A stretch of DNA of 64,000 bases from Herbaspirillum aquaticum (GTDB taxonomy: Bacteria > Pseudomonadota > Gammaproteobacteria > Burkholderiales > Burkholderiaceae_D). The stretch lies in NCBI RefSeq assembly GCF_002213425.1, contig NZ_NJGV01000002.1, forward strand, positions 124,001-188,000, given 5' to 3'. The notes beneath the pieces were generated by a model. The model did no database searches. It was given only the letters and a program-made list of their open reading frames with translations, and was not told the DNA's origin. The first letter of the stretch is position 1. The number at the start of each line of letters is the position of its first letter. Positions 1-64,000 of this stretch are shown here, in pieces. The position numbers and the translations under genes were made by a program.

Positions 1-1
1 G

Positions 2-1090
2 ACGACCCCGCAGGCCGCTGCCGCAGCCGCTGCGCCCTCGGAAGCAGAAGAGGCGACCTGGAACGACGTCATGCCGGTCGATACCCTGGGCCTGGAAGTG
101 GGCTACCGCCTCATCCCGCTGGTGGACAAGGGGCAGGGCGGCGAACTGCTCAAGCGCATCAAGGGCATCCGCAAGAAGTTCGCTCAGGAGGTCGGTTTCC
201 TCTCGCCGCCGATTCACATCCGCGACAACCTGGAACTGAAGCCCTCGGCCTACCGCATCACCTTGAAGGGTGTGGAAGTGGGCAATGGTGAGGCGCATGC
301 CGGCCAGTACCTGGCCATCAATCCGGGCATGGTGACCGGTCCGCTGCCGGGCATGATGACCTCCGATCCTGCCTTCGGCCTGCCGGCCGTGTGGATTGAC
401 AGCAGCCTGCGCGAACAGGCTTCCACCATGGGTTATACGGTGGTCGATGCCGGTACCGTGGTGGCGACTCACCTCAATCACCTCATCACCACCCACGCGG
501 CCGAGCTGCTGGGACGCCAGGAAGTGCAAAGCCTGCTGGATCACCTGGCCAAGGAAGCCCCCAAGCTGGTGGAAGACCTGGTGCCCAAGATGCTGCCGCT
601 GGGTACGCTCCAGAAGGTCTTGCAGAACCTCTTGCTGGAAGGCGTGCATATCCGCGATATGCGCACTATCATCGAAACATTGGCCGAACACGCTGCCCGC
701 ATCCAGGATCCGACCGACCTGACGGCGATTGTCCGCATCGCGCTGGGCCGTGCCATCGTGCAACAGATTTTCCCGGGCGAGAACGAGCTGGCCGTCATGG
801 CGCTCGATTCCAAGCTCGAACGCCTGCTCATGCAGGCACTGCAGGCCAGCGGCGACACCGGCGGCATCGAGCCGGGCCTGGCCGATTCGCTGGTGCAGCA
901 GACCGAAATGGCGGCGCAGCGCCAGGAACAGATGGGCCTGTCGCCCGTGCTGCTGGTCGGCGCACCGCTGCGGACCTTGCTGGCGCGCTTCCTGCGCCGC
1001 GCCATGCCGCAGTTGCGCGTGCTGTCGCACGCTGAAGTACCCGAGTCGAAAACGATTAAAGTTACCAGCCTAGTTGGAGGGCAAGCATGA
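2..1090 (+). CDS. flhA: Flagellar export gate protein FlhA, C-terminal half (5' end outside window)
   Basis: The reading frame is open from base 2, so the gene begins before the window. About 362 residues remain, roughly half of the usual 690-700. They match the soluble cytoplasmic domain of FlhA, which forms the nonameric ring of the type III export gate and docks chaperone-substrate complexes; the N-terminal membrane helices are missing here. Recognisable stretches include the LGLEVGYRLIPLVD start of the cytoplasmic domain and a region around HLNHLITTHAAELLGRQE. An Ala-rich linker sits just before it. The stop overlaps the start of flhF as ATGA, which suggests translational coupling. Confidence 0.96.
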   Translation, partial: TTPQAAAAAAAPSEAEEATWNDVMPVDTLGLEVGYRLIPLVDKGQGGELLKRIKGIRKKFAQEVGFLSPPIHIRDNLELKPSAYRITLKGVEVGNGEAHAGQYLAINPGMVTGPLPGMMTSDPAFGLPAVWIDSSLREQASTMGYTVVDAGTVVATHLNHLITTHAAELLGRQEVQSLLDHLAKEAPKLVEDLVPKMLPLGTLQKVLQNLLLEGVHIRDMRTIIETLAEHAARIQDPTDLTAIVRIALGRAIVQQIFPGENELAVMALDSKLERLLMQALQASGDTGGIEPGLADSLVQQTEMAAQRQEQMGLSPVLLVGAPLRTLLARFLRRAMPQLRVLSHAEVPESKTIKVTSLVGGQA

Positions 1091-2571
1091 ACGTCAAGAA
1101 ATTTATCGCCAATTCTTCTCGCGAGGCCTGGCGCCAGGTTCGCGAGGCGCTTGGCCCGGATGCCGTCATTCTCTCCAACCGCAATATTCCAGATGGGGTG
1201 GAGATCCTGGCCATGGCCAACGAGGACATGACCACCCTGGTGGCGCCGACCGGTGCGCGCGACCCCAACGGCCGTGTGCAGGCGGCTTCCTTGCAGCAGC
1301 AGTCCGGCGCGCCGGCTGCGCAGGCCAAGCGTCCGGCGCTGTTGTCCTCGCCGCTGGCCCAGCAGCCGGCCCGCGCGGTGCGTCCCGAGAACGCGCCCTT
1401 GCTGGACCAGCCGGCCCATGGCCGCGCACCGGTTCGTGCAGCCGAAGCCGCCCCGGCCAGCGATGCCCGTGTCTGGCGCAGCCGCCGCGCGGAACAGGAT
1501 GCCGCCCGTGCCGCCTCGGCACAGCAGGCGCAGGAGTCGGGCGACCAGGAAATGCGTCCGCGTTCGGCCCTGCCTGAATTCGATGGCAAGGATTACGACG
1601 AAATCCTGTCGGAAGTCATGAGCGAGATCCGCTCCATGCGCGGCGTGCTGGAAACCCAGCTGGCCGAGATTTCCTGGGGTGGCACGCAAAAGCGCGATCC
1701 GCTCAAAGGCATCGTCCTGAAAGAAATGCTGGCGGCCGGTTTCTCGGCCAGCCTGTCGCGCCTGATTACCGAAAACCTGCCGGCCAACTCCAAGTCGCAG
1801 GACATCATGTTCTGGGTCAAGTCGGTGCTGGCACGCAACCTCAATACCCTGGCCAACGAAAACGAACTGCTGGAAAACGGCGGCGTCTTCGCCCTGGTCG
1901 GCCCCACCGGCGTGGGCAAGACCACCACCACTGCCAAGCTGGCAGCGCGCTGCGTGATGCGCCACGGCTCCGGCAAGCTGGCCTTGATCACCACCGATGG
2001 CTACCGTATCGGCGGCTACGAACAACTGCGCATCTACGGCAAGATCCTGGGCGTGATGGTGCACTCGGTCAAGGATGAGACCGACCTGCGCATCGCCCTG
2101 GAGGAGTTGAAGGGCAAGCACACCGTGCTGATCGATACCGCCGGCGTGGGCCAGCGCGACCAGATGGTGGCCGAGCAGGACGCCATGCTGGCCGGTGCCG
2201 GCGTGGACATCAAGCGCCTGCTGTGCCTGAACGCCACCGCCACCGGCGGTACCTTGAACGAAGTGGTGCATGCTTATTCGAGTTCGGGCCTGGCCGGCTG
2301 CATCATCACCAAGCTGGACGAAGCCGCCACCATCGGCAACGTGCTGGACGTGGTGATCCGCCACAAGCTCAACCTGCATTACGTGGCCAATGGCCAGCGC
2401 GTGCCCGAAGACCTGCACGTGGCCAACAAGCTCTACCTGGCCGACCGTGCCTTCAAGCAGAAGCGCGAAACTGCCCCTTTCGAATTCCAGGAGGGTGAGT
2501 TGCCGGGCGTGATCGGACCTACTGCCATGTCCATGAATGACCGCGGACTGCGTGAGGTGAGCTTTGGCTAG
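1087..2571 (+). CDS. flhF: Flagellar biosynthesis SRP-like GTPase FlhF
   Basis: A 494-residue SRP-family GTPase that in other bacteria sets the place and number of flagella. Residues about 60-160 form a low-complexity Ala/Arg/Gln-rich basic domain. The NG domain follows: G1 P-loop GPTGVGKTTTT near residues 272-282, TTDGYRIGGYEQLRIYG near 302-318, DTAGVGQRD (G3) near 350-358 and TKLDEA (G4) near 408-413. All key nucleotide-binding motifs look intact. The start overlaps the flhA stop (ATGA) and the end overlaps the next gene by 8 bases, so flhA-flhF-flhG-fliA form one transcription unit. Confidence 0.97.
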   Translation: MNVKKFIANSSREAWRQVREALGPDAVILSNRNIPDGVEILAMANEDMTTLVAPTGARDPNGRVQAASLQQQSGAPAAQAKRPALLSSPLAQQPARAVRPENAPLLDQPAHGRAPVRAAEAAPASDARVWRSRRAEQDAARAASAQQAQESGDQEMRPRSALPEFDGKDYDEILSEVMSEIRSMRGVLETQLAEISWGGTQKRDPLKGIVLKEMLAAGFSASLSRLITENLPANSKSQDIMFWVKSVLARNLNTLANENELLENGGVFALVGPTGVGKTTTTAKLAARCVMRHGSGKLALITTDGYRIGGYEQLRIYGKILGVMVHSVKDETDLRIALEELKGKHTVLIDTAGVGQRDQMVAEQDAMLAGAGVDIKRLLCLNATATGGTLNEVVHAYSSSGLAGCIITKLDEAATIGNVLDVVIRHKLNLHYVANGQRVPEDLHVANKLYLADRAFKQKRETAPFEFQEGELPGVIGPTAMSMNDRGLREVSFG

Positions 2572-3409
2572 TTACGATATCGACCAGGCAGCTGGCCTGC
2601 GCCGGATGCTGGAGCGCCCGGTGCCCAGGCTGTTCACCTTCTTCTCCGTGCTGGGAGAAGAGGAAAAGAGTGCGATGCTCATCAATCTGGCAGCGTCCTT
2701 GTCCCAGGCCAAGCACAGTGTGCTGGTGGTCGATGGCGACGTCGCCACGACGGGCTTGCTGACCCGTATCGGCTTGCGTCACGATGTGGCGACCCTGCAG
2801 GAAGTGGCGCGCATGGAGCGCCCCATGGTGGAAGCCACGCGGCGCTTGCCGGAAGGCTTTTCGATGGCGCGCATCGCTCGCCGTACGGTGCCCTCGGCCA
2901 CCGATCCCCACGCGGGCCGTCTGGCCGAGATCTTCGACAGCCTCATCGAGCAGGCCGAGATCACCCTGGTCAATGGCGTGCTGGCGCGCGACCTGTCGCT
3001 GCCGGTGCCGACCATGGAAATGGGCGAGATCGTGATCCAGGTGTCGACCACGGCCTCGTCGATCAAATCCGCCTATGTGCTCCTGAAGAGCCTGAGCGAC
3101 CGGATCGGCCGCCGTCCCTTCAGTCTCATCGTCAACGATGCTACCGAAGCCGAAGCCCGTACCGTCTACGCCAACATGGCCCAGGCGGCCAGCCGTTATC
3201 TTGCCGCCCAGTTGAATTTCATCGGGGCCATCCCGGCTGACGATCATATTCGCCGCGCTACCGGGCAGGGCCGGGCGGTGATGGACGTGTTTCCTTTCGC
3301 CGGTGCCGCGCTGGCATTCCAGCGCTTGTCCAAGCGCTTCACGGAAGGTCCGGATGCGGCGCGCAGCGCATACGGCATGGCCACCGACGGTGCCAGTCTG
3401 GGAGTGTGA
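2564..3409 (+). CDS. flhG: FlhG/FleN-like MinD-family protein with decayed Walker A
   Basis: A 281-residue protein in the position expected for FlhG, the MinD-like partner of FlhF. The N-terminal DQAAGLR (residues 7-13) matches the DQAxxLR motif by which FlhG stimulates the FlhF GTPase. The deviant Walker A, normally KGGxGKT, is degraded: the aligned stretch reads SVLGEEEKSAMLINLA, so the signature lysine and most glycines are gone although K35-S36 remain. LVVDGD (54-59) resembles the following strand. The only in-frame start after the upstream stop at 2558 is TTG at 2564, with a GTGAGG-type ribosome site before it. It may have lost ATPase activity while keeping the FlhF-activating helix. Confidence 0.8.
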   Translation: MASYDIDQAAGLRRMLERPVPRLFTFFSVLGEEEKSAMLINLAASLSQAKHSVLVVDGDVATTGLLTRIGLRHDVATLQEVARMERPMVEATRRLPEGFSMARIARRTVPSATDPHAGRLAEIFDSLIEQAEITLVNGVLARDLSLPVPTMEMGEIVIQVSTTASSIKSAYVLLKSLSDRIGRRPFSLIVNDATEAEARTVYANMAQAASRYLAAQLNFIGAIPADDHIRRATGQGRAVMDVFPFAGAALAFQRLSKRFTEGPDAARSAYGMATDGASLGV

Positions 3410-3414
3410 CGTGC

Positions 3415-4152
3415 ATGTATAACGTCAAGGGAAAGAAGGGCAAGAACGACGTGCTGGAGCAGCATGCGCCGCTGGTCAAGAAACTGGCGCATCAGCTCAA
3501 GGCCAAGCTGCCCCCCAGCGTAGAGGTGGACGACCTGATCCAGGCCGGCATGATGGGCCTGCTCGACGCCGTCAACCGCTACGAAGAAACCCATGGCGCG
3601 CAGTTCGAGACCTATGCCGTGCAGCGTATCCGGGGCGCCATGCTGGACGAACTGCGCAGCAGCGACTGGCTGCCGCGCAGCATCCGCCAGAATGCCCGCA
3701 AGGTGGAAGAGGCCATGCAGAGCCTGCTGCAGCAGCTGGGCCGCCAGCCGCAGGAGGCGGAAGTAGCCCAGCACATGAAGATCAGCCTGACCGAATACCA
3801 GGCGTTGCTCGCCGATTGCGGCGGCCACCAGTTGATCTATTACGAGGATTTCCACGACGACGATGGCGGCCATGAGCACTTCCTGGACCGCTACCAGGCT
3901 GGCCAGGGCGAGGATGATCCGCTGCAGAGCCTGATCGACGGCGGTTTCCGGGAAGCGGTGGTGGATTCGATCAAGGCTTTGCCCGAGCGCGAGCAGCTGC
4001 TCATGGCCCTGTACTACGAGCAGGAAATGAACCTGAAGGAAATCGGTGCCGTCATGGGCGTGTCCGAATCCCGGGTGTGCCAGCTGCACAGCCAGGCGAT
4101 CTCGCGCATGCGCTCTTATCTGCGCGAACATTCATGGAGCGGGGTGGCCTGA
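3415..4152 (+). CDS. fliA: Flagellar sigma factor FliA (sigma-28)
   Basis: This 245-residue sigma factor directs RNA polymerase to late flagellar promoters. Region 2 is seen in DDLIQAGMMGLLDAVNRYE and the FETYAVQRIRGAMLDELR stretch, and region 4 in LPEREQLLMALYYE followed by the SESRVCQLHSQAI helix. An in-frame GTG at 3406 would have its GGGAG only one base away; the ATG at 3415 has GGGAG (3400-3404) at a proper spacing and is chosen. Sites matching its known consensus lie upstream of flgM, flgK and fliC in this window. Its anti-sigma factor FlgM is encoded just downstream on the other strand. Confidence 0.96.
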   Translation: MYNVKGKKGKNDVLEQHAPLVKKLAHQLKAKLPPSVEVDDLIQAGMMGLLDAVNRYEETHGAQFETYAVQRIRGAMLDELRSSDWLPRSIRQNARKVEEAMQSLLQQLGRQPQEAEVAQHMKISLTEYQALLADCGGHQLIYYEDFHDDDGGHEHFLDRYQAGQGEDDPLQSLIDGGFREAVVDSIKALPEREQLLMALYYEQEMNLKEIGAVMGVSESRVCQLHSQAISRMRSYLREHSWSGVA

Positions 4153-4194
4153 CGATGCTTGCGCGCAGGGCGCATTTTCGGACCCAGCAACGAC

Positions 4195-4219
4195 AAAGCC
4201 CGGCAACGCCGGGCTTTTT
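4195..4219 (+). terminator. Rho-independent terminator after fliA
   Basis: AAAGCCCGGC, a short ACG-containing loop, then GCCGGGCTTTTT. The stem is perfect and followed by T residues; the A-run before it lets it also end leftward flgN transcripts poorly or not at all, since flgN points away. Confidence 0.85.
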
Positions 4220-4257
4220 GTTGTTCGGATGCAACTCAGCAGGCGCGCAGGGAAACC

Positions 4258-4716
4258 TTACACCACGCCCAGACGCCGGCCGGAGGATTTGATGCTGTTC
4301 TGGCCATCCGGGCCGTAGAAATTGCCGGTGCCGGTCTTGCCTTGCAGGATGGTCAGGGCACTCTGGTTGATGGAGAGTTTCTTGCCGATCAACAGGCCGT
4401 TGACGCGGTTCAGTTCCTTGGCATCCTGCGCCAGCTCGAAGAGGCCGGCCCAGATATCGCGGTCGGCATCGCTGGCGTGTTCATTCATCCACTTTTGCAT
4501 GCCGGCTTCATCTTCGCTGTAACCCAGCTTGCCCAGCAGCGCGTGGCGGTTGCCGGCCAGGGTAGACATCTCGGCCACGATATTGGCTTTTTCGGAAATG
4601 ATGTCGGTCAGGCCTTCAGCCGTGGCCTCGGTCAGCAAGGCTTGCTCCTGGTTCAGCTTGTCGACCAGGCGCGAAAGGGCGGCGTGTTCCAGGGAGAGAT
4701 GGCTGGCCGGATTCAT
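4258..4716 (-). CDS. flgN: Flagellar hook-filament junction chaperone FlgN
   Basis: A 152-residue, helix-rich cytoplasmic protein of FlgN type. FlgN chaperones FlgK and FlgL to the export gate. Support comes from its length, the heptad-like N-terminal half (EHAALSRLVDKLNQEQALL) and its place directly downstream of flgM, 31 bases away. The C-terminal tail contains a GKTGTGNFYGPDG stretch like that at the end of other betaproteobacterial FlgN proteins. It is probably transcribed with flgM from the sigma-28 promoter at 5120-5146, and through from flgA. Confidence 0.88.
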   Translation of the reverse strand: MNPASHLSLEHAALSRLVDKLNQEQALLTEATAEGLTDIISEKANIVAEMSTLAGNRHALLGKLGYSEDEAGMQKWMNEHASDADRDIWAGLFELAQDAKELNRVNGLLIGKKLSINQSALTILQGKTGTGNFYGPDGQNSIKSSGRRLGVV

Positions 4717-4747
4717 GCGGAAGATCCTCGGTGCAGGCGAACGACGG

Positions 4748-5068
4748 TCAGGCCGGGCGGGCGCTGATGAGATTCTTGACGGTATCGATCAGGCCATCGG
4801 CGATCTTGTCCGGATCGATCTGGAAGGTGCCATTGGCAATGGCAGCCTTGATCTCGGCCACTTTCTTGCTGTTGAAGGCGCTGCTGTCGCCATTGACCTT
4901 GGTTTCCAGCGCTTGGTAGGTGCTGGACAAGCGCACGCTGTCGGAAGTGGCAGCCTTGGCAGCCGCACTGTCGCCCGCAGCAGGGCCGGTGGCCGCATTG
5001 TTGCGGGTCTGCGTTTGCGTCTGCTCGGTGTTGAGGGCAGCGGATTTGAGGGCGTCGTTAACGTTCAC
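4748..5068 (-). CDS. flgM: Anti-sigma-28 factor FlgM
   Basis: A 106-residue FlgM. The family binds FliA and blocks late gene expression until it is exported through the finished hook. The N-terminal half is disordered and rich in Ala, Thr and Gln; the C-terminal half contains the sigma-binding helices (SSTYQALETK, VAEIKAAIANGTFQIDPDKIADGLI). The pattern VxxIKxAIxNGxFxIDxxKIAxGLI is typical. A near-perfect sigma-28 promoter lies upstream, so FlgM is partly made under control of its own target. Confidence 0.96.
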   Translation of the reverse strand: MNVNDALKSAALNTEQTQTQTRNNAATGPAAGDSAAAKAATSDSVRLSSTYQALETKVNGDSSAFNSKKVAEIKAAIANGTFQIDPDKIADGLIDTVKNLISARPA

Positions 5069-5119
5069 GGCAGTATTCCTTGTAGGGTGGGGGCGCTTCG
5101 CACCCGCCTGTCGTATGGA

Positions 5120-5146
5120 TTATCGACCAGTTCTGGGCAAACTTTA
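5120..5146 (-). promoter_or_regulatory. Sigma-28 (FliA) promoter of flgM-flgN
   Basis: Read on the minus strand: TAAAGTTT, 11 bases, then GTCGATAA. The known consensus is TAAAGTTT-N11-GCCGATAA, so the -35 is 8/8 and the -10 is 7/8. It lies about 50 bases upstream of the flgM start, in the flgA-flgM gap. Confidence 0.9.
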
Positions 5147-5278
5147 ACATTCCCGCACTTCAAATGCGCCGATTTCGGGAGATTTCTTCACATTCCCCGC
5201 CAGGCGAGCCGCTACGTTCCGCCACCCGTGGGCCTCGTCGGGAAATTGCTTCATATCAATAGTTGAGTCGCGATAGCC

Positions 5279-5288
5279 GGGGGGGGGG
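5279..5288. repeat. Ten-base poly-G tract next to the flgA stop
   Basis: A run of ten G residues (C on the flgA sense strand) that begins five bases after the flgA stop codon. It lies outside coding sequence. It is the longest G/C homopolymer I noticed in the window and could vary in length by slippage, or be a sequencing artefact. Confidence 0.8.
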
Positions 5289-5292
5289 CGCT

Positions 5293-6030
5293 TCAATAAT
5301 TGATTTCCAGGATGCCACCCGCCTTGGCGATGCCGCTGACGACCTGGCCGGCCGCCGTCCGGGCCTGGGCCATCTGGCCTTCATTGGCATTGGTCAGGGC
5401 GCGCGCCTCGGTGGAAATCTGGAAGCCGGGGCCGATCGACACCACCCGTACGGCCTGGCCTTGCTGCACCACGCGCTGGTTGCGGATGGCGTCCAGGCGC
5501 AGCGGCGTGCCGGCGCGCAGGGACATGTTGGCTACGCGCCCGACCACCTGGGATTCCTCGGTGATGACCCCGCTGGGCAGGGCCGACATGTCACCGCGAA
5601 TACGCGTGATGTCGCTGGCGCTGATGGTTTGCCCCTGGGCCAGCGGGACGGCCGCGACCAGGTAATCCGAGATCACCTGAACGTTGGCGCGCAGATAGAT
5701 GGTCCAGGGGGAGGGCGCGACGCACTTGATGCCGACCGTGGTGCGGCCGAACAGGCGGCCGCCATTGGGCATGAAGGCTTGCGGTTCCAGGCAGGCGGCC
5801 AGGGTCAGGCGCGAATCCGCCGGATCGACGGTGACCGTGACGCTGCCCGGCAGGCCGGAAGTCTGGCCTTTGAGGAATTGCTCCGCCACTTGTTGCAAGG
5901 CTGGCAAGTCCTGCTTTTGCGGCGTGTTGGGGTCGTTCTGGGGGAAGGCGGGCGCAACCACGCCCAAGCCCGCTCCCAGCAAGGCGAGGGCGGCGAAGGT
6001 GCGGCGCAGGGCGCGGAAAACGTGTTTCAT
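5293..6030 (-). CDS. flgA: Flagellar P-ring assembly chaperone FlgA
   Basis: A 245-residue periplasmic protein that helps FlgI assemble into the P ring. It begins with a Sec-type signal sequence (basic MKHVFRALRR, then a hydrophobic stretch ending near APAFPQ). The SAF-type domain at the C-terminal half includes VPLAQGQTISASDI and a GTPLRLDAI stretch, and the protein ends in the usual Gly-Ile-Leu-Glu strand. The frame stays open far upstream across flgB-flgD, but the signal peptide fixes the start at 6030; an ATG nine codons earlier (6057) is possible. It is divergent from flgB across a 231-base gap. Confidence 0.93.
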   Translation of the reverse strand: MKHVFRALRRTFAALALLGAGLGVVAPAFPQNDPNTPQKQDLPALQQVAEQFLKGQTSGLPGSVTVTVDPADSRLTLAACLEPQAFMPNGGRLFGRTTVGIKCVAPSPWTIYLRANVQVISDYLVAAVPLAQGQTISASDITRIRGDMSALPSGVITEESQVVGRVANMSLRAGTPLRLDAIRNQRVVQQGQAVRVVSIGPGFQISTEARALTNANEGQMAQARTAAGQVVSGIAKAGGILEINY

Positions 6031-6261
6031 TTTGTGCAACTTGCCCGTGATGGGCATAGGCGAATCTTGGCAGCCATGGTACGTCGCGCGCGCGAGGTCA
6101 AAAGCGCAAACAGGGGAGGCTTTTCTCTCTTTATCGCCCCTTAGAGTTAGTGGTGCGAACGTATGATCAAGCCTACGTAATTCCATCATCGGCGCAGTCC
6201 GCGAGCGGCCAGGGCAACGGCAGGCGAGAGCGGCGCAGCGACGGTACTTCCGGAGGACCTG
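6031..6261. other. flgA-flgB divergent intergenic region
   Basis: A 231-base gap between divergent flagellar operons, expected to hold both early (class 2) promoters. I saw no clear sigma-28 or sigma-54 site and no convincing FlhDC box. The flgB ribosome site CGGAGGA lies at its right end. Confidence 0.6.
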
Positions 6262-6690
6262 ATGGTCTCTAAGCTCGACGATTATTTCCGTTTCAACGAG
6301 ATGGCGCTGAACCTGCGGGCCCAGCGCCAGCAGGTGCTGGCGTCCAACATCGCCAACGCGGACACGCCCAACTACAAGGCGCGTGACGTCAACTTTGCCG
6401 ATGCGCTCAAGAACGCGCTGGACAACAAATCCAACACCATCCCGCCGCTGCAGCTGGACCGCACGGCTGCCAGCCACGTGGCCGGCACCGCGCCCGAATC
6501 GGGGCCGGGCAGCATTGGCGGCACCGCCCTGCAGTACCGCACGCCGGCCCAGGGCAGCGTGGACGGCAATACCGTCGATCTGGATGTGGAACGCAATGAA
6601 TTCGTCGACAACGGCATCCGTTATGAAGCCGGCGTCACCGCCGTGAACGGCCAGATCAAGGCCATGTTGAACGCCATCCAACCGGGTTGA
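6262..6690 (+). CDS. flgB: Flagellar proximal rod protein FlgB
   Basis: A 142-residue rod subunit, first gene of the rod-hook operon. The N-terminal flagellar rod motif is present: helix [21 protein letters not shown] with the NYKARDV turn (residues about 16-43), and the C-terminal helix that packs against it ends at GVTAVNGQIKAMLNAIQ. Length is normal. A good GGAGG ribosome site precedes the ATG by four bases. flgC follows after only six bases. Confidence 0.97.
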   Translation: MVSKLDDYFRFNEMALNLRAQRQQVLASNIANADTPNYKARDVNFADALKNALDNKSNTIPPLQLDRTAASHVAGTAPESGPGSIGGTALQYRTPAQGSVDGNTVDLDVERNEFVDNGIRYEAGVTAVNGQIKAMLNAIQPG

Positions 6691-6696
6691 TAAACC

Positions 6697-7101
6697 ATGT
6701 CTCTTTCCAACATCTTCAACGTGGCGGGCTCGGCCATGAGCGCGCAGTCCCAGCGCCTCAATGCCACGGCCAGCAACATCGCCAACGCCGACAGCGCGAC
6801 CAGTCCCAACGGCACGCCCTACCGGGCCAAGCAGGTGGTGTTCGAAGCCATCCCGGTGGGCAGCGTCAAGGATAGCGGTGTGAAGGTGGCGGCCGTGGTC
6901 GAGGACCAGGCCCCGCCCAAGCTGGTCTATGACCCCAAGCATCCGATGGCCGACGGCAATGGCTACGTGGCCATGCCTAACGTCAATCCGGTCGAGGAAA
7001 TGGTCAACATGATCTCGGCCTCGCGCTCTTACCAGACCAACGTGGAAACGATGAACACGGCCAAGGCCATGCTCGTCAAGACCCTTACCATCGGCCAATA
7101 A
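6697..7101 (+). CDS. flgC: Flagellar proximal rod protein FlgC
   Basis: A 134-residue rod subunit. It carries the N-terminal [20 protein letters not shown] helix and the family's YRAKQVVFE segment. The C-terminal signature [21 protein letters not shown] and final [16 protein letters not shown] are diagnostic. Its normal length and its place directly after flgB agree with co-assembly in the proximal rod. Confidence 0.97.
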
Positions 7102-7126
7102 GCGGCCAGTCAACAGGACCTGAACC

Positions 7127-7849
7127 ATGGCAATCGTCTCCAATGACCTGCTCAGTGCAATGAATGGTACGAGCAGCAGCTCGTCCACCAGCAATTCTTC
7201 CAGCCTCGACAACAACAGCCCGGACGCGATCCAGAACCGCTTCCTGACCTTGTTGATCGCGCAGATGAAGAACCAGGATCCGAGCAACCCGATGGACAAC
7301 TCGCAGCTGACCACGCAGATGGCCCAGCTCTCGACCGTCTCGGGCATCTCCCAGCTGAACAATTCCTTGTCCACGCTGATGAGCAACCTCAATTCCTCGC
7401 AGGCGCTGTCCACGGCCAACATGATCGGCCACAGTGTACTGGCTCCGGGCAACAGCATCCAGCTTACCAGCGATACGACCAAAGACGCCGACGGCAAGGA
7501 AACCACCAGCCAGAAGGCGGTGTTCGGCGTGAACCTGTCCGGAACGGCCTCCTCGGTGGTGGTTACCATCAAGGATTCCACCGGCGCCGTGGTCCACACC
7601 ACCGACCTGGGTACCCAGGCGGCCGGCGTGGTGCCGGTGATCTGGGATGGCTCCAACGATACCGGCGGCAAGGTGGCCGACGGCAACTACACCTTCACGG
7701 TCAGTGCCTCCAACAATGGCACTGCGGTGTCCGCGTCGACCTTGTCGTTCGGTACCGTTTCCAGCGTCTCGACTGCGTCGGACGGCGTCAAGCTCAACGT
7801 CACCAATGTCGGCACCATCAAGCCGACCGACGTGGTGCAAATTCTTTAA
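7127..7849 (+). CDS. flgD: Flagellar hook scaffolding protein FlgD
   Basis: A 240-residue hook cap that guides FlgE polymerisation and is discarded later. The conserved N-terminal block includes FLTLLIAQMKNQDPSNPMDN (about residues 38-57) and a SQLTTQMAQLSTVSGI segment. The C-terminal half has the FlgD Ig-like fold with GTQAAGVVPVIWDGSNDTG and the ADGNYTFTV strand. The Ser/Thr/Asn-rich start (residues 9-32) is low complexity, as usual for exported flagellar proteins. Confidence 0.96.
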   Translation: MAIVSNDLLSAMNGTSSSSSTSNSSSLDNNSPDAIQNRFLTLLIAQMKNQDPSNPMDNSQLTTQMAQLSTVSGISQLNNSLSTLMSNLNSSQALSTANMIGHSVLAPGNSIQLTSDTTKDADGKETTSQKAVFGVNLSGTASSVVVTIKDSTGAVVHTTDLGTQAAGVVPVIWDGSNDTGGKVADGNYTFTVSASNNGTAVSASTLSFGTVSSVSTASDGVKLNVTNVGTIKPTDVVQIL

Positions 7850-7888
7850 TCGTCATTACCGACAACATTCGGAACAAGGGGATATCTC

Positions 7889-9160
7889 ATGAGTTTTCAG
7901 CAAGGTCTGAGCGGACTGAACGGCGCAGCCAAGAGCCTGGACGTCATCGGTAATAACGTGTCCAACGCCAGCACGGTGGGTTTCAAGCAGTCGCAGACGC
8001 AGTTTGCCGACATGTATGCCAACTCCATGAACCGCTCCGGCAATTCGCCGGTGGGCATCGGCGTGACCGTGGCCAACGTGGCGCAACAGTTCACCCAGGG
8101 CAACATCACTTCTTCGGCCAACCCGCTGGATATCGCCATCAATGGTGACGGTTTCTTCCAGGTGGCTGCTTCGCTGGACAACAAGTCGCCGATGTACGGC
8201 CGCAATGGCCAGTTCCAGCTGGACAAGAACGGCTACATCGTCAACCCCAGCATGAACGGTGCCTACCTGATGGGCTGGGCGGCGGGCGCATCGGGTGGTG
8301 ATCCGACTGCATTGCAGATCGATACCTCGGCCATCCCGGCGACCCCGACCACGACCATCACCACCAAGGTCAACCTGGATTCCCGCGTGACCGCGATTCC
8401 TGCGACGACCGTGTTCGACGCCAACGATCCGACCACCTACAACAATTCGACCGGCGTCACCATCTATGACAGCCTGGGCAATCCGTACAGCGTGCAGACT
8501 TATTACTCGAAGGCTGCACCGACCGGAACGCCGCCGACGACGACCTGGACCGTCTATGCCAAGGTCGACAGCACCACGCTGACCAGCGGTACGCCTGCAG
8601 CTCCCTTGGCCGTGGGCACCATGACCTTCGATGCCACCGGTGCGCTGACCTCGACCACCGGCCTGACGCTGAGCACCGCCACCCTGGGGACGGTGGTCAA
8701 GGCCGGCGGCGTGTTCGCCAACCCGATCAACATCTCCTACGCCGGCTCGACCCAAACCGGCTCGGCCTTCGTCAACCTGGCGCAGAGCCAGAACGGCATG
8801 CCGCCAGGTACCCTGTCGAGCTTCTCGATCGACAAGGACGGCAGCATCATCGGTTCCTACAGCAACCAGCAGACCAAGAACTTGGGCACCGTGGTGCTGG
8901 TGAACTTCGCCAACCCGAATGGCCTGCAGCCGCTGGGCAACAACCTCTACCAGGCCACCGGTGCTGCCGGTAGCCCGCTGGTGGGCAAGCCGACCACGGG
9001 TACCTTCGGCACCCTGCAGGCGCGCGCGGTGGAAGACTCCAACGTCGACCTGACTGCCGAGCTGGTCAACATGATCGTGGCCCAGCGTGTCTACCAGGCC
9101 AACTCGCAGACCATCAAGGTGCAGGATACCGTGCTGCAGACCCTGGTCAGCCTGCGATAA
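7889..9160 (+). CDS. flgE: Flagellar hook protein FlgE
   Basis: The 423-residue hook subunit. The N terminus has the rod-hook motif (FQQGLSGLNGAAKSLDVIGNN, then SNASTVGFKQSQTQFADMYA), and the C terminus ends with the axial helix NVDLTAELVNMIVAQRVYQANSQ. The central part is Thr/Ala-rich and exposed. Length is close to other hook proteins. A ribosome site AAGGGG precedes the ATG. Confidence 0.97.
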   Translation: MSFQQGLSGLNGAAKSLDVIGNNVSNASTVGFKQSQTQFADMYANSMNRSGNSPVGIGVTVANVAQQFTQGNITSSANPLDIAINGDGFFQVAASLDNKSPMYGRNGQFQLDKNGYIVNPSMNGAYLMGWAAGASGGDPTALQIDTSAIPATPTTTITTKVNLDSRVTAIPATTVFDANDPTTYNNSTGVTIYDSLGNPYSVQTYYSKAAPTGTPPTTTWTVYAKVDSTTLTSGTPAAPLAVGTMTFDATGALTSTTGLTLSTATLGTVVKAGGVFANPINISYAGSTQTGSAFVNLAQSQNGMPPGTLSSFSIDKDGSIIGSYSNQQTKNLGTVVLVNFANPNGLQPLGNNLYQATGAAGSPLVGKPTTGTFGTLQARAVEDSNVDLTAELVNMIVAQRVYQANSQTIKVQDTVLQTLVSLR

Positions 9161-9271
9161 CAAGTTGTATCCGGCGCGCCGTAGGGCGCGCCTGTTCCAA
9201 GGTTGCCGGCGTCGCCGGCGGCCGGTTTCAACCGGGGGTGCCAGGGATGGGTGCCGCCACTAAGGGGTGAT

Positions 9272-10009
9272 ATGGATCGTCTGGTCTATACAGCGATGTC
9301 GGGCGCCAAGCACACGCTTGAGCAACAAGCCAGCGCCAGCAACAACCTGGCCAATGCCACGACCACGGGTTTTCGCGCCCAATTGAATACCTTCCGTTCG
9401 GCACCGGTGGTGGGCGAGGGCTTGCCCACGCGCGCCTTCGTGGTGGATTCCACGGCAGGCAGTGATTTCTCGCAGGGTCCGATCCAGGATACCGGCCGCG
9501 CGCTGGATGTAGCGGTGCAGGGCCGTGGCTGGATCGCGGTGCAGACCGCCGACGGCGGCGAAGCCTACACCCGCAACGGCAGTTTCAAGATCAACGAGAA
9601 CGGCATCCTGCAGACCCAGAACGGCCAGTCCGTGCAGGGTGACGGCGGTCCGATCACCATTCCGCCCGATACCACCGTGGCCATCGCGGCCGACGGCACG
9701 GTGTCGTCGATCCCGACCAACGGCATTCCCAATGCGGTTAACGTGCTGGGCCGCATCAAGCTGGTCAACCCGGACGAAAAGAACCTCAAACGCGGCGACG
9801 ACGGCCTGTTCCGCACCATCACCGGTGCCGCCCAGCCCGATGCCAACGTGCGCCTGGCCAGCGGTGCGCTCGAAGGCAGCAATGTGAATGTGGTGGAGGC
9901 GATGGTCAACATGATCAACCTGTCGCGCCAGTTCGAAATGAACATGAAAGTGATCCAGACCGCCGAAAGCGATTCGACCAAGGCGACCTCGATCCTCTCG
10001 CTGTCTTGA
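9272..10009 (+). CDS. flgF: Flagellar proximal rod protein FlgF
   Basis: A 245-residue rod protein. The reading frame opens 23 codons earlier, but the ATG at 9272 follows AAGGGGTGAT and gives the family start MDRLVYTAMSGAKHTLEQQA. It then shows SNNLANATTTGFRAQLNTF, and a C-terminal NVNVVEAMVNMINLSRQFEM helix. It lies between the hook gene and flgG, as in most operons of this kind. The 111-base gap after flgE holds a GC-rich imperfect hairpin (GGCGCGCC type) near 9172-9190. Confidence 0.95.
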   Translation: MDRLVYTAMSGAKHTLEQQASASNNLANATTTGFRAQLNTFRSAPVVGEGLPTRAFVVDSTAGSDFSQGPIQDTGRALDVAVQGRGWIAVQTADGGEAYTRNGSFKINENGILQTQNGQSVQGDGGPITIPPDTTVAIAADGTVSSIPTNGIPNAVNVLGRIKLVNPDEKNLKRGDDGLFRTITGAAQPDANVRLASGALEGSNVNVVEAMVNMINLSRQFEMNMKVIQTAESDSTKATSILSLS

Positions 10010-10074
10010 TGCTGTCCACGCACCTGACCTCAACGATGCACCTGCAGCGCAAGCGCTGATTACCGGAGAAACAA

Positions 10075-10857
10075 ATGATTCGTTCCCTGTGGATTTCCAA
10101 GACCGGCCTGGATGCGCAACAGACGCAACTGGACGTGATCTCCAACAACCTGGCCAACGTCAGCACCAACGGTTTCAAGCGTTCGCGCGCCGTCTTCGAA
10201 GACCTGCTGTACCAGACCGTGCGCCAGCCTGGTGCACAGTCCTCGCAGCAGACGCAATTGCCCTCGGGCCTGCAGATCGGTACCGGCGTGCGCCCGGTGG
10301 CCACCGAACGCATCTTCACCCAAGGCAACGTCAACCAGACCAACAATGACAAGGACCTGGCGATCCAGGGCAATGGCTTCTTCCAGATCCTGCTGCCGGA
10401 CGGCACCACCGCCTATACCCGCGACGGTTCCTTCCAGACCGACAGCCAAGGCCAGATGGTGACCTCCAGCGGCTACACCCTGCAGCCGCCGATCACCATT
10501 CCGCTCAACACCACCAAGCTCAGCGTGGGCCGTGACGGCACCGTCTCGATCATGCAGGCCGGCTCGACCGCCACCACCCAGATCGGCACCATCCAGGTCG
10601 CCACCTTCATCAACCCGGCTGGCCTGGAAAGCCGTGGCGAGAACCTGTACGTGGAAACCGCCGCTTCCGGCACCCCGAACCCGAACACCCCGGGCACCAA
10701 CGGCGCCGGTGCGCTCTGGCAGGGTTACGTCGAGACCTCCAACGTGAACGTAGTGGAAGAGCTGGTCAACATGATCCAGACCCAGCGCGCCTACGAAATC
10801 AACAGCAAGGCCATCACTACGTCCGACCAGATGCTGGCCAAGATTTCGCAGCTGTAA
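10075..10857 (+). CDS. flgG: Flagellar distal rod protein FlgG
   Basis: The 260-residue distal rod subunit, the standard size for FlgG. Diagnostic stretches are [20 protein letters not shown] at the start, the [21 protein letters not shown] segment, the [20 protein letters not shown] core and the C-terminal [20 protein letters not shown] helix. It is among the most conserved proteins of the operon. An AGGAG-like CGGAGA site precedes the ATG. Confidence 0.98.
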
Positions 10858-10914
10858 TGCAGTCGTGAAGTGGTTTTTGAACAAGGCAGTCGGTAGCAGA
10901 AGAAGGACGAGGCA

Positions 10915-11577
10915 ATGATGAAGAGCATGCTGAAATTGGCCACCATCGCGGGCGTGTTGAGCGTCACCGCTTGCACCACCGTGCCGGACAGTATCGTGAC
11001 CGGGCCCAAGACGGCGCGTCCGCAACCGGCGTCCTATGCGCCCCCGACCTCCGGTGCGATCTTCCAGTCGGCGGTGTACCGCCCCCTGCTGGAGGATCGC
11101 CGTGCGCGCCTGGTGGGGGACACCATCACCATCGTCATCAACGAAAAGACCAGTGCCGGCAAGTCCGCCGGCAGCTCGGCCAGCAAGACGGGCGCAGTGG
11201 CCTCGCCCGCACCGACCATCTTTGGCACCACCATCAAGGAGTTGTCGGCCACCGGCAGCTCGTCCTCCAAGTTCGAGGACAAGGGCGCCACCAGCTCCAG
11301 CAATACCTTCACCGGCACCATCGGTGTCACCGTGGTGGAAGTGCTCCCCAACGGCAACCTGGTGGTCTCGGGTGAAAAGCAGGTGGCGCTGGACAAGGGC
11401 GTGGAATATGTCCGCTTCTCCGGCACCGTCAGCCCCGACAACATCCAGACCGGCAACACCGTTTCCTCGACCCTGGTGGCCGATGCCAAGGTCGAATACC
11501 GTACCAACACCCGCGTGGACATGGCTGACTTCATGTCTTCGCTGGGCCGATTCTTCTTCAGCGTTTCTCCTTTCTGA
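10915..11577 (+). CDS. flgH: Flagellar L-ring lipoprotein FlgH
   Basis: A 220-residue outer-membrane lipoprotein that forms the L ring, the outer-membrane bushing for the rod. A signal peptide ends in a lipobox-like VTAC, with the acylated cysteine near residue 20. The body contains the conserved GDTITIVINEKTSAGKSAGS segment and the VVEVLPNGNLVVSGEKQ block, and ends with the FFFSVSPF strand. Two adjacent ATG codons begin the frame; either fits. The stop TGA overlaps an ATG that would begin flgI early. Confidence 0.96.
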   Translation: MMKSMLKLATIAGVLSVTACTTVPDSIVTGPKTARPQPASYAPPTSGAIFQSAVYRPLLEDRRARLVGDTITIVINEKTSAGKSAGSSASKTGAVASPAPTIFGTTIKELSATGSSSSKFEDKGATSSSNTFTGTIGVTVVEVLPNGNLVVSGEKQVALDKGVEYVRFSGTVSPDNIQTGNTVSSTLVADAKVEYRTNTRVDMADFMSSLGRFFFSVSPF

Positions 11578-11591
11578 TGTGGAGTAGTGCA

Positions 11592-12746
11592 ATGACCCGG
11601 AAAGGATTTTTCGCCATGGACATGATCAGGATGGGCAGCAAGCTGCTGTCGGCAGCTGCCGTGGCGGCGCTGTGCCTGGCGGCGGCTGCGCCGGCCAACG
11701 CCGAGCGCCTCAAGGACCTGGCCAGCATCCAGGGCGTGCGCCAGAACCAGCTGGTCGGCTACGGCCTGGTCGTGGGCCTCGACGGCAGCGGTGACCAGAC
11801 CACCCAGACTCCCTTTACGGTGCAGAGCGTCATCAGCATGCTGCAGCAGCTGGGCGTGAACGTGCCTACCGGCACCAGCAGCAACATGCAGTTGAAGAAC
11901 GTGGCCGCCGCGATGGTGACGGCCACCTTGCCGGCCTTCGCGCAGCCGGGCCAGCTGATCGACGTGACCGTTTCTTCCATCGGCAATGCCAAGAGCATCC
12001 GTGGCGGTACGCTGCTGATGGCACCCTTGAAAGGTGCTGACGGCCAGATCTACGCCATCGCCCAGGGCAACATCGTGGTCGGCGGTGCGGGCGGTTCGGC
12101 AGCAGGCAGCAGCACCGTCATCAACCAGCTGTCGGCCGGCCGCATTTCGGGCGGTGCGACCGTGGAACGGGCCGTGCCCAGCTCGCTCGGCGGCGGCGAC
12201 ATGGTCATGCTGGAACTGAACGACAATGATTTCTCGACCGCCAGCCGGGTGGTCGATGCGCTCAACAAGCGTTTCGGCAATGACACCGCCGTGGCCCAGG
12301 ATGGTCGCGTCATTCGCGTACGTGCACCGATTTCCAGCGGCGACCGGGTGGCCTTCCTCGGTGCCCTGGAAAACGTCGATGTCACCCCCGGCAAGCTGGC
12401 CGCCAAGGTGATCCTGAATGCCCGTACCGGCTCGGTGGTGATGAACCAGAGTGTCATGCTCGATACCTGCGCGGTGTCGCACGGCAACCTGTCGGTGGTG
12501 ATCCAGGCCGACAATGCGGTCAGCCAGCCCAATGCCCTGGCTGGTGGCCAGACGGCCGGCGTGCAGAATGCCCAGGTGTCGATCAACAAGGAGCCAGGCA
12601 AGGTCATGCTGTTGAAGGGCGGGGCCTCGCTGTCCGACGTAGTCAAGGCGCTCAATGCCATCGGCGCCACGCCCCAGGACTTGCTGGCGATCCTGCAGGC
12701 CATGAAGGCCGCCGGTTCCCTGCGTGCCGAACTCGAAGTGATCTGA
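11592..12746 (+). CDS. flgI: Flagellar P-ring protein FlgI
   Basis: The periplasmic P-ring subunit, 384 residues with its signal peptide. GGAG (11581-11584) at seven bases supports the ATG at 11592 rather than the one at 11577 that overlaps flgH; an ATG at 11616 is also possible. A hydrophobic signal sequence ends at PANAERLKDLA. Family landmarks are IQGVRQNQLVGYGLVVGLDG, the TPFTVQSVISMLQQLGV block and the C-terminal GGASLSDVVKALNAIGATPQ. Export is by Sec, with help from FlgA. Confidence 0.96.
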   Translation: MTRKGFFAMDMIRMGSKLLSAAAVAALCLAAAAPANAERLKDLASIQGVRQNQLVGYGLVVGLDGSGDQTTQTPFTVQSVISMLQQLGVNVPTGTSSNMQLKNVAAAMVTATLPAFAQPGQLIDVTVSSIGNAKSIRGGTLLMAPLKGADGQIYAIAQGNIVVGGAGGSAAGSSTVINQLSAGRISGGATVERAVPSSLGGGDMVMLELNDNDFSTASRVVDALNKRFGNDTAVAQDGRVIRVRAPISSGDRVAFLGALENVDVTPGKLAAKVILNARTGSVVMNQSVMLDTCAVSHGNLSVVIQADNAVSQPNALAGGQTAGVQNAQVSINKEPGKVMLLKGGASLSDVVKALNAIGATPQDLLAILQAMKAAGSLRAELEVI

Positions 12747-12792
12747 CGCTCCGGGCCGATCCAACTTCCAACGCATTCCACCAAGGTCATCC

Positions 12793-13764
12793 ATGCTCAA
12801 CAAGATCAACCCATCCAATCCGACCGAGAGTCTGGCTGTCGATGCGAATGGGCTGAACGGCCTGCGCGAGGCTGCCAAACAGAACTCGCCGGAGTCCATC
12901 AAGGGGGCCGCCAAGCAGTTCGAGGCGTTGTTCCTGAACATGGTGATGAAGAGCATGCGTGATGCCACCCCGCAAAATGGCCCGTTCGACAACGAGCAGA
13001 CCAAGATGTTTACCTCCATGCTCGACCAGCAGCTCAGCCAGAGCCTGGCCCAGCGCGGAGTGGGCCTGGCCGATGTGCTCACGCGCCAGCTCTCGGCTTC
13101 GCTGCCCAAGAAGCTGCCCGATGCGCAGGACCTGGAGGGTAATCCGACGCCGGGCGAAGAAGGTCTGCCGATGGGCATTCCGCTGGTCAAGGACATGAGC
13201 GACGCCGACCGTGCCAAGTTCATCCAGAGCTTCGCCAGCCAGCAGGCCGCGGAGGGTACCGACCAGGATGGCCGCAACAAGCAGCGCCGCAACTCCAACA
13301 AGCCGGCCCACGTGGAAGCGTTCCAGAATCGCCTGCAGGCCGATGCGGAAATGGCCAGCAAGATCACCGGCATTCCCGCCAAGTTCATGCTGGCCCAGGC
13401 CGCGCTGGAAACCGGCTGGGGCAAGAAGGAAATCGTTACCCGTGACGGCCGTTCGGCGCACAACCTGTTCGGTATCAAGGCCACCGGCAACTGGACCGGC
13501 AAGGTGGTCGAGGCCACCACCATCGAATACATCAACGGCAAGCCGCAGAAGCGCGTGGAGAAATTCCGCGCCTACGATTCCTATGCCGATGCCTTCAAGG
13601 ACTACGCCAACTTGCTGCGCAGCAATCCGCGCTACGAGAAGGTGCTGGCCAGCGCCCAGGATGCCCATGGCTTCGCCTACGGGCTGCAGCGTGCCGGCTA
13701 CGCCACCGATCCGCACTATGCGGAAAAGCTGTCGCGCATCATCCGCCAGTCGCTCTCGGCCTGA
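12793..13764 (+). CDS. flgJ: Rod-cap and peptidoglycan hydrolase FlgJ
   Basis: A 323-residue two-domain protein. The N-terminal rod-cap domain (about residues 30-100) has the KQFEALFLNMVMKSMRDA motif. After a Lys/Arg/Asn-rich linker near 160-172, a glucosaminidase-type lysozyme-fold domain begins; it holds the likely catalytic glutamate in AALETGWG (Glu206) and a HNLFGIKATGNWTGK segment. The domain opens the peptidoglycan layer for the rod. Presence of both domains fits beta- and gammaproteobacterial FlgJ. Confidence 0.96.
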   Translation: MLNKINPSNPTESLAVDANGLNGLREAAKQNSPESIKGAAKQFEALFLNMVMKSMRDATPQNGPFDNEQTKMFTSMLDQQLSQSLAQRGVGLADVLTRQLSASLPKKLPDAQDLEGNPTPGEEGLPMGIPLVKDMSDADRAKFIQSFASQQAAEGTDQDGRNKQRRNSNKPAHVEAFQNRLQADAEMASKITGIPAKFMLAQAALETGWGKKEIVTRDGRSAHNLFGIKATGNWTGKVVEATTIEYINGKPQKRVEKFRAYDSYADAFKDYANLLRSNPRYEKVLASAQDAHGFAYGLQRAGYATDPHYAEKLSRIIRQSLSA

Positions 13765-13840
13765 TCCTGCCTCGCCAAGGGGCGGGAAGGGCTGGCAAGC
13801 TCATCGGTTCCGGCCGGAAACAAATTTGGCCCGGATCCTC

Positions 13841-13867
13841 TAAAGTTTTGGTCAATCCTGCCGTTGA
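13841..13867 (+). promoter_or_regulatory. Sigma-28 (FliA) promoter of flgK-flgL
   Basis: TAAAGTTT, 11 bases, GCCGTTGA: the -35 is 8/8 and the -10 is 6/8 against GCCGATAA. It sits 42 bases upstream of the flgK ATG in the 145-base flgJ-flgK gap. flgKL therefore likely receives both readthrough from the rod-hook operon and late transcription. Confidence 0.85.
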
Positions 13868-13909
13868 CTTGGTTATTCCGCTAAAAGCTTTCAGGGACGA
13901 CAACCTAGC

Positions 13910-16231
13910 ATGGCAACTAACATCTTCAGTATCGGGCAAAGCGCGTTGCAGGCGGCCATGGCGGCGCAAGCCACCACCAGCCACAACATCTCCAACGCCA
14001 CCACTCCCGGCTACAACCGCCAGGAAGTCGTGCAAAGCTCGGCCGGCGGCATCAACTACGGCTACGGCTTCGTCGGCCAAGGTGCCCAGGTTACCCAGAT
14101 CAAGCGCATCTACAACGATTTCCTGACCAAGCAGGCGCTGGCTTCGCAGAGCTCGGCCAGCTCGCTGGATTCGTATTACGCGCAGATCTCGCAGATCAAC
14201 AACATGGTGGCCGACACCAAGGCGGGCCTGTCGCCGGCCTTGCAGGACTTCTTTGCGGCCATCCAGAACCTGGCCTCCAACCCGAATACCCAGGCCTCGC
14301 GCCAGTCGGTGCTGTCGCAGGCCTCGACCCTGGTGGCACGCGTGTCGAGCATCAACGACCAGCTCCAGCAGAGCAGCGCTGCCGTCAACAGCCAGATCAC
14401 CTCGACCGTCACCAGCATCAACTCCTACGCGCAACAGATCGCCAAGCTGAACCAGGCCATCGTCAGCGCCGTGGGCAGTGGTGGCGGGCAGCAGCCCAAT
14501 GACTTGCTGGACCAGCGCGACCAGCTGGTGGCCGAACTCAACAAGTACGTCAAGATCACCACCGTGCCCCAGGATTCGGGCGCAGTGAGCGTGTTCATCG
14601 GTACCGGCCAGTCGCTGGTGACGGGTGACCAGATCACGCAACTGACCGTGACCAATTCGCCCACCGACGTCTCGCGCCTGCAGGTCGGCCAGGTGCTGCC
14701 GGGTGGCGGCACGGCGACCATCCCGGACAGCTTCTTCTATGATGGCGGTAGCCTCGGCGGCTTGCTGAAGTACCGCAGCGAGACCCTGGATCCGACCCAG
14801 AATGCCTTGGGCCGCATTGCCATTGCCATGGGCACGGCGTTCAACCAGCAGCAAAAGCTGGGCCTGGACCAGAACGGCAATCCCGGCACCAACATGTTCA
14901 ACGTCAGTTCGCCCAACCTGATCGGTTTCCCGACCAATACCGGCACGACCAACCTGACTACGACCATCTCCGACCCGTCGGCGCTGACCACCAGCGACTA
15001 CACGCTGAGCTATGACGGCACCAACTACACCTTCACGCGCCTGTCGGACAACACCAAGACCGTCAAGGTCGCTGGCGATTTTCCGGTCACGCTTGATGGC
15101 GTGACCTACTCCGACGGTGGCACCCCGGCTGGCGCGCCGACCATGGCCAGCGGCAACACCTACAAGATCCAGCCGACCGCCAACGGCGCAACGGCCTTCT
15201 CGCTGGCACTGAACAACACGCAATTGCTGGCTACGGCGGCACCGATCTCGACCTCCGCCAACGCGACCAACAACGTCAACGCCAGCACGCCGGCCACCAA
15301 TACCGGCAACGCGATCATTTCCAATACCTCGCTGGATCCGGCCACCTTCAAGCAGGGATCGTCGGTCTCGTTCACGGCATCGCTGAGCGGCGCGCAGGTG
15401 CAGCTGACGGCGGCATGGACGGGTGCGGCACCGGCACCGGCGGTGACCTTTACCAATCCGGATGGCACCACCGGTTCGGTCCCGGCAGGCACGGCCTTCA
15501 ACTACACGCCGGGCATGACCATCAGCAGCGGTGGGGTGACGTATGCCCTGACCGGCACCCCGTCGGTAGGCGACCAGTTCAACTTCGCTCCGGTGGCAGC
15601 CAACAAGGGCACGGCGACCATCAACGCCGGTTCGGTGACTGCGCCTTACCTGACCACGACCACGCCGCTGACCAAGCCCACCACGCTGACCTACAACACT
15701 GCGGCAGCACCTCCGGCATTCACCATTTCGCCGGCCGTGCCTGCCGGCGGCGGCACCATCACCCACAAGGATGGCACCACCACCGCCATCGCCGGTGGTG
15801 CGACCAGCCTGGCCTACACGGCAGGGGACACCTACGAGATCAGCGGCGTGAAGTTCCAGATCTCGGGCCAGCCCTCCAATGGCGACCAGTTCACCATTTC
15901 TGCCAATACCAACGCGACCTCGGACAACCGCAACGCGCTGGCCCTGGCCGGCCTGCAGACGGCCAACACCATCAATGGCACCAGCTTCCAGGGTTCCTAC
16001 TCGCAGCTGGTGGCCACCATCGGCAACAAGACCAACGAGATCAACGTCACCAATACGGCCGAAAAGACCCGGCTGACGGCGATCCAGACCCAGCAGCAGA
16101 CCGAGTCCGGCGTCAACCAGGACGAGGAACTGGCCAACATGATCCGCAACCAGCAGCAGTACCAGGCGGCGGCCAAGATCATCCAGGCCGCCAGCGACAT
16201 GATCAATGTCCTGCTCACCCTGGGCGGTTAA
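13910..16231 (+). CDS. flgK: Hook-filament junction protein 1 FlgK (long variant)
   Basis: A 773-residue FlgK, much longer than the roughly 550 residues of the enterobacterial protein. The N terminus is canonical (IFSIGQSALQAAMAAQATTS, then HNISNATTPGYNRQEV), as is the C-terminal axial helix (SGVNQDEELANMIRNQQQYQ). The extra length lies in the middle, about residues 330-690, which is Thr/Ala/Gly-rich and shows repeated strands such as TYEISGVKFQISGQPSNGDQF and the related VTYALTGTPSVGDQFNFAP. This is probably an added exposed domain. Its sigma-28 promoter and FlgN chaperone are in the window. Confidence 0.96.
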   Translation: MATNIFSIGQSALQAAMAAQATTSHNISNATTPGYNRQEVVQSSAGGINYGYGFVGQGAQVTQIKRIYNDFLTKQALASQSSASSLDSYYAQISQINNMVADTKAGLSPALQDFFAAIQNLASNPNTQASRQSVLSQASTLVARVSSINDQLQQSSAAVNSQITSTVTSINSYAQQIAKLNQAIVSAVGSGGGQQPNDLLDQRDQLVAELNKYVKITTVPQDSGAVSVFIGTGQSLVTGDQITQLTVTNSPTDVSRLQVGQVLPGGGTATIPDSFFYDGGSLGGLLKYRSETLDPTQNALGRIAIAMGTAFNQQQKLGLDQNGNPGTNMFNVSSPNLIGFPTNTGTTNLTTTISDPSALTTSDYTLSYDGTNYTFTRLSDNTKTVKVAGDFPVTLDGVTYSDGGTPAGAPTMASGNTYKIQPTANGATAFSLALNNTQLLATAAPISTSANATNNVNASTPATNTGNAIISNTSLDPATFKQGSSVSFTASLSGAQVQLTAAWTGAAPAPAVTFTNPDGTTGSVPAGTAFNYTPGMTISSGGVTYALTGTPSVGDQFNFAPVAANKGTATINAGSVTAPYLTTTTPLTKPTTLTYNTAAAPPAFTISPAVPAGGGTITHKDGTTTAIAGGATSLAYTAGDTYEISGVKFQISGQPSNGDQFTISANTNATSDNRNALALAGLQTANTINGTSFQGSYSQLVATIGNKTNEINVTNTAEKTRLTAIQTQQQTESGVNQDEELANMIRNQQQYQAAAKIIQAASDMINVLLTLGG

Positions 16232-16251
16232 TCAGTTAAAGGAAGAAGACC

Positions 16252-17385
16252 ATGCGTATCAGCACCCAGATGCTTTATCAGTCGAGCAACAACGACCTGA
16301 CCAGCATGCAGAGCCAGATCCTGAAGCTCACGCAGCAGGTGACGGCGCAGCAGAAGGTCTTGCTGCCCTCGGATGATCCGGTGGCCGCCGCCCGCGCCCT
16401 GGACATGACCCAGACCTCGGCCCTGAACGACCAGTTCAAGACCAATCGCCAGAACGCCAACAGCGCCCTGGCGACCGTGCAGGGTACCCTGGACAGCCTG
16501 ACCAACATGCTGACCAAGCTGAAGTCCAACGTCATCACGGCCGGCAATGCCTCGTATTCGAATGCCGAGCGCATCAACATGGCTTCCGAGATCAAGGGCA
16601 ACCTCAACGAAGTGCTGGGCTATGCCAATGCCCAGGACGGGCAGGGCAACTACATCTTCGCCGGTTTCAAGAGCACCACCCAGCCCTTCACCCTGGACGG
16701 CACTGGCGGCGTCACCTACAACGGTGACCAGGGCGCCATGACGCTGCAGGTGGACTCGACCCGCCAGATGGATATCAGCGCATCGGGCCAGACGGTGTTC
16801 CAGGGCAATGGCCAGGACATCTTCAAGACCATGACCAACATGATCAACATCTTGTCGGTGCCGGTCACGGAAGCTGCCAACAAGGCCGATGACGCCGCGG
16901 CCAACGCCTATGTCTATCCGGCCGGCAGCGGCCAGACCCCGATCGCCGCCTACAAGGCCGCCCAGGCCACCCTGGACGCCATGAAGCCGGACGATCCTGC
17001 CTACCAGGCGCAATTCACGTCCACGGCAGCATTGAAGCTGCAATCGGATGCGGCCAATGCGGCACGCACCCCGGTGGTGGGCAGCCAGGCAGCACTGGCG
17101 CGCAACCTGGCGCAGTTCAACACCCAGATCGATTCGCTGGCCAGCAGCGTCTCCACGGTGAAGGCCTCCATCGGCGCCCGCCAGAACGAACTGGACAACC
17201 TGGATGCAGCCGGTGAGGTCAACAAGGAAAACTACACCCAGACCATCAACAACCTGCTGGGCCGCAACCTGTCCGATACCAGCGAGCTGATCAGCGACCT
17301 GACCCTCAAGCAGACCTATTTGTCGGCTGCGCAGAAGGTCTTCGTCACTACCAGTGGCCTGACTCTGCTGAACTACCTGAAATAA
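16252..17385 (+). CDS. flgL: Hook-filament junction protein 3 FlgL
   Basis: A 377-residue flagellin-like junction protein that follows flgK by 20 bases. The N-terminal helix MRISTQMLYQSSNNDLTSMQ and the LPSDDPVAAARALDM segment are characteristic, as is the C-terminal coiled region ending in LTLKQTYLSAAQKVFVT. It forms the last junction ring below the filament. It shares the flgK promoter and is the final gene of the flg operon. Confidence 0.96.
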   Translation: MRISTQMLYQSSNNDLTSMQSQILKLTQQVTAQQKVLLPSDDPVAAARALDMTQTSALNDQFKTNRQNANSALATVQGTLDSLTNMLTKLKSNVITAGNASYSNAERINMASEIKGNLNEVLGYANAQDGQGNYIFAGFKSTTQPFTLDGTGGVTYNGDQGAMTLQVDSTRQMDISASGQTVFQGNGQDIFKTMTNMINILSVPVTEAANKADDAAANAYVYPAGSGQTPIAAYKAAQATLDAMKPDDPAYQAQFTSTAALKLQSDAANAARTPVVGSQAALARNLAQFNTQIDSLASSVSTVKASIGARQNELDNLDAAGEVNKENYTQTINNLLGRNLSDTSELISDLTLKQTYLSAAQKVFVTTSGLTLLNYLK

Positions 17386-17440
17386 TGAATTTCCTTTCAC
17401 GGCGACGGCGTTGCAGGCCGATCGCAGTGAAGGAAACGAC

Positions 17441-17470
17441 AAAAAGGCGAACCTCCGGGTTCGCCTTTTT
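17441..17470. terminator. Bidirectional terminator between flgL and the efflux operon
   Basis: AAAAAGGCGAACC, a short loop, then GGTTCGCCTTTTT. The perfect stem has A and T runs on its two sides, so it can end both the rightward flgL and the leftward efflux transcripts, which converge here. Confidence 0.9.
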
Positions 17471-17497
17471 GCTTGGTGCGCTGATGCGGTGCCGTCT

Positions 17498-18913
17498 TCA
17501 GCGAAGCGGCTCGGCCCGGGCGTCGCCACCGAGGGCCTGGTACAGGGTCATCTGGTTCTTGAGCTGGTTCAGCCGCACCTGGGCCAGGGTGTTCTCGGCG
17601 CTGCGGCGCTTGTCCTGCTGGTCCAGCCAGGCCTGCAGGGTGGCCGAGCCAGCCCGGTAGCGCAATTCGTAGAGCTGTTCGGCGGCCCGGGCCACCTCGA
17701 CATTGCGTGCCTGCAGCGCCTGCTGTCGCGCATATTGCTCGCGCGCCGAGAGGGCATTTTCGACATCGCTGAAGGCACTGTAGAGGGTCTGGCGGAACTG
17801 GGCCAGGGCGCTGTCATAGTCCGCCTGTGAAACGCCGACCTGCAGCTTCATCTGGGTCTGCTGCAGGAAAGGGAGGCTCAGTTGGGCGGCCAGCGAAGCC
17901 ACCGGATTCTGGACCAGCCGCAGCAGGGCGTCGCTGCTGGTGCCCAGCGAGCCGGTCAGGCTCAGCTTGGGATAAAAGCTGGTGCGGGTGAGGTCGACAT
18001 TGGCCAGGGCTTCACGCAGCCGCAATTCGGCTGCTTGCAGGTCCGGACGCCGCGCCAGCAGCTCGGCCGGCAGTCCCGCTTCGAGCGCCGGCAGGGGCTG
18101 CTGCGGCAAGGCCGGCGGCAGGCTGCGGCGCTGGCCGGGCGGGCTGTCGAACAGGATGGCCAGGGCGTTGTCATTCTCGACTTGCTGCTGTACCAGCTCG
18201 GTATAGCTCGATTGCTGGCTCAGCAGGTTCTGTCGGGCCGTGAGCAGCTCCAGCGAAGAGACGGCACCGGCGCGGTATTGGGTCTGGACCAGGTCCAGCG
18301 TCTTCTGCGCGTAGGCGATGCTCTGTTCGGCGCTGCGCAGGCGCTGGTTCAGGTAGGCACCGGTCCAGTAGAGGTTGGCGGTGGTGCCGACCAGGGAGAG
18401 GGCGGTCGCCGCCCGGTCTTGCGCGGTCGCCAGGGCTTCCCAGCGCGCCGCATCGTAGTTGGCACCCAGTCGGCCCCAGAGATCGACTTCATAGGACAGG
18501 CTCACCGAATTCTGGCTGGCGCGGCTGGTCTGGCGGCTGCCGTCCAGCGCCTTGCTGCCGCTGCTGCCCAGCTGTGCGCCCAGGGCCGGGATGAAGGCAT
18601 CCTCGGCGATGCCGGCCTGCAACTGGGCACGCCTGACCTTGATGGTGGCCACGGCCAGGTCGTTGTTCTTGCGCAGGGCCTCGTCGATCAGGGCGGAGAG
18701 CGTGTCGTCGCCGAAGCCCTGCCACCAGCGGCTGGCATTGACCGTGGCGGCCTGGCCAGCCTGTTGCCAGGCCGCCGGGGTCTGGGTAACGGGTGGCGCG
18801 TAGGGAGTACGCACCAGACTGCTGCAGCCGCCCAGCAGGGCCAGTGCCAGCAGCAGTGCCAGGCGCGATGGAAGTGGAGTAGTCAGGTGCTTGGACATGG
18901 CGGGCAATTTCAT
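17498..18913 (-). CDS. NodT-family outer-membrane efflux lipoprotein
   Basis: A 471-residue TolC-like outer-membrane factor. The signal peptide ends in a lipobox (LLGGC), so it is a lipoprotein of the NodT/OprM class. Two OEP repeats are visible: one begins near [20 protein letters not shown], the other in the C-terminal half with [20 protein letters not shown], the hallmark of the family. It overlaps the macB stop by an ATGA, so MacA, MacB and this channel are probably made together as a tripartite pump. Substrate cannot be told from sequence. Confidence 0.9.
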
Positions 18914-20874
18914 TCGCGGGCGAGGGCATCCACCGGATTGAGCCGCGCGGCATTGCGCGCCGGCAGGAAGCCGAACACCACGCCGATGAGGGTGGAGCAG
19001 GCGAAGGCGCTGACGATGGAGGCAGTGGAATAGATCAGGCGGAAGCTGCTGACGAAGTGTGCAAACACCGCGCCAAAGGACAACGCCAGCAGCACGCCCA
19101 GCAAGCCGCCGGCCAGGCAGACCAGCACGGCTTCGATCAGGAACTGCTGCATGATGTCGCTCTGGCGCGCACCCACGGCCATGCGCACCCCGATCTCGCG
19201 GGTACGCTCGGTGACCGACACCAGCATGATGTTCATTACGCCAATGCCGCCCACCACCAGCGAGATCAGCGCGATCATCGATACCAGCAGGGTCAGTGTT
19301 GCCGTGGCCTTCTCGATGGTCTGGCGGATGCTGTCGGTGTTGAAGATGTAGAAGTCCTTGGTGCGATGGCGCAGCGTCATCAGCTGGGTGATGCCTTGTT
19401 CCGCCGCCGCGCTGGGCACCTTGTCGCTGACCCGCACGGTGATGCCGCTCAGGTAGCGCTGGCCGATGACGCGGCTCATGGCCGTCGTGTAGGGCACCCA
19501 GACGTTGAGCGCGCTATTGTTGCCGAAGCCGTTCTCGCGCTTTTGCGTCACGCCGATCACACGGCAGGGCACGCTACCCAGGAAGATGACTTCACCCAGC
19601 GCGTTGCCGCCGTTGGGGAAGAGCTTCTTGTAGGTGTTGGCATCGATCACCACTTCCTGTGCCTGGCGCCGGATGCTGTCGTTGTCGAAGCTCATGCCCT
19701 GCGCCATCTTCAGCCCGCGCACGCGGAAATACTGTTCACCTACGCCATTGATGGTGGCCGTCACCGAGATGTTGCCGTAGCGTGCCGAGGAGGCCGTGGC
19801 TACGCTGGGGGTGACGCTGTCCACGTAATTCTGTTCCGCCAGGGCGGCGGCATCGGCTGGCGTGAGGGTACGGATGGCGGCCGACTTCATGTCGCCGAAA
19901 TCGGTGCCGGGAAAGATGTCGATGGTATTGGTCCCCATGGCGCTGATGTCGGAGAGGATCTGCTCGCGCGAGCCGCTGCCCAGCGCCACTACCGAGACCA
20001 CCGAGGCGATGCCGATGATGATGCCCAGCATGGTCAGGAAACTGCGCAGGCGGTGCGCATTCATGGCCAGCAGCGACATGCGCAGCGCTTCCTTGAAACG
20101 GTCCAGCCCGGCGCGCCAGGTGCTGGCCTGGCGGCGTTGCTGGCGTTCCTGCTTGATCACGCCGTTTACCGGCGCGGTTTGGTCGGGTTCGTTGCGGCGA
20201 TCCGCAATGATGACGCCATCCTTGATCTCGATGATGCGTTGGGCATTGCTGGCCACCTGCATGTCGTGCGTGACGATGATGATGGTGTGGCCCTCGGCAT
20301 GCAATTCCTTGAGGATGTTCATCACCTCGTGGCCGCTGTGGCTGTCCAGCGCACCCGTGGGCTCGTCGGCCAGGATCACGTCGCCGCCATTCATCAGCGC
20401 GCGCGCAATCGAGACGCGCTGCTGCTGTCCGCCCGAGAGCTGGCCGGGCTTGTGGTGGCCACGATCGGCCAGGCCGAGCCGCGCCAGCAGCTGGGCGGCC
20501 CGTTGGCGGCGCTGCGCCGGTTCCTGGCCGGCATAGACGGCGGGCACCTCCACGTTGGCGGTGGCGTCCAGGTCCGACAGCAGGTGATAGCGCTGGAAGA
20601 TGAAACCGAAATGCTCGCGGCGCAACTGTGCCAGTTCGTCCGGGGCCAGCTTGCCGGTCTCGCGTCCGGCGACCAGGTAGCTGCCGGCGCTGGGCTTGTC
20701 GAGGCAGCCGAGGATGTTCATCAGCGTCGACTTGCCCGAACCGGAGGCCCCGACGATGGCGACCATTTCGCCGGCGCAGATGTCGAGGTTGACGTCGTTG
20801 AGCACGGTGATGGTGTCATCCCCGGCCGGAAAGTCGCGGCGCAGTGCGCGCAATTGCAGCAAAGGTGTCGTCAT
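18910..20874 (-). CDS. macB: MacB-type ABC transporter (ATPase and permease fused)
   Basis: A 654-residue fusion. The N-terminal ABC domain has Walker [10 protein letters not shown], signature LSGGQQQR, and Walker B ending in [12 protein letters not shown] linker is followed by the MacB permease: first helix near [20 protein letters not shown], a large periplasmic domain, and three C-terminal helices with the [20 protein letters not shown] coupling helix. It works with MacA to move substrates from the periplasm out through the channel. The chosen ATG gives the usual start [15 protein letters not shown]; the open frame runs ten codons further into macA. Confidence 0.94.
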
Positions 20875-20881
20875 GGCGAAC

Positions 20882-22096
20882 TTACATGCGCGGCGGCGGG
20901 CCACGACGCTCGCTGCTGTTGTCGGCGGCGCCCGGCAGGGCGGTGCCGGTCACCACGCGTTCGCCGGCCTTGAGTCCCTCGACGATCTGCACCTGGGCAT
21001 TGGTGTTGATGCCGATACGTACCTGGCGCTCCTGCGCCTGGCCTTGCGCGTCCAGCACACGTACGGTGTAGCGGCCTTGGGCATCCCTGGCGCCCAGGGC
21101 GGTGGAGGGCACCACCAGCGCCTCCTTGGCTTCGGAAAGCACGATGTTGACCTGCGTGGTCATCGAGATGCGCAGCTTGCCATCGGGGTTGGGCAGGTCC
21201 AGCAGGCCGTTGTAGTAGATCGCCGTGGAGCTGGCACTGCTGCTGGTGCTGGCCGTGGTGCTGGTGGCGGTGTCGTCCTGCAGGATTGAATCCGGTGCCG
21301 GTTCGATGGCGCGCAAGGTGGTGCGATAGCGGTGGTCGGGGTCGCCCAGGATGGTGAAGAATACCGGCAGGCCAGGCTTGACGCGCACCACGTCGGCTTC
21401 GGAGATCTGCGCCTTGATGGTGACCGTATCCATGCGCGCCACCTTGATGATGGTCGGGGTGGATTGGTTGGCGTTCACGGTCTGGCCTTCCTGCGCCACG
21501 ATGGCCACCACTTCGCCGTCGATGGGTGCCGTGATCCGGGTATAGCCCAGGTTCAGGCGCGCGGTGTCGACCTTGATGGCGCCGTCCTTGATTTGTGCCT
21601 GCAGGGCCGCGATGTCGGCGCGGGTGGTATTGAGGGTGGCCTCGGCGCTCTCGAAGTTCTCGCGCGAGCTGGCGTCCCCGGCCAGCATCATCTGTTGCCG
21701 TGCATAGGCCAGCTGGGCCTGCTTCAGGCTGGCTTCCTTGGCACGCAGCTGGGCCTGCAGGTTCTGCAGCGAATACTGGGCGCTGGCCAGTGCATTGGCC
21801 TGGGTCAGGGAGTCGATCTCGGCCACCAGCTGGCCCTTCTTGACGCGGTCTCCCAGGGCCACCTTGAGCGACTTGATCTGGCCTGATACCTGGGCACCGA
21901 CGCTGACCTGCTTGTAGGCCTTGACCGTGCCGCTGGCCAGTACCACGTCCTGGATGTCGGTGACCGTGGCGATGGCGCTGAGGTAGCCGGGTGGCGGCGG
22001 CGGGGTGAGCGCGCGGTGCACCAGGTAGCCGCCGGCCAGCAGGACGGCGAGACTGAGGAAGAGAATTTTTGGACGGCGGAAGTAGGCGAGGTTCAT
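20882..22096 (-). CDS. macA: MacA-type periplasmic adaptor (membrane fusion protein)
   Basis: A 404-residue adaptor with an N-terminal membrane anchor (residues about 9-28). The lipoyl half-motifs flank a long coiled-coil hairpin: [20 protein letters not shown] before it and [20 protein letters not shown] after it. A Ser/Thr run ([16 protein letters not shown]) sits in the beta-barrel part, a small oddity. It is first gene of the macA-macB-channel operon, and lies 114 bases downstream of fliR in the same direction. The MacAB family exports macrolides, lipopeptides or heme precursors; the substrate here is unknown. Confidence 0.92.
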
Positions 22097-22138
22097 GCGA
22101 AAAAAATCAGGGTCGGCCTGACGGTGGCCGCGCGCAAA

Positions 22139-22163
22139 GGCGTCATTGTGGGGCTGGCGACGC
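22139..22163 (-). terminator. Weak hairpin between fliR and macA
   Basis: GGCGTC and GACGCC enclose a 13-base loop; on the minus strand the stem is followed by TTTG only. It could be a weak terminator after fliR, which would separate the flagellar from the efflux transcript. The short T-run makes this uncertain. Confidence 0.3.
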
Positions 22164-22210
22164 CGGCCGTGTGTCAGGAGACGTAAATGTTGTGACAGCA
22201 GTCCGGCTGC

Positions 22211-23014
22211 TTACGGTTTGGGCAGGGCATTGACCGGCGGCACGCTGCCCAGCAAACGGACCATCTCGATGCCATCGGCAAGGAAGCGCTGCAAGGGCGT
22301 GAGCATGTAGGGCAGGGCGAAGGCGATCAGGATGAAGCCCGCCAGCATGGTAATCGAAAAACCGATCCCGAAGAGATTGAGCTGCGGTGCCGCGCGGGTG
22401 AGGATGCCCAGCGCGAAGTTGGTGATCAGCAGGGCGATCAGCAGCGGCAGCGACAACTGCAGCCCCATGCTGAACACCTTGGCGCCCCACAGGGCCAGCT
22501 CGTGGAAGCCTTCGGTGGTAATCGGCACACCCGTGATGGGCAGTGTATGGAAGCTCTCGGCCATCGCCTGCAGCAACAGCAGATGGCCATTGAGGCTGAG
22601 GAAGACCATGGTCGCCAGCAGCGAGAAGACCTGGCTGATGACGGCCGTACGGCCCTGGGTCTGGGGATCGAAGAAGGCCGCAAACGACAGGCCCATGGTG
22701 GAACTGGTCAGTTCACCCGCCGCTTCCACGGCGGCAAACACCACGCGCATGGCAAAGCCCATGGACAGGCCGATGAGCAACTGCTGCAGCAGGATCAGCA
22801 ATCCCGTCATCGACATGGGGTCGATGGCCGGCGGGATCGGTACGTCCGGCGCCAGCACAACGCCGATGGCGATGCCCAGTAGGATCTTGACCAGCATGGG
22901 CACGCTGGCGCTGCCGAAGGGCGGTGCAATGGACAGCAGCCCGAGGATACGCGTGGTCGGCCAGATGAACATGGCGACCCAGGCGTAGAGTTGCTGGCTG
23001 GTGAAGGTGAGCAT
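22211..23014 (-). CDS. fliR: Flagellar export gate protein FliR
   Basis: A 267-residue inner-membrane protein of the type III export gate, where it assembles with FliP and FliQ into the helical pore. Several hydrophobic segments are present and the conserved ARILGLLSIAPPFGSASVPM-like start is seen near residue 20. GFAMRVVFAAVEAAGELTS and the LPLLIALLITNFALGILTRA stretch are typical. Order fliP-fliQ-fliR is the usual one. Confidence 0.96.
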   Translation of the reverse strand: MLTFTSQQLYAWVAMFIWPTTRILGLLSIAPPFGSASVPMLVKILLGIAIGVVLAPDVPIPPAIDPMSMTGLLILLQQLLIGLSMGFAMRVVFAAVEAAGELTSSTMGLSFAAFFDPQTQGRTAVISQVFSLLATMVFLSLNGHLLLLQAMAESFHTLPITGVPITTEGFHELALWGAKVFSMGLQLSLPLLIALLITNFALGILTRAAPQLNLFGIGFSITMLAGFILIAFALPYMLTPLQRFLADGIEMVRLLGSVPPVNALPKP

Positions 23015-23050
23015 GGATCAGGAGCCGCCGGGCCTGCCCGGCGGACCGGC

Positions 23051-23320
23051 TTACTGGACCATGGCGGGAATCCCGCTGAACATGGTGTGCATGTAGTCGA
23101 GGATGACGGTCAGCATCCACGGACCGGCGATGATCAAGGCCAGGAACACGCCCACCAGCTTGGGAATGAAGGTCAGCGTCTGTTCGTTGATCTGGGTCGC
23201 GGCCTGGAAGATGCTCACCAGCAGCCCGATGAGAAGGGCCGTGATCAGCATCGGGGCAGCGATCAGGAGGGTGACTTCCATGGCCTGGCGGCCCATGGTC
23301 ATGACGCTTTCGGGTGTCAT
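23051..23320 (-). CDS. fliQ: Flagellar export gate protein FliQ
   Basis: An 89-residue protein with two transmembrane helices, the standard FliQ length. The first helix ALLIGLLVSIFQAATQINEQ region and the following TLTFIPKLVGVFLALIIAGP are the family signature. It is part of the FliPQR gate complex. It lies 18 bases from fliP and 36 bases from fliR. Confidence 0.97.
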   Translation of the reverse strand: MTPESVMTMGRQAMEVTLLIAAPMLITALLIGLLVSIFQAATQINEQTLTFIPKLVGVFLALIIAGPWMLTVILDYMHTMFSGIPAMVQ

Positions 23321-23338
23321 ACGTATCCTTGCCTTGGG

Positions 23339-24139
23339 CTAGTAGAAACTCTGGGCCAGGGAACCGATCAGCAGCTGCCAGCCATCCACGAGCACGAACA
23401 GCATCAGCTTGAAGGGCAGCGAGACGATGGCCGGCGACATCATCATCATGCCCATCGACATCAGGATACTGGCCACCACCATGTCGATGATGAGGAAGGG
23501 GATGAAGATGGCAAAGCCGATCTGGAAAGAAGTCTTCAGTTCACTGGTGACGAAGGCTGGGACCAGCAAGCGCAAAGGCACGTCCTCCGGACCCTGCAGG
23601 GCGGGGCCGCGAGAAAGCTTCACATACAGCGCCAAATCCGACTGGCGGGTCTGCTTGAGCATGAACTCCTTCAGGGGCGCGGCTCCCTTGTCGAGTGCTT
23701 CCATCATCTGGATCTTGTTTTCCGCAAAGGGCTGGTAGGCCTCGGTATAGATGCGGTCGAACACCGGACTCATGACGAAGAAGGTCAGGAACAGCGACAG
23801 TCCCACCAGCACCTGGGTGGGCGGGGTGGACTGCGTGCCCAGTGCCTGGCGCAGCAGCGACAGCACGATCACGATGCGGGTGAAGCAGGTCATCATCAGC
23901 AACGCCGCCGGAATGAACGACAGCGAGGTGAGGAACAGCATGGTCTGGATCGGCAGCGAATAATTCGTGCCACCGCCCGGGGCGGGCATGCTGTTCAGTG
24001 CCGGCAGGCCTTGCTGGGCCGAAGCCGCCAGCGGCAGGCACAGCAGCGCCATCCACCAGTAGCGGCTGCGCAGGAGCGCGCCGCTGCGGCGGAGAAGGGA
24101 AGAGAGGATGCCTTGCGGCTTAAGGTGTGCTGCCATCAT
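23339..24139 (-). CDS. fliP: Flagellar export gate protein FliP
   Basis: A 266-residue gate protein with a cleavable signal sequence (hydrophobic [17 protein letters not shown]). Signature stretches are [20 protein letters not shown], then the [20 protein letters not shown] segment, and [20 protein letters not shown]. The frame is open for another 51 codons upstream, across fliO; the ATG at 24139, or the next at 24136, gives the usual length and overlaps the fliO end by 20 bases, consistent with coupled translation. Confidence 0.95.
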
Positions 24140-24743
24140 TACCCGCACGGTCACCGCTGCCGGTGCCGCCATTTCGTTTATCCATGGTGTGCTTGAGCCA
24201 GGTGGCAAAGGCCGGACCTGTCGCGGCCGGCCGGTCCGCCACGCCTTCCTGGCGCGGCAGCGTGGCCAGGGCATTGACCCGGCCGGGGGCAACGCCGACT
24301 ACGATCCACTGCTCGCCCACTTCGACGACCATCACCCGTTCGCGCGTACCGACCGAGACGCCGCCGACCACCTTGGCCACGGCATTGCCTCCCATGCTGT
24401 TGGCCAGGCCAAAGCGTTTGAAGAGCCAGGCCACCCCGGCCATCACGGCCAGTACCGCGATCAGCCCGAAGAGCATGGTGAAGACACTGCCGGAGGAAGA
24501 GGGAAGGGAAGTGCTGGCGGCGGTCGCCGCCGGGGCTGCCGCCGCTGGTGCTGTTGCGGTTGCCGGTGCCGCTACCGGGACTGCAGCGCTGCTGGCTGCC
24601 GCGGCGGTTTCGGCCCAGGCCTGGGCTGCCGTGACCATCGTGCCGCCCAGCAGGAGCCAGGCAGACATCAGCGCCGGACGGATCCGGCACCAACACTGCG
24701 ACATCGATGCTGCGTCAAAACGTATCATCAAAACAGAAGCCAT
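24120..24743 (-). CDS. fliO: Flagellar export assembly protein FliO
   Basis: A 207-residue protein of FliO type, which helps FliP oligomerise. A possible N-terminal signal region ends at AQAWAE, followed by a long Ala/Pro/Thr linker, one clear transmembrane helix ([20 protein letters not shown]) and a short cytoplasmic domain with [20 protein letters not shown]. The start is uncertain: ATG 24743 is five bases from fliN, but an internal ATG at codon 14 (MSQCW) gives a neater signal sequence. Sequence conservation in FliO is low and context carries much of the call. Confidence 0.88.
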
Positions 24744-24748
24744 CCCGC

Positions 24749-25204
24749 TCAGCGGTTGAGCTTGCGGATGCGTTCTGCCGGCGTGATGATGTCGGTCAGG
24801 CGGATACCGAACTTGTCGTTGACCACCACCACTTCGCCTTGCGCGATCAGGCAGCCGTTGACCAGCACGTCCATCGGTTCACCGGCCATGCCATCCAGTT
24901 CCACCACCGAACCTTGCGCCAGTTGCAGCAGGTTCTTGATGGCGATCTTGGTGCGACCCAATTCCACGGTCAGCTGCACCGGGATATCGAGGATGAAGTC
25001 GATATCGTTGGGGGTATTGGTCTTGATATCGGCGGCGCTCAGGTCCTTGAAGACGGTGGCCATCGCGGGCGCCGCGCTGAGGCCTTTCTCGTCTTCCATC
25101 TCGCCCTTCTTTTGCGCTTCTTCGGCCTGGGTCTGCTCGGCCATGGCCGCGCCCCACGGATCGTCTTCCGCTGCGCCTGCGCCTGCTACGTTCTCATCAG
25201 CCAT
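24749..25204 (-). CDS. fliN: Flagellar switch protein FliN
   Basis: A 151-residue C-ring protein. The acidic, variable N terminus is followed by the SpoA (surface presentation) domain, about residues 70-148: DIDFILDIPVQLTVELGRTK, then LLQLAQGSVVELDGMAGEPM and VNDKFGIRLTDII. FliN with FliM and FliG forms the rotational switch and helps dock the export ATPase complex. It follows fliM by two bases. Confidence 0.97.
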   Translation of the reverse strand: MADENVAGAGAAEDDPWGAAMAEQTQAEEAQKKGEMEDEKGLSAAPAMATVFKDLSAADIKTNTPNDIDFILDIPVQLTVELGRTKIAIKNLLQLAQGSVVELDGMAGEPMDVLVNGCLIAQGEVVVVNDKFGIRLTDIITPAERIRKLNR

Positions 25205-25206
25205 TA

Positions 25207-26211
25207 CTAATCTCCTTGAAAGCTTTCCGGTGTTTCTTGATGGGTGATGGACAGCAGTTTTTCAACGCGCAATGCGTATTGGCCATTGGACTGGCCGTAG
25301 CTGCATTCCATCACCGGTACGCCGTCAACCTGTGCCTCGACGGTCGTATTGGTCTGCAGCGGAATGACGTCGCCGACCTGCATGTGCAGCAGATCGGTGA
25401 AATTGACTCGGGCGGTGCCGAAATTGACGATCAGTTCGACCTCGGCGGTCTGGATCTGCTGCTTCATCAGGCGGATCCAGCGCTTGTCCACTTCCAGTGC
25501 CTCGCCCTGCATGCTGCTGGTGAGGCGGTCACGTACCGGCTCGATCATCGAGTAGGGCGTGCAGATGTGGATTTCGCCCGACACCGGCCCCAGCTCGACG
25601 GTGAAGGTGGTCGAGACCACCACTTCGTTGGGCGTGGCGATGTTGGCGAACTGCGTATTCATTTCCGAGCGAATGAATTCGAATTCGATCGGATAGATCG
25701 GTTCCCACGACTTGGCGTAGGTCTCGAAGGTGATCTCCAGCACGCGCATGATGATGCGCTGCTCGGTGGGCGTGAATTCACGGCCTTCGATGCGGGTGTG
25801 GAAGCGGCCGTCGCCGCCGAACATGTTGTCGACCAGCATGAACACGAACTGCGGGTCGAACACCACCAGCCCGATGCCGCGGAAGGGCTTGATGTGGACC
25901 AGGTTCAGGTTGGTCGGCACCACCAGGTTGCGGATGAATTCGCTGTACTTGGACACCTTCACCGGACCGACCGAAATCTCGGCGGTGCGGTGAATGAAGT
26001 TGAACAAGCCGATGCGGAACAGACGCGCGAAACGCTCGTTGATGATTTCCAGCGTGGGCATGCGCCCGCGCACGATGCGTTCCTGCGTGGCCAGGTTGTA
26101 GGTACGTACCGTACCAGGAGCTTCTTCGACGATTTTTTCTTCGTCTTCATCTCCCGTCACGCCCTTCAAAAGGGCATCGACTTCTTCCTGTGATAGAAAA
26201 TGCTCGGCCAT
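25207..26211 (-). CDS. fliM: Flagellar switch protein FliM
   Basis: A 334-residue switch protein. The N-terminal CheY-P-binding peptide is present (FLSQEEVDALLKG, residues about 4-16). The middle domain contains ERIVRGRMPTLEIINERFAR and the GGDGRFHTRIEGREFTPTE region; the C-terminal SpoA domain includes VELIVNFGTARVNFTDLLHM. It connects chemotaxis signalling to motor direction. It begins 29 bases after fliL. Confidence 0.97.
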   Translation of the reverse strand: MAEHFLSQEEVDALLKGVTGDEDEEKIVEEAPGTVRTYNLATQERIVRGRMPTLEIINERFARLFRIGLFNFIHRTAEISVGPVKVSKYSEFIRNLVVPTNLNLVHIKPFRGIGLVVFDPQFVFMLVDNMFGGDGRFHTRIEGREFTPTEQRIIMRVLEITFETYAKSWEPIYPIEFEFIRSEMNTQFANIATPNEVVVSTTFTVELGPVSGEIHICTPYSMIEPVRDRLTSSMQGEALEVDKRWIRLMKQQIQTAEVELIVNFGTARVNFTDLLHMQVGDVIPLQTNTTVEAQVDGVPVMECSYGQSNGQYALRVEKLLSITHQETPESFQGD

Positions 26212-26240
26212 GGTCGACGATCTCTGACTTCGATGCGGTG

Positions 26241-26756
26241 TTACTGCTGTTGGATCACGAACGAGGTGTAGAACACATCGGTGATCTGCGGTCCCTTGCC
26301 CTTGCCCGAGAACGGCTCGCCCAGTTGGTCGATGATCTCGTCGGTCAGGCGGCGCTTGCCTTCGCTGGTGAGCAGCTCCGAGGCCTTCTTGCTGGACAGC
26401 ACCATCAGCAGGCGGCTGCGCACTTGCGGCATGTACAGCTTCAAGGCTTCAGCGGTCTGGCCATCCGGCACTTGCAGGGTCATTGCCACTTGCAGGTACT
26501 GGTCGCCGGTTTCCTGCTGCAGGTTCACCACGAAGGGTTCGATCACCACGAAGGTGGGGGCCTTGGCTTCGACCTTCTCTTCGGCGTGATCATCACCCTT
26601 CTTGCCCTTGCCACCCATCATGAAGAACGCTGCGGCGCCGCCGATGACCAGCACCAGCACCACGCCCACGATGATGAACAGCATCTTCTTGCTCGATTTT
26701 GCCGGTGCTGCATCTGCTTCAGCTCCCTTGGCCGGGGCTTTTCCTTTTGTTGCCAT
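26241..26756 (-). CDS. fliL: Flagellar basal body-associated protein FliL
   Basis: A 171-residue membrane protein with a Lys/Ala-rich cytosolic N terminus, one transmembrane helix (MLFIIVGVVLVLVIGGAAAF, residues about 30-49) and a periplasmic domain. FVVNLQQETGDQYLQVAMTL and the final ITDVFYTSFVIQ are family features. FliL supports stator function. It is first in the fliLMNOPQR run, and a candidate sigma-28-like site lies upstream at 26803-26829. Confidence 0.95.
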   Translation of the reverse strand: MATKGKAPAKGAEADAAPAKSSKKMLFIIVGVVLVLVIGGAAAFFMMGGKGKKGDDHAEEKVEAKAPTFVVIEPFVVNLQQETGDQYLQVAMTLQVPDGQTAEALKLYMPQVRSRLLMVLSSKKASELLTSEGKRRLTDEIIDQLGEPFSGKGKGPQITDVFYTSFVIQQQ

Positions 26757-26802
26757 CTACTATTCCTTTCAGTTCGTCTGCGCGGGTTGAGGGCTTATCT
26801 GC

Positions 26803-26829
26803 TTATCGGCAGGCAAATCACATTGTTGA
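26803..26829 (-). promoter_or_regulatory. Possible sigma-28-type promoter of fliL
   Basis: On the minus strand a perfect -10 GCCGATAA is preceded, at 11 bases, by TCAACAAT, which matches TAAAGTTT poorly. The exact -10 and its place about 45 bases before fliL make it worth listing, but the weak -35 leaves doubt. Confidence 0.45.
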
Positions 26830-26893
26830 GTCCTGCGCGGACGAAAATTGCTTATTTTTTAAGGTTTGCGGTGCCAGGCATGTCTTGTGGCGA

Positions 26894-28231
26894 TCAGGCG
26901 AAGGTGTCGACCAGCCCGAGTCCGCTGGTGGTCGCGCTGGCTGCCGTGGTGCCACTGAGGGCCACATCGCCTTCCTGCTCCTTGCCGAAGCTGCCCGGGC
27001 TGCCGCTGCGTGCCTGCTGCTGGCCGCTGCCGGCACCCTGCTGATGGTTGGGCATGCCGGTCTGGACATTGGCCTGGCCGAGCTGGATGCCGGCCTGGTC
27101 CATCATTTCGCGCAGCTTGGGCATGGCCGCTTCCAGCGCCTGCTTCACTTCGGGCTGGGCGGTGATGAAGGTGGCATCTGCCTGCTGGTTGTGCACGTTC
27201 AGCACCACCTGCATGGGGCCGAGGTCGGGCGGATTCAGGCTCAGCGAGGCGCTTTGCATGCCGGCGGTCGCCATCCAGGTGATCTTGGTGCCCAGGGCCT
27301 GGTTCCAGCCGGCACTGCCGACGTTGGACTGGATCTTGTCGCTGTAGGCCGGCGCAAACACGGCTTGCGGCTGGCTGGCGGCCACGGTCTGGACGGCCGG
27401 CAGGACCACGGGCGTCGGCGTGGCCTGGGCGGCATCCTGCTTGGCGGCGGGTGCGGCGACTTCGGGAGCGGCCTTGCCCAGTTGTGCGCGGGCGGACAGG
27501 GCGCTGGCATCGTCCTTGGGCTCGGCCTTGGCGGCAGCACCCAGGTCAATCGCCGCTTTTCCATCCTTGGCGGAGGCGGGCTGTGGCGCCGGATTGGCTT
27601 CGGCATTGCGCTTGCTGGCCAGTTCGCTGGCGGCGGCGTCCTGCTTGCTGCGGGCGGTTGCCAACGCATCCTGCAGGGCGGCCGGGTCGACCTTGCCTTG
27701 CTTTTCGTCGGCCAGGGCTTGCTGCTGGTCGGCCAGCGACATTTTGCCGCCGCGCTTGGCCTGGGCCAGCAGGTCGGCTTCGCTGCTCTCGCCCTTGGCC
27801 TTGCCATCGGCCGGCGTGACGGCGTTCTGCGCGATGTTGGCGACCAGGGCCAGCAGTTCTGCTGAAGCCTGGGTGGTGGTATCGGTGCTGTCCTCGTCCT
27901 CGTCCTTGTCGCTGACCTGGCTGCTCTTGTCGCTGCCATCGCCGGCAGCACTCTTGCTGGCGGCGCCGGCATTGGCGGAGGCATTCTGGGATTGCTGGGC
28001 GGCGGCGGACTGGTTGGCTGCTGCCTGCTTGGCGGCAGCCTGGTTCTCGGCGTTCTGCTGGGCCTGGCGCGCCTGTGCCTGGTTGTCCTGCACACGGGTA
28101 TTGACCTGGCTGTTGAGCACCTGGTTGAAGGGCACATCGGCCGAGAAGCTGTCGGCGGGATTGCCCGAGCGCGAACCTGTGGCGGCCTGGGAGCCGGTGA
28201 TCACGTTCAACAGCGGCAGGGAAGTGTTCAT
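26894..28231 (-). CDS. fliK: Flagellar hook-length control protein FliK
   Basis: A 445-residue hook ruler. The long N-terminal part is low complexity (Ala, Gln, Asp, Ser and Lys). The C-terminal Flg_hook domain, about residues 310-410, contains MQSASLSLNPPDLGPMQVVL, then VHNQQADATFITAQPEVKQA and the LREMMDQAGIQLGQANVQTG segment. It measures the hook and switches export specificity through FlhB. A second FliK-type gene lies at 35669-36862. Confidence 0.95.
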   Translation of the reverse strand: MNTSLPLLNVITGSQAATGSRSGNPADSFSADVPFNQVLNSQVNTRVQDNQAQARQAQQNAENQAAAKQAAANQSAAAQQSQNASANAGAASKSAAGDGSDKSSQVSDKDEDEDSTDTTTQASAELLALVANIAQNAVTPADGKAKGESSEADLLAQAKRGGKMSLADQQQALADEKQGKVDPAALQDALATARSKQDAAASELASKRNAEANPAPQPASAKDGKAAIDLGAAAKAEPKDDASALSARAQLGKAAPEVAAPAAKQDAAQATPTPVVLPAVQTVAASQPQAVFAPAYSDKIQSNVGSAGWNQALGTKITWMATAGMQSASLSLNPPDLGPMQVVLNVHNQQADATFITAQPEVKQALEAAMPKLREMMDQAGIQLGQANVQTGMPNHQQGAGSGQQQARSGSPGSFGKEQEGDVALSGTTAASATTSGLGLVDTFA

Positions 28232-28337
28232 GATGGTGGCCTGTCGGTAAATGCGGTCTGCTGCTCTAGGATGCTGTTTGCGGTTCTTCGCTTGCGCGGT
28301 GTCTGTTTCGGTCTTGCCTGGCTGGCCGCTTCAGCGG

Positions 28338-28784
28338 TCAGCGCTTGTAGAAGCTGATGCGGGCAGCATGCTCGTCCATGGACTTCTGGTCGCGCTTGTT
28401 TTCCTTGCGCATTTCCTGGTCGCGCGCCCGCGTGGCCAGGGTGTCGTAGGACATGCGCTTGCGCTCGCAGGCCTGCCATGCGGCACGCGCCTCGGCTACC
28501 CGCTGCTGGCTGCTCTGCACCACGTTGACCTGGCCGTCGATGGCGTTGTCGATCTTTTCCAGGAACAGCTGGAAGTTGCGATACGCCAGGGCGGTCAGGC
28601 CATTGGTCAGGGTTTCCTGGAAGCGCGCGGCGTAATCGTCGCGGTATTGCTGCAGGATACCCAGCTTCTGTTGCGCTTCTTCACTCACGCGAATAGCCCG
28701 GCCGAGGCGTTTGGTCGCTTCGTCGGTCTCTTTGGTCGCCAATTCAATCAGCGTGTCAAGTGCGGAGGGAGTAGCCATGATCAC
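28338..28784 (-). CDS. fliJ: Flagellar export coiled-coil protein FliJ
   Basis: A 148-residue, strongly helical protein with the FliJ pattern: LDTLIELATKETDEATKRLG near the N terminus, then EEAQQKLGILQQYRDDYAAR, and the conserved C-terminal ARDQEMRKENKRDQKSMDEH. FliJ is the stalk of the FliI ATPase ring and a chaperone escort. It lies between fliI and fliK, as expected. A 106-base gap follows before fliK. Confidence 0.95.
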   Translation of the reverse strand: MIMATPSALDTLIELATKETDEATKRLGRAIRVSEEAQQKLGILQQYRDDYAARFQETLTNGLTALAYRNFQLFLEKIDNAIDGQVNVVQSSQQRVAEARAAWQACERKRMSYDTLATRARDQEMRKENKRDQKSMDEHAARISFYKR

Positions 28785-28815
28785 TCTGATTATATTTTTG
28801 AGGATGCGCGCTCAA

Positions 28816-30222
28816 TCAACCGAATAGAGCGGTAAGTTGCCTCAAGCTCTCTGATACATCGGCTTGCTCATGGATGCCCTGCTGCAAAAAGGACTCCATT
28901 CTTGGCAACAAGGCAATAGCTTCATCGAGCACCGGATCGCTGCCAGCGGCGTACGCGCCGACGCTGATGAGGTCGCGGTTGCGCTGGAAACGTGAATACA
29001 ATTGCTTCAGGTGGCGCGAACGGCGTTGATGGTCGGCATCCGTGATGCTGTGCATGGCACGGCTGATGGATTGTTCGATATCGATGGCCGGATAGTGGCC
29101 CGCTTCGGCCAGCTGGCGATTGAGCACGATGTGGCCGTCCAGGATGGCGCGGGCGGCATCGGCGATCGGGTCCTGCTGGTCGTCGCCTTCGGTGAGCACG
29201 GTGTAGAAGGCGGTGATGGAGCCGCCGCCTTCATCGCCGTTGCCGGCGCGCTCCACCAGGGCGGGCAGCTTGGCGAACACGGACGGCGGATAGCCCTTGG
29301 TAGCCGGCGGTTCGCCGATGGCCAGGGCGATTTCGCGCTGGGCCATGGCGTAACGGGTCAGCGAATCCATGATCAGCAGCACATCCTTGCCCTGGTCGCG
29401 GAAATACTCGGCAATGGAGGTGCAGTACGCGGCCCCCTGCAGGCGCATCAGCGGCGGGGTATCGGCGGGCGCGGCCACCACGACCGAGCGTGCCAGGCCT
29501 TCGGCGCCGAGGATCTGTTCGATGAATTCCTTCACTTCGCGGCCGCGCTCACCGATCAGTCCGACCACGATCACGTCCGCGCTGGTATAGCGCGCCATCA
29601 TGCCCAGCAACACGCTCTTGCCCACGCCCGAGCCGGCGAACAGTCCCATGCGCTGGCCACGGCCGACGGTGAGCATGGTGTTGATGGCACGGATGCCAGT
29701 GTCCAGAATGTCGCGGATGGGCGCACGGCCCAGCGGGTTGGCGGCACGCACGGCCAGCGGGGCCGAGCGTTCGGTGTGCAGCGGGCCGAGATTGTCGAGC
29801 GGGCGGCCGGCACCGTCGAGCACACGGCCCAGCAACTCGTCACCGACCGGCAGGCGGCGGCTGTGCTCGTCGGCGCGGCGCGGGGTGAAGCTGATGGGGC
29901 CGGTGCGCGGGGGAGGGCGGACCGGTTCGACCGGATAGACGCGGGTACCGGGGACGATGCCTTCGACATCGCTCTGCGGCATCAGGAACAAACGTTCATC
30001 CTGGAATCCCACCACTTCGGCTTCGATCATCATGCCGTTGGGCAGCGGGACATTGCAGGGGCTGCCCACGGGAAGCTTCAGTCCGACCGCTTCCATCACC
30101 AGGCCGGCCACGCGTGTGATGCGTCCGGCCGTGCGAGTAGGCTCGGCCATGGCGACCAGGCTGCGACAGTTGTGCAGGTAGGCTTGCCACAGGCTGCTAT
30201 GGGAAGGCATCGGGGAGTTCAT
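28816..30222 (-). CDS. fliI: Flagellar export ATPase FliI
   Basis: A 468-residue ATPase related to the F1 beta subunit. Walker A is [15 protein letters not shown] (about residues 187-201) and Walker B is [40 protein letters not shown] and the [20 protein letters not shown] stretch are diagnostic. The start is set by GGGAG six bases before the ATG at 30222; the frame is open eleven codons further. FliH regulates it and lies just upstream in the operon. Confidence 0.97.
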
Positions 30223-30296
30223 GCGGGTCTCCCGTTCAAGTAGAACGCATCTCACGCCTATTGATGAAATGAGTTCTAGCTATCACGTCGGGTGAA

Positions 30297-30998
30297 TCAT
30301 TCCAGCCAGTCGAGCTGCTTGGACAGCGACTCGCCCAAACGCTGCCAGCGCGTCTGGGTGGTGGCATCGATCTGGTTGGTGCGGGTTTCGACACGGCAGC
30401 CGCCGCGCTCGAGCTGGGCGTCCTCCTCGATCTTCCAGCCTTGCTGGGCCAGTTCCTCGCCCAGGTGCTTGCGCACCAAGGCCGCATCTTCCGGGTGCAG
30501 GGCCAGGCTGGCTGGCAGTTGCAGTACGGGCAGGGCGTGGATGGCGGCGCTCACGGTGGGCAGGATGAGCTCGGGGCGCACGTTCAGCGCCGTCTTGAGC
30601 ATGGATTTGGCCAGGTCCAGCGCCAGGTCCAGCAGTTCGGGCGCCATCTTTTCACTGCACTGCGAGACCTCGGTGCTGAAATTGACCGCGATCTGGCGGA
30701 AGTGCTGGATGATTTCGTTGACTTCCTGCTGGCCTTGCTGGAGCCCGGCCACGTAGCCTTCGGAGCGGCCGGCCTGCAGGCCGTGTTCGCGGCCTTCGGC
30801 AAAACCCTCCTGGCGGGCGGCTTCGCGGATGGCATCGAGCTGTTCGGCCGTCAGCTGCGGGACCGGCGGCGGCTCTTCGAGGAATTCTTCTTCCTCGGGC
30901 AGCGGTTCCGGTTCCGGTTCGGGCTCTTCGTTGAATGACGCCAGCTCCCATCGCTGGTAGGGCGTCATCTCTTCCTTGGGAATGATCTTTGCACGCAT
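30297..30998 (-). CDS. fliH: Flagellar export stator protein FliH
   Basis: A 233-residue FliH. The N-terminal region is acidic (EEPEPEPEPLPEEEEFLEE). A Gly-rich helix of the AEGREHGLQAGRSEGYVAGL kind (GxxxG repeats) precedes the C-terminal domain that binds FliI, with VRPELILPTVSAAIHALPVL and ERGGCRVETRTNQIDATTQT. FliH dimers hold FliI at the C ring. It lies between fliG and fliI. Confidence 0.95.
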   Translation of the reverse strand: MRAKIIPKEEMTPYQRWELASFNEEPEPEPEPLPEEEEFLEEPPPVPQLTAEQLDAIREAARQEGFAEGREHGLQAGRSEGYVAGLQQGQQEVNEIIQHFRQIAVNFSTEVSQCSEKMAPELLDLALDLAKSMLKTALNVRPELILPTVSAAIHALPVLQLPASLALHPEDAALVRKHLGEELAQQGWKIEEDAQLERGGCRVETRTNQIDATTQTRWQRLGESLSKQLDWLE

Positions 30999-31057
30999 GG
31001 CTTATTTGACTCCTCAGGCCGGCATGCCGACGGCACCCTGCATCTGCCTCAACCGCA

Positions 31058-32053
31058 TCAGACGAACGCGTCCTCGCCCTTGGCACCCAGCACGATCTGG
31101 CCTTCGTCGGCCAGGCGGCGCACGATCTGCAGGATGGCCTTCTGTTGCGCATCGACTTCGGACAGACGCACCGGGCCCTTGGATTCCAGGTCTTCCTTCA
31201 TCATCTCGGCCGCACGCTGCGACATGTTGGCGAAGATCTTGTCGCGCAGGCCTTGCGAGGCGCCCTTCAGGGCCACGATCAGCGACTCGGACTGGACTTC
31301 GCGCAGCAGCAGCTGGATGCCGCGGCCGTCGATGTCGATGATGTTTTCGAAGACGAACATCTCGTCCATGATCTTCTGCGCCATGTCCTCGTCGTAGGAG
31401 CGCAGGTTGTTCATCACCGCCGTCTCGTTCTCGCCCGACATGAAGTTGAGGATCTCGGCCGCGGTACGGATACCGCCCATCTGTTGTTTCTTGAGGCTTT
31501 CGTTGCCGGTCAGCAGCTTGGTCAACACGTCATTGAGTTCGCGCAACGCGGCCGGCTGCACGCCGTCCAGGGTTGCAATACGAAGGATGACGTCGTTGCG
31601 CAAACGTTCCGTGAAATTGTTGATGATGCCGCAGGCATGGTCGCGCTCCAGGTGGACCAGGATGGTGGCGATGATCTGCGGGTGTTCGTTGCGGATGAGT
31701 TCGGCCACCGACTGCGCGTCCATCCACTTGAGGCTTTCGATGCCGGAAGCATCGCGCCCGCCGAGGATGCGGTTGAGCAGGGAGGTGGCCTTGTCGTCGC
31801 CCAGGGCCTTGGTCAGGACGCTGCGGATGTACTCGTCCGAATCCAGGCCCAGCGAAGAGGCCTGGCCGGTCTCGGCGACGAAGGCTTCCAGCACTTCGTT
31901 GATTTCTTCGAAGCTGACGTTGCGCAGCGCCGACATGGCCGCGCCGAGCTTCTGGACCTCTTTCGGGCCCAGGTATTTCATGACTTCGGCGGCCTCATCC
32001 TCGCCCAAGGCGAGCATGAGGATGGCACCTTTCTGAACGCCGTCGTTACTCAT
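31058..32053 (-). CDS. fliG: Flagellar switch protein FliG
   Basis: A 331-residue switch protein that contacts the stator. The N-terminal domain includes ALGEDEAAEVMKYLGPKEVQ, the middle domain the EHPQIIATILVHLERDHACG (EHPQ) motif, and the C-terminal domain the torque helix with IDGRGIQLLLREVQSESLIV and ALKGASQGLRDKIFANMSQR. Charged residues needed for stator contact are present. Its start overlaps the fliF end by 8 bases. Confidence 0.97.
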   Translation of the reverse strand: MSNDGVQKGAILMLALGEDEAAEVMKYLGPKEVQKLGAAMSALRNVSFEEINEVLEAFVAETGQASSLGLDSDEYIRSVLTKALGDDKATSLLNRILGGRDASGIESLKWMDAQSVAELIRNEHPQIIATILVHLERDHACGIINNFTERLRNDVILRIATLDGVQPAALRELNDVLTKLLTGNESLKKQQMGGIRTAAEILNFMSGENETAVMNNLRSYDEDMAQKIMDEMFVFENIIDIDGRGIQLLLREVQSESLIVALKGASQGLRDKIFANMSQRAAEMMKEDLESKGPVRLSEVDAQQKAILQIVRRLADEGQIVLGAKGEDAFV

Positions 32054-33830
32054 TGTTCACCCATGACTTGATGATGCTTGCCACCAGCTTCGGATCATTC
32101 TTGGCCCACTGCTTGGCGGTTTCCAGATTGGCCTTGTACTGTGCGCGTTCGTCCACGGCCGGTTCGCCGGAGAGGTTGACGATGGCGTCCGGATCGTCCG
32201 GATCGAAGCCGGCGGCGACTGCTGCGGCAGCGGCGGCGGCTTCGGCCTCGGCCTTTTCCTTGGCCAGGCGTTCGCGCTCTTCGCGGCCCGACAGCTTCCA
32301 GACGATGGGGCGCAGCACACGGAAGTAGAGGAACAGCAGGACCGCAGCCACCAGCACGTACTTGCCGATTTCCTTGGCCAGTTCGATCATGCCCGGCTGC
32401 TTCCACAGCGGCACTTCCGGTTCCATGTCGGTGCTGAACTGGGTATTGACCACGTTGAGCGAGTCGCCGCGATCCTTGTTGTAACCCATCGCTTCCTTGA
32501 CCAGGTCGGTGATCTGGTTGCGCTCGGCCTCGGTCAGGGGGCGCATCACGATCTTGCCGGTATTGTCCAGGGTGCGCTTGTAGTTCACCACCACGGCCAC
32601 CGTCAGGCGGCGCACGCCACCCATGGGTTGCTGGGTGTAGCGGACCGTCTTGTCGACCTCGTAGTTGATGGTCTCGTCCTTGCGCGAATTGCCGCTGGCC
32701 GCCGGTGCCGGCGCCGCGCCATTGGGCGTGGCAGCCGTACCGTTCTGGTTGGCCGCGCCATTGGCCGCCGCCGGATTGACGATCTGGGCGGTGGCCGGGG
32801 CAGGGGGCTGGTTGGTCAGCGCACCCGGTACGCCCGAGGTGCCGGACGTGGCACTGTTGGCCTCGCTGCTCTGCTTGCTGCGCACGGCTGCCGTGTCGCG
32901 GGTCTGGTTGGGCTTGTAGGCCTCCGAGGCCTGCTCGCTGCGGGAGAAATCGACATCGGCCGTGGCTTCGGCGCGGACATTGCCGTTGCCGACGATGGGG
33001 GCGATGATGGATTCGACGCGCTTGACGATGTCCTGCTGCATGTCCTGGACATACTTCAGCTGGGTCGGGTCGAGCGTATTGGTTTGGGCTTGCTTGGTGG
33101 TGTCGGAGAGCAGGTTGCCGTTCTGGTCGACGATGGTGACGGCCTTGGGCGAGAGCTCAGGCACGCTGCTGGCCACCAGGTGGACGATGGCGCTGACCTG
33201 CTGCTGGTCCAGGAAACGGCCCGGGTAGAGGCTCAAGATCACCGAGGCGGTCGGCTTTTGCTGGTCGCGCACGAACACTGAGGCCTTGGGCAAGGCCAGG
33301 TGTACACGGGCGGTCTGGACCGAGGCCAGGGATTGGACGGAGCGTGCCAGCTCTCCTTCCAGCGCGCGCTGGAAGTTGACCTGTTCCAGGAACTGGGAAA
33401 TGCCCAGCTTCTGGTTTTCCATCAGTTCGAAACCGACGTTGCCGCCCTTGGGCAGGCCTTGCGAGGCCAGCTTCAGGCGGGCGTCGTGGACCATGTTCTC
33501 GGGCACCAGGATGGCCGTGCCGCCGTCCGAATACTTGTAGGGCACGTTCATCTGCTGTAGCGAGGCCACGATGGCGCCGCCGTCGCGGTCATTGAAATTG
33601 GCGAACAGGACGCGGTACTCGACCTTCTGGCTCCACAGCCAGATGCCGGCCATCAGCGCCAGGGTGGCGGCCGCAGCAATGATGAGCAGGATGCGCTTGC
33701 CCTGCGGCGAGCGGGCGTAGCCCATCATGCCGCCTTGTGCAGCCTGCCCCTGGGGCAAGCCATCGGCATTGCCGAGTTCGCCCGGATTGTTGGTTTCGCC
33801 GGTCATCGTGCCGTCGGCTGCTACCGCCAT
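32046..33830 (-). CDS. fliF: Flagellar MS-ring protein FliF
   Basis: A 594-residue MS-ring subunit with two membrane helices (ILLIIAAAATLALMAGIWLW near the start; YVLVAAVLLFLYFRVL near residue 490). The ring-building motifs are clear, for example RVLFANFNDRDGGAIVASLQ and ARVHLALPKASVFVRDQ. A Thr/Ala/Asn-rich loop lies around residues 340-410. AGGGG six bases before the ATG at 33830 sets the start; the frame is open 44 codons further. The cytosolic C-terminal tail binds FliG. Confidence 0.96.
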   Translation of the reverse strand: MAVAADGTMTGETNNPGELGNADGLPQGQAAQGGMMGYARSPQGKRILLIIAAAATLALMAGIWLWSQKVEYRVLFANFNDRDGGAIVASLQQMNVPYKYSDGGTAILVPENMVHDARLKLASQGLPKGGNVGFELMENQKLGISQFLEQVNFQRALEGELARSVQSLASVQTARVHLALPKASVFVRDQQKPTASVILSLYPGRFLDQQQVSAIVHLVASSVPELSPKAVTIVDQNGNLLSDTTKQAQTNTLDPTQLKYVQDMQQDIVKRVESIIAPIVGNGNVRAEATADVDFSRSEQASEAYKPNQTRDTAAVRSKQSSEANSATSGTSGVPGALTNQPPAPATAQIVNPAAANGAANQNGTAATPNGAAPAPAASGNSRKDETINYEVDKTVRYTQQPMGGVRRLTVAVVVNYKRTLDNTGKIVMRPLTEAERNQITDLVKEAMGYNKDRGDSLNVVNTQFSTDMEPEVPLWKQPGMIELAKEIGKYVLVAAVLLFLYFRVLRPIVWKLSGREERERLAKEKAEAEAAAAAAAVAAGFDPDDPDAIVNLSGEPAVDERAQYKANLETAKQWAKNDPKLVASIIKSWVNNE

Positions 33831-34079
33831 GATTTCCCCTCTGGCGTTCCCTCGATTGCCAGCTTGATAAAGACTTTGATCACTGCCTACCTTTGTGAGG
33901 TTTTTGCTCAGTGTGGATTGTCCGTTGACAGGAAGAATTTGATCGCCCGAACAGAATGGCAAATTCCCCGCTTATTGGGCTGTTTTGTCAATGCGGCAGT
34001 GTTAAGGTGCTGCTGTAGTTTGCGAACGTGCGTATTGTGCTTTTGCCAAGCGGCAAAAAATGAACTCAAGAGGTGGGAA
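33831..34079. other. fliF-fliE divergent intergenic region
   Basis: A 249-base gap between leftward fliFGHIJK and rightward fliE, expected to contain early flagellar promoters. AATGGCAAATTCCCCGCTTA near 33955-33974 loosely recalls both an FlhDC half-site and a GG-N10-GC sigma-54 element, but neither match is good enough to call. A weak TTGACA is at 33925-33930 without a matching -10. Confidence 0.5.
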
Positions 34080-34436
34080 ATGGCAATCGACAGCGTGATT
34101 GATACCAGCAAGATCGAGGCAATGGTCGCCCAGTTGAAGGCGGCCGCGGCGCGCGCCCAGGGTGGCGTGGATCCCGTCCAGAGTGGCGTGGCAGCGGAAA
34201 AGCCGGCGCAGCGCGTGGACTTTGCCGACGTGCTCAAGGGCGCGATCGACCAGGTCAATGATTCCCAGCAGAAAGCCGCCAAGATGTCGCAGGCCTTTGC
34301 CATGGGCGATGACAGCGTGAACCTGTCGGATGTGATGATTGCTTCCCAGAAGGCCAGCATCTCCTTCCAGACCAGCATCCAGGTGCGCAACAAGCTGGTC
34401 TCGGCTTACCGCGACATCATGACCATGCAGGTGTGA
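34080..34436 (+). CDS. fliE: Flagellar MS-ring/rod junction protein FliE
   Basis: A 118-residue rod adaptor that joins the MS ring to the proximal rod. The conserved C-terminal half reads DFADVLKGAIDQVNDSQQKA and then VNLSDVMIASQKASISFQTS, ending in the VRNKLVSAYRDIMTMQV helix. The frame is open further upstream, but AGAGGTGGG about eight bases before the ATG at 34080 and family length fix the start. It stands as a single-gene unit divergent from fliF and ended by a terminator. Confidence 0.96.
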   Translation: MAIDSVIDTSKIEAMVAQLKAAAARAQGGVDPVQSGVAAEKPAQRVDFADVLKGAIDQVNDSQQKAAKMSQAFAMGDDSVNLSDVMIASQKASISFQTSIQVRNKLVSAYRDIMTMQV

Positions 34437-34485
34437 ATTTTCTTTCTTTGGGCCGAACTGCTTGCCAGCTCGGCCTGCCATGACG

Positions 34486-34527
34486 AAACACCCCAGCGGC
34501 CGGCTATCCGGTGGCTGGGGTGTTTTG
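34486..34527. terminator. Bidirectional terminator between fliE and ycgR
   Basis: AAACACCCCAGC pairs with GCTGGGGTGTTT around a GC-rich 16-base loop. T and A runs flank the stem, so it can end both the rightward fliE and the leftward ycgR-type transcripts. Confidence 0.88.
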
Positions 34528-34558
34528 CTGTTGGGCGCAGCCGCATGGGCGCGCCGCT

Positions 34559-35314
34559 TTACATCATGCCGGAGGCTTTGGCGTTCTGTTCGCGTTCCAG
34601 CTTGGTGATGAAGCGCTGGATGGCGGCAAGGACGGTGCGGGGGATGTCGATGAACTGGCAGCCGAAGCGGTTGACCACCTTGCCGTTGGTCATCTTGAAT
34701 TCCTTGCAATCGCGCACTTGAAGCTTGACCGAGACCAGGGTGTTGTCGCCCAGCTCAAGCTGGCAGTCCTCGTAGACGGCCCCCGGGGTAGTGGGCAGCA
34801 GCTTCTTCTCGTCGGTGATGCCGACGCCGCCGGCGCTGATGTTGTTGAGCAGCGTGACCACGGTGACAAACGAGCCATCGGCCTGGGTGATGCGGAAGGT
34901 GCAGCGCAGGGGCTTGGCAATGGGCGTGGGAATGCGGAAATATTCCCGCCGTTGCAGGCGCACCAGGCTTTCCGGGATGTCGACCTTCAGGGCCGGGCGG
35001 CTCTGGTACTCGACCTGCCGGGCGCCGTCCACGTTGAAGGTGATGCGGATGCTGTTGTAGAGGGCTTCGAAGCCGATGCGCTTGCTGGACACGATGCTCT
35101 CGTTGAGCGTGGCGCTGGGCGCGGCATCGATGATGAGCGAGTCGTCATCCTCATCGACTTCCAGAATGGAAGTGATCACGGATTCGGAGCCGCCCTTGAT
35201 CAGCAGGCTCAGGAGCTGGTTCTTCTCCATCATGCTGGTCAGCAGGGCGATGATCTCCCTCCGTGAATGAACCCGGTATGGGCTGTCGTCGTCGATCTCG
35301 TCGTGGTTAGCCAT
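34559..35314 (-). CDS. ycgR: YcgR-like PilZ flagellar brake protein
   Basis: A 251-residue protein with a YcgR N-terminal domain (about residues 15-115) and a C-terminal PilZ domain. The c-di-GMP-binding motifs are present: QRREYFR (RxxxR) near residues 121-127 and NNISAGGVG (the D/NxSxxG motif) near 157-165. On binding c-di-GMP, YcgR slows the motor by contacting FliG or MotA. It sits downstream of the fliD-S-T group, in the same direction, 23 bases after the FlhB-like gene, which suggests regulation along with late flagellar genes. Confidence 0.93.
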   Translation of the reverse strand: MANHDEIDDDSPYRVHSRREIIALLTSMMEKNQLLSLLIKGGSESVITSILEVDEDDDSLIIDAAPSATLNESIVSSKRIGFEALYNSIRITFNVDGARQVEYQSRPALKVDIPESLVRLQRREYFRIPTPIAKPLRCTFRITQADGSFVTVVTLLNNISAGGVGITDEKKLLPTTPGAVYEDCQLELGDNTLVSVKLQVRDCKEFKMTNGKVVNRFGCQFIDIPRTVLAAIQRFITKLEREQNAKASGMM

Positions 35315-35337
35315 CTGTGCGTCGTGTACGTCGGAAT

Positions 35338-35682
35338 TCAGCGAGTAGGATCGCTTTCCCCAGGGGAATTATTGGAATAGTTTGACCCCGTATCATACAT
35401 CACTGACCCGCTTAATTGCATATTTTCAATACGATATAGCCAGGCCAGCAATTCAGCCACGGTGCGGTACAGCGCCGGGGGAATCTGCTGATCCAGCTCG
35501 ACTTGCATCAGCAGGGAGACGAGCTCCTTGGACTCATGGACATACACGCCCGCATCGCGCGCCCGCGCGATGATGGCTTCGGCCACCAGGCCGCGGCCCT
35601 TGGCCACCACCTGGGGGGCGGCGTGGCTGGCGTTGTAGGCCAGGGCCACGGCATTTTGCAGGGGAATGTTAGGTTTCTCCAT
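35338..35682 (-). CDS. FlhB C-terminal-domain-like protein
   Basis: A 114-residue soluble protein similar only to the C-terminal fragment of the export switch protein FlhB. It begins at the level of the FlhB self-cleavage site: AVALAYNASHAAPQVVAKGR is followed by LVAEAIIARARDAGVYVHES and the QIPPALYRTVAELLAWLYRI end. The NPTH cleavage motif and all membrane helices are absent. It overlaps the FliK-like gene by 14 bases. It may mimic the cleaved FlhB fragment in substrate switching; that role is inference. Confidence 0.85.
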   Translation of the reverse strand: MEKPNIPLQNAVALAYNASHAAPQVVAKGRGLVAEAIIARARDAGVYVHESKELVSLLMQVELDQQIPPALYRTVAELLAWLYRIENMQLSGSVMYDTGSNYSNNSPGESDPTR

Positions 35683-36862
35683 CGGCTTGCTTGACGATCA
35701 GGGAGTCGAGGGAGGTGCCGGCGGCCGCCATGGCATTGGCAAACAGGCCAGTATTGCCGCGCAGGGCTGCGGCAGCCGCTTCATTGTCCGCTTTCACCTG
35801 GACGTGGATCTGCTGGCCGATCAGGCGGATCGAGGCCGATACGCTGCCCAGGTGGGCGAAATTGAAGCGCACCACGCTGTGCCAGCTGGGGGCGTTTTCT
35901 TCGTCACTGCCTTGCGGGTTGGAACTGTCCTGGCCATGTTCCTGGCTGATCTCCCATTCCATCTTCTGGCCTGGCCAGATCTCGCCGTGCCAGACTACGC
36001 GCTGCTGCTCCAGGGCATTGAGCTGCAGGTTGATGATCTGGCCCAGCTGGTTCTGCGCCGGATCGCTGTCGTTGAGCAGGTTGATCTCGCCACCGCTGCG
36101 CGCGGCTACCTGGGCTTGCGGCTCCTTCATCAGCTCTTCGGCGGGACGCTGGCCGGCGGCCCAGGCGGCGACATGGGATTCATAAAAGACACCGCTGTAG
36201 TTGATGCCATCCTTGAGCGCTGCCGCCATCTGGTCGGCAGGGACGCTGGCTTTGGGCAGCAGCGGGGCGGGCGCATTGATATGGTCGGCCATGTCGCCTT
36301 GTTGCGACGCGTGCAGCAAGGTGTCGATCAGGCGCCCCGCGTGGCTGAGCGTGGTCGTGGTGCTGGACGGTGCGCCAGACTGACCCTGGCGCGCGCCTTT
36401 GGCCTGGGCGTCGGCGGCGATGTCCTCGTTCTGCGCGATCTGGCCGGCACCGCTGTCATCCCGGGTGACGAACTGCAGCGACTTCAGGTCCTTCTGCATG
36501 GCGCGTCCAGCCGTGCTCAAGGCCACCGAGGCGCTCTCCTCATCAGGGTGGATGCTGCCTTCGTTGACCGAGAAGGTTGGGCGGGGATCCTTGGAAACCA
36601 GCGTCAGGGTCAGCGTGTCGCCGACCTTGGCGGTATTGGGCAGCACCATGCGCGCCGCCGTATTGGCGATGCGTACCAGGAAGGTGCCGTCATTGAAGTT
36701 GGAAAGGATGCGGCCCGACATTTGCTGGCCGATGGCAATCTGGGCCAGGCGGCTGAAAGCTTCCTGCCTGGCATCGGCCACCGAAACGACCGGAGTGGCC
36801 GCTTCGACTGGATTGACGGGCTGGACGGCGCTGGCGATATCGGCCCGCGGCAACATGGTCAA
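35669..36862 (-). CDS. Second FliK-type hook-length-control family protein
   Basis: A 397-residue protein distinct from the FliK at 26894-28231. Residues about 50-110 form a small compact-looking domain (QMSGRILSNFNDGTFLVRIA). The middle is variable. The C-terminal 70-80 residues resemble the Flg_hook domain: WHSVVRFNFAHLGSVSASIR, then GQQIHVQVKADNEAAAAALR. It starts four bases inside the end of fliT and overlaps the FlhB-like gene, so the two are probably partners. Function is not known to me; family similarity suggests export-switch control. Confidence 0.78.
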   Translation of the reverse strand: MTMLPRADIASAVQPVNPVEAATPVVSVADARQEAFSRLAQIAIGQQMSGRILSNFNDGTFLVRIANTAARMVLPNTAKVGDTLTLTLVSKDPRPTFSVNEGSIHPDEESASVALSTAGRAMQKDLKSLQFVTRDDSGAGQIAQNEDIAADAQAKGARQGQSGAPSSTTTTLSHAGRLIDTLLHASQQGDMADHINAPAPLLPKASVPADQMAAALKDGINYSGVFYESHVAAWAAGQRPAEELMKEPQAQVAARSGGEINLLNDSDPAQNQLGQIINLQLNALEQQRVVWHGEIWPGQKMEWEISQEHGQDSSNPQGSDEENAPSWHSVVRFNFAHLGSVSASIRLIGQQIHVQVKADNEAAAAALRGNTGLFANAMAAAGTSLDSLIVKQADGET

Positions 36863-37197
36863 CTACCCATGCCGTAGGTATTGAGGAGCTTCTGTTCGGT
36901 CTGGTTGCTTTGGATGAGCGCCGACAGCTTGCGCAATCCCGGTTCGGTGAGGTTGCGGATGTCGCGGTCGTCTTCCAGGATCTTCTTGATGATGTCGACC
37001 TTGCGATGGCGCAGCGGCTCGGAGAGGGTGATGTTTTCTTCGCTGTTGCGCAGGCTGGCAATGTGCTGGCCGCACTGCGCTTCAAGCGCTGCCAGCAGGT
37101 CCCAGTCGCCGGCGCGGGCAGCCGAGCGCATCTCGTCGGTCAATTGCGAGATGGACTCGTAGAGGGCGATGACGTCATCACCGGTCATGTCAGTCAA
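36859..37197 (-). CDS. fliT: Flagellar export chaperone FliT
   Basis: A 112-residue helical protein of FliT type, the chaperone of the filament cap FliD and, in enterics, an inhibitor of FlhDC. The helix VIALYESISQLTDEMRSAAR and the EPLRHRKVDIIKKILEDDRD segment agree with the family. It overlaps fliS and the FliK-like gene by four bases on either side, so the genes are translationally coupled. Conservation in FliT is weak and the fliD-fliS-fliT order supports the call. Confidence 0.87.
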   Translation of the reverse strand: MTDMTGDDVIALYESISQLTDEMRSAARAGDWDLLAALEAQCGQHIASLRNSEENITLSEPLRHRKVDIIKKILEDDRDIRNLTEPGLRKLSALIQSNQTEQKLLNTYGMGS

Positions 37198-37652
37198 GCC
37201 TTTGCAAAGCTGGGTTGGGCGTTGTCTTGCAGGAAAGCCATCTGCGGCGCCGATTGGGCGGCGTTGGGGCCGATCTGTTCCCAGGCCGAGCGGATGTCAT
37301 CGAGAAGACCGTGGATTTCGTCCAGGATGGCCGGGTTGTTGGTCGCATTGGCCTCGAACAGCCGGCGGCTCATGTATTCGTAGAGGGAGTCCAGGTTCAG
37401 AGCCAGTTCGCCGCCGACTTCCTTGTTCAGGCTGGCGCGCAGGCCGTTGTCGATGATCAGGATGGCCTTGGTGATGGATTCACCCTTGTCCTTGATGTTG
37501 CCTTCGCCCATAGACTTCTTGCCCAGGGCGATAGCGACCAATGCGCCGTCGAAGAGCATGGTGATGAGCTTGTGGGGGCTTGCGGCGATCACGCCGGTTT
37601 CCACCCCGATGTTGGCGTAGGCGTTGGCCCCGCGCTTCATGCTTCCGAACAT
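37194..37652 (-). CDS. fliS: Flagellin export chaperone FliS
   Basis: A 152-residue helical chaperone for flagellin. ANIGVETGVIAASPHKLITM and the LFDGALVAIALGKKSMGEGN helix are typical, followed by KGESITKAILIIDNGLRASL and the LNLDSLYEYMSRRLFEANAT stretch. The C-terminal tail after residue 130 is somewhat longer than in enteric FliS. It follows fliD by 28 bases. Confidence 0.96.
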   Translation of the reverse strand: MFGSMKRGANAYANIGVETGVIAASPHKLITMLFDGALVAIALGKKSMGEGNIKDKGESITKAILIIDNGLRASLNKEVGGELALNLDSLYEYMSRRLFEANATNNPAILDEIHGLLDDIRSAWEQIGPNAAQSAPQMAFLQDNAQPSFAKA

Positions 37653-37680
37653 GACGTTCTCCTATGTTCGCGGTGATGCT

Positions 37681-39750
37681 TCAACTGCTCTTGGCCAGGC
37701 TGGCCAATTGCTGGGTCAGGTAGCTCTGCGTGGACTGCATGCTGGCCAGGGTCGTGTTGAGACGATTGAACTGGTTGGTGTAGTCGTCCTTCAGGTTCGA
37801 CAAGCGCGTCTGCACCGTGCTTTGGCGATCCTGGTTGATCTTCAGGCTGGCCTGCAGACCATTGGTCTTGGAGGCGATGATGCCGCTATCGCTCAGCAGG
37901 TTCGTCAGCAAGGTCTGCAACTTGGTGACGATACCATTTTTGGACGATGTAGTGTTGGTTGTATCCGGATCGGTGCCAGTGAAGAGATTGGCAATGCCGG
38001 CGAAATTGTTGGTGGTCGCCGTGGACAGTTTGGTGGCGTCCAGCGCCAGGGTGCCATCCTTCTGGAAGCTGATGCCGATATCGGACAGGCTGCTGATGCC
38101 GTTGCCGCCATCCACGGTGGCAAACAGGGTATTGCGCAGCTGGTTCATGATGGTCTGGACCGACGACTCGCTGGCCAGTGGCGCCGATGTGTTGGCCTGG
38201 CCCAGGGTGGTGGAGGGCGTCTGCGCGGTCATGCCCGCCACTGCCTTGGCCAGCGTGTTGTAGGCGGTCACGAAACTGTTGGCGGCGGTGCTGATGCCGG
38301 ATGTGTCGTTGCTGATGTTGAGGGTGAAGTTGTCCGCCGAGGTGGTGACCTTGGCCAAGTTCAGGGTCACCCCCGAGATGACGTTTTCGACCTTGTTGCT
38401 GGTGCTGGTGACGGCCACGCCATCGATGGACAGCTTGGCATCCTGGGCCTTGAGCAATTGGCCCATGCCGCTCATGGTGAGGCCCGAATAGTCGCCGGTA
38501 CCGGTCAGCGACACTGCTGCCGTGGCGCTGCTGCCGGTCGGGGTCAGGACCAGGTGGTCGTTGCTGCCGTCGTTGCTGATGGAGGCGGTCACGCCAGCGC
38601 TGGCGCCGTTGACGGCGCTCACGACCTGGTTCAGGTCGATGTTGCCGCTGCCGTTGGCGGTGGGGTTGATGGCGACCGTGGTGTCGCCCACCTTCAGGCT
38701 CAGCGTGCCGGAAGTGTAAGTCTGGCCGGTGGTGACGTTGGGCGAGATCACGGTCCCGCTCGGGTCGGCGCTGAAGACCGAATAGTTGCCGGTGCCGGTG
38801 ATCTTGATGGTGTTGGCCGCGCCGCTGTCCTTGGCGGTGATGACCAGGTGATCATTGGTACCGTCGCTGACGATGGTGGCATTGACGCCCGCATCGCTGC
38901 TGTTGATGGCGTCCCGCACGCCGGCCAGGGTGTTGGTGGCGGGCTGGATGATGGCAGTCGAACCGGTGCCGGTCTTGATGGCCAGGATGCCGTTGTCGAA
39001 GGTGGTGCCCGGCGCGATGCTGGCCGAGCTCAGCTTCTGCGTCTGCGCCAACTGCGAGACCGCCACCGAGTAGGTGCCCGACGCCGCCTTGGTGGCGTCG
39101 CGCGGGGCCTGGATCTGGGTCATGGTGCTCGGCGTGGAGCTCGACGGATCGTAGGCGAACGCGGAAAGGCTGTTGTTGGACGTGACCTTGATGGTGTTGG
39201 CGGTACCGCCGGCGGTCGACTCCAGCACCAGGTGGTCGCCGCTGCCATCGGTGGTAATGGACGCAGTCACGCCGGCCTTGGAGGCATTGATCGCATCGCG
39301 CACGCCGGCCAGGGTCGAGTTGGCCTGCAAGGTGATGAAGGTCGGGGAATTGGTGCCGACCTTGATGGCGATCGAATCGCCGGCGTTGTAGGTCGTGCCG
39401 CTGCTCACGCCCGCCGACTGCAGTTTCTGCGCCAGGATCTTGGTCGAGTTGTCACTGTTGACGTCGGCCGTGAAGGGGTCGGTGGTCAGGTTGCTGCCGG
39501 TACCGGCATTGCTCACCGAGCTCTTTTGGGAGCTGAAGCTGGCTGCGGTCAGGGCTTTGATGGCGGACTGATAGCTCGACAGCGCGCTCTTGAGGCTGCC
39601 ATACGCAGAGATCAGGGTGTTGTAGCTGCTGGCCTGGGTGGTCAGCGGAGTCAGCTGCGTCTGGCTTTCGGCCGAGATCAGTTGGCTGACCAGGGTGGAG
39701 ACATCGAGCGGACCTGCCGATGTGGAAATGGTGCCGGTGGAAGTGGCCAC
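37681..39750 (-). CDS. fliD: Flagellar filament cap protein FliD with three internal repeats
   Basis: A 689-residue cap protein, long compared with about 470 in enterics. The N-terminal domain has GPLDVSTLVSQLISAESQTQ and the C-terminal domain ends in a coiled helix with RLSNLKDDYTNQFNRLNTTL. Between them are three related segments near residues 147-190, 275-324 and 373-422; each holds an AGVxAxIxxDGxxDHLVL core, a flagellin-IN type motif. The repeats likely form extra exposed lobes of the cap. A 228-base gap upstream contains a 12-base palindrome. Confidence 0.95.
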   Translation of the reverse strand: MATSTGTISTSAGPLDVSTLVSQLISAESQTQLTPLTTQASSYNTLISAYGSLKSALSSYQSAIKALTAASFSSQKSSVSNAGTGSNLTTDPFTADVNSDNSTKILAQKLQSAGVSSGTTYNAGDSIAIKVGTNSPTFITLQANSTLAGVRDAINASKAGVTASITTDGSGDHLVLESTAGGTANTIKVTSNNSLSAFAYDPSSSTPSTMTQIQAPRDATKAASGTYSVAVSQLAQTQKLSSASIAPGTTFDNGILAIKTGTGSTAIIQPATNTLAGVRDAINSSDAGVNATIVSDGTNDHLVITAKDSGAANTIKITGTGNYSVFSADPSGTVISPNVTTGQTYTSGTLSLKVGDTTVAINPTANGSGNIDLNQVVSAVNGASAGVTASISNDGSNDHLVLTPTGSSATAAVSLTGTGDYSGLTMSGMGQLLKAQDAKLSIDGVAVTSTSNKVENVISGVTLNLAKVTTSADNFTLNISNDTSGISTAANSFVTAYNTLAKAVAGMTAQTPSTTLGQANTSAPLASESSVQTIMNQLRNTLFATVDGGNGISSLSDIGISFQKDGTLALDATKLSTATTNNFAGIANLFTGTDPDTTNTTSSKNGIVTKLQTLLTNLLSDSGIIASKTNGLQASLKINQDRQSTVQTRLSNLKDDYTNQFNRLNTTLASMQSTQSYLTQQLASLAKSS

Positions 39751-39778
39751 GGTTCAACTCCTGAATCTTTGCGTGAGG

Positions 39779-39790
39779 CACAGCGCTGTG
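39779..39790. repeat. 12-base perfect palindrome upstream of fliD
   Basis: CACAGCGCTGTG lies about 29 bases before the fliD ATG in an otherwise featureless 228-base leader. It may be an operator half or simply a chance GC-rich palindrome. The same leader holds two copies of ACGGATTC (minus strand) about 23 bases apart. Confidence 0.4.
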
Positions 39791-39978
39791 CGGTCGTCCA
39801 GCGCGGTCAAGAGGAGATGGGCTCTCAAGTACGGCGTCTGGGGGGAGGGGACGCTGTGCGAAATAACTATCTGAATCCGTTATGAACTGGGGTAGCCGAA
39901 TCCGTCATGCGCAATGAGCGGGCATTGACGCATGCGGGTGTTCAGCCACTGCAGTTCGTACCAGACTCGAGGGGAAAC

Positions 39979-40338
39979 TCAAGCCTTTTCCTTGATCAGC
40001 AAGCCTTGCATCTTGTCGATCGATTTGGCGATGGCGATCGCTTCTTCGCTGGGAATCTGGCGAATCACGGTGTCCGTAGCCGTATCGACGACCTTGATGA
40101 TGGTCTTGCCGGTATCCTGGTCCTTCGAGAAATTCAACGCGGCAGCATTGGCTGCAGCGAAATCGTTCAACTTGCCCACGGCATCGTTGAGTTCGCTATC
40201 GGTGGCGCGTCGTGCTTCCGGGGTGGCCGCCGGTGCGACCGTCGATACCACGGGATCGGGCTTCTCGGCTGTCTTCGGCGCTGCATATGCAGTACCGGAG
40301 TCGCCAGCAGCAGTGATATTAAGTGGGGCAATCGACAT
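39979..40338 (-). CDS. flaG: FlaG family protein
   Basis: A 119-residue protein whose C-terminal 70 residues match FlaG: ALNFSKDQDTGKTIIKVVDT, then ATDTVIRQIPSEEAIAIAKS and the final IDKMQGLLIKEKA. FlaG proteins affect filament length in other bacteria. The N-terminal half is low complexity. It lies directly downstream of fliC in the same direction, with an inverted repeat between them. Confidence 0.92.
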   Translation of the reverse strand: MSIAPLNITAAGDSGTAYAAPKTAEKPDPVVSTVAPAATPEARRATDSELNDAVGKLNDFAAANAAALNFSKDQDTGKTIIKVVDTATDTVIRQIPSEEAIAIAKSIDKMQGLLIKEKA

Positions 40339-40362
40339 GGTACTACTCCCTTCCTTAAAGGA

Positions 40363-40395
40363 ACGTGCGGAGAATAAGGTCTATCCCCCGCACGT
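40363..40395 (-). terminator. Inverted repeat between fliC and flaG
   Basis: ACGTGCGG and CCGCACGT form a perfect 8-bp stem, extendable by two pairs, around a 17-base spacer. On the minus strand the stem is followed by TCCTTTAAGG rather than a long T-run. It may be a partial terminator or an mRNA end-stabiliser that keeps flagellin mRNA in excess over flaG. Confidence 0.5.
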
Positions 40396-40416
40396 CATCC
40401 TACCTAGCTATCTGGC

Positions 40417-41505
40417 TTATTTCAACAGCGAGAGGACCTGCTGCGGCGCCGAGTTGGCCTGCGACAGCATCGCGGTACCAGCTTGCTGCAGGATCTGCGC
40501 ACGGGTCAGGTTCGCGGTTTCCTGCGCGTAGTCGGTATCCATGATACGGCTGCGCGACGAGGTGATGTTCTCGCTCGACACTTGCAGGTTGCTGATGACC
40601 GCGCTGAAGCGGTTCTGCACGGCACCGAACTCGGCACGCTTCGAGGAGATCAGGCTGATGGCCTTGTCCAGGTTCTGGATGGCCTTCTGAGCATCGCTCT
40701 GGGCGGACGGGTTGGCAACAGCCTGGTCCAGGGACAGCTTGGCGCTGTCAACGGCAGCTTGCAGGGTCACAGCCGACGAAGCCAGGGCGCTGGCCGACAG
40801 GGACGAACCGGTGGCGAACAGGTTGTCCAGTGCAGCCTTGGCCGAGGTGTAGGTTGCTTGCGCGGTGCTCACGCCGCTGGTGTCGCCCAGACCGATCAGG
40901 CCGTTGGCGCTGGTGCCGATGACGGTAGCGATGGTCGAGTTGTTCGACAGGTCATCCAGGGTGATGGTGATCTGGTCGTTCAGCTTGTTGTCTTGCACGT
41001 TGGCGCCGACCTGGAACGACAGGGTCAGGGAAGCCGATACGTTGGCCGACGTGGAGCCCACGCCAGCCGAAGCGCCTTGGCCCACACCGGTGAACAGGTT
41101 CTGGCCGTTGAAGCTGGTGCCGTTCAGGACGCGGAACACTTCCTGCGACAGCTGGGTGTATTCGTCGTTGAGGGTCTTGCGGTCTTGTGCGCTGTTGGTG
41201 CCGTTCGAAGCTTGAACAGCCAACTCACGCATACGCTGCAGGTTGTCGCCGACGGTCGACAGAGCGCCTTCAGCGGTTTGTGCCATCGAGATACCGTCGT
41301 TGGCGTTGCGTTGTGCAACTGCCAGACCCTTGATCTGGGAGTTCATGCGGTCGGCGATAGCCAGGCCGGCGGCGTCGTCCTTGGCGCTGTTGACGCGCAG
41401 GCCCGACGACAGGCGTTGGATCGAGGTGTTCAGCGACGACTGCGACGCATTCAGGTTCCGCTGCGTATTGAGCGACGGAATGTTGGTATTAATGACTGCT
41501 GCCAT
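40417..41505 (-). CDS. fliC: Flagellin FliC
   Basis: A 362-residue flagellin. The N-terminal D0/D1 domains are conserved (INTNIPSLNTQRNLNASQSS, then RLSSGLRVNSAKDDAAGLAI), as is the C terminus (ITSSRSRIMDTDYAQETANL and QILQQAGTAMLSQANSAPQQ). The central variable region, about residues 165-265, is short, so the filament surface lobe is small. Chaperone FliS is encoded nearby. Two sigma-28-type promoters lie upstream. It is the only flagellin gene in the window. Confidence 0.98.
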   Translation of the reverse strand: MAAVINTNIPSLNTQRNLNASQSSLNTSIQRLSSGLRVNSAKDDAAGLAIADRMNSQIKGLAVAQRNANDGISMAQTAEGALSTVGDNLQRMRELAVQASNGTNSAQDRKTLNDEYTQLSQEVFRVLNGTSFNGQNLFTGVGQGASAGVGSTSANVSASLTLSFQVGANVQDNKLNDQITITLDDLSNNSTIATVIGTSANGLIGLGDTSGVSTAQATYTSAKAALDNLFATGSSLSASALASSAVTLQAAVDSAKLSLDQAVANPSAQSDAQKAIQNLDKAISLISSKRAEFGAVQNRFSAVISNLQVSSENITSSRSRIMDTDYAQETANLTRAQILQQAGTAMLSQANSAPQQVLSLLK

Positions 41506-41605
41506 GTTAATTCTCCTAAGATTTGAGACCGATGATCCGAGTTTCAGTGCCTAACGTTGGTCTTCTACCCATGAGCCCCAGGCGTTTCAACCTCTGTTGA
41601 TTGCT

Positions 41606-41632
41606 TTATCGGGCAGTCTTGGAAAAAGTTTA
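41606..41632 (-). promoter_or_regulatory. Proximal sigma-28 promoter of fliC
   Basis: On the minus strand: TAAACTTT, 11 bases, CCCGATAA; 7/8 matches in each element. It lies about 100 bases upstream of the fliC ATG, giving an untranslated leader of about 95 bases. Confidence 0.88.
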
Positions 41633-41706
41633 GGGCTATTTGCAAAAAATCTTTTTCAAGGCTTTCCGAACTAAAACTGCGTGCTTTGAAACTCCAAGCA
41701 AATCCT

Positions 41707-41733
41707 TTTTCGACGGCAATTCAAAAAACTTTA
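41707..41733 (-). promoter_or_regulatory. Distal sigma-28-like promoter of fliC
   Basis: On the minus strand: TAAAGTTT (8/8), 11 bases, GTCGAAAA (6/8). It lies exactly 101 bases upstream of the proximal site in an AT-rich stretch (about 41640-41770). A second FliA start for flagellin is plausible but untested. Confidence 0.55.
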
Positions 41734-41775
41734 GGAAAATTGCTGTTGCGGCCAAGAAAAATGTTCTGAAAAGCA

Positions 41776-41799
41776 AAAACCGCCCTGAGGGGCGGTTTT
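41776..41799 (-). terminator. Terminator after the TPR-glycosyltransferase gene
   Basis: AAAACCGCCC, TGA-type loop, GGGCGGTTTT. On the minus strand the stem is followed by a T-run (TTTTTGC), so it ends the leftward gene at 41830 before the fliC promoters. Confidence 0.88.
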
Positions 41800-41829
41800 C
41801 TGCAGGGGCGGCGCGGTTTCCGGGCCCGC

Positions 41830-43809
41830 TCACCCTTGGGCTTTCTTCTGTTGCAGGAGGATCAATTCTTCGCCAACGCGCTTGAGCACGGAATCCCAGT
41901 CGCTGATGGCGGGCTGCCGGAACAGGCGCATGCCCGGATACCAGGGTGAATCCTCGCGCTCGTTGAGCCAGCGCCAGTCCGGGATGTGCGGCAACAAGAC
42001 CCAGGTAGGGTGGCCCATGGCGCCGGCCAGGTGGACCACGGAGGTATCCACGCTGATGACCAGGTCAAGGTTGCTGATGGCGGCAGCGGTATCGGCAAAG
42101 TCCTGGCAATCATCGCCTAGGTTGAAGACGGGCAGATCGCCGGGCAGGGCCTTGAGGCCTTCCAGGGGCTTGCCTTTCTGTAAGGAATAGAACTCCATGT
42201 TCGGCAAGTCGAATAATTGCTTGAAGGTATCCAGCGCAATGGAACGGTGGCGATCGTTGCCGTGCTCAGGATTGCCGCCCCAGACGATGCCGATGCGCAG
42301 GTTGCGCTCGGATCTTGACATTGCGTTAATTTTTTCACGCCAGGTGGCTGCCAGGATGGGGTCGGGCGCCAGGTAGCCATCCGGGTAGCGCGGAATGTCG
42401 TCCACCGTATGGGTCTGCATCGCGTAGGGCAGGCTCATGAGCACGTACGAGCAGTCGCAGGGCGGCAAGGGGTCGCTTTCCCGCACCAGCGTGATCTCTG
42501 GTGTGAAGGATTGGAACAGGCGGTACAAGGGATTCTTCACATGCACCGCCACGCGGGCGCCCTGGTCCATCACCAGGCGCGCATAGCGCAGGAACTGGAT
42601 GCTGTCGCCGAAGCCCTGCTCGTGCATCAGCAGGATGTATTTGCCTGCCAGTGATGACTTGCCGTCCCATTTCGGAATCAATTCGAAGAGCTTGTGGATC
42701 AGGCGATAGACGTGGGCGCGTTCCTTGGTGACCAGTCGGCTCTCATGGCATTCCCAGCCTTCTTCGAACTGCCCCTGCAGCAGCAGTGTCAGCGCCAGGT
42801 TGTGTTTGGCGGTCGGATAGTTGGGACGGATCGCCAAGGCCTTGCGGAAGTTGTCGATGGCCTCTTCACTGTCGCCATGATCGTGCTGGATGGCGCCGAT
42901 GTTGTTGTAGGTAAGGGCGTGCTTGGGGTCCAGGGCCAGGGCCTGGTTGAACATGCGCATGGCGTCGTCGAAGCGGTCGCCGGTACTGAAATAGCTGGAG
43001 CCGAGCTTCACGTAGCCATTGGGATCCTTGGGCGCGATCTCGATGACGCGCAGCAGGTGTTCGTGGGCTTCTTGGATCCGGTTCAATTTCAGATAAGTGT
43101 CGGCAATCTTGTTGTGGGCGTAGGTGTCCTGGGGATCAAGGAGGATGGCGGTCTTATGGGACTCCACTGCCTCGTTGTACATTTCCATGGCGTGAAGTGC
43201 TTCCCCCAAGGCTGTATGCGACGGGGCGAAGTTGATCTGCAGTTCCAGGGACTTGAGAATGGTAGCGACGGCCTCGTTGAAGCGGCGCGCCTCGATCAGT
43301 GCGCGGCCCAGGTGGGACAAGGGGCCGGGCGCATTGGGCTCGCGCTTGACGGCATCTTCGAAATAGGCGACAGAGGCTTCCGGGTCGTTCTTTTCGTGAA
43401 GCGCATTGGCCAGGCCGATGCGGGCTGCGCGGTTTTCCTTGTCGATGGAGATGGCGCGCTCGTAGAGGGCGATGGCTTCATCGATGCGGTCCTGGTTCAG
43501 GATCGCCCCAGCCAGATTGCTCAGGTATTCAGCATTGTCGGGGTCGGCCTCGATGGCCTTGCGCAGATAGGTTTCTGCCTCCCCGAACCGGCCCTCCTGC
43601 ATGGCCACCAGCCCACGCGCGTGGTTGGCAAAGACCAGCTTGGGGGCTCTGGCGAGTACGGCCATGCAGAGGTTTTTGGCTTCCTCGGTCTTGCGGCTAT
43701 CCAGCAGATCGAGGCATTTGCGAACGTCCAGCAGATCCTGCAGATTGGACTTGGCGGCGGGCGCCGGAATGTGTTTGCCGTGCTTGTTGCTGCTCTTGCG
43801 CGTCGACAT
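41830..43809 (-). CDS. TPR-repeat protein with C-terminal glycosyltransferase-like domain
   Basis: A 659-residue protein. From about residue 50 to 390 it has roughly ten tetratricopeptide repeats, for example AETYLRKAIEADPDNAEYLS and AHEHLLRVIEIAPKDPNGYV. The rest resembles the heptosyltransferase/O-GlcNAc-transferase-like domain often fused to TPRs: LRIGIVWGGNPEHGNDRHRS and, near the end, DLVISVDTSVVHLAGAMGHP followed by WVLLPHIPDWRWL. AGAGGA nine bases before the ATG at 43809 sets the start; the frame is open 35 codons further. Its place beside fliC suggests flagellin glycosylation, which is inference. Confidence 0.82.
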   Translation of the reverse strand: MSTRKSSNKHGKHIPAPAAKSNLQDLLDVRKCLDLLDSRKTEEAKNLCMAVLARAPKLVFANHARGLVAMQEGRFGEAETYLRKAIEADPDNAEYLSNLAGAILNQDRIDEAIALYERAISIDKENRAARIGLANALHEKNDPEASVAYFEDAVKREPNAPGPLSHLGRALIEARRFNEAVATILKSLELQINFAPSHTALGEALHAMEMYNEAVESHKTAILLDPQDTYAHNKIADTYLKLNRIQEAHEHLLRVIEIAPKDPNGYVKLGSSYFSTGDRFDDAMRMFNQALALDPKHALTYNNIGAIQHDHGDSEEAIDNFRKALAIRPNYPTAKHNLALTLLLQGQFEEGWECHESRLVTKERAHVYRLIHKLFELIPKWDGKSSLAGKYILLMHEQGFGDSIQFLRYARLVMDQGARVAVHVKNPLYRLFQSFTPEITLVRESDPLPPCDCSYVLMSLPYAMQTHTVDDIPRYPDGYLAPDPILAATWREKINAMSRSERNLRIGIVWGGNPEHGNDRHRSIALDTFKQLFDLPNMEFYSLQKGKPLEGLKALPGDLPVFNLGDDCQDFADTAAAISNLDLVISVDTSVVHLAGAMGHPTWVLLPHIPDWRWLNEREDSPWYPGMRLFRQPAISDWDSVLKRVGEELILLQQKKAQG

Positions 43810-43912
43810 CGAAAAAGATCCTCTTGGTTGGGCGCATCGGTTGCGCCGGGCATAGCTATCCAGCAGGCATGATATGCGCAACGCGTCACCGGTGAAGAGG
43901 TGAATAGAAAGC

Positions 43913-43939
43913 AAAAAACCTCCGTTTTAGGCGGAGGTT
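43913..43939 (-). terminator. Terminator of lexA
   Basis: On the minus strand AACCTCCG, a 7-base spacer and CGGAGGTT followed by six T residues. It lies about 75 bases after the lexA stop. Confidence 0.85.
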
Positions 43940-44012
43940 CATGCAGCAACGGACAATCAATGTCCGGTCTGAGCAGGTTCGCGACAGGTGCGGGCGGCTG
44001 CGCCGCTGGTCA

Positions 44013-44672
44013 TCAGTTCCAGCTGCGCAGCAATCCCACGGCCAAGCCTTCGAGTGCGAACTGGTCGTTTTCCGGCTTGACGATGATGGGCTCGAACTCG
44101 GGATTTTCAGGGAAGAGGGTGATGACGCTGCCGGTCTTTTGATAGCGCTTGACCGTGACTTCGTCGGCCAGGCGGGCGACCACGATCTGGCCGTTGCGCG
44201 CCTGGTCCGCGCGGCGCACCGCCAGCAGGTCGCCGTCGAGGATGCCGGCATCACGCATGGACATGCCGCGCACCTTCAGCAGGTAATCCGGTTTGGCCGG
44301 GAACATGGCCGGGTCGACCTGGTAGGTCTTTTCCACGTGTTCCTGGGCCAGGATGGGCGAACCCGCCGCCACGCGGCCGATCAGCGGCAGGCTCAGTTGC
44401 ATCAGGGCAGGATGGGGCAGGGCCATCTGGCGCGCGGTGCTCGCGCCGGCCGCACTGCCCGACTCGCGCAGGCGGATGCCACGCGAGGTTCCGGGGGAAA
44501 TTTCGATGGCACCCTTGCGGGCCAGGGCCTGCAGGTGCTCTTCGGCGGCGTTGGCGGAGCGAAAGCCCAATTCGGCGGCGATCTCTGCGCGCGTGGGAGG
44601 GAAGCCGGTGTTCTCGATGGCGTTCTTGATCAGGTTCAGGATCTGTTCCTGGCGCGCAGTCAGTTTGAGCAT
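44013..44672 (-). CDS. lexA: SOS repressor LexA
   Basis: A 219-residue repressor-protease. The N-terminal winged helix ([20 protein letters not shown], then [20 protein letters not shown]) binds SOS boxes. The self-cleavage site is Ala103-Gly104 in RVAAGSP; the catalytic pair is Ser138 in RGMSMRD and Lys175 in VTVKRY. All required residues are present. An SOS box overlaps its own promoter, so it is autoregulated. No sulA or recA gene is next to it. Confidence 0.98.
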
Positions 44673-44715
44673 GAGGGTGGCCTTTCTCGGAGGGAAGGCT
44701 GTCTGGATGAACAGT

Positions 44716-44749
44716 CTGTATTTTTATACAGGTGCAATCCTTGTGTCAA
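44716..44749 (-). promoter_or_regulatory. lexA promoter with overlapping SOS box
   Basis: The box at 44716-44731 reads CTGTATTTTTATACAG, a perfect CTGT-N8-ACAG palindrome in its outer bases. On the minus strand a -35 TTGACA lies at 44744-44749, and TATAAA within the box can serve as -10 (spacing 15-17 depending on register). LexA bound here would block its own transcription. Confidence 0.88.
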
Positions 44750-44887
44750 CGGCAACATGCATATTCCTGGGGCGAAAAGGCAAGCTTTCTTGTTTATATA
44801 GAGCGTGCCGCAGGTGAAGGTCTTGCGTGGTCTTGTGCCCGGGGCCGCATATTGTGGTCCCCCGGCTGCATCGGCTTGATGCCGGCA

Positions 44888-44916
44888 TTGCCGCGAGAGC
44901 GGAAACCTAGTATGAT
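44888..44916 (+). promoter_or_regulatory. Sigma-70-type promoter of the rpsF operon
   Basis: TTGCCG at 44888-44893, a 17-base spacer and TATGAT at 44911-44916. The start would fall near 44923, just before the leader hairpin and about 67 bases before rpsF. Confidence 0.65.
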
Positions 44917-44932
44917 CTCGGGTTTTCCTCTT

Positions 44933-44960
44933 CCCACACCCGTCTTGACGCCGGGGTGGG
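44933..44960 (+). promoter_or_regulatory. Candidate S6:S18-binding leader hairpin of rpsF
   Basis: CCCAC pairs with GTGGG, and an inner CC/GG and CGT/ACG continue the hairpin. The 3' side can leave CCG (44951-44953) unpaired in a bulge. A hairpin with a bulged CCG is the known feature by which the S6:S18 protein complex binds the rpsF leader in many bacteria and represses the operon. It ends about 30 bases before the rpsF start. Confidence 0.65.
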
Positions 44961-44989
44961 CGTCTTCAATAAGTCCATAAGGAGTCTAC

Positions 44990-45355
44990 ATGCGTCATTA
45001 TGAAATCGTATTTATCGTCCACCCGGACCAAAGCGAGCAAGTGCCGGCGATGATCGAGCGTTACAAGGGCATCGTCACCACCCGCGGCGGCAAGGTCCAC
45101 CGTGTCGAAGATTGGGGCCGTCGTCAACTGGCTTACCAGATCCAGAAGCTGGCCAAGGCTCACTACGTCTGCCTGAACATCGAAGTCGACAGCGAAACGC
45201 TGGCTGAAATCGAAACCGGCTTCAAGTTCAACGACGCCGTCCTGCGCCACCTGACCGTCAAGATGAAGAAGGCCGAAACCGGTCCTTCACCCATCCTGAA
45301 GGCAGTGCAAAAGGAAGACGCGGCCAAGAGCCGTACCGAAGCTCCGGCAGCTTAA
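44990..45355 (+). CDS. rpsF: 30S ribosomal protein bS6
   Basis: A 121-residue bS6. [20 protein letters not shown] and the [20 protein letters not shown] segment are diagnostic. The C-terminal tail is Lys/Ala-rich. AAGGAG precedes the ATG. It binds S18 on the 30S platform; that complex likely controls this operon through the hairpin at 44933-44960. Confidence 0.98.
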
Positions 45356-45376
45356 GCGCTGCGAACATCGCGGAGA

Positions 45377-45676
45377 GTGAACCAGCTTCAAGTCATCGCC
45401 AGCCTGGCAGAACGTGATGTTTTGCGTTACACGCCGGCCGGTATCCCGATTGTCACTGCCAGGTTGCAGCACCAGTCGGAGCAGATGGAAGCTGGCATGC
45501 AGCGCCAGGTCGAATTCGAGATCGCGGCGCTGGCAGCAGGAGAAATCTCCGGTGCGCTCAACAGGGCAGCGCTGGGGGAAGTCTTCCGGTTCACCGGCTT
45601 TTTAGCCCGCAGGAATCGCAACAGCAAGAGCGTCGTGTTTCATATCGTTGATTTTGGCCCGGTCGCGCCGGATTGA
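45377..45676 (+). CDS. priB: Primosomal replication protein PriB
   Basis: A 99-residue single OB-fold protein related to SSB. It acts with PriA in replication restart. NQLQVIASLAERDVLRYTPA and GIPIVTARLQHQSEQMEAG match the family, and the place between rpsF and rpsR is the conserved one. The start is GTG at 45377; CGGAG lies only one base upstream, closer than usual, yet no other in-frame start preserves the conserved N terminus. Confidence 0.93.
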   Translation: MNQLQVIASLAERDVLRYTPAGIPIVTARLQHQSEQMEAGMQRQVEFEIAALAAGEISGALNRAALGEVFRFTGFLARRNRNSKSVVFHIVDFGPVAPD

Positions 45677-45731
45677 GCGGCGCAAGGTAGCCAAACAGAC
45701 CTTACCCAATTTTTAGATACAGGAGCCAACC

Positions 45732-46016
45732 ATGGCATTCGGTAAAAAGTTCGATAAAAGCAAGCTGAAAAACAAGCGTCAACAGCAAAACCCGCTGTTC
45801 AAGCGCAAGAAATTCTGCCGTTTCACCGCCGCTGGCGTTGAACAGGTCGATTACAAGGACGTGGACACCCTGAAGGACTTCGTCCAGGAAAACGGCAAGA
45901 TCATGCCGGCACGCCTGACCGGTACCAAGGCCCACTACCAGCGTCAAGTTGACACCGCCATCAAGCGCGCGCGTTACCTGGCCCTGCTGCCGTACACCGA
46001 TCTGCACAACGCCTAA
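45732..46016 (+). CDS. rpsR: 30S ribosomal protein bS18
   Basis: A 94-residue bS18. The conserved core is [20 protein letters not shown] followed by the [20 protein letters not shown] stretch and the [12 protein letters not shown] end. The N-terminal 20 residues are Lys/Gln-rich. AGGAG precedes the ATG. It partners with bS6 in the ribosome and probably in autoregulation. Confidence 0.98.
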
Positions 46017-46042
46017 TCAGCGTCGAGAAATAGGAGAAAAAC

Positions 46043-46495
46043 ATGCAAGTCATTCTGTTGGAAAAAATCGTGAATCTCGGCGGTCTGGGTGATGTCGTGC
46101 GCGTCAAGGACGGTTTCGCACGCAACTTCCTGATCCCGCAACGCAAGGCCCGCCGCGCGACCGATGCAGCCATCGCTGAATTCGAAGCCAAGCGCGCTGA
46201 CCTGGAAAAGGCTGCTGCCGAGAAGCTGGCCGCTGCCCAAGCCCAAGGCGAAAAGCTGACCGGCTCCACCGTGGAAGTGTCGCAGAAGGCCGGCGTTGAT
46301 GGCCGTCTGTTCGGTTCCGTGACCAACTTCGACATCGCTGAAGCCCTGGGCAAGAAGGGTTTTGCTGTCGAGAAGTCGCAAGTGCGCCTGCCCAACGGCC
46401 CGCTGAAGACTGTTGGCGAACACCCGGTGTCGGTGGCTCTGCACACCGACGTGGTGGTCGACGTCACCATCGCAGTCAAGGGCGAGCAAGCGTAA
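46043..46495 (+). CDS. rplI: 50S ribosomal protein bL9
   Basis: A 150-residue bL9, the usual length. [20 protein letters not shown], then [20 protein letters not shown] form the N-terminal RNA-binding domain; a long Ala/Lys-rich helix links it to the C-terminal domain with [16 protein letters not shown]. An AGGAG-type site precedes the ATG. It is the last gene of the ribosomal operon before a strong terminator. Confidence 0.98.
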
Positions 46496-46523
46496 TACGC
46501 CTGTTTGCTGCAATTCGTTTTGC

Positions 46524-46557
46524 AATAAAAAAGCCGGGTTCGCCTGGCTTTTTTATT
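46524..46557 (+). terminator. Terminator of the rpsF-rplI operon
   Basis: AATAAAAAAGCCGGG, TTCG tetraloop, CCTGGCTTTTTTATT. The stem contains one G-T pair and is flanked by A and T runs. Confidence 0.92.
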
Positions 46558-46698
46558 GTCAGTTTCTCCTGGGCATCCCGGCGGCACAGTGATTGTCGAG
46601 CAGGATGTCATTGGCTTCATGTCGCATCCGTTCGCATGAAGCATCAGGTCGTGCAAAAACGTCCGGTCTGACCTACGGCTTCACATCAGCAGGTTATA

Positions 46699-48144
46699 AT
46701 GCGCGCCATGAAAGAATCGTCCCGCGGCAATCCAGAATTTTTCCGTGGCCAGAAAGAGTCATCGGACCCCCAGATCGATGCGCTCCGCGTGCCGCCCCAC
46801 TCCATCGAGGCCGAGCAATCGGTGCTGGGCGGCCTGCTGCTGGACAACGCGGCTTGGGACCGTATCGCCGATTTCGTCAGCGCTGAGGACTTCTACCGCT
46901 ACGATCACCGCATCATCTTCGAGCACATCGTCAAGCTCATCAACAGCACCAAGCCGGCTGACGTCATCACCGTCTACGAAGCCATGTCCACCAGCGGCAA
47001 GGCCGAAGAGGTGGGCGGGCTGGTCTACCTGAATGCGCTGGCGCAAAACACACCTTCTGCGGCCAACATCCGCCGTTACGCGGAGATCGTCCGCGATCGC
47101 GGCATCTTGCGCAAGCTCATCACCGTGGCCGACGAGATTTCCGGCAATGCCTTCAATCCGCAGGGCAAGGATGTGAAGTCCATGCTGGACGAGGCTGAAT
47201 CCAAGATCTTCGCCATTGCCGAAGAAGGGTCACGCGGCTCGCAGGGCTTCATGGAAATCCAGCCGCTGCTGACCCAGGTGGTCGAGCGCATCGACGAGCT
47301 CTACAACCGCGACAGTTCCAGCGACATCACGGGCGTTCCGACCGGGTTCATGGACCTGGACAAGATGACCTCCGGCCTGCAGCCCGGCGACCTGATCATC
47401 GTGGCCGGCCGTCCTTCCATGGGTAAAACCGCTTTCTCGATCAACATCGGCGAACACGTGGCCATCGAGTCGGGCCTGCCGGTGGCGGTGTTCTCCATGG
47501 AAATGGGTGGCGCGCAGCTGGCCATGCGTATGCTGGGTTCGGTCGGGCGCCTGGACCAGCACCGCCTGCGTACCGGCCGCCTGCTGGACGAGGACTGGCC
47601 GCGCCTGACGCATGCCATCCAGAAGATGAACGATGCGCAGTTCTACATCGACGAAACGCCGGCGCTGTCTCCCATCGAATTGCGCGCACGTTCGCGCCGC
47701 CTGGCTCGCCAATGCGGCAAGCTGGGACTGATCATCATCGACTACCTGCAGCTGATGTCGGGCAACGGTGGCAGCTCTTCTGAAAACCGCGCCTCCGAAA
47801 TCTCGGAAATCTCGCGTAGCCTGAAGGGCCTGGCCAAGGAACTCAATTGCCCGGTCATCGCGCTGTCGCAGCTGAACCGCTCGCTGGAGCAACGTCCCAA
47901 CAAGCGTCCCGTGATGTCCGACTTGCGCGAATCGGGCGCCATCGAGCAGGATGCCGACGTCATTTTGTTCATTTACCGTGATGAAGTTTACAATCCGGAC
48001 TCGCCCGACAAAGGCACGGCGGAAATCATCATCGGCAAGCAGCGTAACGGCCCGATCGGCAGCATTCGCCTGTCCTTCCTGGGGATGTACACCAAGTACG
48101 ACAACTATATCGGCAACCTGGCGCAGCCTTACGGCGGCGACTGA
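46699..48144 (+). CDS. dnaB: Replicative DNA helicase DnaB
   Basis: A 481-residue hexameric helicase. The N-terminal collar has [19 protein letters not shown], and the RecA-like domain the Walker [12 protein letters not shown] (about residues 236-246), [12 protein letters not shown] (Walker B) and the [20 protein letters not shown] segment with [19 protein letters not shown]. The start is ambiguous: the ATG at 46699 lies within a TATAAT sequence, and a second ATG at 46708 gives MKESSRGN; neither has a strong ribosome site (AGCAGG is five bases before the first). Confidence 0.97.
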
Positions 48145-48346
48145 TGCCATGGCGGCGTACCGGACCGGTGCGCCGCTGCAAGAGGACCACGGGTGGCGCG
48201 GGGCTGCCCGTGTCATGCAAGACGGACGGCTCCCGAGGCCGTGCGTGCAGGACCGGCAGGGCGGGATTCCGGCTTCCAAGGGGGCAGCCGCAGGCCGGTT
48301 CGAAACGGCGCTTCACATGAGCGCTAACCATTGATGAGAGAGAAAA

Positions 48347-48973
48347 ATGTTTGGACGATTGATGCCGACTGAAGGCAAATTCTTTGACCTTTTCAATCAG
48401 CATGCAGAGCTGGCGGTCAAGTGCGCGAAAGAAATGGTGGCGCTGATGACCAATTTCGACGACCTTGAAATTCGCGTGCACGCCATTGAAGCCGTCGAGA
48501 AGGAAGCCGACAAGGTCACGCACAATGCCATCGAACTGCTGCACAAGACCTTCATCACGCCGTTGGACCGTGATGACATTCACCAGCTGATCACCCGCAT
48601 GGACGACATCCTGGACCTGCTCGAAGACGCGGCCCAGACCATCTCGCTCTACGACATCAAGGCCATCACGCCCGAAGCCAAGCGCCTGGCCGAGCTGTGC
48701 CTGTCCTGTGCGGAGAAGGTGCAGGCCGCCGTGGGCCTGCTGTCCAACATGGACAATTCGCGCCAGATCCTGTCGATCTGCCAGGAAATCGACCGCCTGG
48801 AATCCGACGCCGACCACGTCATGCGTGCGGCCATGTCCAAGCTGTTCCGCGACGAACCGGATGTGCGCACCCTCATCAAGCTCAAGGCCATCTACGAAAT
48901 CCTGGAAACCGTCACCGATCGCTGCGAAGACGTAGCCAACATCATCGAAGGCATCATCGTCGAAAACGCCTGA
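48347..48973 (+). CDS. DUF47/PhoU-like accessory protein of the Pit transporter
   Basis: A 208-residue helical protein of the DUF47 family, also annotated as TIGR00153-type phosphate transport regulator. Its PhoU-like pattern repeats an E/D-rich helix twice: EAVEKEADKVTHNAIELLHK and DRLESDADHVMRAAMSKLFR. It lies 70 bases upstream of pit in the same direction, the usual pairing, and probably modulates the transporter. The 202-base gap after dnaB holds no recognised gene. Confidence 0.92.
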   Translation: MFGRLMPTEGKFFDLFNQHAELAVKCAKEMVALMTNFDDLEIRVHAIEAVEKEADKVTHNAIELLHKTFITPLDRDDIHQLITRMDDILDLLEDAAQTISLYDIKAITPEAKRLAELCLSCAEKVQAAVGLLSNMDNSRQILSICQEIDRLESDADHVMRAAMSKLFRDEPDVRTLIKLKAIYEILETVTDRCEDVANIIEGIIVENA

Positions 48974-49043
48974 TCTCCCGGCGTAGCGGCGATTCCCTCG
49001 ATTTCCGATGGGGACGCCGCTGGTTTCATACAACGGTTTCCCC

Positions 49044-50051
49044 ATGCAAACAATCCAAATCAGCTTACATATTCTCGCGTTGTTGATCGTCCTGGCGCTG
49101 CTGTTCGACTTCATGAACGGTTTCCACGACGCTGCCAACGCGATCGCCACCGTGGTCTCCACGGGCGTACTGCGTCCGCAGACCGCCGTGGCCATGGCCG
49201 CCTTCTTCAACCTGGCGGCCGTGTTCGTGTTCCACCAGCTGCACGTGGCGGCCTCGGTGGGCAAGGGCACCATCGAACCGGCCATCGTTGACCAGTACGT
49301 CATCTTCGGCGCCCTCATCGGTGCCATCTTCTGGAACCTGGTGACCTGGTACTACGGTATCCCGTCCTCGTCCTCGCATGCCCTGATCGGCGGCCTGGTC
49401 GGTGCGGCCGTGGCCAAGGCCGGTACCGGCGCGCTGATCTCGGCGGGCCTGTTGAAGACGATTCTCTTCATCGTGCTCTCGCCCGTGCTGGGCCTGGTGT
49501 TTGGCTCGCTGATGATGCTCGTGGTGTCGTGGATCTTCTTCCGCTCCACACCGCGCAAGATCGATGGCTGGTTCCGTCGGCTGCAGCTGCTGTCGGCCTC
49601 CATGTACAGCCTCGGCCACGGCGGCAATGATGCGCAGAAGACCATCGGCATCATCTGGATGCTGCTGATCGCCTCCGGTTATTCGTCGCCAGACGCGCCG
49701 CCGATGTGGGTCATCATCTCCTGCTACTGCGCCATCAGCCTCGGTACGCTCTTCGGTGGCTGGCGCATCGTCAAGACCATGGGCCAGAAGATCACCAAGT
49801 TGAAGCCCGTCGGCGGTTTTTGCGCCGAAACCGGTGGCGCCATCACCTTGTTCATCGCCACTGCCCTGGGCATTCCGGTCTCGACCACCCACACGATCAC
49901 CGGCGCCATCGTCGGCGTGGGCGCGGCGCAGAAGATGTCGGCCGTGCGTTGGGGTGTGGCCAGCAATATCGTCTGGGCGTGGATCTTCACCATTCCCGCC
50001 TCGGCCTTCGTGGCGGCGATCGCCTGGTGGATCGGCGTGCACGTGCTGTAA
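49044..50051 (+). CDS. pit: Low-affinity inorganic phosphate transporter (PiT family)
   Basis: A 335-residue integral membrane protein with about ten hydrophobic helices. Both PD001131-type signatures are visible: DFMNGFHDAANAIATVVSTG near the N terminus and YSLGHGGNDAQKTIGIIWML in the middle. GIPVSTTHTITGAIVGVGAA is also typical. An in-frame ATG twelve codons earlier (49008) exists; the ATG at 49044 gives the family start MQTIQISLHILALLIVLALL. Neither has a clear ribosome site. It likely takes up metal-phosphate by proton symport. Confidence 0.93.
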   Translation: MQTIQISLHILALLIVLALLFDFMNGFHDAANAIATVVSTGVLRPQTAVAMAAFFNLAAVFVFHQLHVAASVGKGTIEPAIVDQYVIFGALIGAIFWNLVTWYYGIPSSSSHALIGGLVGAAVAKAGTGALISAGLLKTILFIVLSPVLGLVFGSLMMLVVSWIFFRSTPRKIDGWFRRLQLLSASMYSLGHGGNDAQKTIGIIWMLLIASGYSSPDAPPMWVIISCYCAISLGTLFGGWRIVKTMGQKITKLKPVGGFCAETGGAITLFIATALGIPVSTTHTITGAIVGVGAAQKMSAVRWGVASNIVWAWIFTIPASAFVAAIAWWIGVHVL

Positions 50052-50090
50052 GCCTTTCCCTCTGGTCGCTGCACGCGCAGCGGCCGCCCA

Positions 50091-50128
50091 AAAGCAAAAA
50101 GCCACGTTTTCACGTGGCTTTTTGCTTT
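50091..50128. terminator. Bidirectional terminator between pit and phoH
   Basis: AAAGCAAAAAGCCACG, a TTTTCA loop, CGTGGCTTTTTGCTTT. The long perfect inverted repeat lies between two convergent genes and has A and T runs on both sides. Confidence 0.93.
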
Positions 50129-50146
50129 GACGCTGAAGAAAAGTGC

Positions 50147-51850
50147 TTACAACACGTCGCTGGCGTGATCGGCCAGGCGCGAGCGTTCGCCGCGTGCCAG
50201 GGTGACATGCCCGCTGTGTGCCCAGCCCTTGAAGCGGTCGACCACATAGGTCAGGCCGCTGGAGCCTTCGGTCAGGTAGGGCGTGTCGATCTGGGCGATG
50301 TTGCCCAGGCAGACGATCTTGGTGCCGGGGCCGGCGCGCGTGACCAGGGTCTTCATCTGCTTGGGCGTCAGGTTCTGGGCCTCGTCGATGATCAAGAACT
50401 TGTTCACGAAAGTGCGGCCACGCATGAAGTTGAGCGACTTGATCTTGATGCGCGAGCGGATCAGGTCCTGGGTCGCGGCGCGGCCCCATTCACCGGCGTC
50501 GCCATCGGACTTGTTGAGCACTTCGAGGTTGTCATCGAAGGCGCCCATCCAGGGGCCCATCTTCTCTTCTTCCGTGCCCGGCAGAAAACCAATGTCTTCA
50601 CCGACCGGCACCGTCACGCGGGTGACGATGATTTCGTTGTAGAGCTTGGTCTCCAGCACCTGCGCCAGGCCCGAAGCCAGTGCCAGCAGGGTCTTGCCGG
50701 TACCGGCCTGGCCCAGCAGGGTGACGAAATCGCACTCGGGGTTCATCAGCAGGTTCAGCGCGAAGTTCTGCTCGCGGTTGCGCGCAGTGATGCCCCAGAC
50801 GCTGTTCTTGGCGTGGCCGAAGTCGCGCAGGGTCTGCAACACAGCGGTCTTGCCGTTGATCTGGCTGACCTGGCCGTAGAAGGCCGGCTCGCCATTCTTG
50901 GGCTCGATGAAGACGAACTGGTTGACCAGCAGCGAAGGCACATAGGGGCCGGTGACACGGTAGTAGGTGTAGCTGCTGCCGTGGCGGCTTTCCTGCCAGG
51001 ACTCCATGCCCTTGCCGTGCTTGTTCCAGAAGTCATCCGGCAGTTGCTGGATGCCCGAATACAGCAGGTCGGTATCTTCCAGCACGTGGTCGTTGAAGTA
51101 ATCTTCAGCGGGCAGTCCAATGGCACGCGCCTTCAGGCGCATGTTGATGTCCTTGGAGACCAGCACCACCGGACGTTCCGGATATTGCTGGTCCAGCGCG
51201 CGCACCACGCCCAGGATCTGGTTGTCGGCCTTGCCCTCGGGCAGGCCTTCAGGCAGCGCGGCGTTCTGCAGCTTGGTCTGGAAGTACAGGCGGCCCTTGG
51301 CATCCTTGTTGCCCAGCTTGGACAAGGGGATGCCCAGGTCAATGGAGTCCTCGGCCACGTCCGACACCAGTGCATCGAGCGAACGCGAGATCTGGCGCGC
51401 GTTGCGGGCCACTTCGGACATGCCTTTCTTGTGGTTGTCCAGCTCCTCCAGCGTGACCATGGGCAGGTAGATGTCATGCTCCTCGAAGCGGAACAGCGAG
51501 GTCGGATCGTGCATCAGCACGTTGGTATCCAGCACGAACAGCTTGGACTTGCCCAGCTTGTCGGCCACGCGGCTGGTGGGCGACTTGGGACGGGCTTCGG
51601 CGCTCTTGGGAGCGGCTTTCGGTTTCTCGGCCACGGCGGCAGTCTTGCCGGTGATGCGCGCACGGGGCGCGGCGACCTTGGTGTCGGAGACGTCGGCAAC
51701 GGCAACTGCAACTTCTTGGGGTGCAACTACGGCAGCGGAGGTTTCAACGAGAGTGATGTTCGGTTTGACGGGCTTGTTGCGATCGGCCTTGGGATAGTCC
51801 TCGGGAGACAGCATCGAAGCTGGTTTGCTCGGCATTTTGGGCAGGGGCAT
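50147..51850 (-). CDS. PIN-domain PhoH-family ATPase
   Basis: A 567-residue two-domain protein. After an Ala/Lys/Pro-rich N-terminal stretch of about 95 residues, a PIN nuclease domain begins at KLFVLDTNVLMHDPTSLFRF and includes MVTLEELDNHKKGMSEVARN. The C-terminal PhoH ATPase domain has Walker A LGQAGTGKTLLALASG and IIDEAQNLTPKQMKTLVTRA (Walker B). Related PhoH2 proteins are RNA helicases or nucleases; the exact role here is unknown. GAGG five bases before the ATG at 51850 supports the start. Confidence 0.93.
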   Translation of the reverse strand: MPLPKMPSKPASMLSPEDYPKADRNKPVKPNITLVETSAAVVAPQEVAVAVADVSDTKVAAPRARITGKTAAVAEKPKAAPKSAEARPKSPTSRVADKLGKSKLFVLDTNVLMHDPTSLFRFEEHDIYLPMVTLEELDNHKKGMSEVARNARQISRSLDALVSDVAEDSIDLGIPLSKLGNKDAKGRLYFQTKLQNAALPEGLPEGKADNQILGVVRALDQQYPERPVVLVSKDINMRLKARAIGLPAEDYFNDHVLEDTDLLYSGIQQLPDDFWNKHGKGMESWQESRHGSSYTYYRVTGPYVPSLLVNQFVFIEPKNGEPAFYGQVSQINGKTAVLQTLRDFGHAKNSVWGITARNREQNFALNLLMNPECDFVTLLGQAGTGKTLLALASGLAQVLETKLYNEIIVTRVTVPVGEDIGFLPGTEEEKMGPWMGAFDDNLEVLNKSDGDAGEWGRAATQDLIRSRIKIKSLNFMRGRTFVNKFLIIDEAQNLTPKQMKTLVTRAGPGTKIVCLGNIAQIDTPYLTEGSSGLTYVVDRFKGWAHSGHVTLARGERSRLADHASDVL

Positions 51851-52310
51851 CAGGACCTCGGAAGTGGATGAAGAAAACACCGCTTTGTCAGAGCGAACAG
51901 GTGAAGCAATACATCAGACAGCAAAGAGAGGGATCTTGCTGCAAGGCCGGGCATGCCAATGAAATCCTTGCGCCTGTGCTGCAACGTAGCGGACGTGGCC
52001 GTACGGAGGGCAGACAGGGGATGGGCGAGGGCTTGATTGGCCTGGACGGCAGGGGTGGCAAAGTAAAAAGTAAAAAAGCCGTTTCGGCAGGCCACGGGCC
52101 TTAACCTGAAACGGCTTCCAGCAAACGTTTTTCTGTTTGAATTCAATGGCTTGTATCGTTTGACCGCATGGTTGGAACGCGTCGCAGGGACTTGCCAGGT
52201 ACCGGCGCCGCGGCCTGAACCGATCGCTGCTGCCGGGTACCTTGCACAGCAGCCTGGTAGGCCATTGCGCTGCAGCAACCTGACAGCCTGTCTCAGTGAT
52301 CGAACGTCAT
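51851..52310. other. 460-base gap between bcp and phoH
   Basis: No gene is supported here. It holds the terminator at 52075-52117 and an imperfect inverted repeat built on two GGTACC hexamers (about 52199-52204 and 52236-52241). The right part would be the 3' leader of bcp, the left part the 5' leader and promoter of phoH, though I could not pick a convincing promoter. Confidence 0.6.
52075..52117 (-). terminator. Terminator downstream of bcp
   Basis: AAGCCGTTTC pairs with GAAACGGCTT, with an inner GGCC-type stem. On the minus strand the stem is followed by six T residues. It lies about 190 bases after the bcp stop and before phoH. Confidence 0.82.
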
Positions 52311-52787
52311 TCAGGCCAGGGTATTGATGAAGGCCAGCACCTCATCCACGTGTGCAGGAACCTTCACTCCACGCCATTCTTTCACCACTTTGCCTGCGCC
52401 GTCAATCACAAACGTGCTGCGCTCCACGCCGCGTACTTGCTTGCCATACATGTTTTTCATCTTCATGACATCGAACATGGTGCACAGGGTTTCATCGGGG
52501 TCGGAGATCAACTCGAACGGCATGCCCAGCTTGCCCTTGAAGTTTTCATGGGACTTCAGGCTGTCGCGGCTGATACCGAAGATTTCGGTATTGGCGGCCT
52601 GGAACTGCGGATGCAGGTCGCGGAACTGCATGCCCTCGGTGGTACAGCCGGGCGTGTTGTCCTTGGGGTAGAAGTACAGGACCAGGTTCTTGCCGCGATA
52701 GTCGGCCAGGTTGAAGGTCTTGCCACTGGTCATGGCGGCCGAAAAGTCCGGCACGGTCTTGTTCAGGAGGGATGGTCGGTCTGTCAA
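52311..52787 (-). CDS. bcp: Thiol peroxidase, Bcp/PrxQ family
   Basis: A 158-residue peroxiredoxin that reduces peroxides using thioredoxin or another thiol. The peroxidatic cysteine is Cys48 in YFYPKDNTPGCTTEGMQFRD; the resolving cysteine found five residues later in the E. coli protein is replaced by methionine, so it may act as a 1-Cys enzyme or use the cysteine in ETLCTMFD. VERSTFVIDGAGKVVKEWRG is typical. It lies 92 bases downstream of arnD in the same direction. Confidence 0.94.
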   Translation of the reverse strand: MTDRPSLLNKTVPDFSAAMTSGKTFNLADYRGKNLVLYFYPKDNTPGCTTEGMQFRDLHPQFQAANTEIFGISRDSLKSHENFKGKLGMPFELISDPDETLCTMFDVMKMKNMYGKQVRGVERSTFVIDGAGKVVKEWRGVKVPAHVDEVLAFINTLA

Positions 52788-52879
52788 AGTGGCGCCCCGT
52801 AGGTGAAGTCTTGTTGGTGGATGGTTGGCGGGCCGGCTGCTGCGGCCCTGGTAAAGCCATGGTCAAGCCCTGGTGCAGC

Positions 52880-53821
52880 CTACATGGCCTGCACGATCAT
52901 CTCGCCCGACCGGCCCGGCAACTCGCCCCAGGCGATCGGCAGGATGGGCAGGACGTCATTCTTGATGCTCTGGTAGTAGTCGCCCATGGAGACCAGTTCA
53001 TAGCCTTGGGTGCGCCAGCCGCTGAGCAATTGTTCGAAAATGGGGCCGAGTTTCTGTCCTTCAAGTTCCGCGTGCAGGGTAAACACATGGTCACGCGGTT
53101 GCTTGGTCAGCTGAAGCAAGAATTCAGCGGCATTGCCGGCATCGATCATCTTGCCGCCGATCTCGCGGCCCAGGATTTCATCCAGGGTGGGCAGGGTGGT
53201 CGGCAGCTGCACGCAGGACAGCGGCTTGCCGAACGCCGCCAGGCGATGCGGACCGGCATCGGCATCGGCCAGGCGGCCGTCTTCGCGTAGCTGCGAGCGG
53301 CCGTCCGAGCTATAGGCCATGCCGAACTGGTCCAGCTGGACGAACGCGTGATCGTTCATCTGCCAGCCTGCGGCCCCGTGCGTGCGCGGCGCTTCACCGA
53401 AGATCTCGCGGTAGCGGGCATGCGACTTGTGCATGGTCTCTACCGTCCATTGGGCGTCGGCAGTGCGGACGTCATCCTGCCAGACACGGTGGTCCCAGGT
53501 ATGGATGCCGCATTCGAAACCGGCGTCCCTGGCTGCGCGCATGAATTCGGCGCAAGTCTTGCCGATGTCCGGTGCTGGCAGCAGGGTGCCGTACATCAGG
53601 GTTTTGAGGCCGTAGTGTTCCACCACGGAGGTACGCGAGACCTTGCTGAAGAAGCCCGGACGGAAGATCTGCTTCAAGGCCCAGCCGGTGTGGTCGGGGC
53701 CGAGCGAAAACAGGAAGGTGGCGCCGGCGCGGTGGCGGCGCAGCTGGTTGATCAGGTTGGGGACGCCCACGCGGGTGCCGCGGTAGGTGTCGGCGTCGAT
53801 CTTGAGTGTGAGTTTGGGCAA
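52880..53821 (-). CDS. arnD: 4-deoxy-4-formamido-L-arabinose-phosphoundecaprenol deformylase ArnD
   Basis: A 313-residue NodB-like polysaccharide deacetylase, against about 296 in E. coli. LTLKIDADTYRGTRVGVPNL at the N terminus holds the Asp of the active site, and the ECGIHTWDHRVWQDDV stretch supplies the metal-binding His pair. It removes the formyl group from the undecaprenyl-linked sugar. The proposed start is TTG at 53821, chosen because the conserved domain begins at once; the frame reaches an ATG at 53983 but no in-frame ATG or GTG lies between. A terminator separates it from the rest of the arn cluster. Confidence 0.87.
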   Translation of the reverse strand: MPKLTLKIDADTYRGTRVGVPNLINQLRRHRAGATFLFSLGPDHTGWALKQIFRPGFFSKVSRTSVVEHYGLKTLMYGTLLPAPDIGKTCAEFMRAARDAGFECGIHTWDHRVWQDDVRTADAQWTVETMHKSHARYREIFGEAPRTHGAAGWQMNDHAFVQLDQFGMAYSSDGRSQLREDGRLADADAGPHRLAAFGKPLSCVQLPTTLPTLDEILGREIGGKMIDAGNAAEFLLQLTKQPRDHVFTLHAELEGQKLGPIFEQLLSGWRTQGYELVSMGDYYQSIKNDVLPILPIAWGELPGRSGEMIVQAM

Positions 53822-54040
53822 TTCGCTGGACCGGAAAGAGGGTGATGGGCGGTGGTCCGCCGTGTTCTTGCTTGCTGTCGGGGGCGTGCGCCGGGCATTG
53901 GACTGCGGCCGCCGATGACAAGTTGCGAGACTAGCATCCTGCGCCGGATAGAACAATATGCAGCAGCGCAGCATGCGGGGCAATCCAGTGTCATGGCGAC
54001 GGCCTGTTTCGCCTCAATCCAGGCGCAAGGCAGCCGGAAA

Positions 54041-54067
54041 AAGCAAAACCGCGCCGAGGCGCGGTTT
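54041..54067 (-). terminator. Terminator between arnA-DH and arnD
   Basis: AAACCGCGCC and GGCGCGGTTT form a strong stem; on the minus strand it is followed by TTTTGCTTTTT. It lies 27 bases after the dehydrogenase stop and would end the main arn transcript before arnD. Confidence 0.85.
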
Positions 54068-54093
54068 GCAGGAGAGCAGCGATCAGCGACCGG

Positions 54094-55149
54094 TCAGTCC
54101 ATCAGTGCACGGGCCTCGGCCACCTGGCTGCGGTAGGCGTCGAAGATGTTGCGCAGGGTGTCGGCCATGGTGGTCTTGGGCGCCCAGTTCAGTTCTTCGC
54201 AGGTGTTGGTGATCTTCGGCACGCGGTTCTGCACGTCCTGGTAACCCTTGCCGTAGTAGGCGGCGGAGGTGGTTTCCACCAGTTGCACCTGCTTGGCGGA
54301 GTCGGCGTATTCCGGGTACTCGGCAGCCAGCTTGAGCATCATGTCGGCCAGGTCCTTGATGGAATAATTGTTCACCGGGTTGCCGATGTTGTAGATCTTG
54401 CCTGTGGCCACGCCGCCTTCGTTGGCGATGATCTTCATCAGGGCGTCGATGCCGTCATCGATGTAGGTGAAGGCACGCTTCTGCTGGCCGCCGTCGACCA
54501 GGGAGATGTTCTCGCCACGGACGATGTGGCCGAAGAACTGGGTCACCACGCGCGAGGAACCTTCCTTCGGGGTGTGGATCGAGTCCAGGCCGGCACCGAT
54601 CCAGTTGAACGGACGGAACAGGGTGAAGTTCAGGCCGGCTTCCATGCCGTAGCCCCAGATGACGCGGTCCATCAGCTGCTTGGCACAGGAGTAGATCCAG
54701 CGCGGCTTGTTGATCGGGCCGCAGATCAGTTCGGATTCTTCCGGATCGAATTCCTCGTCATGGCACATGCCATAGACTTCCGAGGTCGAGGGGAAGACCA
54801 GGTGCTTCTTGTACTTGGCAGCCGAACGCACGATCGGCAGGTTGGCTTCGAAGTCCAGCTCGAACACGCGCAGCGGGGCGTTCACGTAGGTCGACGGGGT
54901 GGCAATGGCCACCAGCGGCAGGATCACGTCACACTTCTTGACGTGATATTCCACCCACTCCTGGTTGATGGTGATATCGCCCTCGAAGAAGTGCATGCGC
55001 GACTTGTAAGCCTCGTTTTCCAGAATGTCGGTGATGCGGTCGGTCATCATGTCCATGCCGTAGACGTGCCAGTCCGTGGTTTCCAGGATGCGCTTGGACA
55101 GGTGGTGGCCGATGAAGCCGTTGACGCCGAGAATGAGGACTTTTTTCAT
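54094..55149 (-). CDS. UDP-glucuronate decarboxylase (ArnA dehydrogenase domain as separate protein)
   Basis: A 351-residue SDR enzyme matching the C-terminal half of E. coli ArnA, which oxidises and decarboxylates UDP-glucuronate to UDP-4-keto-arabinose. The NAD-binding GVNGFIGHHL is at residues 8-17. The catalytic STSEVYGMC and YSCAKQLMDRV (YxxxK) are present, as is LFRPFNWIGAGLDS. Only the dehydrogenase half is encoded; the formyltransferase half is the next gene upstream, 30 bases away. The protein may work free or in complex with it. Confidence 0.93.
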   Translation of the reverse strand: MKKVLILGVNGFIGHHLSKRILETTDWHVYGMDMMTDRITDILENEAYKSRMHFFEGDITINQEWVEYHVKKCDVILPLVAIATPSTYVNAPLRVFELDFEANLPIVRSAAKYKKHLVFPSTSEVYGMCHDEEFDPEESELICGPINKPRWIYSCAKQLMDRVIWGYGMEAGLNFTLFRPFNWIGAGLDSIHTPKEGSSRVVTQFFGHIVRGENISLVDGGQQKRAFTYIDDGIDALMKIIANEGGVATGKIYNIGNPVNNYSIKDLADMMLKLAAEYPEYADSAKQVQLVETTSAAYYGKGYQDVQNRVPKITNTCEELNWAPKTTMADTLRNIFDAYRSQVAEARALMD

Positions 55150-55179
55150 AATGTTGAGAGCTAGTGAATGGCCCGGATT

Positions 55180-56097
55180 TCAGGAGGCCATGTATTTCAG
55201 ATAATTGTTGAGGGAAGCATCCTGATCATTGATCTGGATCCCCAGGATCTGCAGGAAGTTGCCATCGCCACAACGGGCGTACAACTTGCCGCCTTCGAAG
55301 AACTTGTCTTGCGTACCATGGGCCCGCTGCAGGGCAGGGTGGGCCGCTGGCGGAACCAGCCGGGTTCTCGTGACCGTAATTTTATCACCCGCGATTTCCT
55401 CGAAGGCGCCGGGATAGGGCGGAGCCACCGCGCGCACCAGGTTATGCACCTCGCCGGCGGTGCGGCGCCAGTCGATGCGCCCATCTTCAGGCTTGCGGCC
55501 ACTGAAATAACTGCCTTGCGACAGGTCGTTGGGCAGGTTCGGTGTCTGGCCCGCCAGCATCGCCGGCAGCACGTTCCAGAGCGTCATTTCGGCCGCCACC
55601 ACCACCTTGCCGAAGACTTCATGGGCGGTGTCGTCGGGAAGGATGGGCACCGACGTCTGCGCCACGATGGCGCCGGCATCCGGCTTGACGGTCATCTCAT
55701 GCAGGGTGGCGCCGGTTTCGGTTTCGCCATGCAGTACCGCCCAGTTGATGGGCACGCGGCCGCGGTACTTGGGCAGCAGCGAACCGTGCATGTTGTAGGC
55801 GCCGCGGCGGGCGCAGGCCAGCACTTCCACCGGCAGCATATGACGATAGTAGAAGCTGAAGATGAAGTCCGGCTGCAAGGCCTGCAGCTGCGCCAGCAAT
55901 TGCGGCGAACGCGGGTCGGCGGGGGTGATGCAGGCGATGCCGTGTTCGCGGCACAGGCCGGCCACGGAGCCAAACCAGATGTTCTCGGTGGCGCTGTCCT
56001 CATGGGTCACCACCAGCGACACCTGCACGCCACGGGCCAGCAGGACTTTCAGGCAGCGTACGCCTACATCATGGTAGGCAAAGACGACGGCGTTCAT
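55180..56097 (-). CDS. Formyltransferase (ArnA formyltransferase domain as separate protein)
   Basis: A 305-residue enzyme matching the N-terminal half of ArnA, which formylates UDP-4-amino-4-deoxy-L-arabinose with 10-formyl-tetrahydrofolate. The start is MNAVVFAYHDVGVRCLKVLL; the active-site YNMHGSLLPKYRGRVPINWA (Asn and His) and VKPDAGAIVAQ (Asp) are intact. It overlaps arnC by ATGA. Residues after about 205 form the usual C-terminal OB-like domain. Confidence 0.93.
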   Translation of the reverse strand: MNAVVFAYHDVGVRCLKVLLARGVQVSLVVTHEDSATENIWFGSVAGLCREHGIACITPADPRSPQLLAQLQALQPDFIFSFYYRHMLPVEVLACARRGAYNMHGSLLPKYRGRVPINWAVLHGETETGATLHEMTVKPDAGAIVAQTSVPILPDDTAHEVFGKVVVAAEMTLWNVLPAMLAGQTPNLPNDLSQGSYFSGRKPEDGRIDWRRTAGEVHNLVRAVAPPYPGAFEEIAGDKITVTRTRLVPPAAHPALQRAHGTQDKFFEGGKLYARCGDGNFLQILGIQINDQDASLNNYLKYMAS

Positions 56098-57053
56098 AAG
56101 GCTTGCTTGTCTTCTGAAGAGGATTTCTCAAGGATGGCCTGCACCACGTAGCGCGGGCGTGCCCGCACCTGCATGTAGATGCGGCCGATGTATTCGCCCA
56201 GCAGGCCAATGGAGAACAGGATCACGCCCATCAGGAAGAAGGTGATCGCAAAGAGGGTAAAGACGCCGCCCACTTCGGCGCCGATCAGCAGGCGGCGCAC
56301 CACGATGAGGATGAACAGCGCCGCCGACGCGAACGACAGTCCGATGCCCAGGAGCGAGAAGAACTGCAGCGGCACCAGCGAGAAGCCGGTCACCAGGTCG
56401 AAGTTCAGGCGGATCAGGCTGTAGAAGGAATACTTTGATTCCCCGGCCGAACGTTCTTCATGTTCCACCACGATCTCGGTCGGATTGCGCGAGAAGGTGT
56501 AGGCCAGCGCCGGCACGAAGGTATTGACCTCGCTGCAGCGGTTGACCAGGTCGATGACATTGCGGCCATAGGCCCGCAACATGTTGCCCTGGTCGGTCAT
56601 CTTGATGCGGGTGATCTTTTCGCGCAGGCGGTTCATGGCCTTGGAGGCATAGGTCCGCCATGCCGAATCCTGGCGCTTGCGGCGAATCGAGCCGACATAG
56701 TCGTAGCCCTCGCGCATCTTGGCCACCAGGTTGCCGATTTCTTCCGGCGGGTTCTGCAGGTCGGCGTCCAGGGTCACGACGACGTCGCCACGGGTCGCTT
56801 CGAAGCCGGCCATGATCGCCATGTGCTGGCCGTAATTGCCGTTGAACAGGACCACTCGCGTCACATCGGGACGCAGGCGGTATTGCTCGGCCAGGATGCC
56901 GGCCGAACGGTCGCGGCTGCCATCGTTGACGAAGATGACTTCATAGCTGTAGCCCAAGGCGTCCAGCGCCGGGTAGAGGCGCTCGAACAATTTGGAGAGC
57001 CCGGATTCCTCGTTGTAAACCGGGATGACGACGGACAGTTCTGGTTTCATCAA
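56094..57053 (-). CDS. arnC: Undecaprenyl-phosphate 4-deoxy-4-formamido-L-arabinose transferase ArnC
   Basis: A 319-residue GT2 glycosyltransferase with two C-terminal membrane helices. SVVIPVYNEESGLSKLFERL and VVTLDADLQNPPEEIGNLVA (DxD) form the catalytic domain, and SFYSLIRLNFDLVTGFSLVP leads into the membrane part. It transfers the formylated sugar to undecaprenyl phosphate. Two adjacent ATG codons begin the frame. A 202-base AT-rich gap with a hairpin separates it from arnB. Confidence 0.93.
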   Translation of the reverse strand: MMKPELSVVIPVYNEESGLSKLFERLYPALDALGYSYEVIFVNDGSRDRSAGILAEQYRLRPDVTRVVLFNGNYGQHMAIMAGFEATRGDVVVTLDADLQNPPEEIGNLVAKMREGYDYVGSIRRKRQDSAWRTYASKAMNRLREKITRIKMTDQGNMLRAYGRNVIDLVNRCSEVNTFVPALAYTFSRNPTEIVVEHEERSAGESKYSFYSLIRLNFDLVTGFSLVPLQFFSLLGIGLSFASAALFILIVVRRLLIGAEVGGVFTLFAITFFLMGVILFSIGLLGEYIGRIYMQVRARPRYVVQAILEKSSSEDKQAL

Positions 57054-57122
57054 ATATCAAAAAAATGCTGGAATTACGCGGCGCCGACACGCATGGATTT
57101 GCATCGGCTGCCATAAATCAAA

Positions 57123-57164
57123 GGCCCGATGCGCCGCGATCAGCTTCGTCGCGGCGTTCAGGCC
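57123..57164. repeat. Strong inverted repeat between arnB and arnC
   Basis: CGCCGCGA (57132-57139) and TCGCGGCG (57149-57156) form a perfect stem around a 9-base loop, with outer GGCC arms. On the minus strand it is followed by the weakly T-rich TTTGATTTAT. It may be an attenuator, terminator or mRNA-processing site within the arn cluster. Confidence 0.65.
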
Positions 57165-57255
57165 AGGAAAATGTGCTGCTGTGAACTTGCGAAATTGCAA
57201 ATAAATCGAATTATGCCGAATTTTTTGGTCAATTTCCTTGCATGATCCGCAAAAA

Positions 57256-58377
57256 TCAACCAAGCACCGATTTTACCGTTTTAACCGAACGCTCAACGTC
57301 ATCTTTACTCATGGCATTGAACATGGGCAGCGAGACGATGCGCTGGCCGACGCGTTCGGCCACCGGGAACATGCCTTCCTTGAAGCCGCGTTCACGATAG
57401 AGCTTCAGCAAATGAATGGCCGGGTAGTGGTAGCCGATACCGACCTGCTTTTCCATCATTTTTTCCATGAAGGCGGCGCGGGTGATGCGCTCGGGCAGGA
57501 CCAGCTGGAACATGTGCCAGTTGGAATTTTCGAAATCTGCCACCGGCAGCTGGGCGCCGAAGCTGGCTTCGAAATCGCTGCCGAAACAGGCGAAATAGTG
57601 GCGCGCCAGTTCCTTGCGATGGGCGGTGACGGCATCGATATGGGCAAACTGGCCCAGGCCGATGGCAGCAGCCACGTCGGTCATGTTGAACTTGCCGCCC
57701 AGCACGTCCACCTCCAGGCCGTCGAAGCCGCTGCGGGTGACGCCTTGCAGGCGGTATTTCTCGGCCAGGCGGGCTTCCTCGGCATTGTTGAGCACCAGGA
57801 ACCCGCCTTCGGAGCTGGTGATGTTCTTGTTGGCTTGCAGGCTGAAGGAGACGAAATCGCCAAACGCGCCGATGCGCTTGCCGTTCCAGGTCGATCCCAG
57901 GGCCTGGGCGGCATCTTCCACCACGCGCAGCTTGTGCTTGGCGGCGATGGCGTAGAGGCGGTCCATGTCCAGCGGCAGGCCGGCCAGGTAGACCGGGATG
58001 ATGGCTTTGGTGCGCGGGGTGATGGCCGCTTCCAGGCGGTCCAGGTCGATGTTGCGGGTCACCGGGTCGATGTCGGCGAAAACCGGCGTGGCGCCGGTTT
58101 CCAGGATGACGTTGGCGGTGGCGACCCAGGAGATCGGGGTGGTGATGACTTCATCGCCCGCGCCGATGCCGGCGATGCGCAGCGCGATCTCCATGGTGCA
58201 GGTGCCGGAATTGAAGGTGCGCACGATGCGCCCGCCCAGGTAGTCCGACAAGGCCTTTTCGAACGCCTGCACCTTGGGGCCGCTGGTGATCCAGCCCGAA
58301 CGCAGCACCTCGCCGACAGCGGTGATGGTGGCTTCATCGATGGTGGGTTTGGCAAACGGCAGGAAGGGCAGGCTCAT
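57256..58377 (-). CDS. arnB: UDP-4-amino-4-deoxy-L-arabinose aminotransferase ArnB
   Basis: A 373-residue PLP enzyme of the DegT/DnrJ/EryC1 family. FLPFAKPTIDEATITAVGEV and the GWITSGPKVQAFEKALSDYL stretch are typical of ArnB. The PLP lysine is in SFSLQANKNITSSEGG, and VVEDAAQALGSTWNGKRIG comes before it. It converts the 4-keto sugar to the 4-amino sugar using glutamate. It lies 97 bases downstream of the ArnE/F-type gene. Confidence 0.93.
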   Translation of the reverse strand: MSLPFLPFAKPTIDEATITAVGEVLRSGWITSGPKVQAFEKALSDYLGGRIVRTFNSGTCTMEIALRIAGIGAGDEVITTPISWVATANVILETGATPVFADIDPVTRNIDLDRLEAAITPRTKAIIPVYLAGLPLDMDRLYAIAAKHKLRVVEDAAQALGSTWNGKRIGAFGDFVSFSLQANKNITSSEGGFLVLNNAEEARLAEKYRLQGVTRSGFDGLEVDVLGGKFNMTDVAAAIGLGQFAHIDAVTAHRKELARHYFACFGSDFEASFGAQLPVADFENSNWHMFQLVLPERITRAAFMEKMMEKQVGIGYHYPAIHLLKLYRERGFKEGMFPVAERVGQRIVSLPMFNAMSKDDVERSVKTVKSVLG

Positions 58378-58474
58378 GGTGGAATCCGGTCAGGCTAGGT
58401 TCAGGGGAGGGGCGCCAGCGAACGTGCGCGGCAAGCGCCGGCGCGGCGGGCGCAAGGCAACTCGCTATTGTAAA

Positions 58475-58846
58475 TCAGCTTCTGGTCAGCAAGACAACGC
58501 CGACGATGATCACGCCGATGGCCAGCAGGCGCTGCAGCGAGATCGCCTCGCCCAGGAAATACCACGCGCCGATGGCGTTGATGATGTAGCCCAGCGACAG
58601 CAAGGGGTAGGCGATGGTCACATCCACGCGCGACAGGCCGATGATCCACACGCCCACCGAGATCACGTAGCAGGAGAGTCCGCCAATGATGGGCAGCTGG
58701 GTAGCCAGCTTGATCCCGGTGGAAAACCAGTTGTCGGCCGTCAGGTGGATCGCGCCGACGGCATTGGTGCCGGCCTTGAGCAGCAGTTGTGCAACGGCGT
58801 TGAGGCAGATGCCGGCGAAGATGAAGCCAAAGGTCGTCAGGTTCAT
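58475..58846 (-). CDS. ArnE/ArnF-type small membrane flippase subunit
   Basis: A 123-residue protein with four predicted helices of the small multidrug resistance/EamA type. FAGICLNAVAQLLLKAGTNA is the first helix; VDVTIAYPLLSLGYIINAIG is close to the family motif. In enterics two such genes (arnE and arnF) form a heterodimer that flips undecaprenyl-phosphate-aminoarabinose. Only one is seen here; it overlaps the arnT stop by four bases. Confidence 0.88.
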   Translation of the reverse strand: MNLTTFGFIFAGICLNAVAQLLLKAGTNAVGAIHLTADNWFSTGIKLATQLPIIGGLSCYVISVGVWIIGLSRVDVTIAYPLLSLGYIINAIGAWYFLGEAISLQRLLAIGVIIVGVVLLTRS

Positions 58847-60570
58847 TTCGCCGCTTTCTTCTCGCCGCCAGCGGCAGCGGCGGGCGCGGGATCATTGGCC
58901 ACGATGACGCGGCGCGGGTCCTGGCCGATCAGGCGCATCGGCAGCTTGCGTTCCAGCAGCTGCTGATAGATGTTCGGCGCGATGATGGCGATGTCCTTCT
59001 TGCCTGCTGCATTGTCGGCCACCCATTGCGCCACGAAAGCGTCGATGGTCGGCAGCCACAGCTGCGGTTCTTGCTTGAGGCCGAATTCCATCTCATCGGC
59101 GTGCTGTACCAGGGTCATGGTGCGGCGCAGGTAGAAGGGCAGGGCTTGCTCATAGCGGCCGACCAGGTAGATCGGGGTTTCCGGCTTGAGCTCGGCCTGC
59201 AGCGCCGGCACATAGTCCACGCCTGCCGAGTAGCGGCCTTGCGGGTCATGGCCCAGCATCAGCAACTGTCCCGCCACGAAGGCGGTTGCCGCCAGCGAGG
59301 TCACCGCCCAGTCCTTGTGCTGTCGGGCCAGGCGGATGGCGGCGATGCCGCCGACGAAGAAGATCAGGGTCGCGGCATACAGGTAGGGCACATGCGCTTC
59401 GACCAGGGGCAGCGAGAAGGCGTCCTTGGCCAACGAAGGCACGCGCGGAATGAAGGCCAGTGCCACGGCCGAAGGCAGCGCCACCAGCGAGCCGGCCCAG
59501 GCCAGTGCCTTGTAGTCCGCTTCTTCCAGGTAGCAGGCGATCAGCAGGGCCAGCGCCGGGAAGATCGGCAGGATGTAGGACGGCAGCTTGGAGTCCGAGA
59601 TGCTGAAGAAAACGAAGATGAACACCGCCCACACCAGCAGCATCCGCTTGGGCTGGAAGCGGCCACCGTTCAAGCTGTTGTAGCCGGCCGTGTCGCGCTG
59701 TTCGCGGGTGCCTTTCCACAGACTCTGGAAGAATACGCCCAGCCAGGGAATGATGCCCAGCACCAGGATGGGGATGAAGTAGTACCACGGCCCGGTACGG
59801 CTATGAATCTTGGTCGTGAAGCGCTGGAAGTGCTCGTGGATGAAGAAGAACTGCGGGAATTCCGGATTGCGCAGCGACACCGCCACGAACCAGGGCGTAC
59901 AGATCGCGAAGAAGAGGATCAAGCCCTTGACCAGGTGCAGCCGCTTCCAGATGGCCCAGTCGCGTGCGAAGACGGTATAGAGCACCAGCACCGCGCCCGG
60001 CAGGACGATGCCGATCAGGCCCTTGGACAGCACCGCCAGCGCCATGCCGGCCCAGCACAAGAGCATCCAGTTGCGCTGGCCCTCGCGCGAGGCGCCGTCA
60101 CGCTGTGCCATCAACAGCGAGCACAGGGCGATGGTCATCATTCCCGACAGCCCCATGTCCAGCGTATTGATGTGGCCCATGCCCGCCCAGAAGAAGCTGG
60201 AGGCCAGCACCAGCGCGGCATAGAAGCCGACGCGGCCATTGAAGACGCGGGTGCCGGTATAAGCGGCCAGGCCGATGCCCAGCAGGCCGCACAGGCCCGT
60301 CCACAGGCGCGCCTGCCATTCACCCAGGCCAAACAGCTCGAAGGTGATGGCATTCATCCAGGTTTGCAGGGGCGGTTTCTCGAAATATTTGATGCCATTG
60401 AGGCGGGTGGTGATCCAGTCCTGCGTGGCCACCATCTCGCGCGCCATCTCGGCATAGCGGCCTTCGTCGGTAGGCACCAGCACACGGGCGCCCAGCATCC
60501 AGAACCAGACCAGCAGGAAGAGAATGAGCAGCGTCCAGACGAACGCTTTGGATTTGTACAGTTCGCGCAT
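58843..60570 (-). CDS. arnT: 4-amino-4-deoxy-L-arabinose lipid A transferase ArnT
   Basis: A 575-residue GT83/PMT-fold integral membrane glycosyltransferase. VLVPTDEGRYAEMAREMVAT near residues 29-48 holds the conserved acidic loop, and RLNGIKYFEKPPLQTWMNAI is diagnostic of ArnT. About twelve hydrophobic helices are followed by a periplasmic C-terminal domain. It transfers aminoarabinose to lipid A phosphates, which reduces polymyxin binding. AAGGA about ten bases before the ATG supports the start; the frame is open 51 codons further. Confidence 0.94.
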   Translation of the reverse strand: MRELYKSKAFVWTLLILFLLVWFWMLGARVLVPTDEGRYAEMAREMVATQDWITTRLNGIKYFEKPPLQTWMNAITFELFGLGEWQARLWTGLCGLLGIGLAAYTGTRVFNGRVGFYAALVLASSFFWAGMGHINTLDMGLSGMMTIALCSLLMAQRDGASREGQRNWMLLCWAGMALAVLSKGLIGIVLPGAVLVLYTVFARDWAIWKRLHLVKGLILFFAICTPWFVAVSLRNPEFPQFFFIHEHFQRFTTKIHSRTGPWYYFIPILVLGIIPWLGVFFQSLWKGTREQRDTAGYNSLNGGRFQPKRMLLVWAVFIFVFFSISDSKLPSYILPIFPALALLIACYLEEADYKALAWAGSLVALPSAVALAFIPRVPSLAKDAFSLPLVEAHVPYLYAATLIFFVGGIAAIRLARQHKDWAVTSLAATAFVAGQLLMLGHDPQGRYSAGVDYVPALQAELKPETPIYLVGRYEQALPFYLRRTMTLVQHADEMEFGLKQEPQLWLPTIDAFVAQWVADNAAGKKDIAIIAPNIYQQLLERKLPMRLIGQDPRRVIVANDPAPAAAAGGEKKAAK

Positions 60571-60626
60571 TGACAGCGGTTCCTTGTTGCGTGTTCTTGG
60601 GTTTCTTGTCGCGGCAGGTGCCGGCG

Positions 60627-61007
60627 TCAGGCCTGGGGTGCAATGATCAGCGCCAGGGCGACCTTGCGCCCTTCGGCCATGAGGATGTTGTAGGTGCGGC
60701 AGGCGGCCTGGTTGTCCATGCACTCCACGCCGATGCGGCGCGCGGTCAGCACCGTGGTCAGCTTGGGATGGACGAAGCGCTGGCGCTCGCCGGTGCCCAG
60801 GATGACCACGTCGGGCGCGGTGGCATCGATCTGGGCGAAATGCTCGGGAGTGAGCGCTTCGAAGCTTTCCACCGGCCAGGGTACCGGCTCGGTCTCGGGC
60901 AGCACCAGCAGGCTGTTGGTGAAACGGATGGCATTGAGCTCGACGCCGTCCTCATCATAGGCGGTGACGGTCTGGTATTGCTTGGTTTCGGTCGAATGGA
61001 GCTTCAT
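60627..61007 (-). CDS. Mth938-like (DUF498) domain protein
   Basis: A 126-residue protein of the DUF498/NDUFAF3 type. MKLHSTETKQYQTVTAYDED, the PDVVILGTGERQRFVHPKLT segment and VECMDNQAACRTYNILMAEG are the family landmarks. Function is unknown in bacteria. The frame is open 25 codons further upstream to an ATG at 61082; the ATG at 61007 fits the family start better though no strong ribosome site is seen. It lies 56 bases upstream of arnT in the same direction, so co-transcription is likely. Confidence 0.88.
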   Translation of the reverse strand: MKLHSTETKQYQTVTAYDEDGVELNAIRFTNSLLVLPETEPVPWPVESFEALTPEHFAQIDATAPDVVILGTGERQRFVHPKLTTVLTARRIGVECMDNQAACRTYNILMAEGRKVALALIIAPQA

Positions 61008-61396
61008 CGCAGATGGGCAGGATGGGTTGCAGGCGGCCCCGCGGGGCGAACGGCCGGGCCATGATGTCAAGCCGACATGCATCGCAGCAACGCGGTCGTA
61101 AAGTGCGCCATTGTAGCCGTTTCCGACCCCGGCGCACGCCTATTTGATTGATAAAATGCTTAGCTTTGGGCAAAATGGCCGGTTCCCGGCAAGCCCAAGA
61201 GGCAGCGCCGCAGGCCGCTTTGCAGGTGCTTTACATTGCACTGCAGCAGGCAACACCGTGCAGGAAAATGACGGCAAGCGTGGTAATGGAGGGAGCCGCA
61301 GCATAAAGGTTCCGGTCCGGCGTCCCGCGGCCGATGAAGCAGGACAGGACGGGCAGGGCCAATGCCGCCTGTGGCGAAACGATTAGAGGAAGAGCT
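61008..61396. other. 389-base divergent gap upstream of alaA
   Basis: This region must hold promoters for the leftward DUF498-arnT group and for alaA. On the minus strand TACAAT at 61110-61115 could be a -10, but no good -35 was found. TGATAAAAT near 61149-61157 is AT-rich and could serve the right side. No gene or RNA was recognised. Confidence 0.5.
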
Positions 61397-62626
61397 GTGC
61401 GACCGATTCAGAAATCCAAGAAGTTGGCAGATGTGTGTTACGACATTCGGGGTCCCGTGCTGGAAAAGGCGCGCCAGATGGAGGAAGAGGGCCACAAGAT
61501 CATCAAGCTCAACATCGGCAACCTGGCCGCCTTCGGCTTCGATGCGCCCGACGAGATCGTGCAGGACATGATCCGCAACATGGGCAATGCCTCCGGCTAC
61601 ACCGATTCCAAGGGCCTGTTCGCGCCCCGCAAGTCGGTCATGCACTATACCCAGCAAAAGAAGATCGAAGGCGTGACCATCGATGACATCTACCTGGGCA
61701 ATGGCGCCTCCGAACTGATCGTCATGAGCGTCAATGCGCTGCTCAACACCGGCGACGAAGTGCTGGTGCCCTCGCCCGACTACCCGCTGTGGACGGCCGC
61801 CGTGAGCCTGTCCGGCGGCACCCCGGTGCATTACGTCTGCGACGAGCAGCAAGGCTGGCAACCCGACATCGCCGACATCAAGAAGAAGATCACCCCCAAT
61901 ACCAAGGCCATCGTCGTCATCAACCCCAACAACCCGACCGGTGCGCTGTATTCGGTGGAGGTGTTGAAGGAAATCATCGAACTGGCGCGCCAGCACCAGC
62001 TGATCATCCTGGCCGACGAGATCTACGACAAGGTCCTCTACGACGGCAACACCCACACTTCGCTGGCCTCGCTGGCCGATGATGTGCTCTTCATCACCTT
62101 CAACGGCCTGTCCAAGAACTATCGTTCCTGCGGCTACCGTGCCGGCTGGATGGTGGTCTCGGGCGAGAAGAAGCATGCGCGCGACTACATCGAAGGCCTC
62201 AACATGCTGGCCTCGATGCGCCTGTGCGCCAATGCGCCCGGCCAATTCGCCATCCAGACCGCGCTGGGTGGCTACCAGAGCATCAATGACCTGGTCGCGC
62301 CCAATGGCCGCCTGACCAAGCAGCGCGACCTGGCGCACAAGCTGCTCACCGATATTCCCGGTGTGACTTGCGTGAAGCCCAAGTCGGCGCTCTATATGTT
62401 CCCGCGCCTGGATCCCGAGGTCTATCCGATCAAGGATGACCAGGAATTCGCCTACGAACTGCTGGCCGAGGAAAAGGTATTGATCGTGCAGGGCACCGGC
62501 TTCAATTGCCCCACGCCGGACCACTTCCGCGTGGTGTTCCTGCCCAACACCGATGACCTGACCGAATCCATGGGGCGCATCGCGCACTTCCTGGAAGGCT
62601 ATCGCCGCCGCCACGGCACGGCCTGA
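61397..62626 (+). CDS. alaA: Glutamate-pyruvate aminotransferase, AlaA-like
   Basis: A 409-residue class I PLP aminotransferase, very similar along its length to E. coli AlaA. SKKLADVCYDIRGPVLEKAR near the start, VVINPNNPTGALYSVEVL, and the PLP lysine in ITFNGLSKNYRSCGYRAGWM are clear. It makes alanine from pyruvate and glutamate. The start is GTG at 61397, with AGAGGA six bases upstream; the frame runs 21 codons further to an ATG with a worse context. It is followed by hom after 72 bases. Confidence 0.93.
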   Translation: MRPIQKSKKLADVCYDIRGPVLEKARQMEEEGHKIIKLNIGNLAAFGFDAPDEIVQDMIRNMGNASGYTDSKGLFAPRKSVMHYTQQKKIEGVTIDDIYLGNGASELIVMSVNALLNTGDEVLVPSPDYPLWTAAVSLSGGTPVHYVCDEQQGWQPDIADIKKKITPNTKAIVVINPNNPTGALYSVEVLKEIIELARQHQLIILADEIYDKVLYDGNTHTSLASLADDVLFITFNGLSKNYRSCGYRAGWMVVSGEKKHARDYIEGLNMLASMRLCANAPGQFAIQTALGGYQSINDLVAPNGRLTKQRDLAHKLLTDIPGVTCVKPKSALYMFPRLDPEVYPIKDDQEFAYELLAEEKVLIVQGTGFNCPTPDHFRVVFLPNTDDLTESMGRIAHFLEGYRRRHGTA

Positions 62627-62645
62627 TCCGTTTTGCAGTACCCGT

Positions 62646-62679
62646 CACGCCCGCTGCCTGCGGCGTGGCGGTCATTTTT
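62646..62679 (+). terminator. Hairpin between alaA and hom
   Basis: CACGC and GCGTG, with an inner CGC/GCG, form an imperfect stem with a TGCCT loop; ATTTTT follows eight bases later. It could be a weak terminator or attenuator between the two genes. The distance to the T-run is long for a standard terminator. Confidence 0.3.
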
Positions 62680-62698
62680 CACCAACCACGAAGACAAT

Positions 62699-64000
62699 AT
62701 GAAATCCATCAAAGTAGGTTTGCTCGGCATCGGCACCGTGGGTTCCGGTACTTTCAATGTTCTCCAGCGCAACCAGCAAGAGATTGCGCGCCGTGCAGGC
62801 CGGGGCATTGAAATTACCATGGTCGCCGCTCGCAACACTGCCCGCGCGACCGAACTGACCCAAGGACAAGTCAAGGTCGTCAATGACGGCAACCTGGTGG
62901 TGAACGATCCCGAGATCGATATCGTCGTGGAGCTGATCGGCGGCGATGACATCGCCCGCGACCTGGTGCTCAAGGCCATCGCCAACGGCAAGCATGTGGT
63001 CACGGCCAACAAGGCCCTGATCGCCAAGCACGGCAATGAAATCTTCAAGGCAGCCCAGGAAAAGGGCGTCATGGTGGCCTTCGAGGCGGCCGTAGCCGGT
63101 GGCATCCCCATCATCAAGGCCTTGCGCGAGGGCCTGACCGCCAACCGCATCCAGTGGGTGGCCGGCATCATCAACGGCACCACCAACTTCATCCTCTCCG
63201 AGATGCGCGACAAGGGCCTGGACTTCGACGTGGTGCTCAAAGAAGCGCAACGCCTGGGCTATGCAGAAGCTGATCCGACCTTCGACATCGAAGGCGTCGA
63301 TGCGGCCCACAAGCTGACCATCATGGCCTCGATCGCCTTCGGCATCCCGGTGCAGTTTGACAAGGCCCACGTGGAAGGCATCACCAAGCTGCAGGCCAGC
63401 GACATCACCTATGCCGAGAAGCTGGGCTATCGCATCAAGCTCTTGGGCATCACCCGCCAGACGGCCAAGGGCATCGAACTGCGCGTGCACCCGACGCTGA
63501 TCCCGGCCTCGCGCCTGATCGCCAACGTCGAGGGTGCGATGAACGCCGTGGTGGTGCGGGGCGACGCCGTGGGCGAGGCGCTCTACTACGGCAAGGGCGC
63601 CGGTTCCGAACCGACCGCCTCGGCCGTGATCGCCGACCTGGTCGACATCACCCGCCTGGCCACCGCCGATCCGGAACACCACGTGCCTTCGCTGGCGTTC
63701 CAGCTCAACGCCATGGCCGATACCCCGGTGCTGCCGATGAGCGAAGTGGTCACCAGCTACTACCTGCGCATCCGCGTGGCCGACCAGGCCGGCGTGCTGG
63801 CCGATGTGACCCGCATCCTGGCCGACTCGACCATCTCCATCGACGCCATGTTGCAGAAGGAGCCGGCCGAAGGCGAACAGCAGACCGACATCATCATGCT
63901 GACCCATCAGACCCAGGAAAAGAACATCGAGGCCGCTATTGCCAAGATCGAATCCCTGGCCACGGTGGTCGGCCAGGTCACCAAGATCCGCCTGGAAGAG
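62699..64000 (+). CDS. hom: Homoserine dehydrogenase (3' end cut by window)
   Basis: The first 434 codons are present and no stop is reached; family length is about 435-440, so only a few residues are missing. The NAD(P)-binding GLLGIGTVGSG is at residues 8-18; AAVAGGIPIIKALREGL and the GIINGTTNFILSEM stretch form the catalytic domain, followed by EADPTFDIEGVDAAHK. A C-terminal ACT domain (about residues 355-430, YYLRIRVADQAGVLADVTRI) implies feedback control by threonine. It makes homoserine for threonine and methionine. Confidence 0.97.
   Translation, partial: MKSIKVGLLGIGTVGSGTFNVLQRNQQEIARRAGRGIEITMVAARNTARATELTQGQVKVVNDGNLVVNDPEIDIVVELIGGDDIARDLVLKAIANGKHVVTANKALIAKHGNEIFKAAQEKGVMVAFEAAVAGGIPIIKALREGLTANRIQWVAGIINGTTNFILSEMRDKGLDFDVVLKEAQRLGYAEADPTFDIEGVDAAHKLTIMASIAFGIPVQFDKAHVEGITKLQASDITYAEKLGYRIKLLGITRQTAKGIELRVHPTLIPASRLIANVEGAMNAVVVRGDAVGEALYYGKGAGSEPTASAVIADLVDITRLATADPEHHVPSLAFQLNAMADTPVLPMSEVVTSYYLRIRVADQAGVLADVTRILADSTISIDAMLQKEPAEGEQQTDIIMLTHQTQEKNIEAAIAKIESLATVVGQVTKIRLEE

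Follow-up and report, generated by a model that had tools for sequence, protein, structure and literature searches.

A FlhG homolog with a degenerate P-loop and an intact FlhF-activating helix in Herbaspirillum aquaticum

The flhG locus and the nucleotide-binding motifs of its product

The stretch of DNA analyzed here, 64,000 nucleotides from Herbaspirillum aquaticum (contig NZ_NJGV01000002.1, positions 124,001 to 188,000; hereafter the window), comes from a genome closely related to that of Herbaspirillum huttiense and contains the flagellar genes flhA, flhF, flhG and fliA in this order, with flhG located directly 3' of flhF and 5' of fliA (Table 1). The synteny with flhF and fliA is shared with FleN of P. 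aeruginosa, and the two genes were found in the flanks of 135/137 and 131/137 FlhG loci, respectively. A TTG candidate start was seen at the matching place of flhG in most loci of the same family, and this recurrent overlap with the end of flhF (2564-2571) suggests translational coupling.

Table 1. Flagellar genes of the window and features of FlhG, with positions counted from the first base of the window.
Feature	Position	Strand	Remarks
flhF, SRP-type GTPase	1087..2571	+	PF00448, 2.6e-33; TIGR03499, 283 bits (cut-off 174)
flhG, degenerate P-loop, 281 aa + stop	2564..3409	+	TTG start, 8-base overlap with the end of flhF
Enhancer helix motif DQAAGLR, residues 7-13	2582..2602	+	
Former P-loop SVLGEEEKS, residues 28-36	2645..2671	+	FleN has SGKGGVGKT in the alignment
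Former switch I DGDVATTG, residues 57-64	2732..2755	+	replaces DADLGLAN
Former switch II NGVLA, residues 137-141	2972..2986	+	replaces DTAAG
Retained helix Y171-K175	3074..3088	+	K175 corresponds to K177 of G. thermodenitrificans (Gt) FlhG in the alignment
N204, changed	3173..3175	+	aligned with R207 of Gt FlhG
Y212, conservative	3197..3199	+	aligned with F215 of Gt FlhG
fliA, sigma-28	3406..4152 (as in the ORF list)	+	NF005413, 321.7 bits (cut-off 201)
fliM	25207..26211	-	PF02154, 1.3e-68

The flhG product matches the CbiA/MinD/ParA domain (Pfam PF01656, E 1.6e-6) and has a MinD-type SIMIBI fold, to which FleN and FlhG are closest: the top sequence match in the PDB was FleN (5j1j, 7.4e-17), and FlhG of G. 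thermodenitrificans (4rz2) matched at 2.6e-9. The fold of these FlhG/FleN/YlxH proteins was recovered in the predicted structure as that of FleN, FlhG and MinD, and the length of the domain is kept.

The alignment places S28 to S36 at the position of the P-loop, where the signature (deviant) lysine has been replaced by L30, G31 is kept and the other two glycines of the loop have become glutamates, in agreement with the preliminary description of the gene, which gave the signature lysine and most glycines as gone. Its statement that the P-loop is lost needs a qualification: the deviant Walker A motif is gone, but the P-loop lysine K35 and the adjacent S36 are still present. In switch II (DTAAGI in FleN, NGVLAR here), the aspartate has been replaced by N137. 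No match to GK[ST] or G....GK[ST] was found across the 281 residues, so a canonical Walker A does not lie elsewhere in the protein. FleN keeps the deviant Walker A, the DADLGLAN and DTAAGI motifs and an FFxER tail, none of which is present in the window FlhG, whereas the DQAxxLR motif of the window FlhG is absent from P. aeruginosa FleN. The combination of a degenerate P-loop and an intact DQAAGLR motif is thereby confirmed, and the protein has neither the KGGxGK[ST] motif that defines the deviant-Walker-A ATPases of the MinD/ParA group nor their signature lysine.

In the structure predicted in the absence of a ligand, a strand (residues 22-28) runs into a helix (residues 32-48) through a loop of residues 29-31 only. 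The control, a canonical protein of another order (L154, alignment A3, mean pLDDT 79), has a strand at residues 18-24 and a helix that starts from the P-loop lysine K31, the equivalent of K35 in the window protein. Since the helix starts at E32 in the window FlhG, compared to K31 in the control, the phosphate-binding turn is predicted to be helical.

Atypical ATPase sites are also present in TadZ/CpaE, ParA relatives that position pili and have a role in polar positioning, but these belong to a different system and have different domains from FlhG. Another relative is BcsQ with the motif RGGVGTT, which we take to be the E. coli protein. Together with McdA (SGGQGKT), it belongs to the same superfamily and is reported to have an altered Walker A (PMC9178275); both proteins have other cargo and keep their loop glycines, unlike the window FlhG. 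A table of 2022 gives KGGVGKS for FlhG and KGGVGKT for FleN (PMC9178275), and a review of 2025 describes FlhG as an ATPase (PMC12826062). The ATP-driven dimer cycle of FlhG is described as helping to set the number of flagella. A search of mainly open-access literature returned no account of an FlhG degenerated in this way in these bacteria.

Six other MinD/ParA-type proteins were matched in the same genome, of which five contain KGGVGK[ST] and none of these five contains DQAxxLR. By their appearance, the five are presumably MinD, ParA, a BcsQ-like protein, Mrp and one more ParA-like protein. The sixth (L144, at C25:88330, outside the window) looks like a tyrosine-kinase-like ParA relative, with SGRSEGRS where GKS or GKT would be expected, and a membrane protein near it is presumably an exosortase. 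No second FlhG of the DQA type was thus found among the matches in this genome, and a second, canonical FlhG is rejected on the basis of these six proteins.

Distribution and history of the replaced motif

Of the 195 genomes searched in the same GTDB family, 169 gave a match to FlhG at E<=0.001, a threshold that may also admit other relatives of MinD as weak matches, and matches were obtained in 179/300 genomes of the order. Sequences were read for part of the matching genomes and for two named Cupriavidus records. Unrelated matches (L245, L246), rows from other orders, rows of a second flagellar system (see below) and 14 named Herbaspirillum loci were kept out of the count for the order, in which 175 rows corresponded to 164 genomes after removal of repeats of one genome.

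Across the order, none of the 164 genomes in which flhG was read contains the strict motif KG..GK[ST], while 163 of them keep the enhancer motif DQA..LR. By comparison, the full motif is present in all 30 flhF-linked FlhGs of other orders, which comprise P. aeruginosa FleN and the 29 best-scoring loci of a 77-genome search of the class, and DQA..LR in 21 of these 30. The switch I pattern D.D.G..N was likewise seen in 0/164 genomes of the order versus 29/30 elsewhere, and the first aspartate of switch I is kept in 128/137 loci. GK[ST] is kept in 31/164 genomes (for example in family f13), the signature lysine in 11/164 and both lysines together with GK[ST] in 7/164 (for example in f14), so that some members of the order may still be able to bind ATP. 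Within the same family, which contributes 76 of the 164 genomes, GK[ST] is absent (0/76) and [DE][KR] occupies the position of the P-loop lysine in 56/76, with a lysine preceded by D or E in 52/76.

The search that supplied most rows of the order was made with the window protein as query, which favours sequences like it, and was therefore repeated with the canonical profile A3. Among the 30 loci read from this second search were GK[ST]-bearing relatives as well as a distinct canonical type, but the strict motif was not seen in any gene of the DQA type; further canonical-type matches were listed (e.g., G378, G282, G318 and G432) in addition to the loci read.

The motifs of the ATPase vary widely among the families of the order, and other branches of the same clade have lost the P-loop lysine altogether while keeping the enhancer helix. 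The replacement of the SVLGEEEKS type is conserved across Herbaspirillum, and a large part of the family has a similar motif, which speaks against a chance occurrence. Several rows of the same family (L118, L225, L226, L228, L229, L232 and L234-L236, in the genera g13, g15 and g28) contain a different type of FlhG with mostly SSPxxGVT or GAT. Several of the genomes with this type have an FlhF open reading frame of more than 800 codons, and the four of its rows included in the tree group with family f30, perhaps through horizontal transfer.

A tree of 139 FlhG rows was inferred under LG+G4 in a quick search with the P-loop columns left out; its branches are long. On this tree, a single change of the strict motif falls on the branch that leads to a clade with 105 rows of the order (SH-aLRT 100), compared to seven changes of GK[ST] and six of the signature lysine. 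This indicates a single loss of the motif and recurrent losses of the lysines and glycines. A single, early loss of the signature lysine is rejected, given the six changes and the 11/164 genomes that retain it. L149, the closest row outside the clade, has the enhancer helix together with the full motif.

Selection on the replaced loop was estimated from 16 Herbaspirillum sequences, for which the dN/dS ratio of the whole flhG gene is 0.098. The minimum among the nine regions tested is 0.006, for residues 29-37, although pS (0.74) is near saturation and only nine codons were counted; pN (0.019) equals that of the enhancer helix. This low ratio indicates replacement rather than decay: the replaced loop is held under strong purifying selection and is not drifting. 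A sequencing error or decay is disfavoured by these ratios and by the conservation of flhG in the 14 named Herbaspirillum records (98 to 81 percent identity).

Partner contacts and a possible ATP-independent role

The DQAxxLR helix is common to the window protein and FlhG of G. thermodenitrificans (4rz2), and a helix is predicted at residues 8-16 of the former. In other bacteria, the enhancer helix presumably acts without ATP. The glutamine of the helix is reported to act on FlhF as a co-catalytic element (PMC12826062). The FlhF of the window has intact G1 (GPTGVGKTT), G3 (DTAGVGQR) and G4 (TKLDE) motifs, the reading of G3 and G4 being for this protein alone. The claims that both the N-terminal helix of FlhG and the motifs of the neighboring FlhF are intact have thus held. 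Burkholderia glumae, which presumably belongs to the same order, provides an example of FlhF at work. In this species, FlhF is reported to be polar and needed for normal placement of the flagellum, and flhBAFG and fliA to be co-transcribed (PMC3885665), which suggests that the FlhF side of the system works in such a bacterium.

Part of the surface that is reported to contact the C-ring in G. thermodenitrificans FlhG may also be common to the window protein. Three residues of the former, K177, R207 and F215, are described as crucial for the binding of FliY (PMC12327844; this source writes Arginine 277 in some passages but R207E in another one, and 207 is used here). In the alignment with 4rz2 these correspond to K175, which is kept, N204, which is changed, and Y212, which is conservative. 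Of the 164 genomes, 163 retain Y171 and 162 retain K175, and the position of Y212 is Y or F in 151. The position of N204 does not follow G. thermodenitrificans, as it is Asn in 133/164 and Arg in 19/164, compared to Arg or Lys in G. thermodenitrificans FlhG and 29/30 others. FliM of the window contains near its N-terminus the EIDAL-type segment SQEEVDALLKG, which we take to be the FlhG-binding site that also serves CheY. The N-terminus of FliM is reported to bind FlhG (PMC11236974), and FliM/FliY to bind FlhG without nucleotide in other bacteria (PMC11236974, PMC12327844).

A membrane-targeting sequence of FlhG has been reported at the C-terminus. The segment GxLxFFxERL is absent from the C-terminus of the window FlhG, which ends in TDGASLGV, and FF.[EQ][RKQ] was found within the last 60 residues in 29/30 proteins of other orders and 0/137 in the order, where a related tail, [FL][MVFAY].[RH][LV], occurs in 31/137. 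We considered whether the tail was lost together with GK[ST], as the raw counts could indicate (14/18 with GK[ST] versus 17/119 without), but this is not claimed, since independent pairs on the tree lend it no support (5 pairs, median p 1).

The preliminary description proposed that the window FlhG is a permanent activator of FlhF without an ATPase cycle, an interpretation that is partly supported; the permanence of the activity and an absence of ATP binding are inferences. An activator without the cycle fits the loss of the deviant Walker A, the intact helix and FlhF, and the lack of a second DQA-type FlhG in the genome. The arrangement is not peculiar to this gene, however, as the strict motif is absent from all 164 genomes, and activation of FlhF as the only function is probably too narrow, considering the retention of Y171 and K175 and the alignment of the latter with K177 of G. 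thermodenitrificans FlhG.

We favor, with some confidence, the hypothesis of an ATP-independent FlhG that has kept the activation of FlhF and the loading of FliM and has lost the task of the ATP dimer, the restraint of FleQ. The protein would no longer run an ATP-driven cycle between monomer and dimer; as a monomer it would bind FliM/FliN and carry the glutamine of DQAxxLR to FlhF-GTP dimers on nascent basal bodies, where FlhF would be switched off and the C-ring admitted. The arm of the ATP dimer that binds FleQ/FlrA may have become dispensable in an ancestor of the order that lacked FleQ, whereupon a single loss of the strict motif would have been followed by repeated losses of the lysines and remaining glycines. 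K35 and the acidic residues before it would then probably serve as a structural N-terminus of the helix in place of the nucleotide. The ATP-independent functions have retained their residues, at least partly, and the function that depends on the ATP dimer has lost both its motif here and its partner FleQ.

FlrA is reported to bind only the ATP dimer of FlhG (PMC11236974, PMC12327844). The FleQ domain (PF06490) had no match at 1e-5 in the genome of the window, and it exceeds the Pfam cut-off of 22 bits in 27/300 genomes of the order (best 37.1 bits) and in 31/77 genomes of the class search. At 40 bits or more, a line chosen after the fact, it was found in 25/76 genomes of other orders; of the 29 of these in which FlhG was read, 21 reach the line and 8 fall short of it. 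FlhD is present in the genome of the window, in 109/300 genomes of the order and only weakly in 2/76 others, and it was not found in at least nine of the genomes listed for the order that do have a match to FlhG. The link to FleQ is thus imperfect, both in the 27 genomes of the order above 22 bits and in the 8/29 genomes with an intact FlhG below 40 bits, as well as in the listed genomes where FlhD is missing. The replacement of FleQ by FlhDC is rejected as a general cause, since FlhD occurs in only 109/300 genomes of the order and such a swap cannot explain all cases.

One alternative is that the window FlhG still binds nucleotide through an unconventional site formed by K35 and S36, which could still contact it, and runs a slow cycle or acts as a nucleotide sensor. 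The acidic residue that often precedes the lysine in the same family and the retention of the first aspartate of switch I are consistent with such a site, as is the inclusion of BcsQ (RGGVGTT) among the deviant forms in a review table (PMC9178275). We consider it unlikely, because acidic residues have replaced two of the three loop glycines in the window protein, the loop is predicted to be helical, the aspartate of switch II is N137, and other branches of the clade lack the lysine and yet keep the enhancer helix.

About as unlikely, in our opinion, is a constitutive, ATP-free dimer that still restrains a transcription regulator, FlhDC or another one, with numerical control achieved by another route. 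Such a dimer is difficult to reconcile with the loss of the signature lysine, which in MinD-type proteins reaches across the dimer, and with the genomes in which FlhD was not found; we also know of no contact between FlhG and FlhDC. The retention of the whole fold and of FlhD in this genome agree with it, and in monotrichous species the master regulator is a target of FlhG/FleN (PMC12826062). That the ATPase domain is a decaying remnant under relaxed selection, which carries only the enhancer helix, is very improbable: the motifs vary widely between families, but the length and fold of the domain are kept, Y171 and K175 are nearly invariant, the dN/dS ratio is low with its minimum in the replaced loop, and most genomes of the family have a match, weak ones included.

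To return to the ATP-independent FlhG, Herbaspirillum and its relatives have apparently given up the ATP machinery and kept the parts that presumably contact the partners, which suggests that the ATP cycle, regarded as central to this protein of flagellar placement, is dispensable. If this is true for Herbaspirillum, Cupriavidus and most of the order, the activation of FlhF and the loading of the C-ring need no ATP there, and the flhG genes of the order should be annotated with caution as ATPases or antiactivators.

The canonical FlhG of a second flagellar system

Some genomes of the order have a second flagellar system with a canonical, ATPase-type FlhG (rows L205, L207-L210, L227, L230, L231, L233 and L237-L239; regions L247-L249) with KGGxGKT and DADLGLAN or a near form but without DQAxxLR. 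In the 14 genomes in which this type was read, the strict motif was present in 14 and DQA..LR in none. The gene adjoins a divergent flhF in all three regions opened (L247-L249), where fliK was recognised in three and flhA and fliM in two, and the divergent FlhF proteins keep the G1 motif (GPAGAGKT, GPSGAGKT and GPSGSGKT). The flanks of L070 and L106 contain no flhF. Among the 208 rows (164 + 14 + 30), L077 (HQASGLQ) is the only one without both the Walker A and DQAxxLR, and thus at most one has lost both devices.

One tentative hypothesis, to which we assign somewhat less than an even chance, is that FlhG consists of two separable devices, a helix that activates FlhF and an ATP switch, which evolution has taken apart in both directions: most of the order would keep the helix without the ATPase, and FleN-type proteins and the second system the switch without the helix. 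The ATP cycle would then serve a transcriptional partner and not the placement of the flagellum. If the ATP-independent role is true, the purpose of the cycle becomes testable by natural comparison. In genus g5, two matches of the window type (L127 in G004 and L128 in G135) contain an internal stop, and seven other genomes of the genus yielded only the canonical FlhG of the second system at 1e-15.
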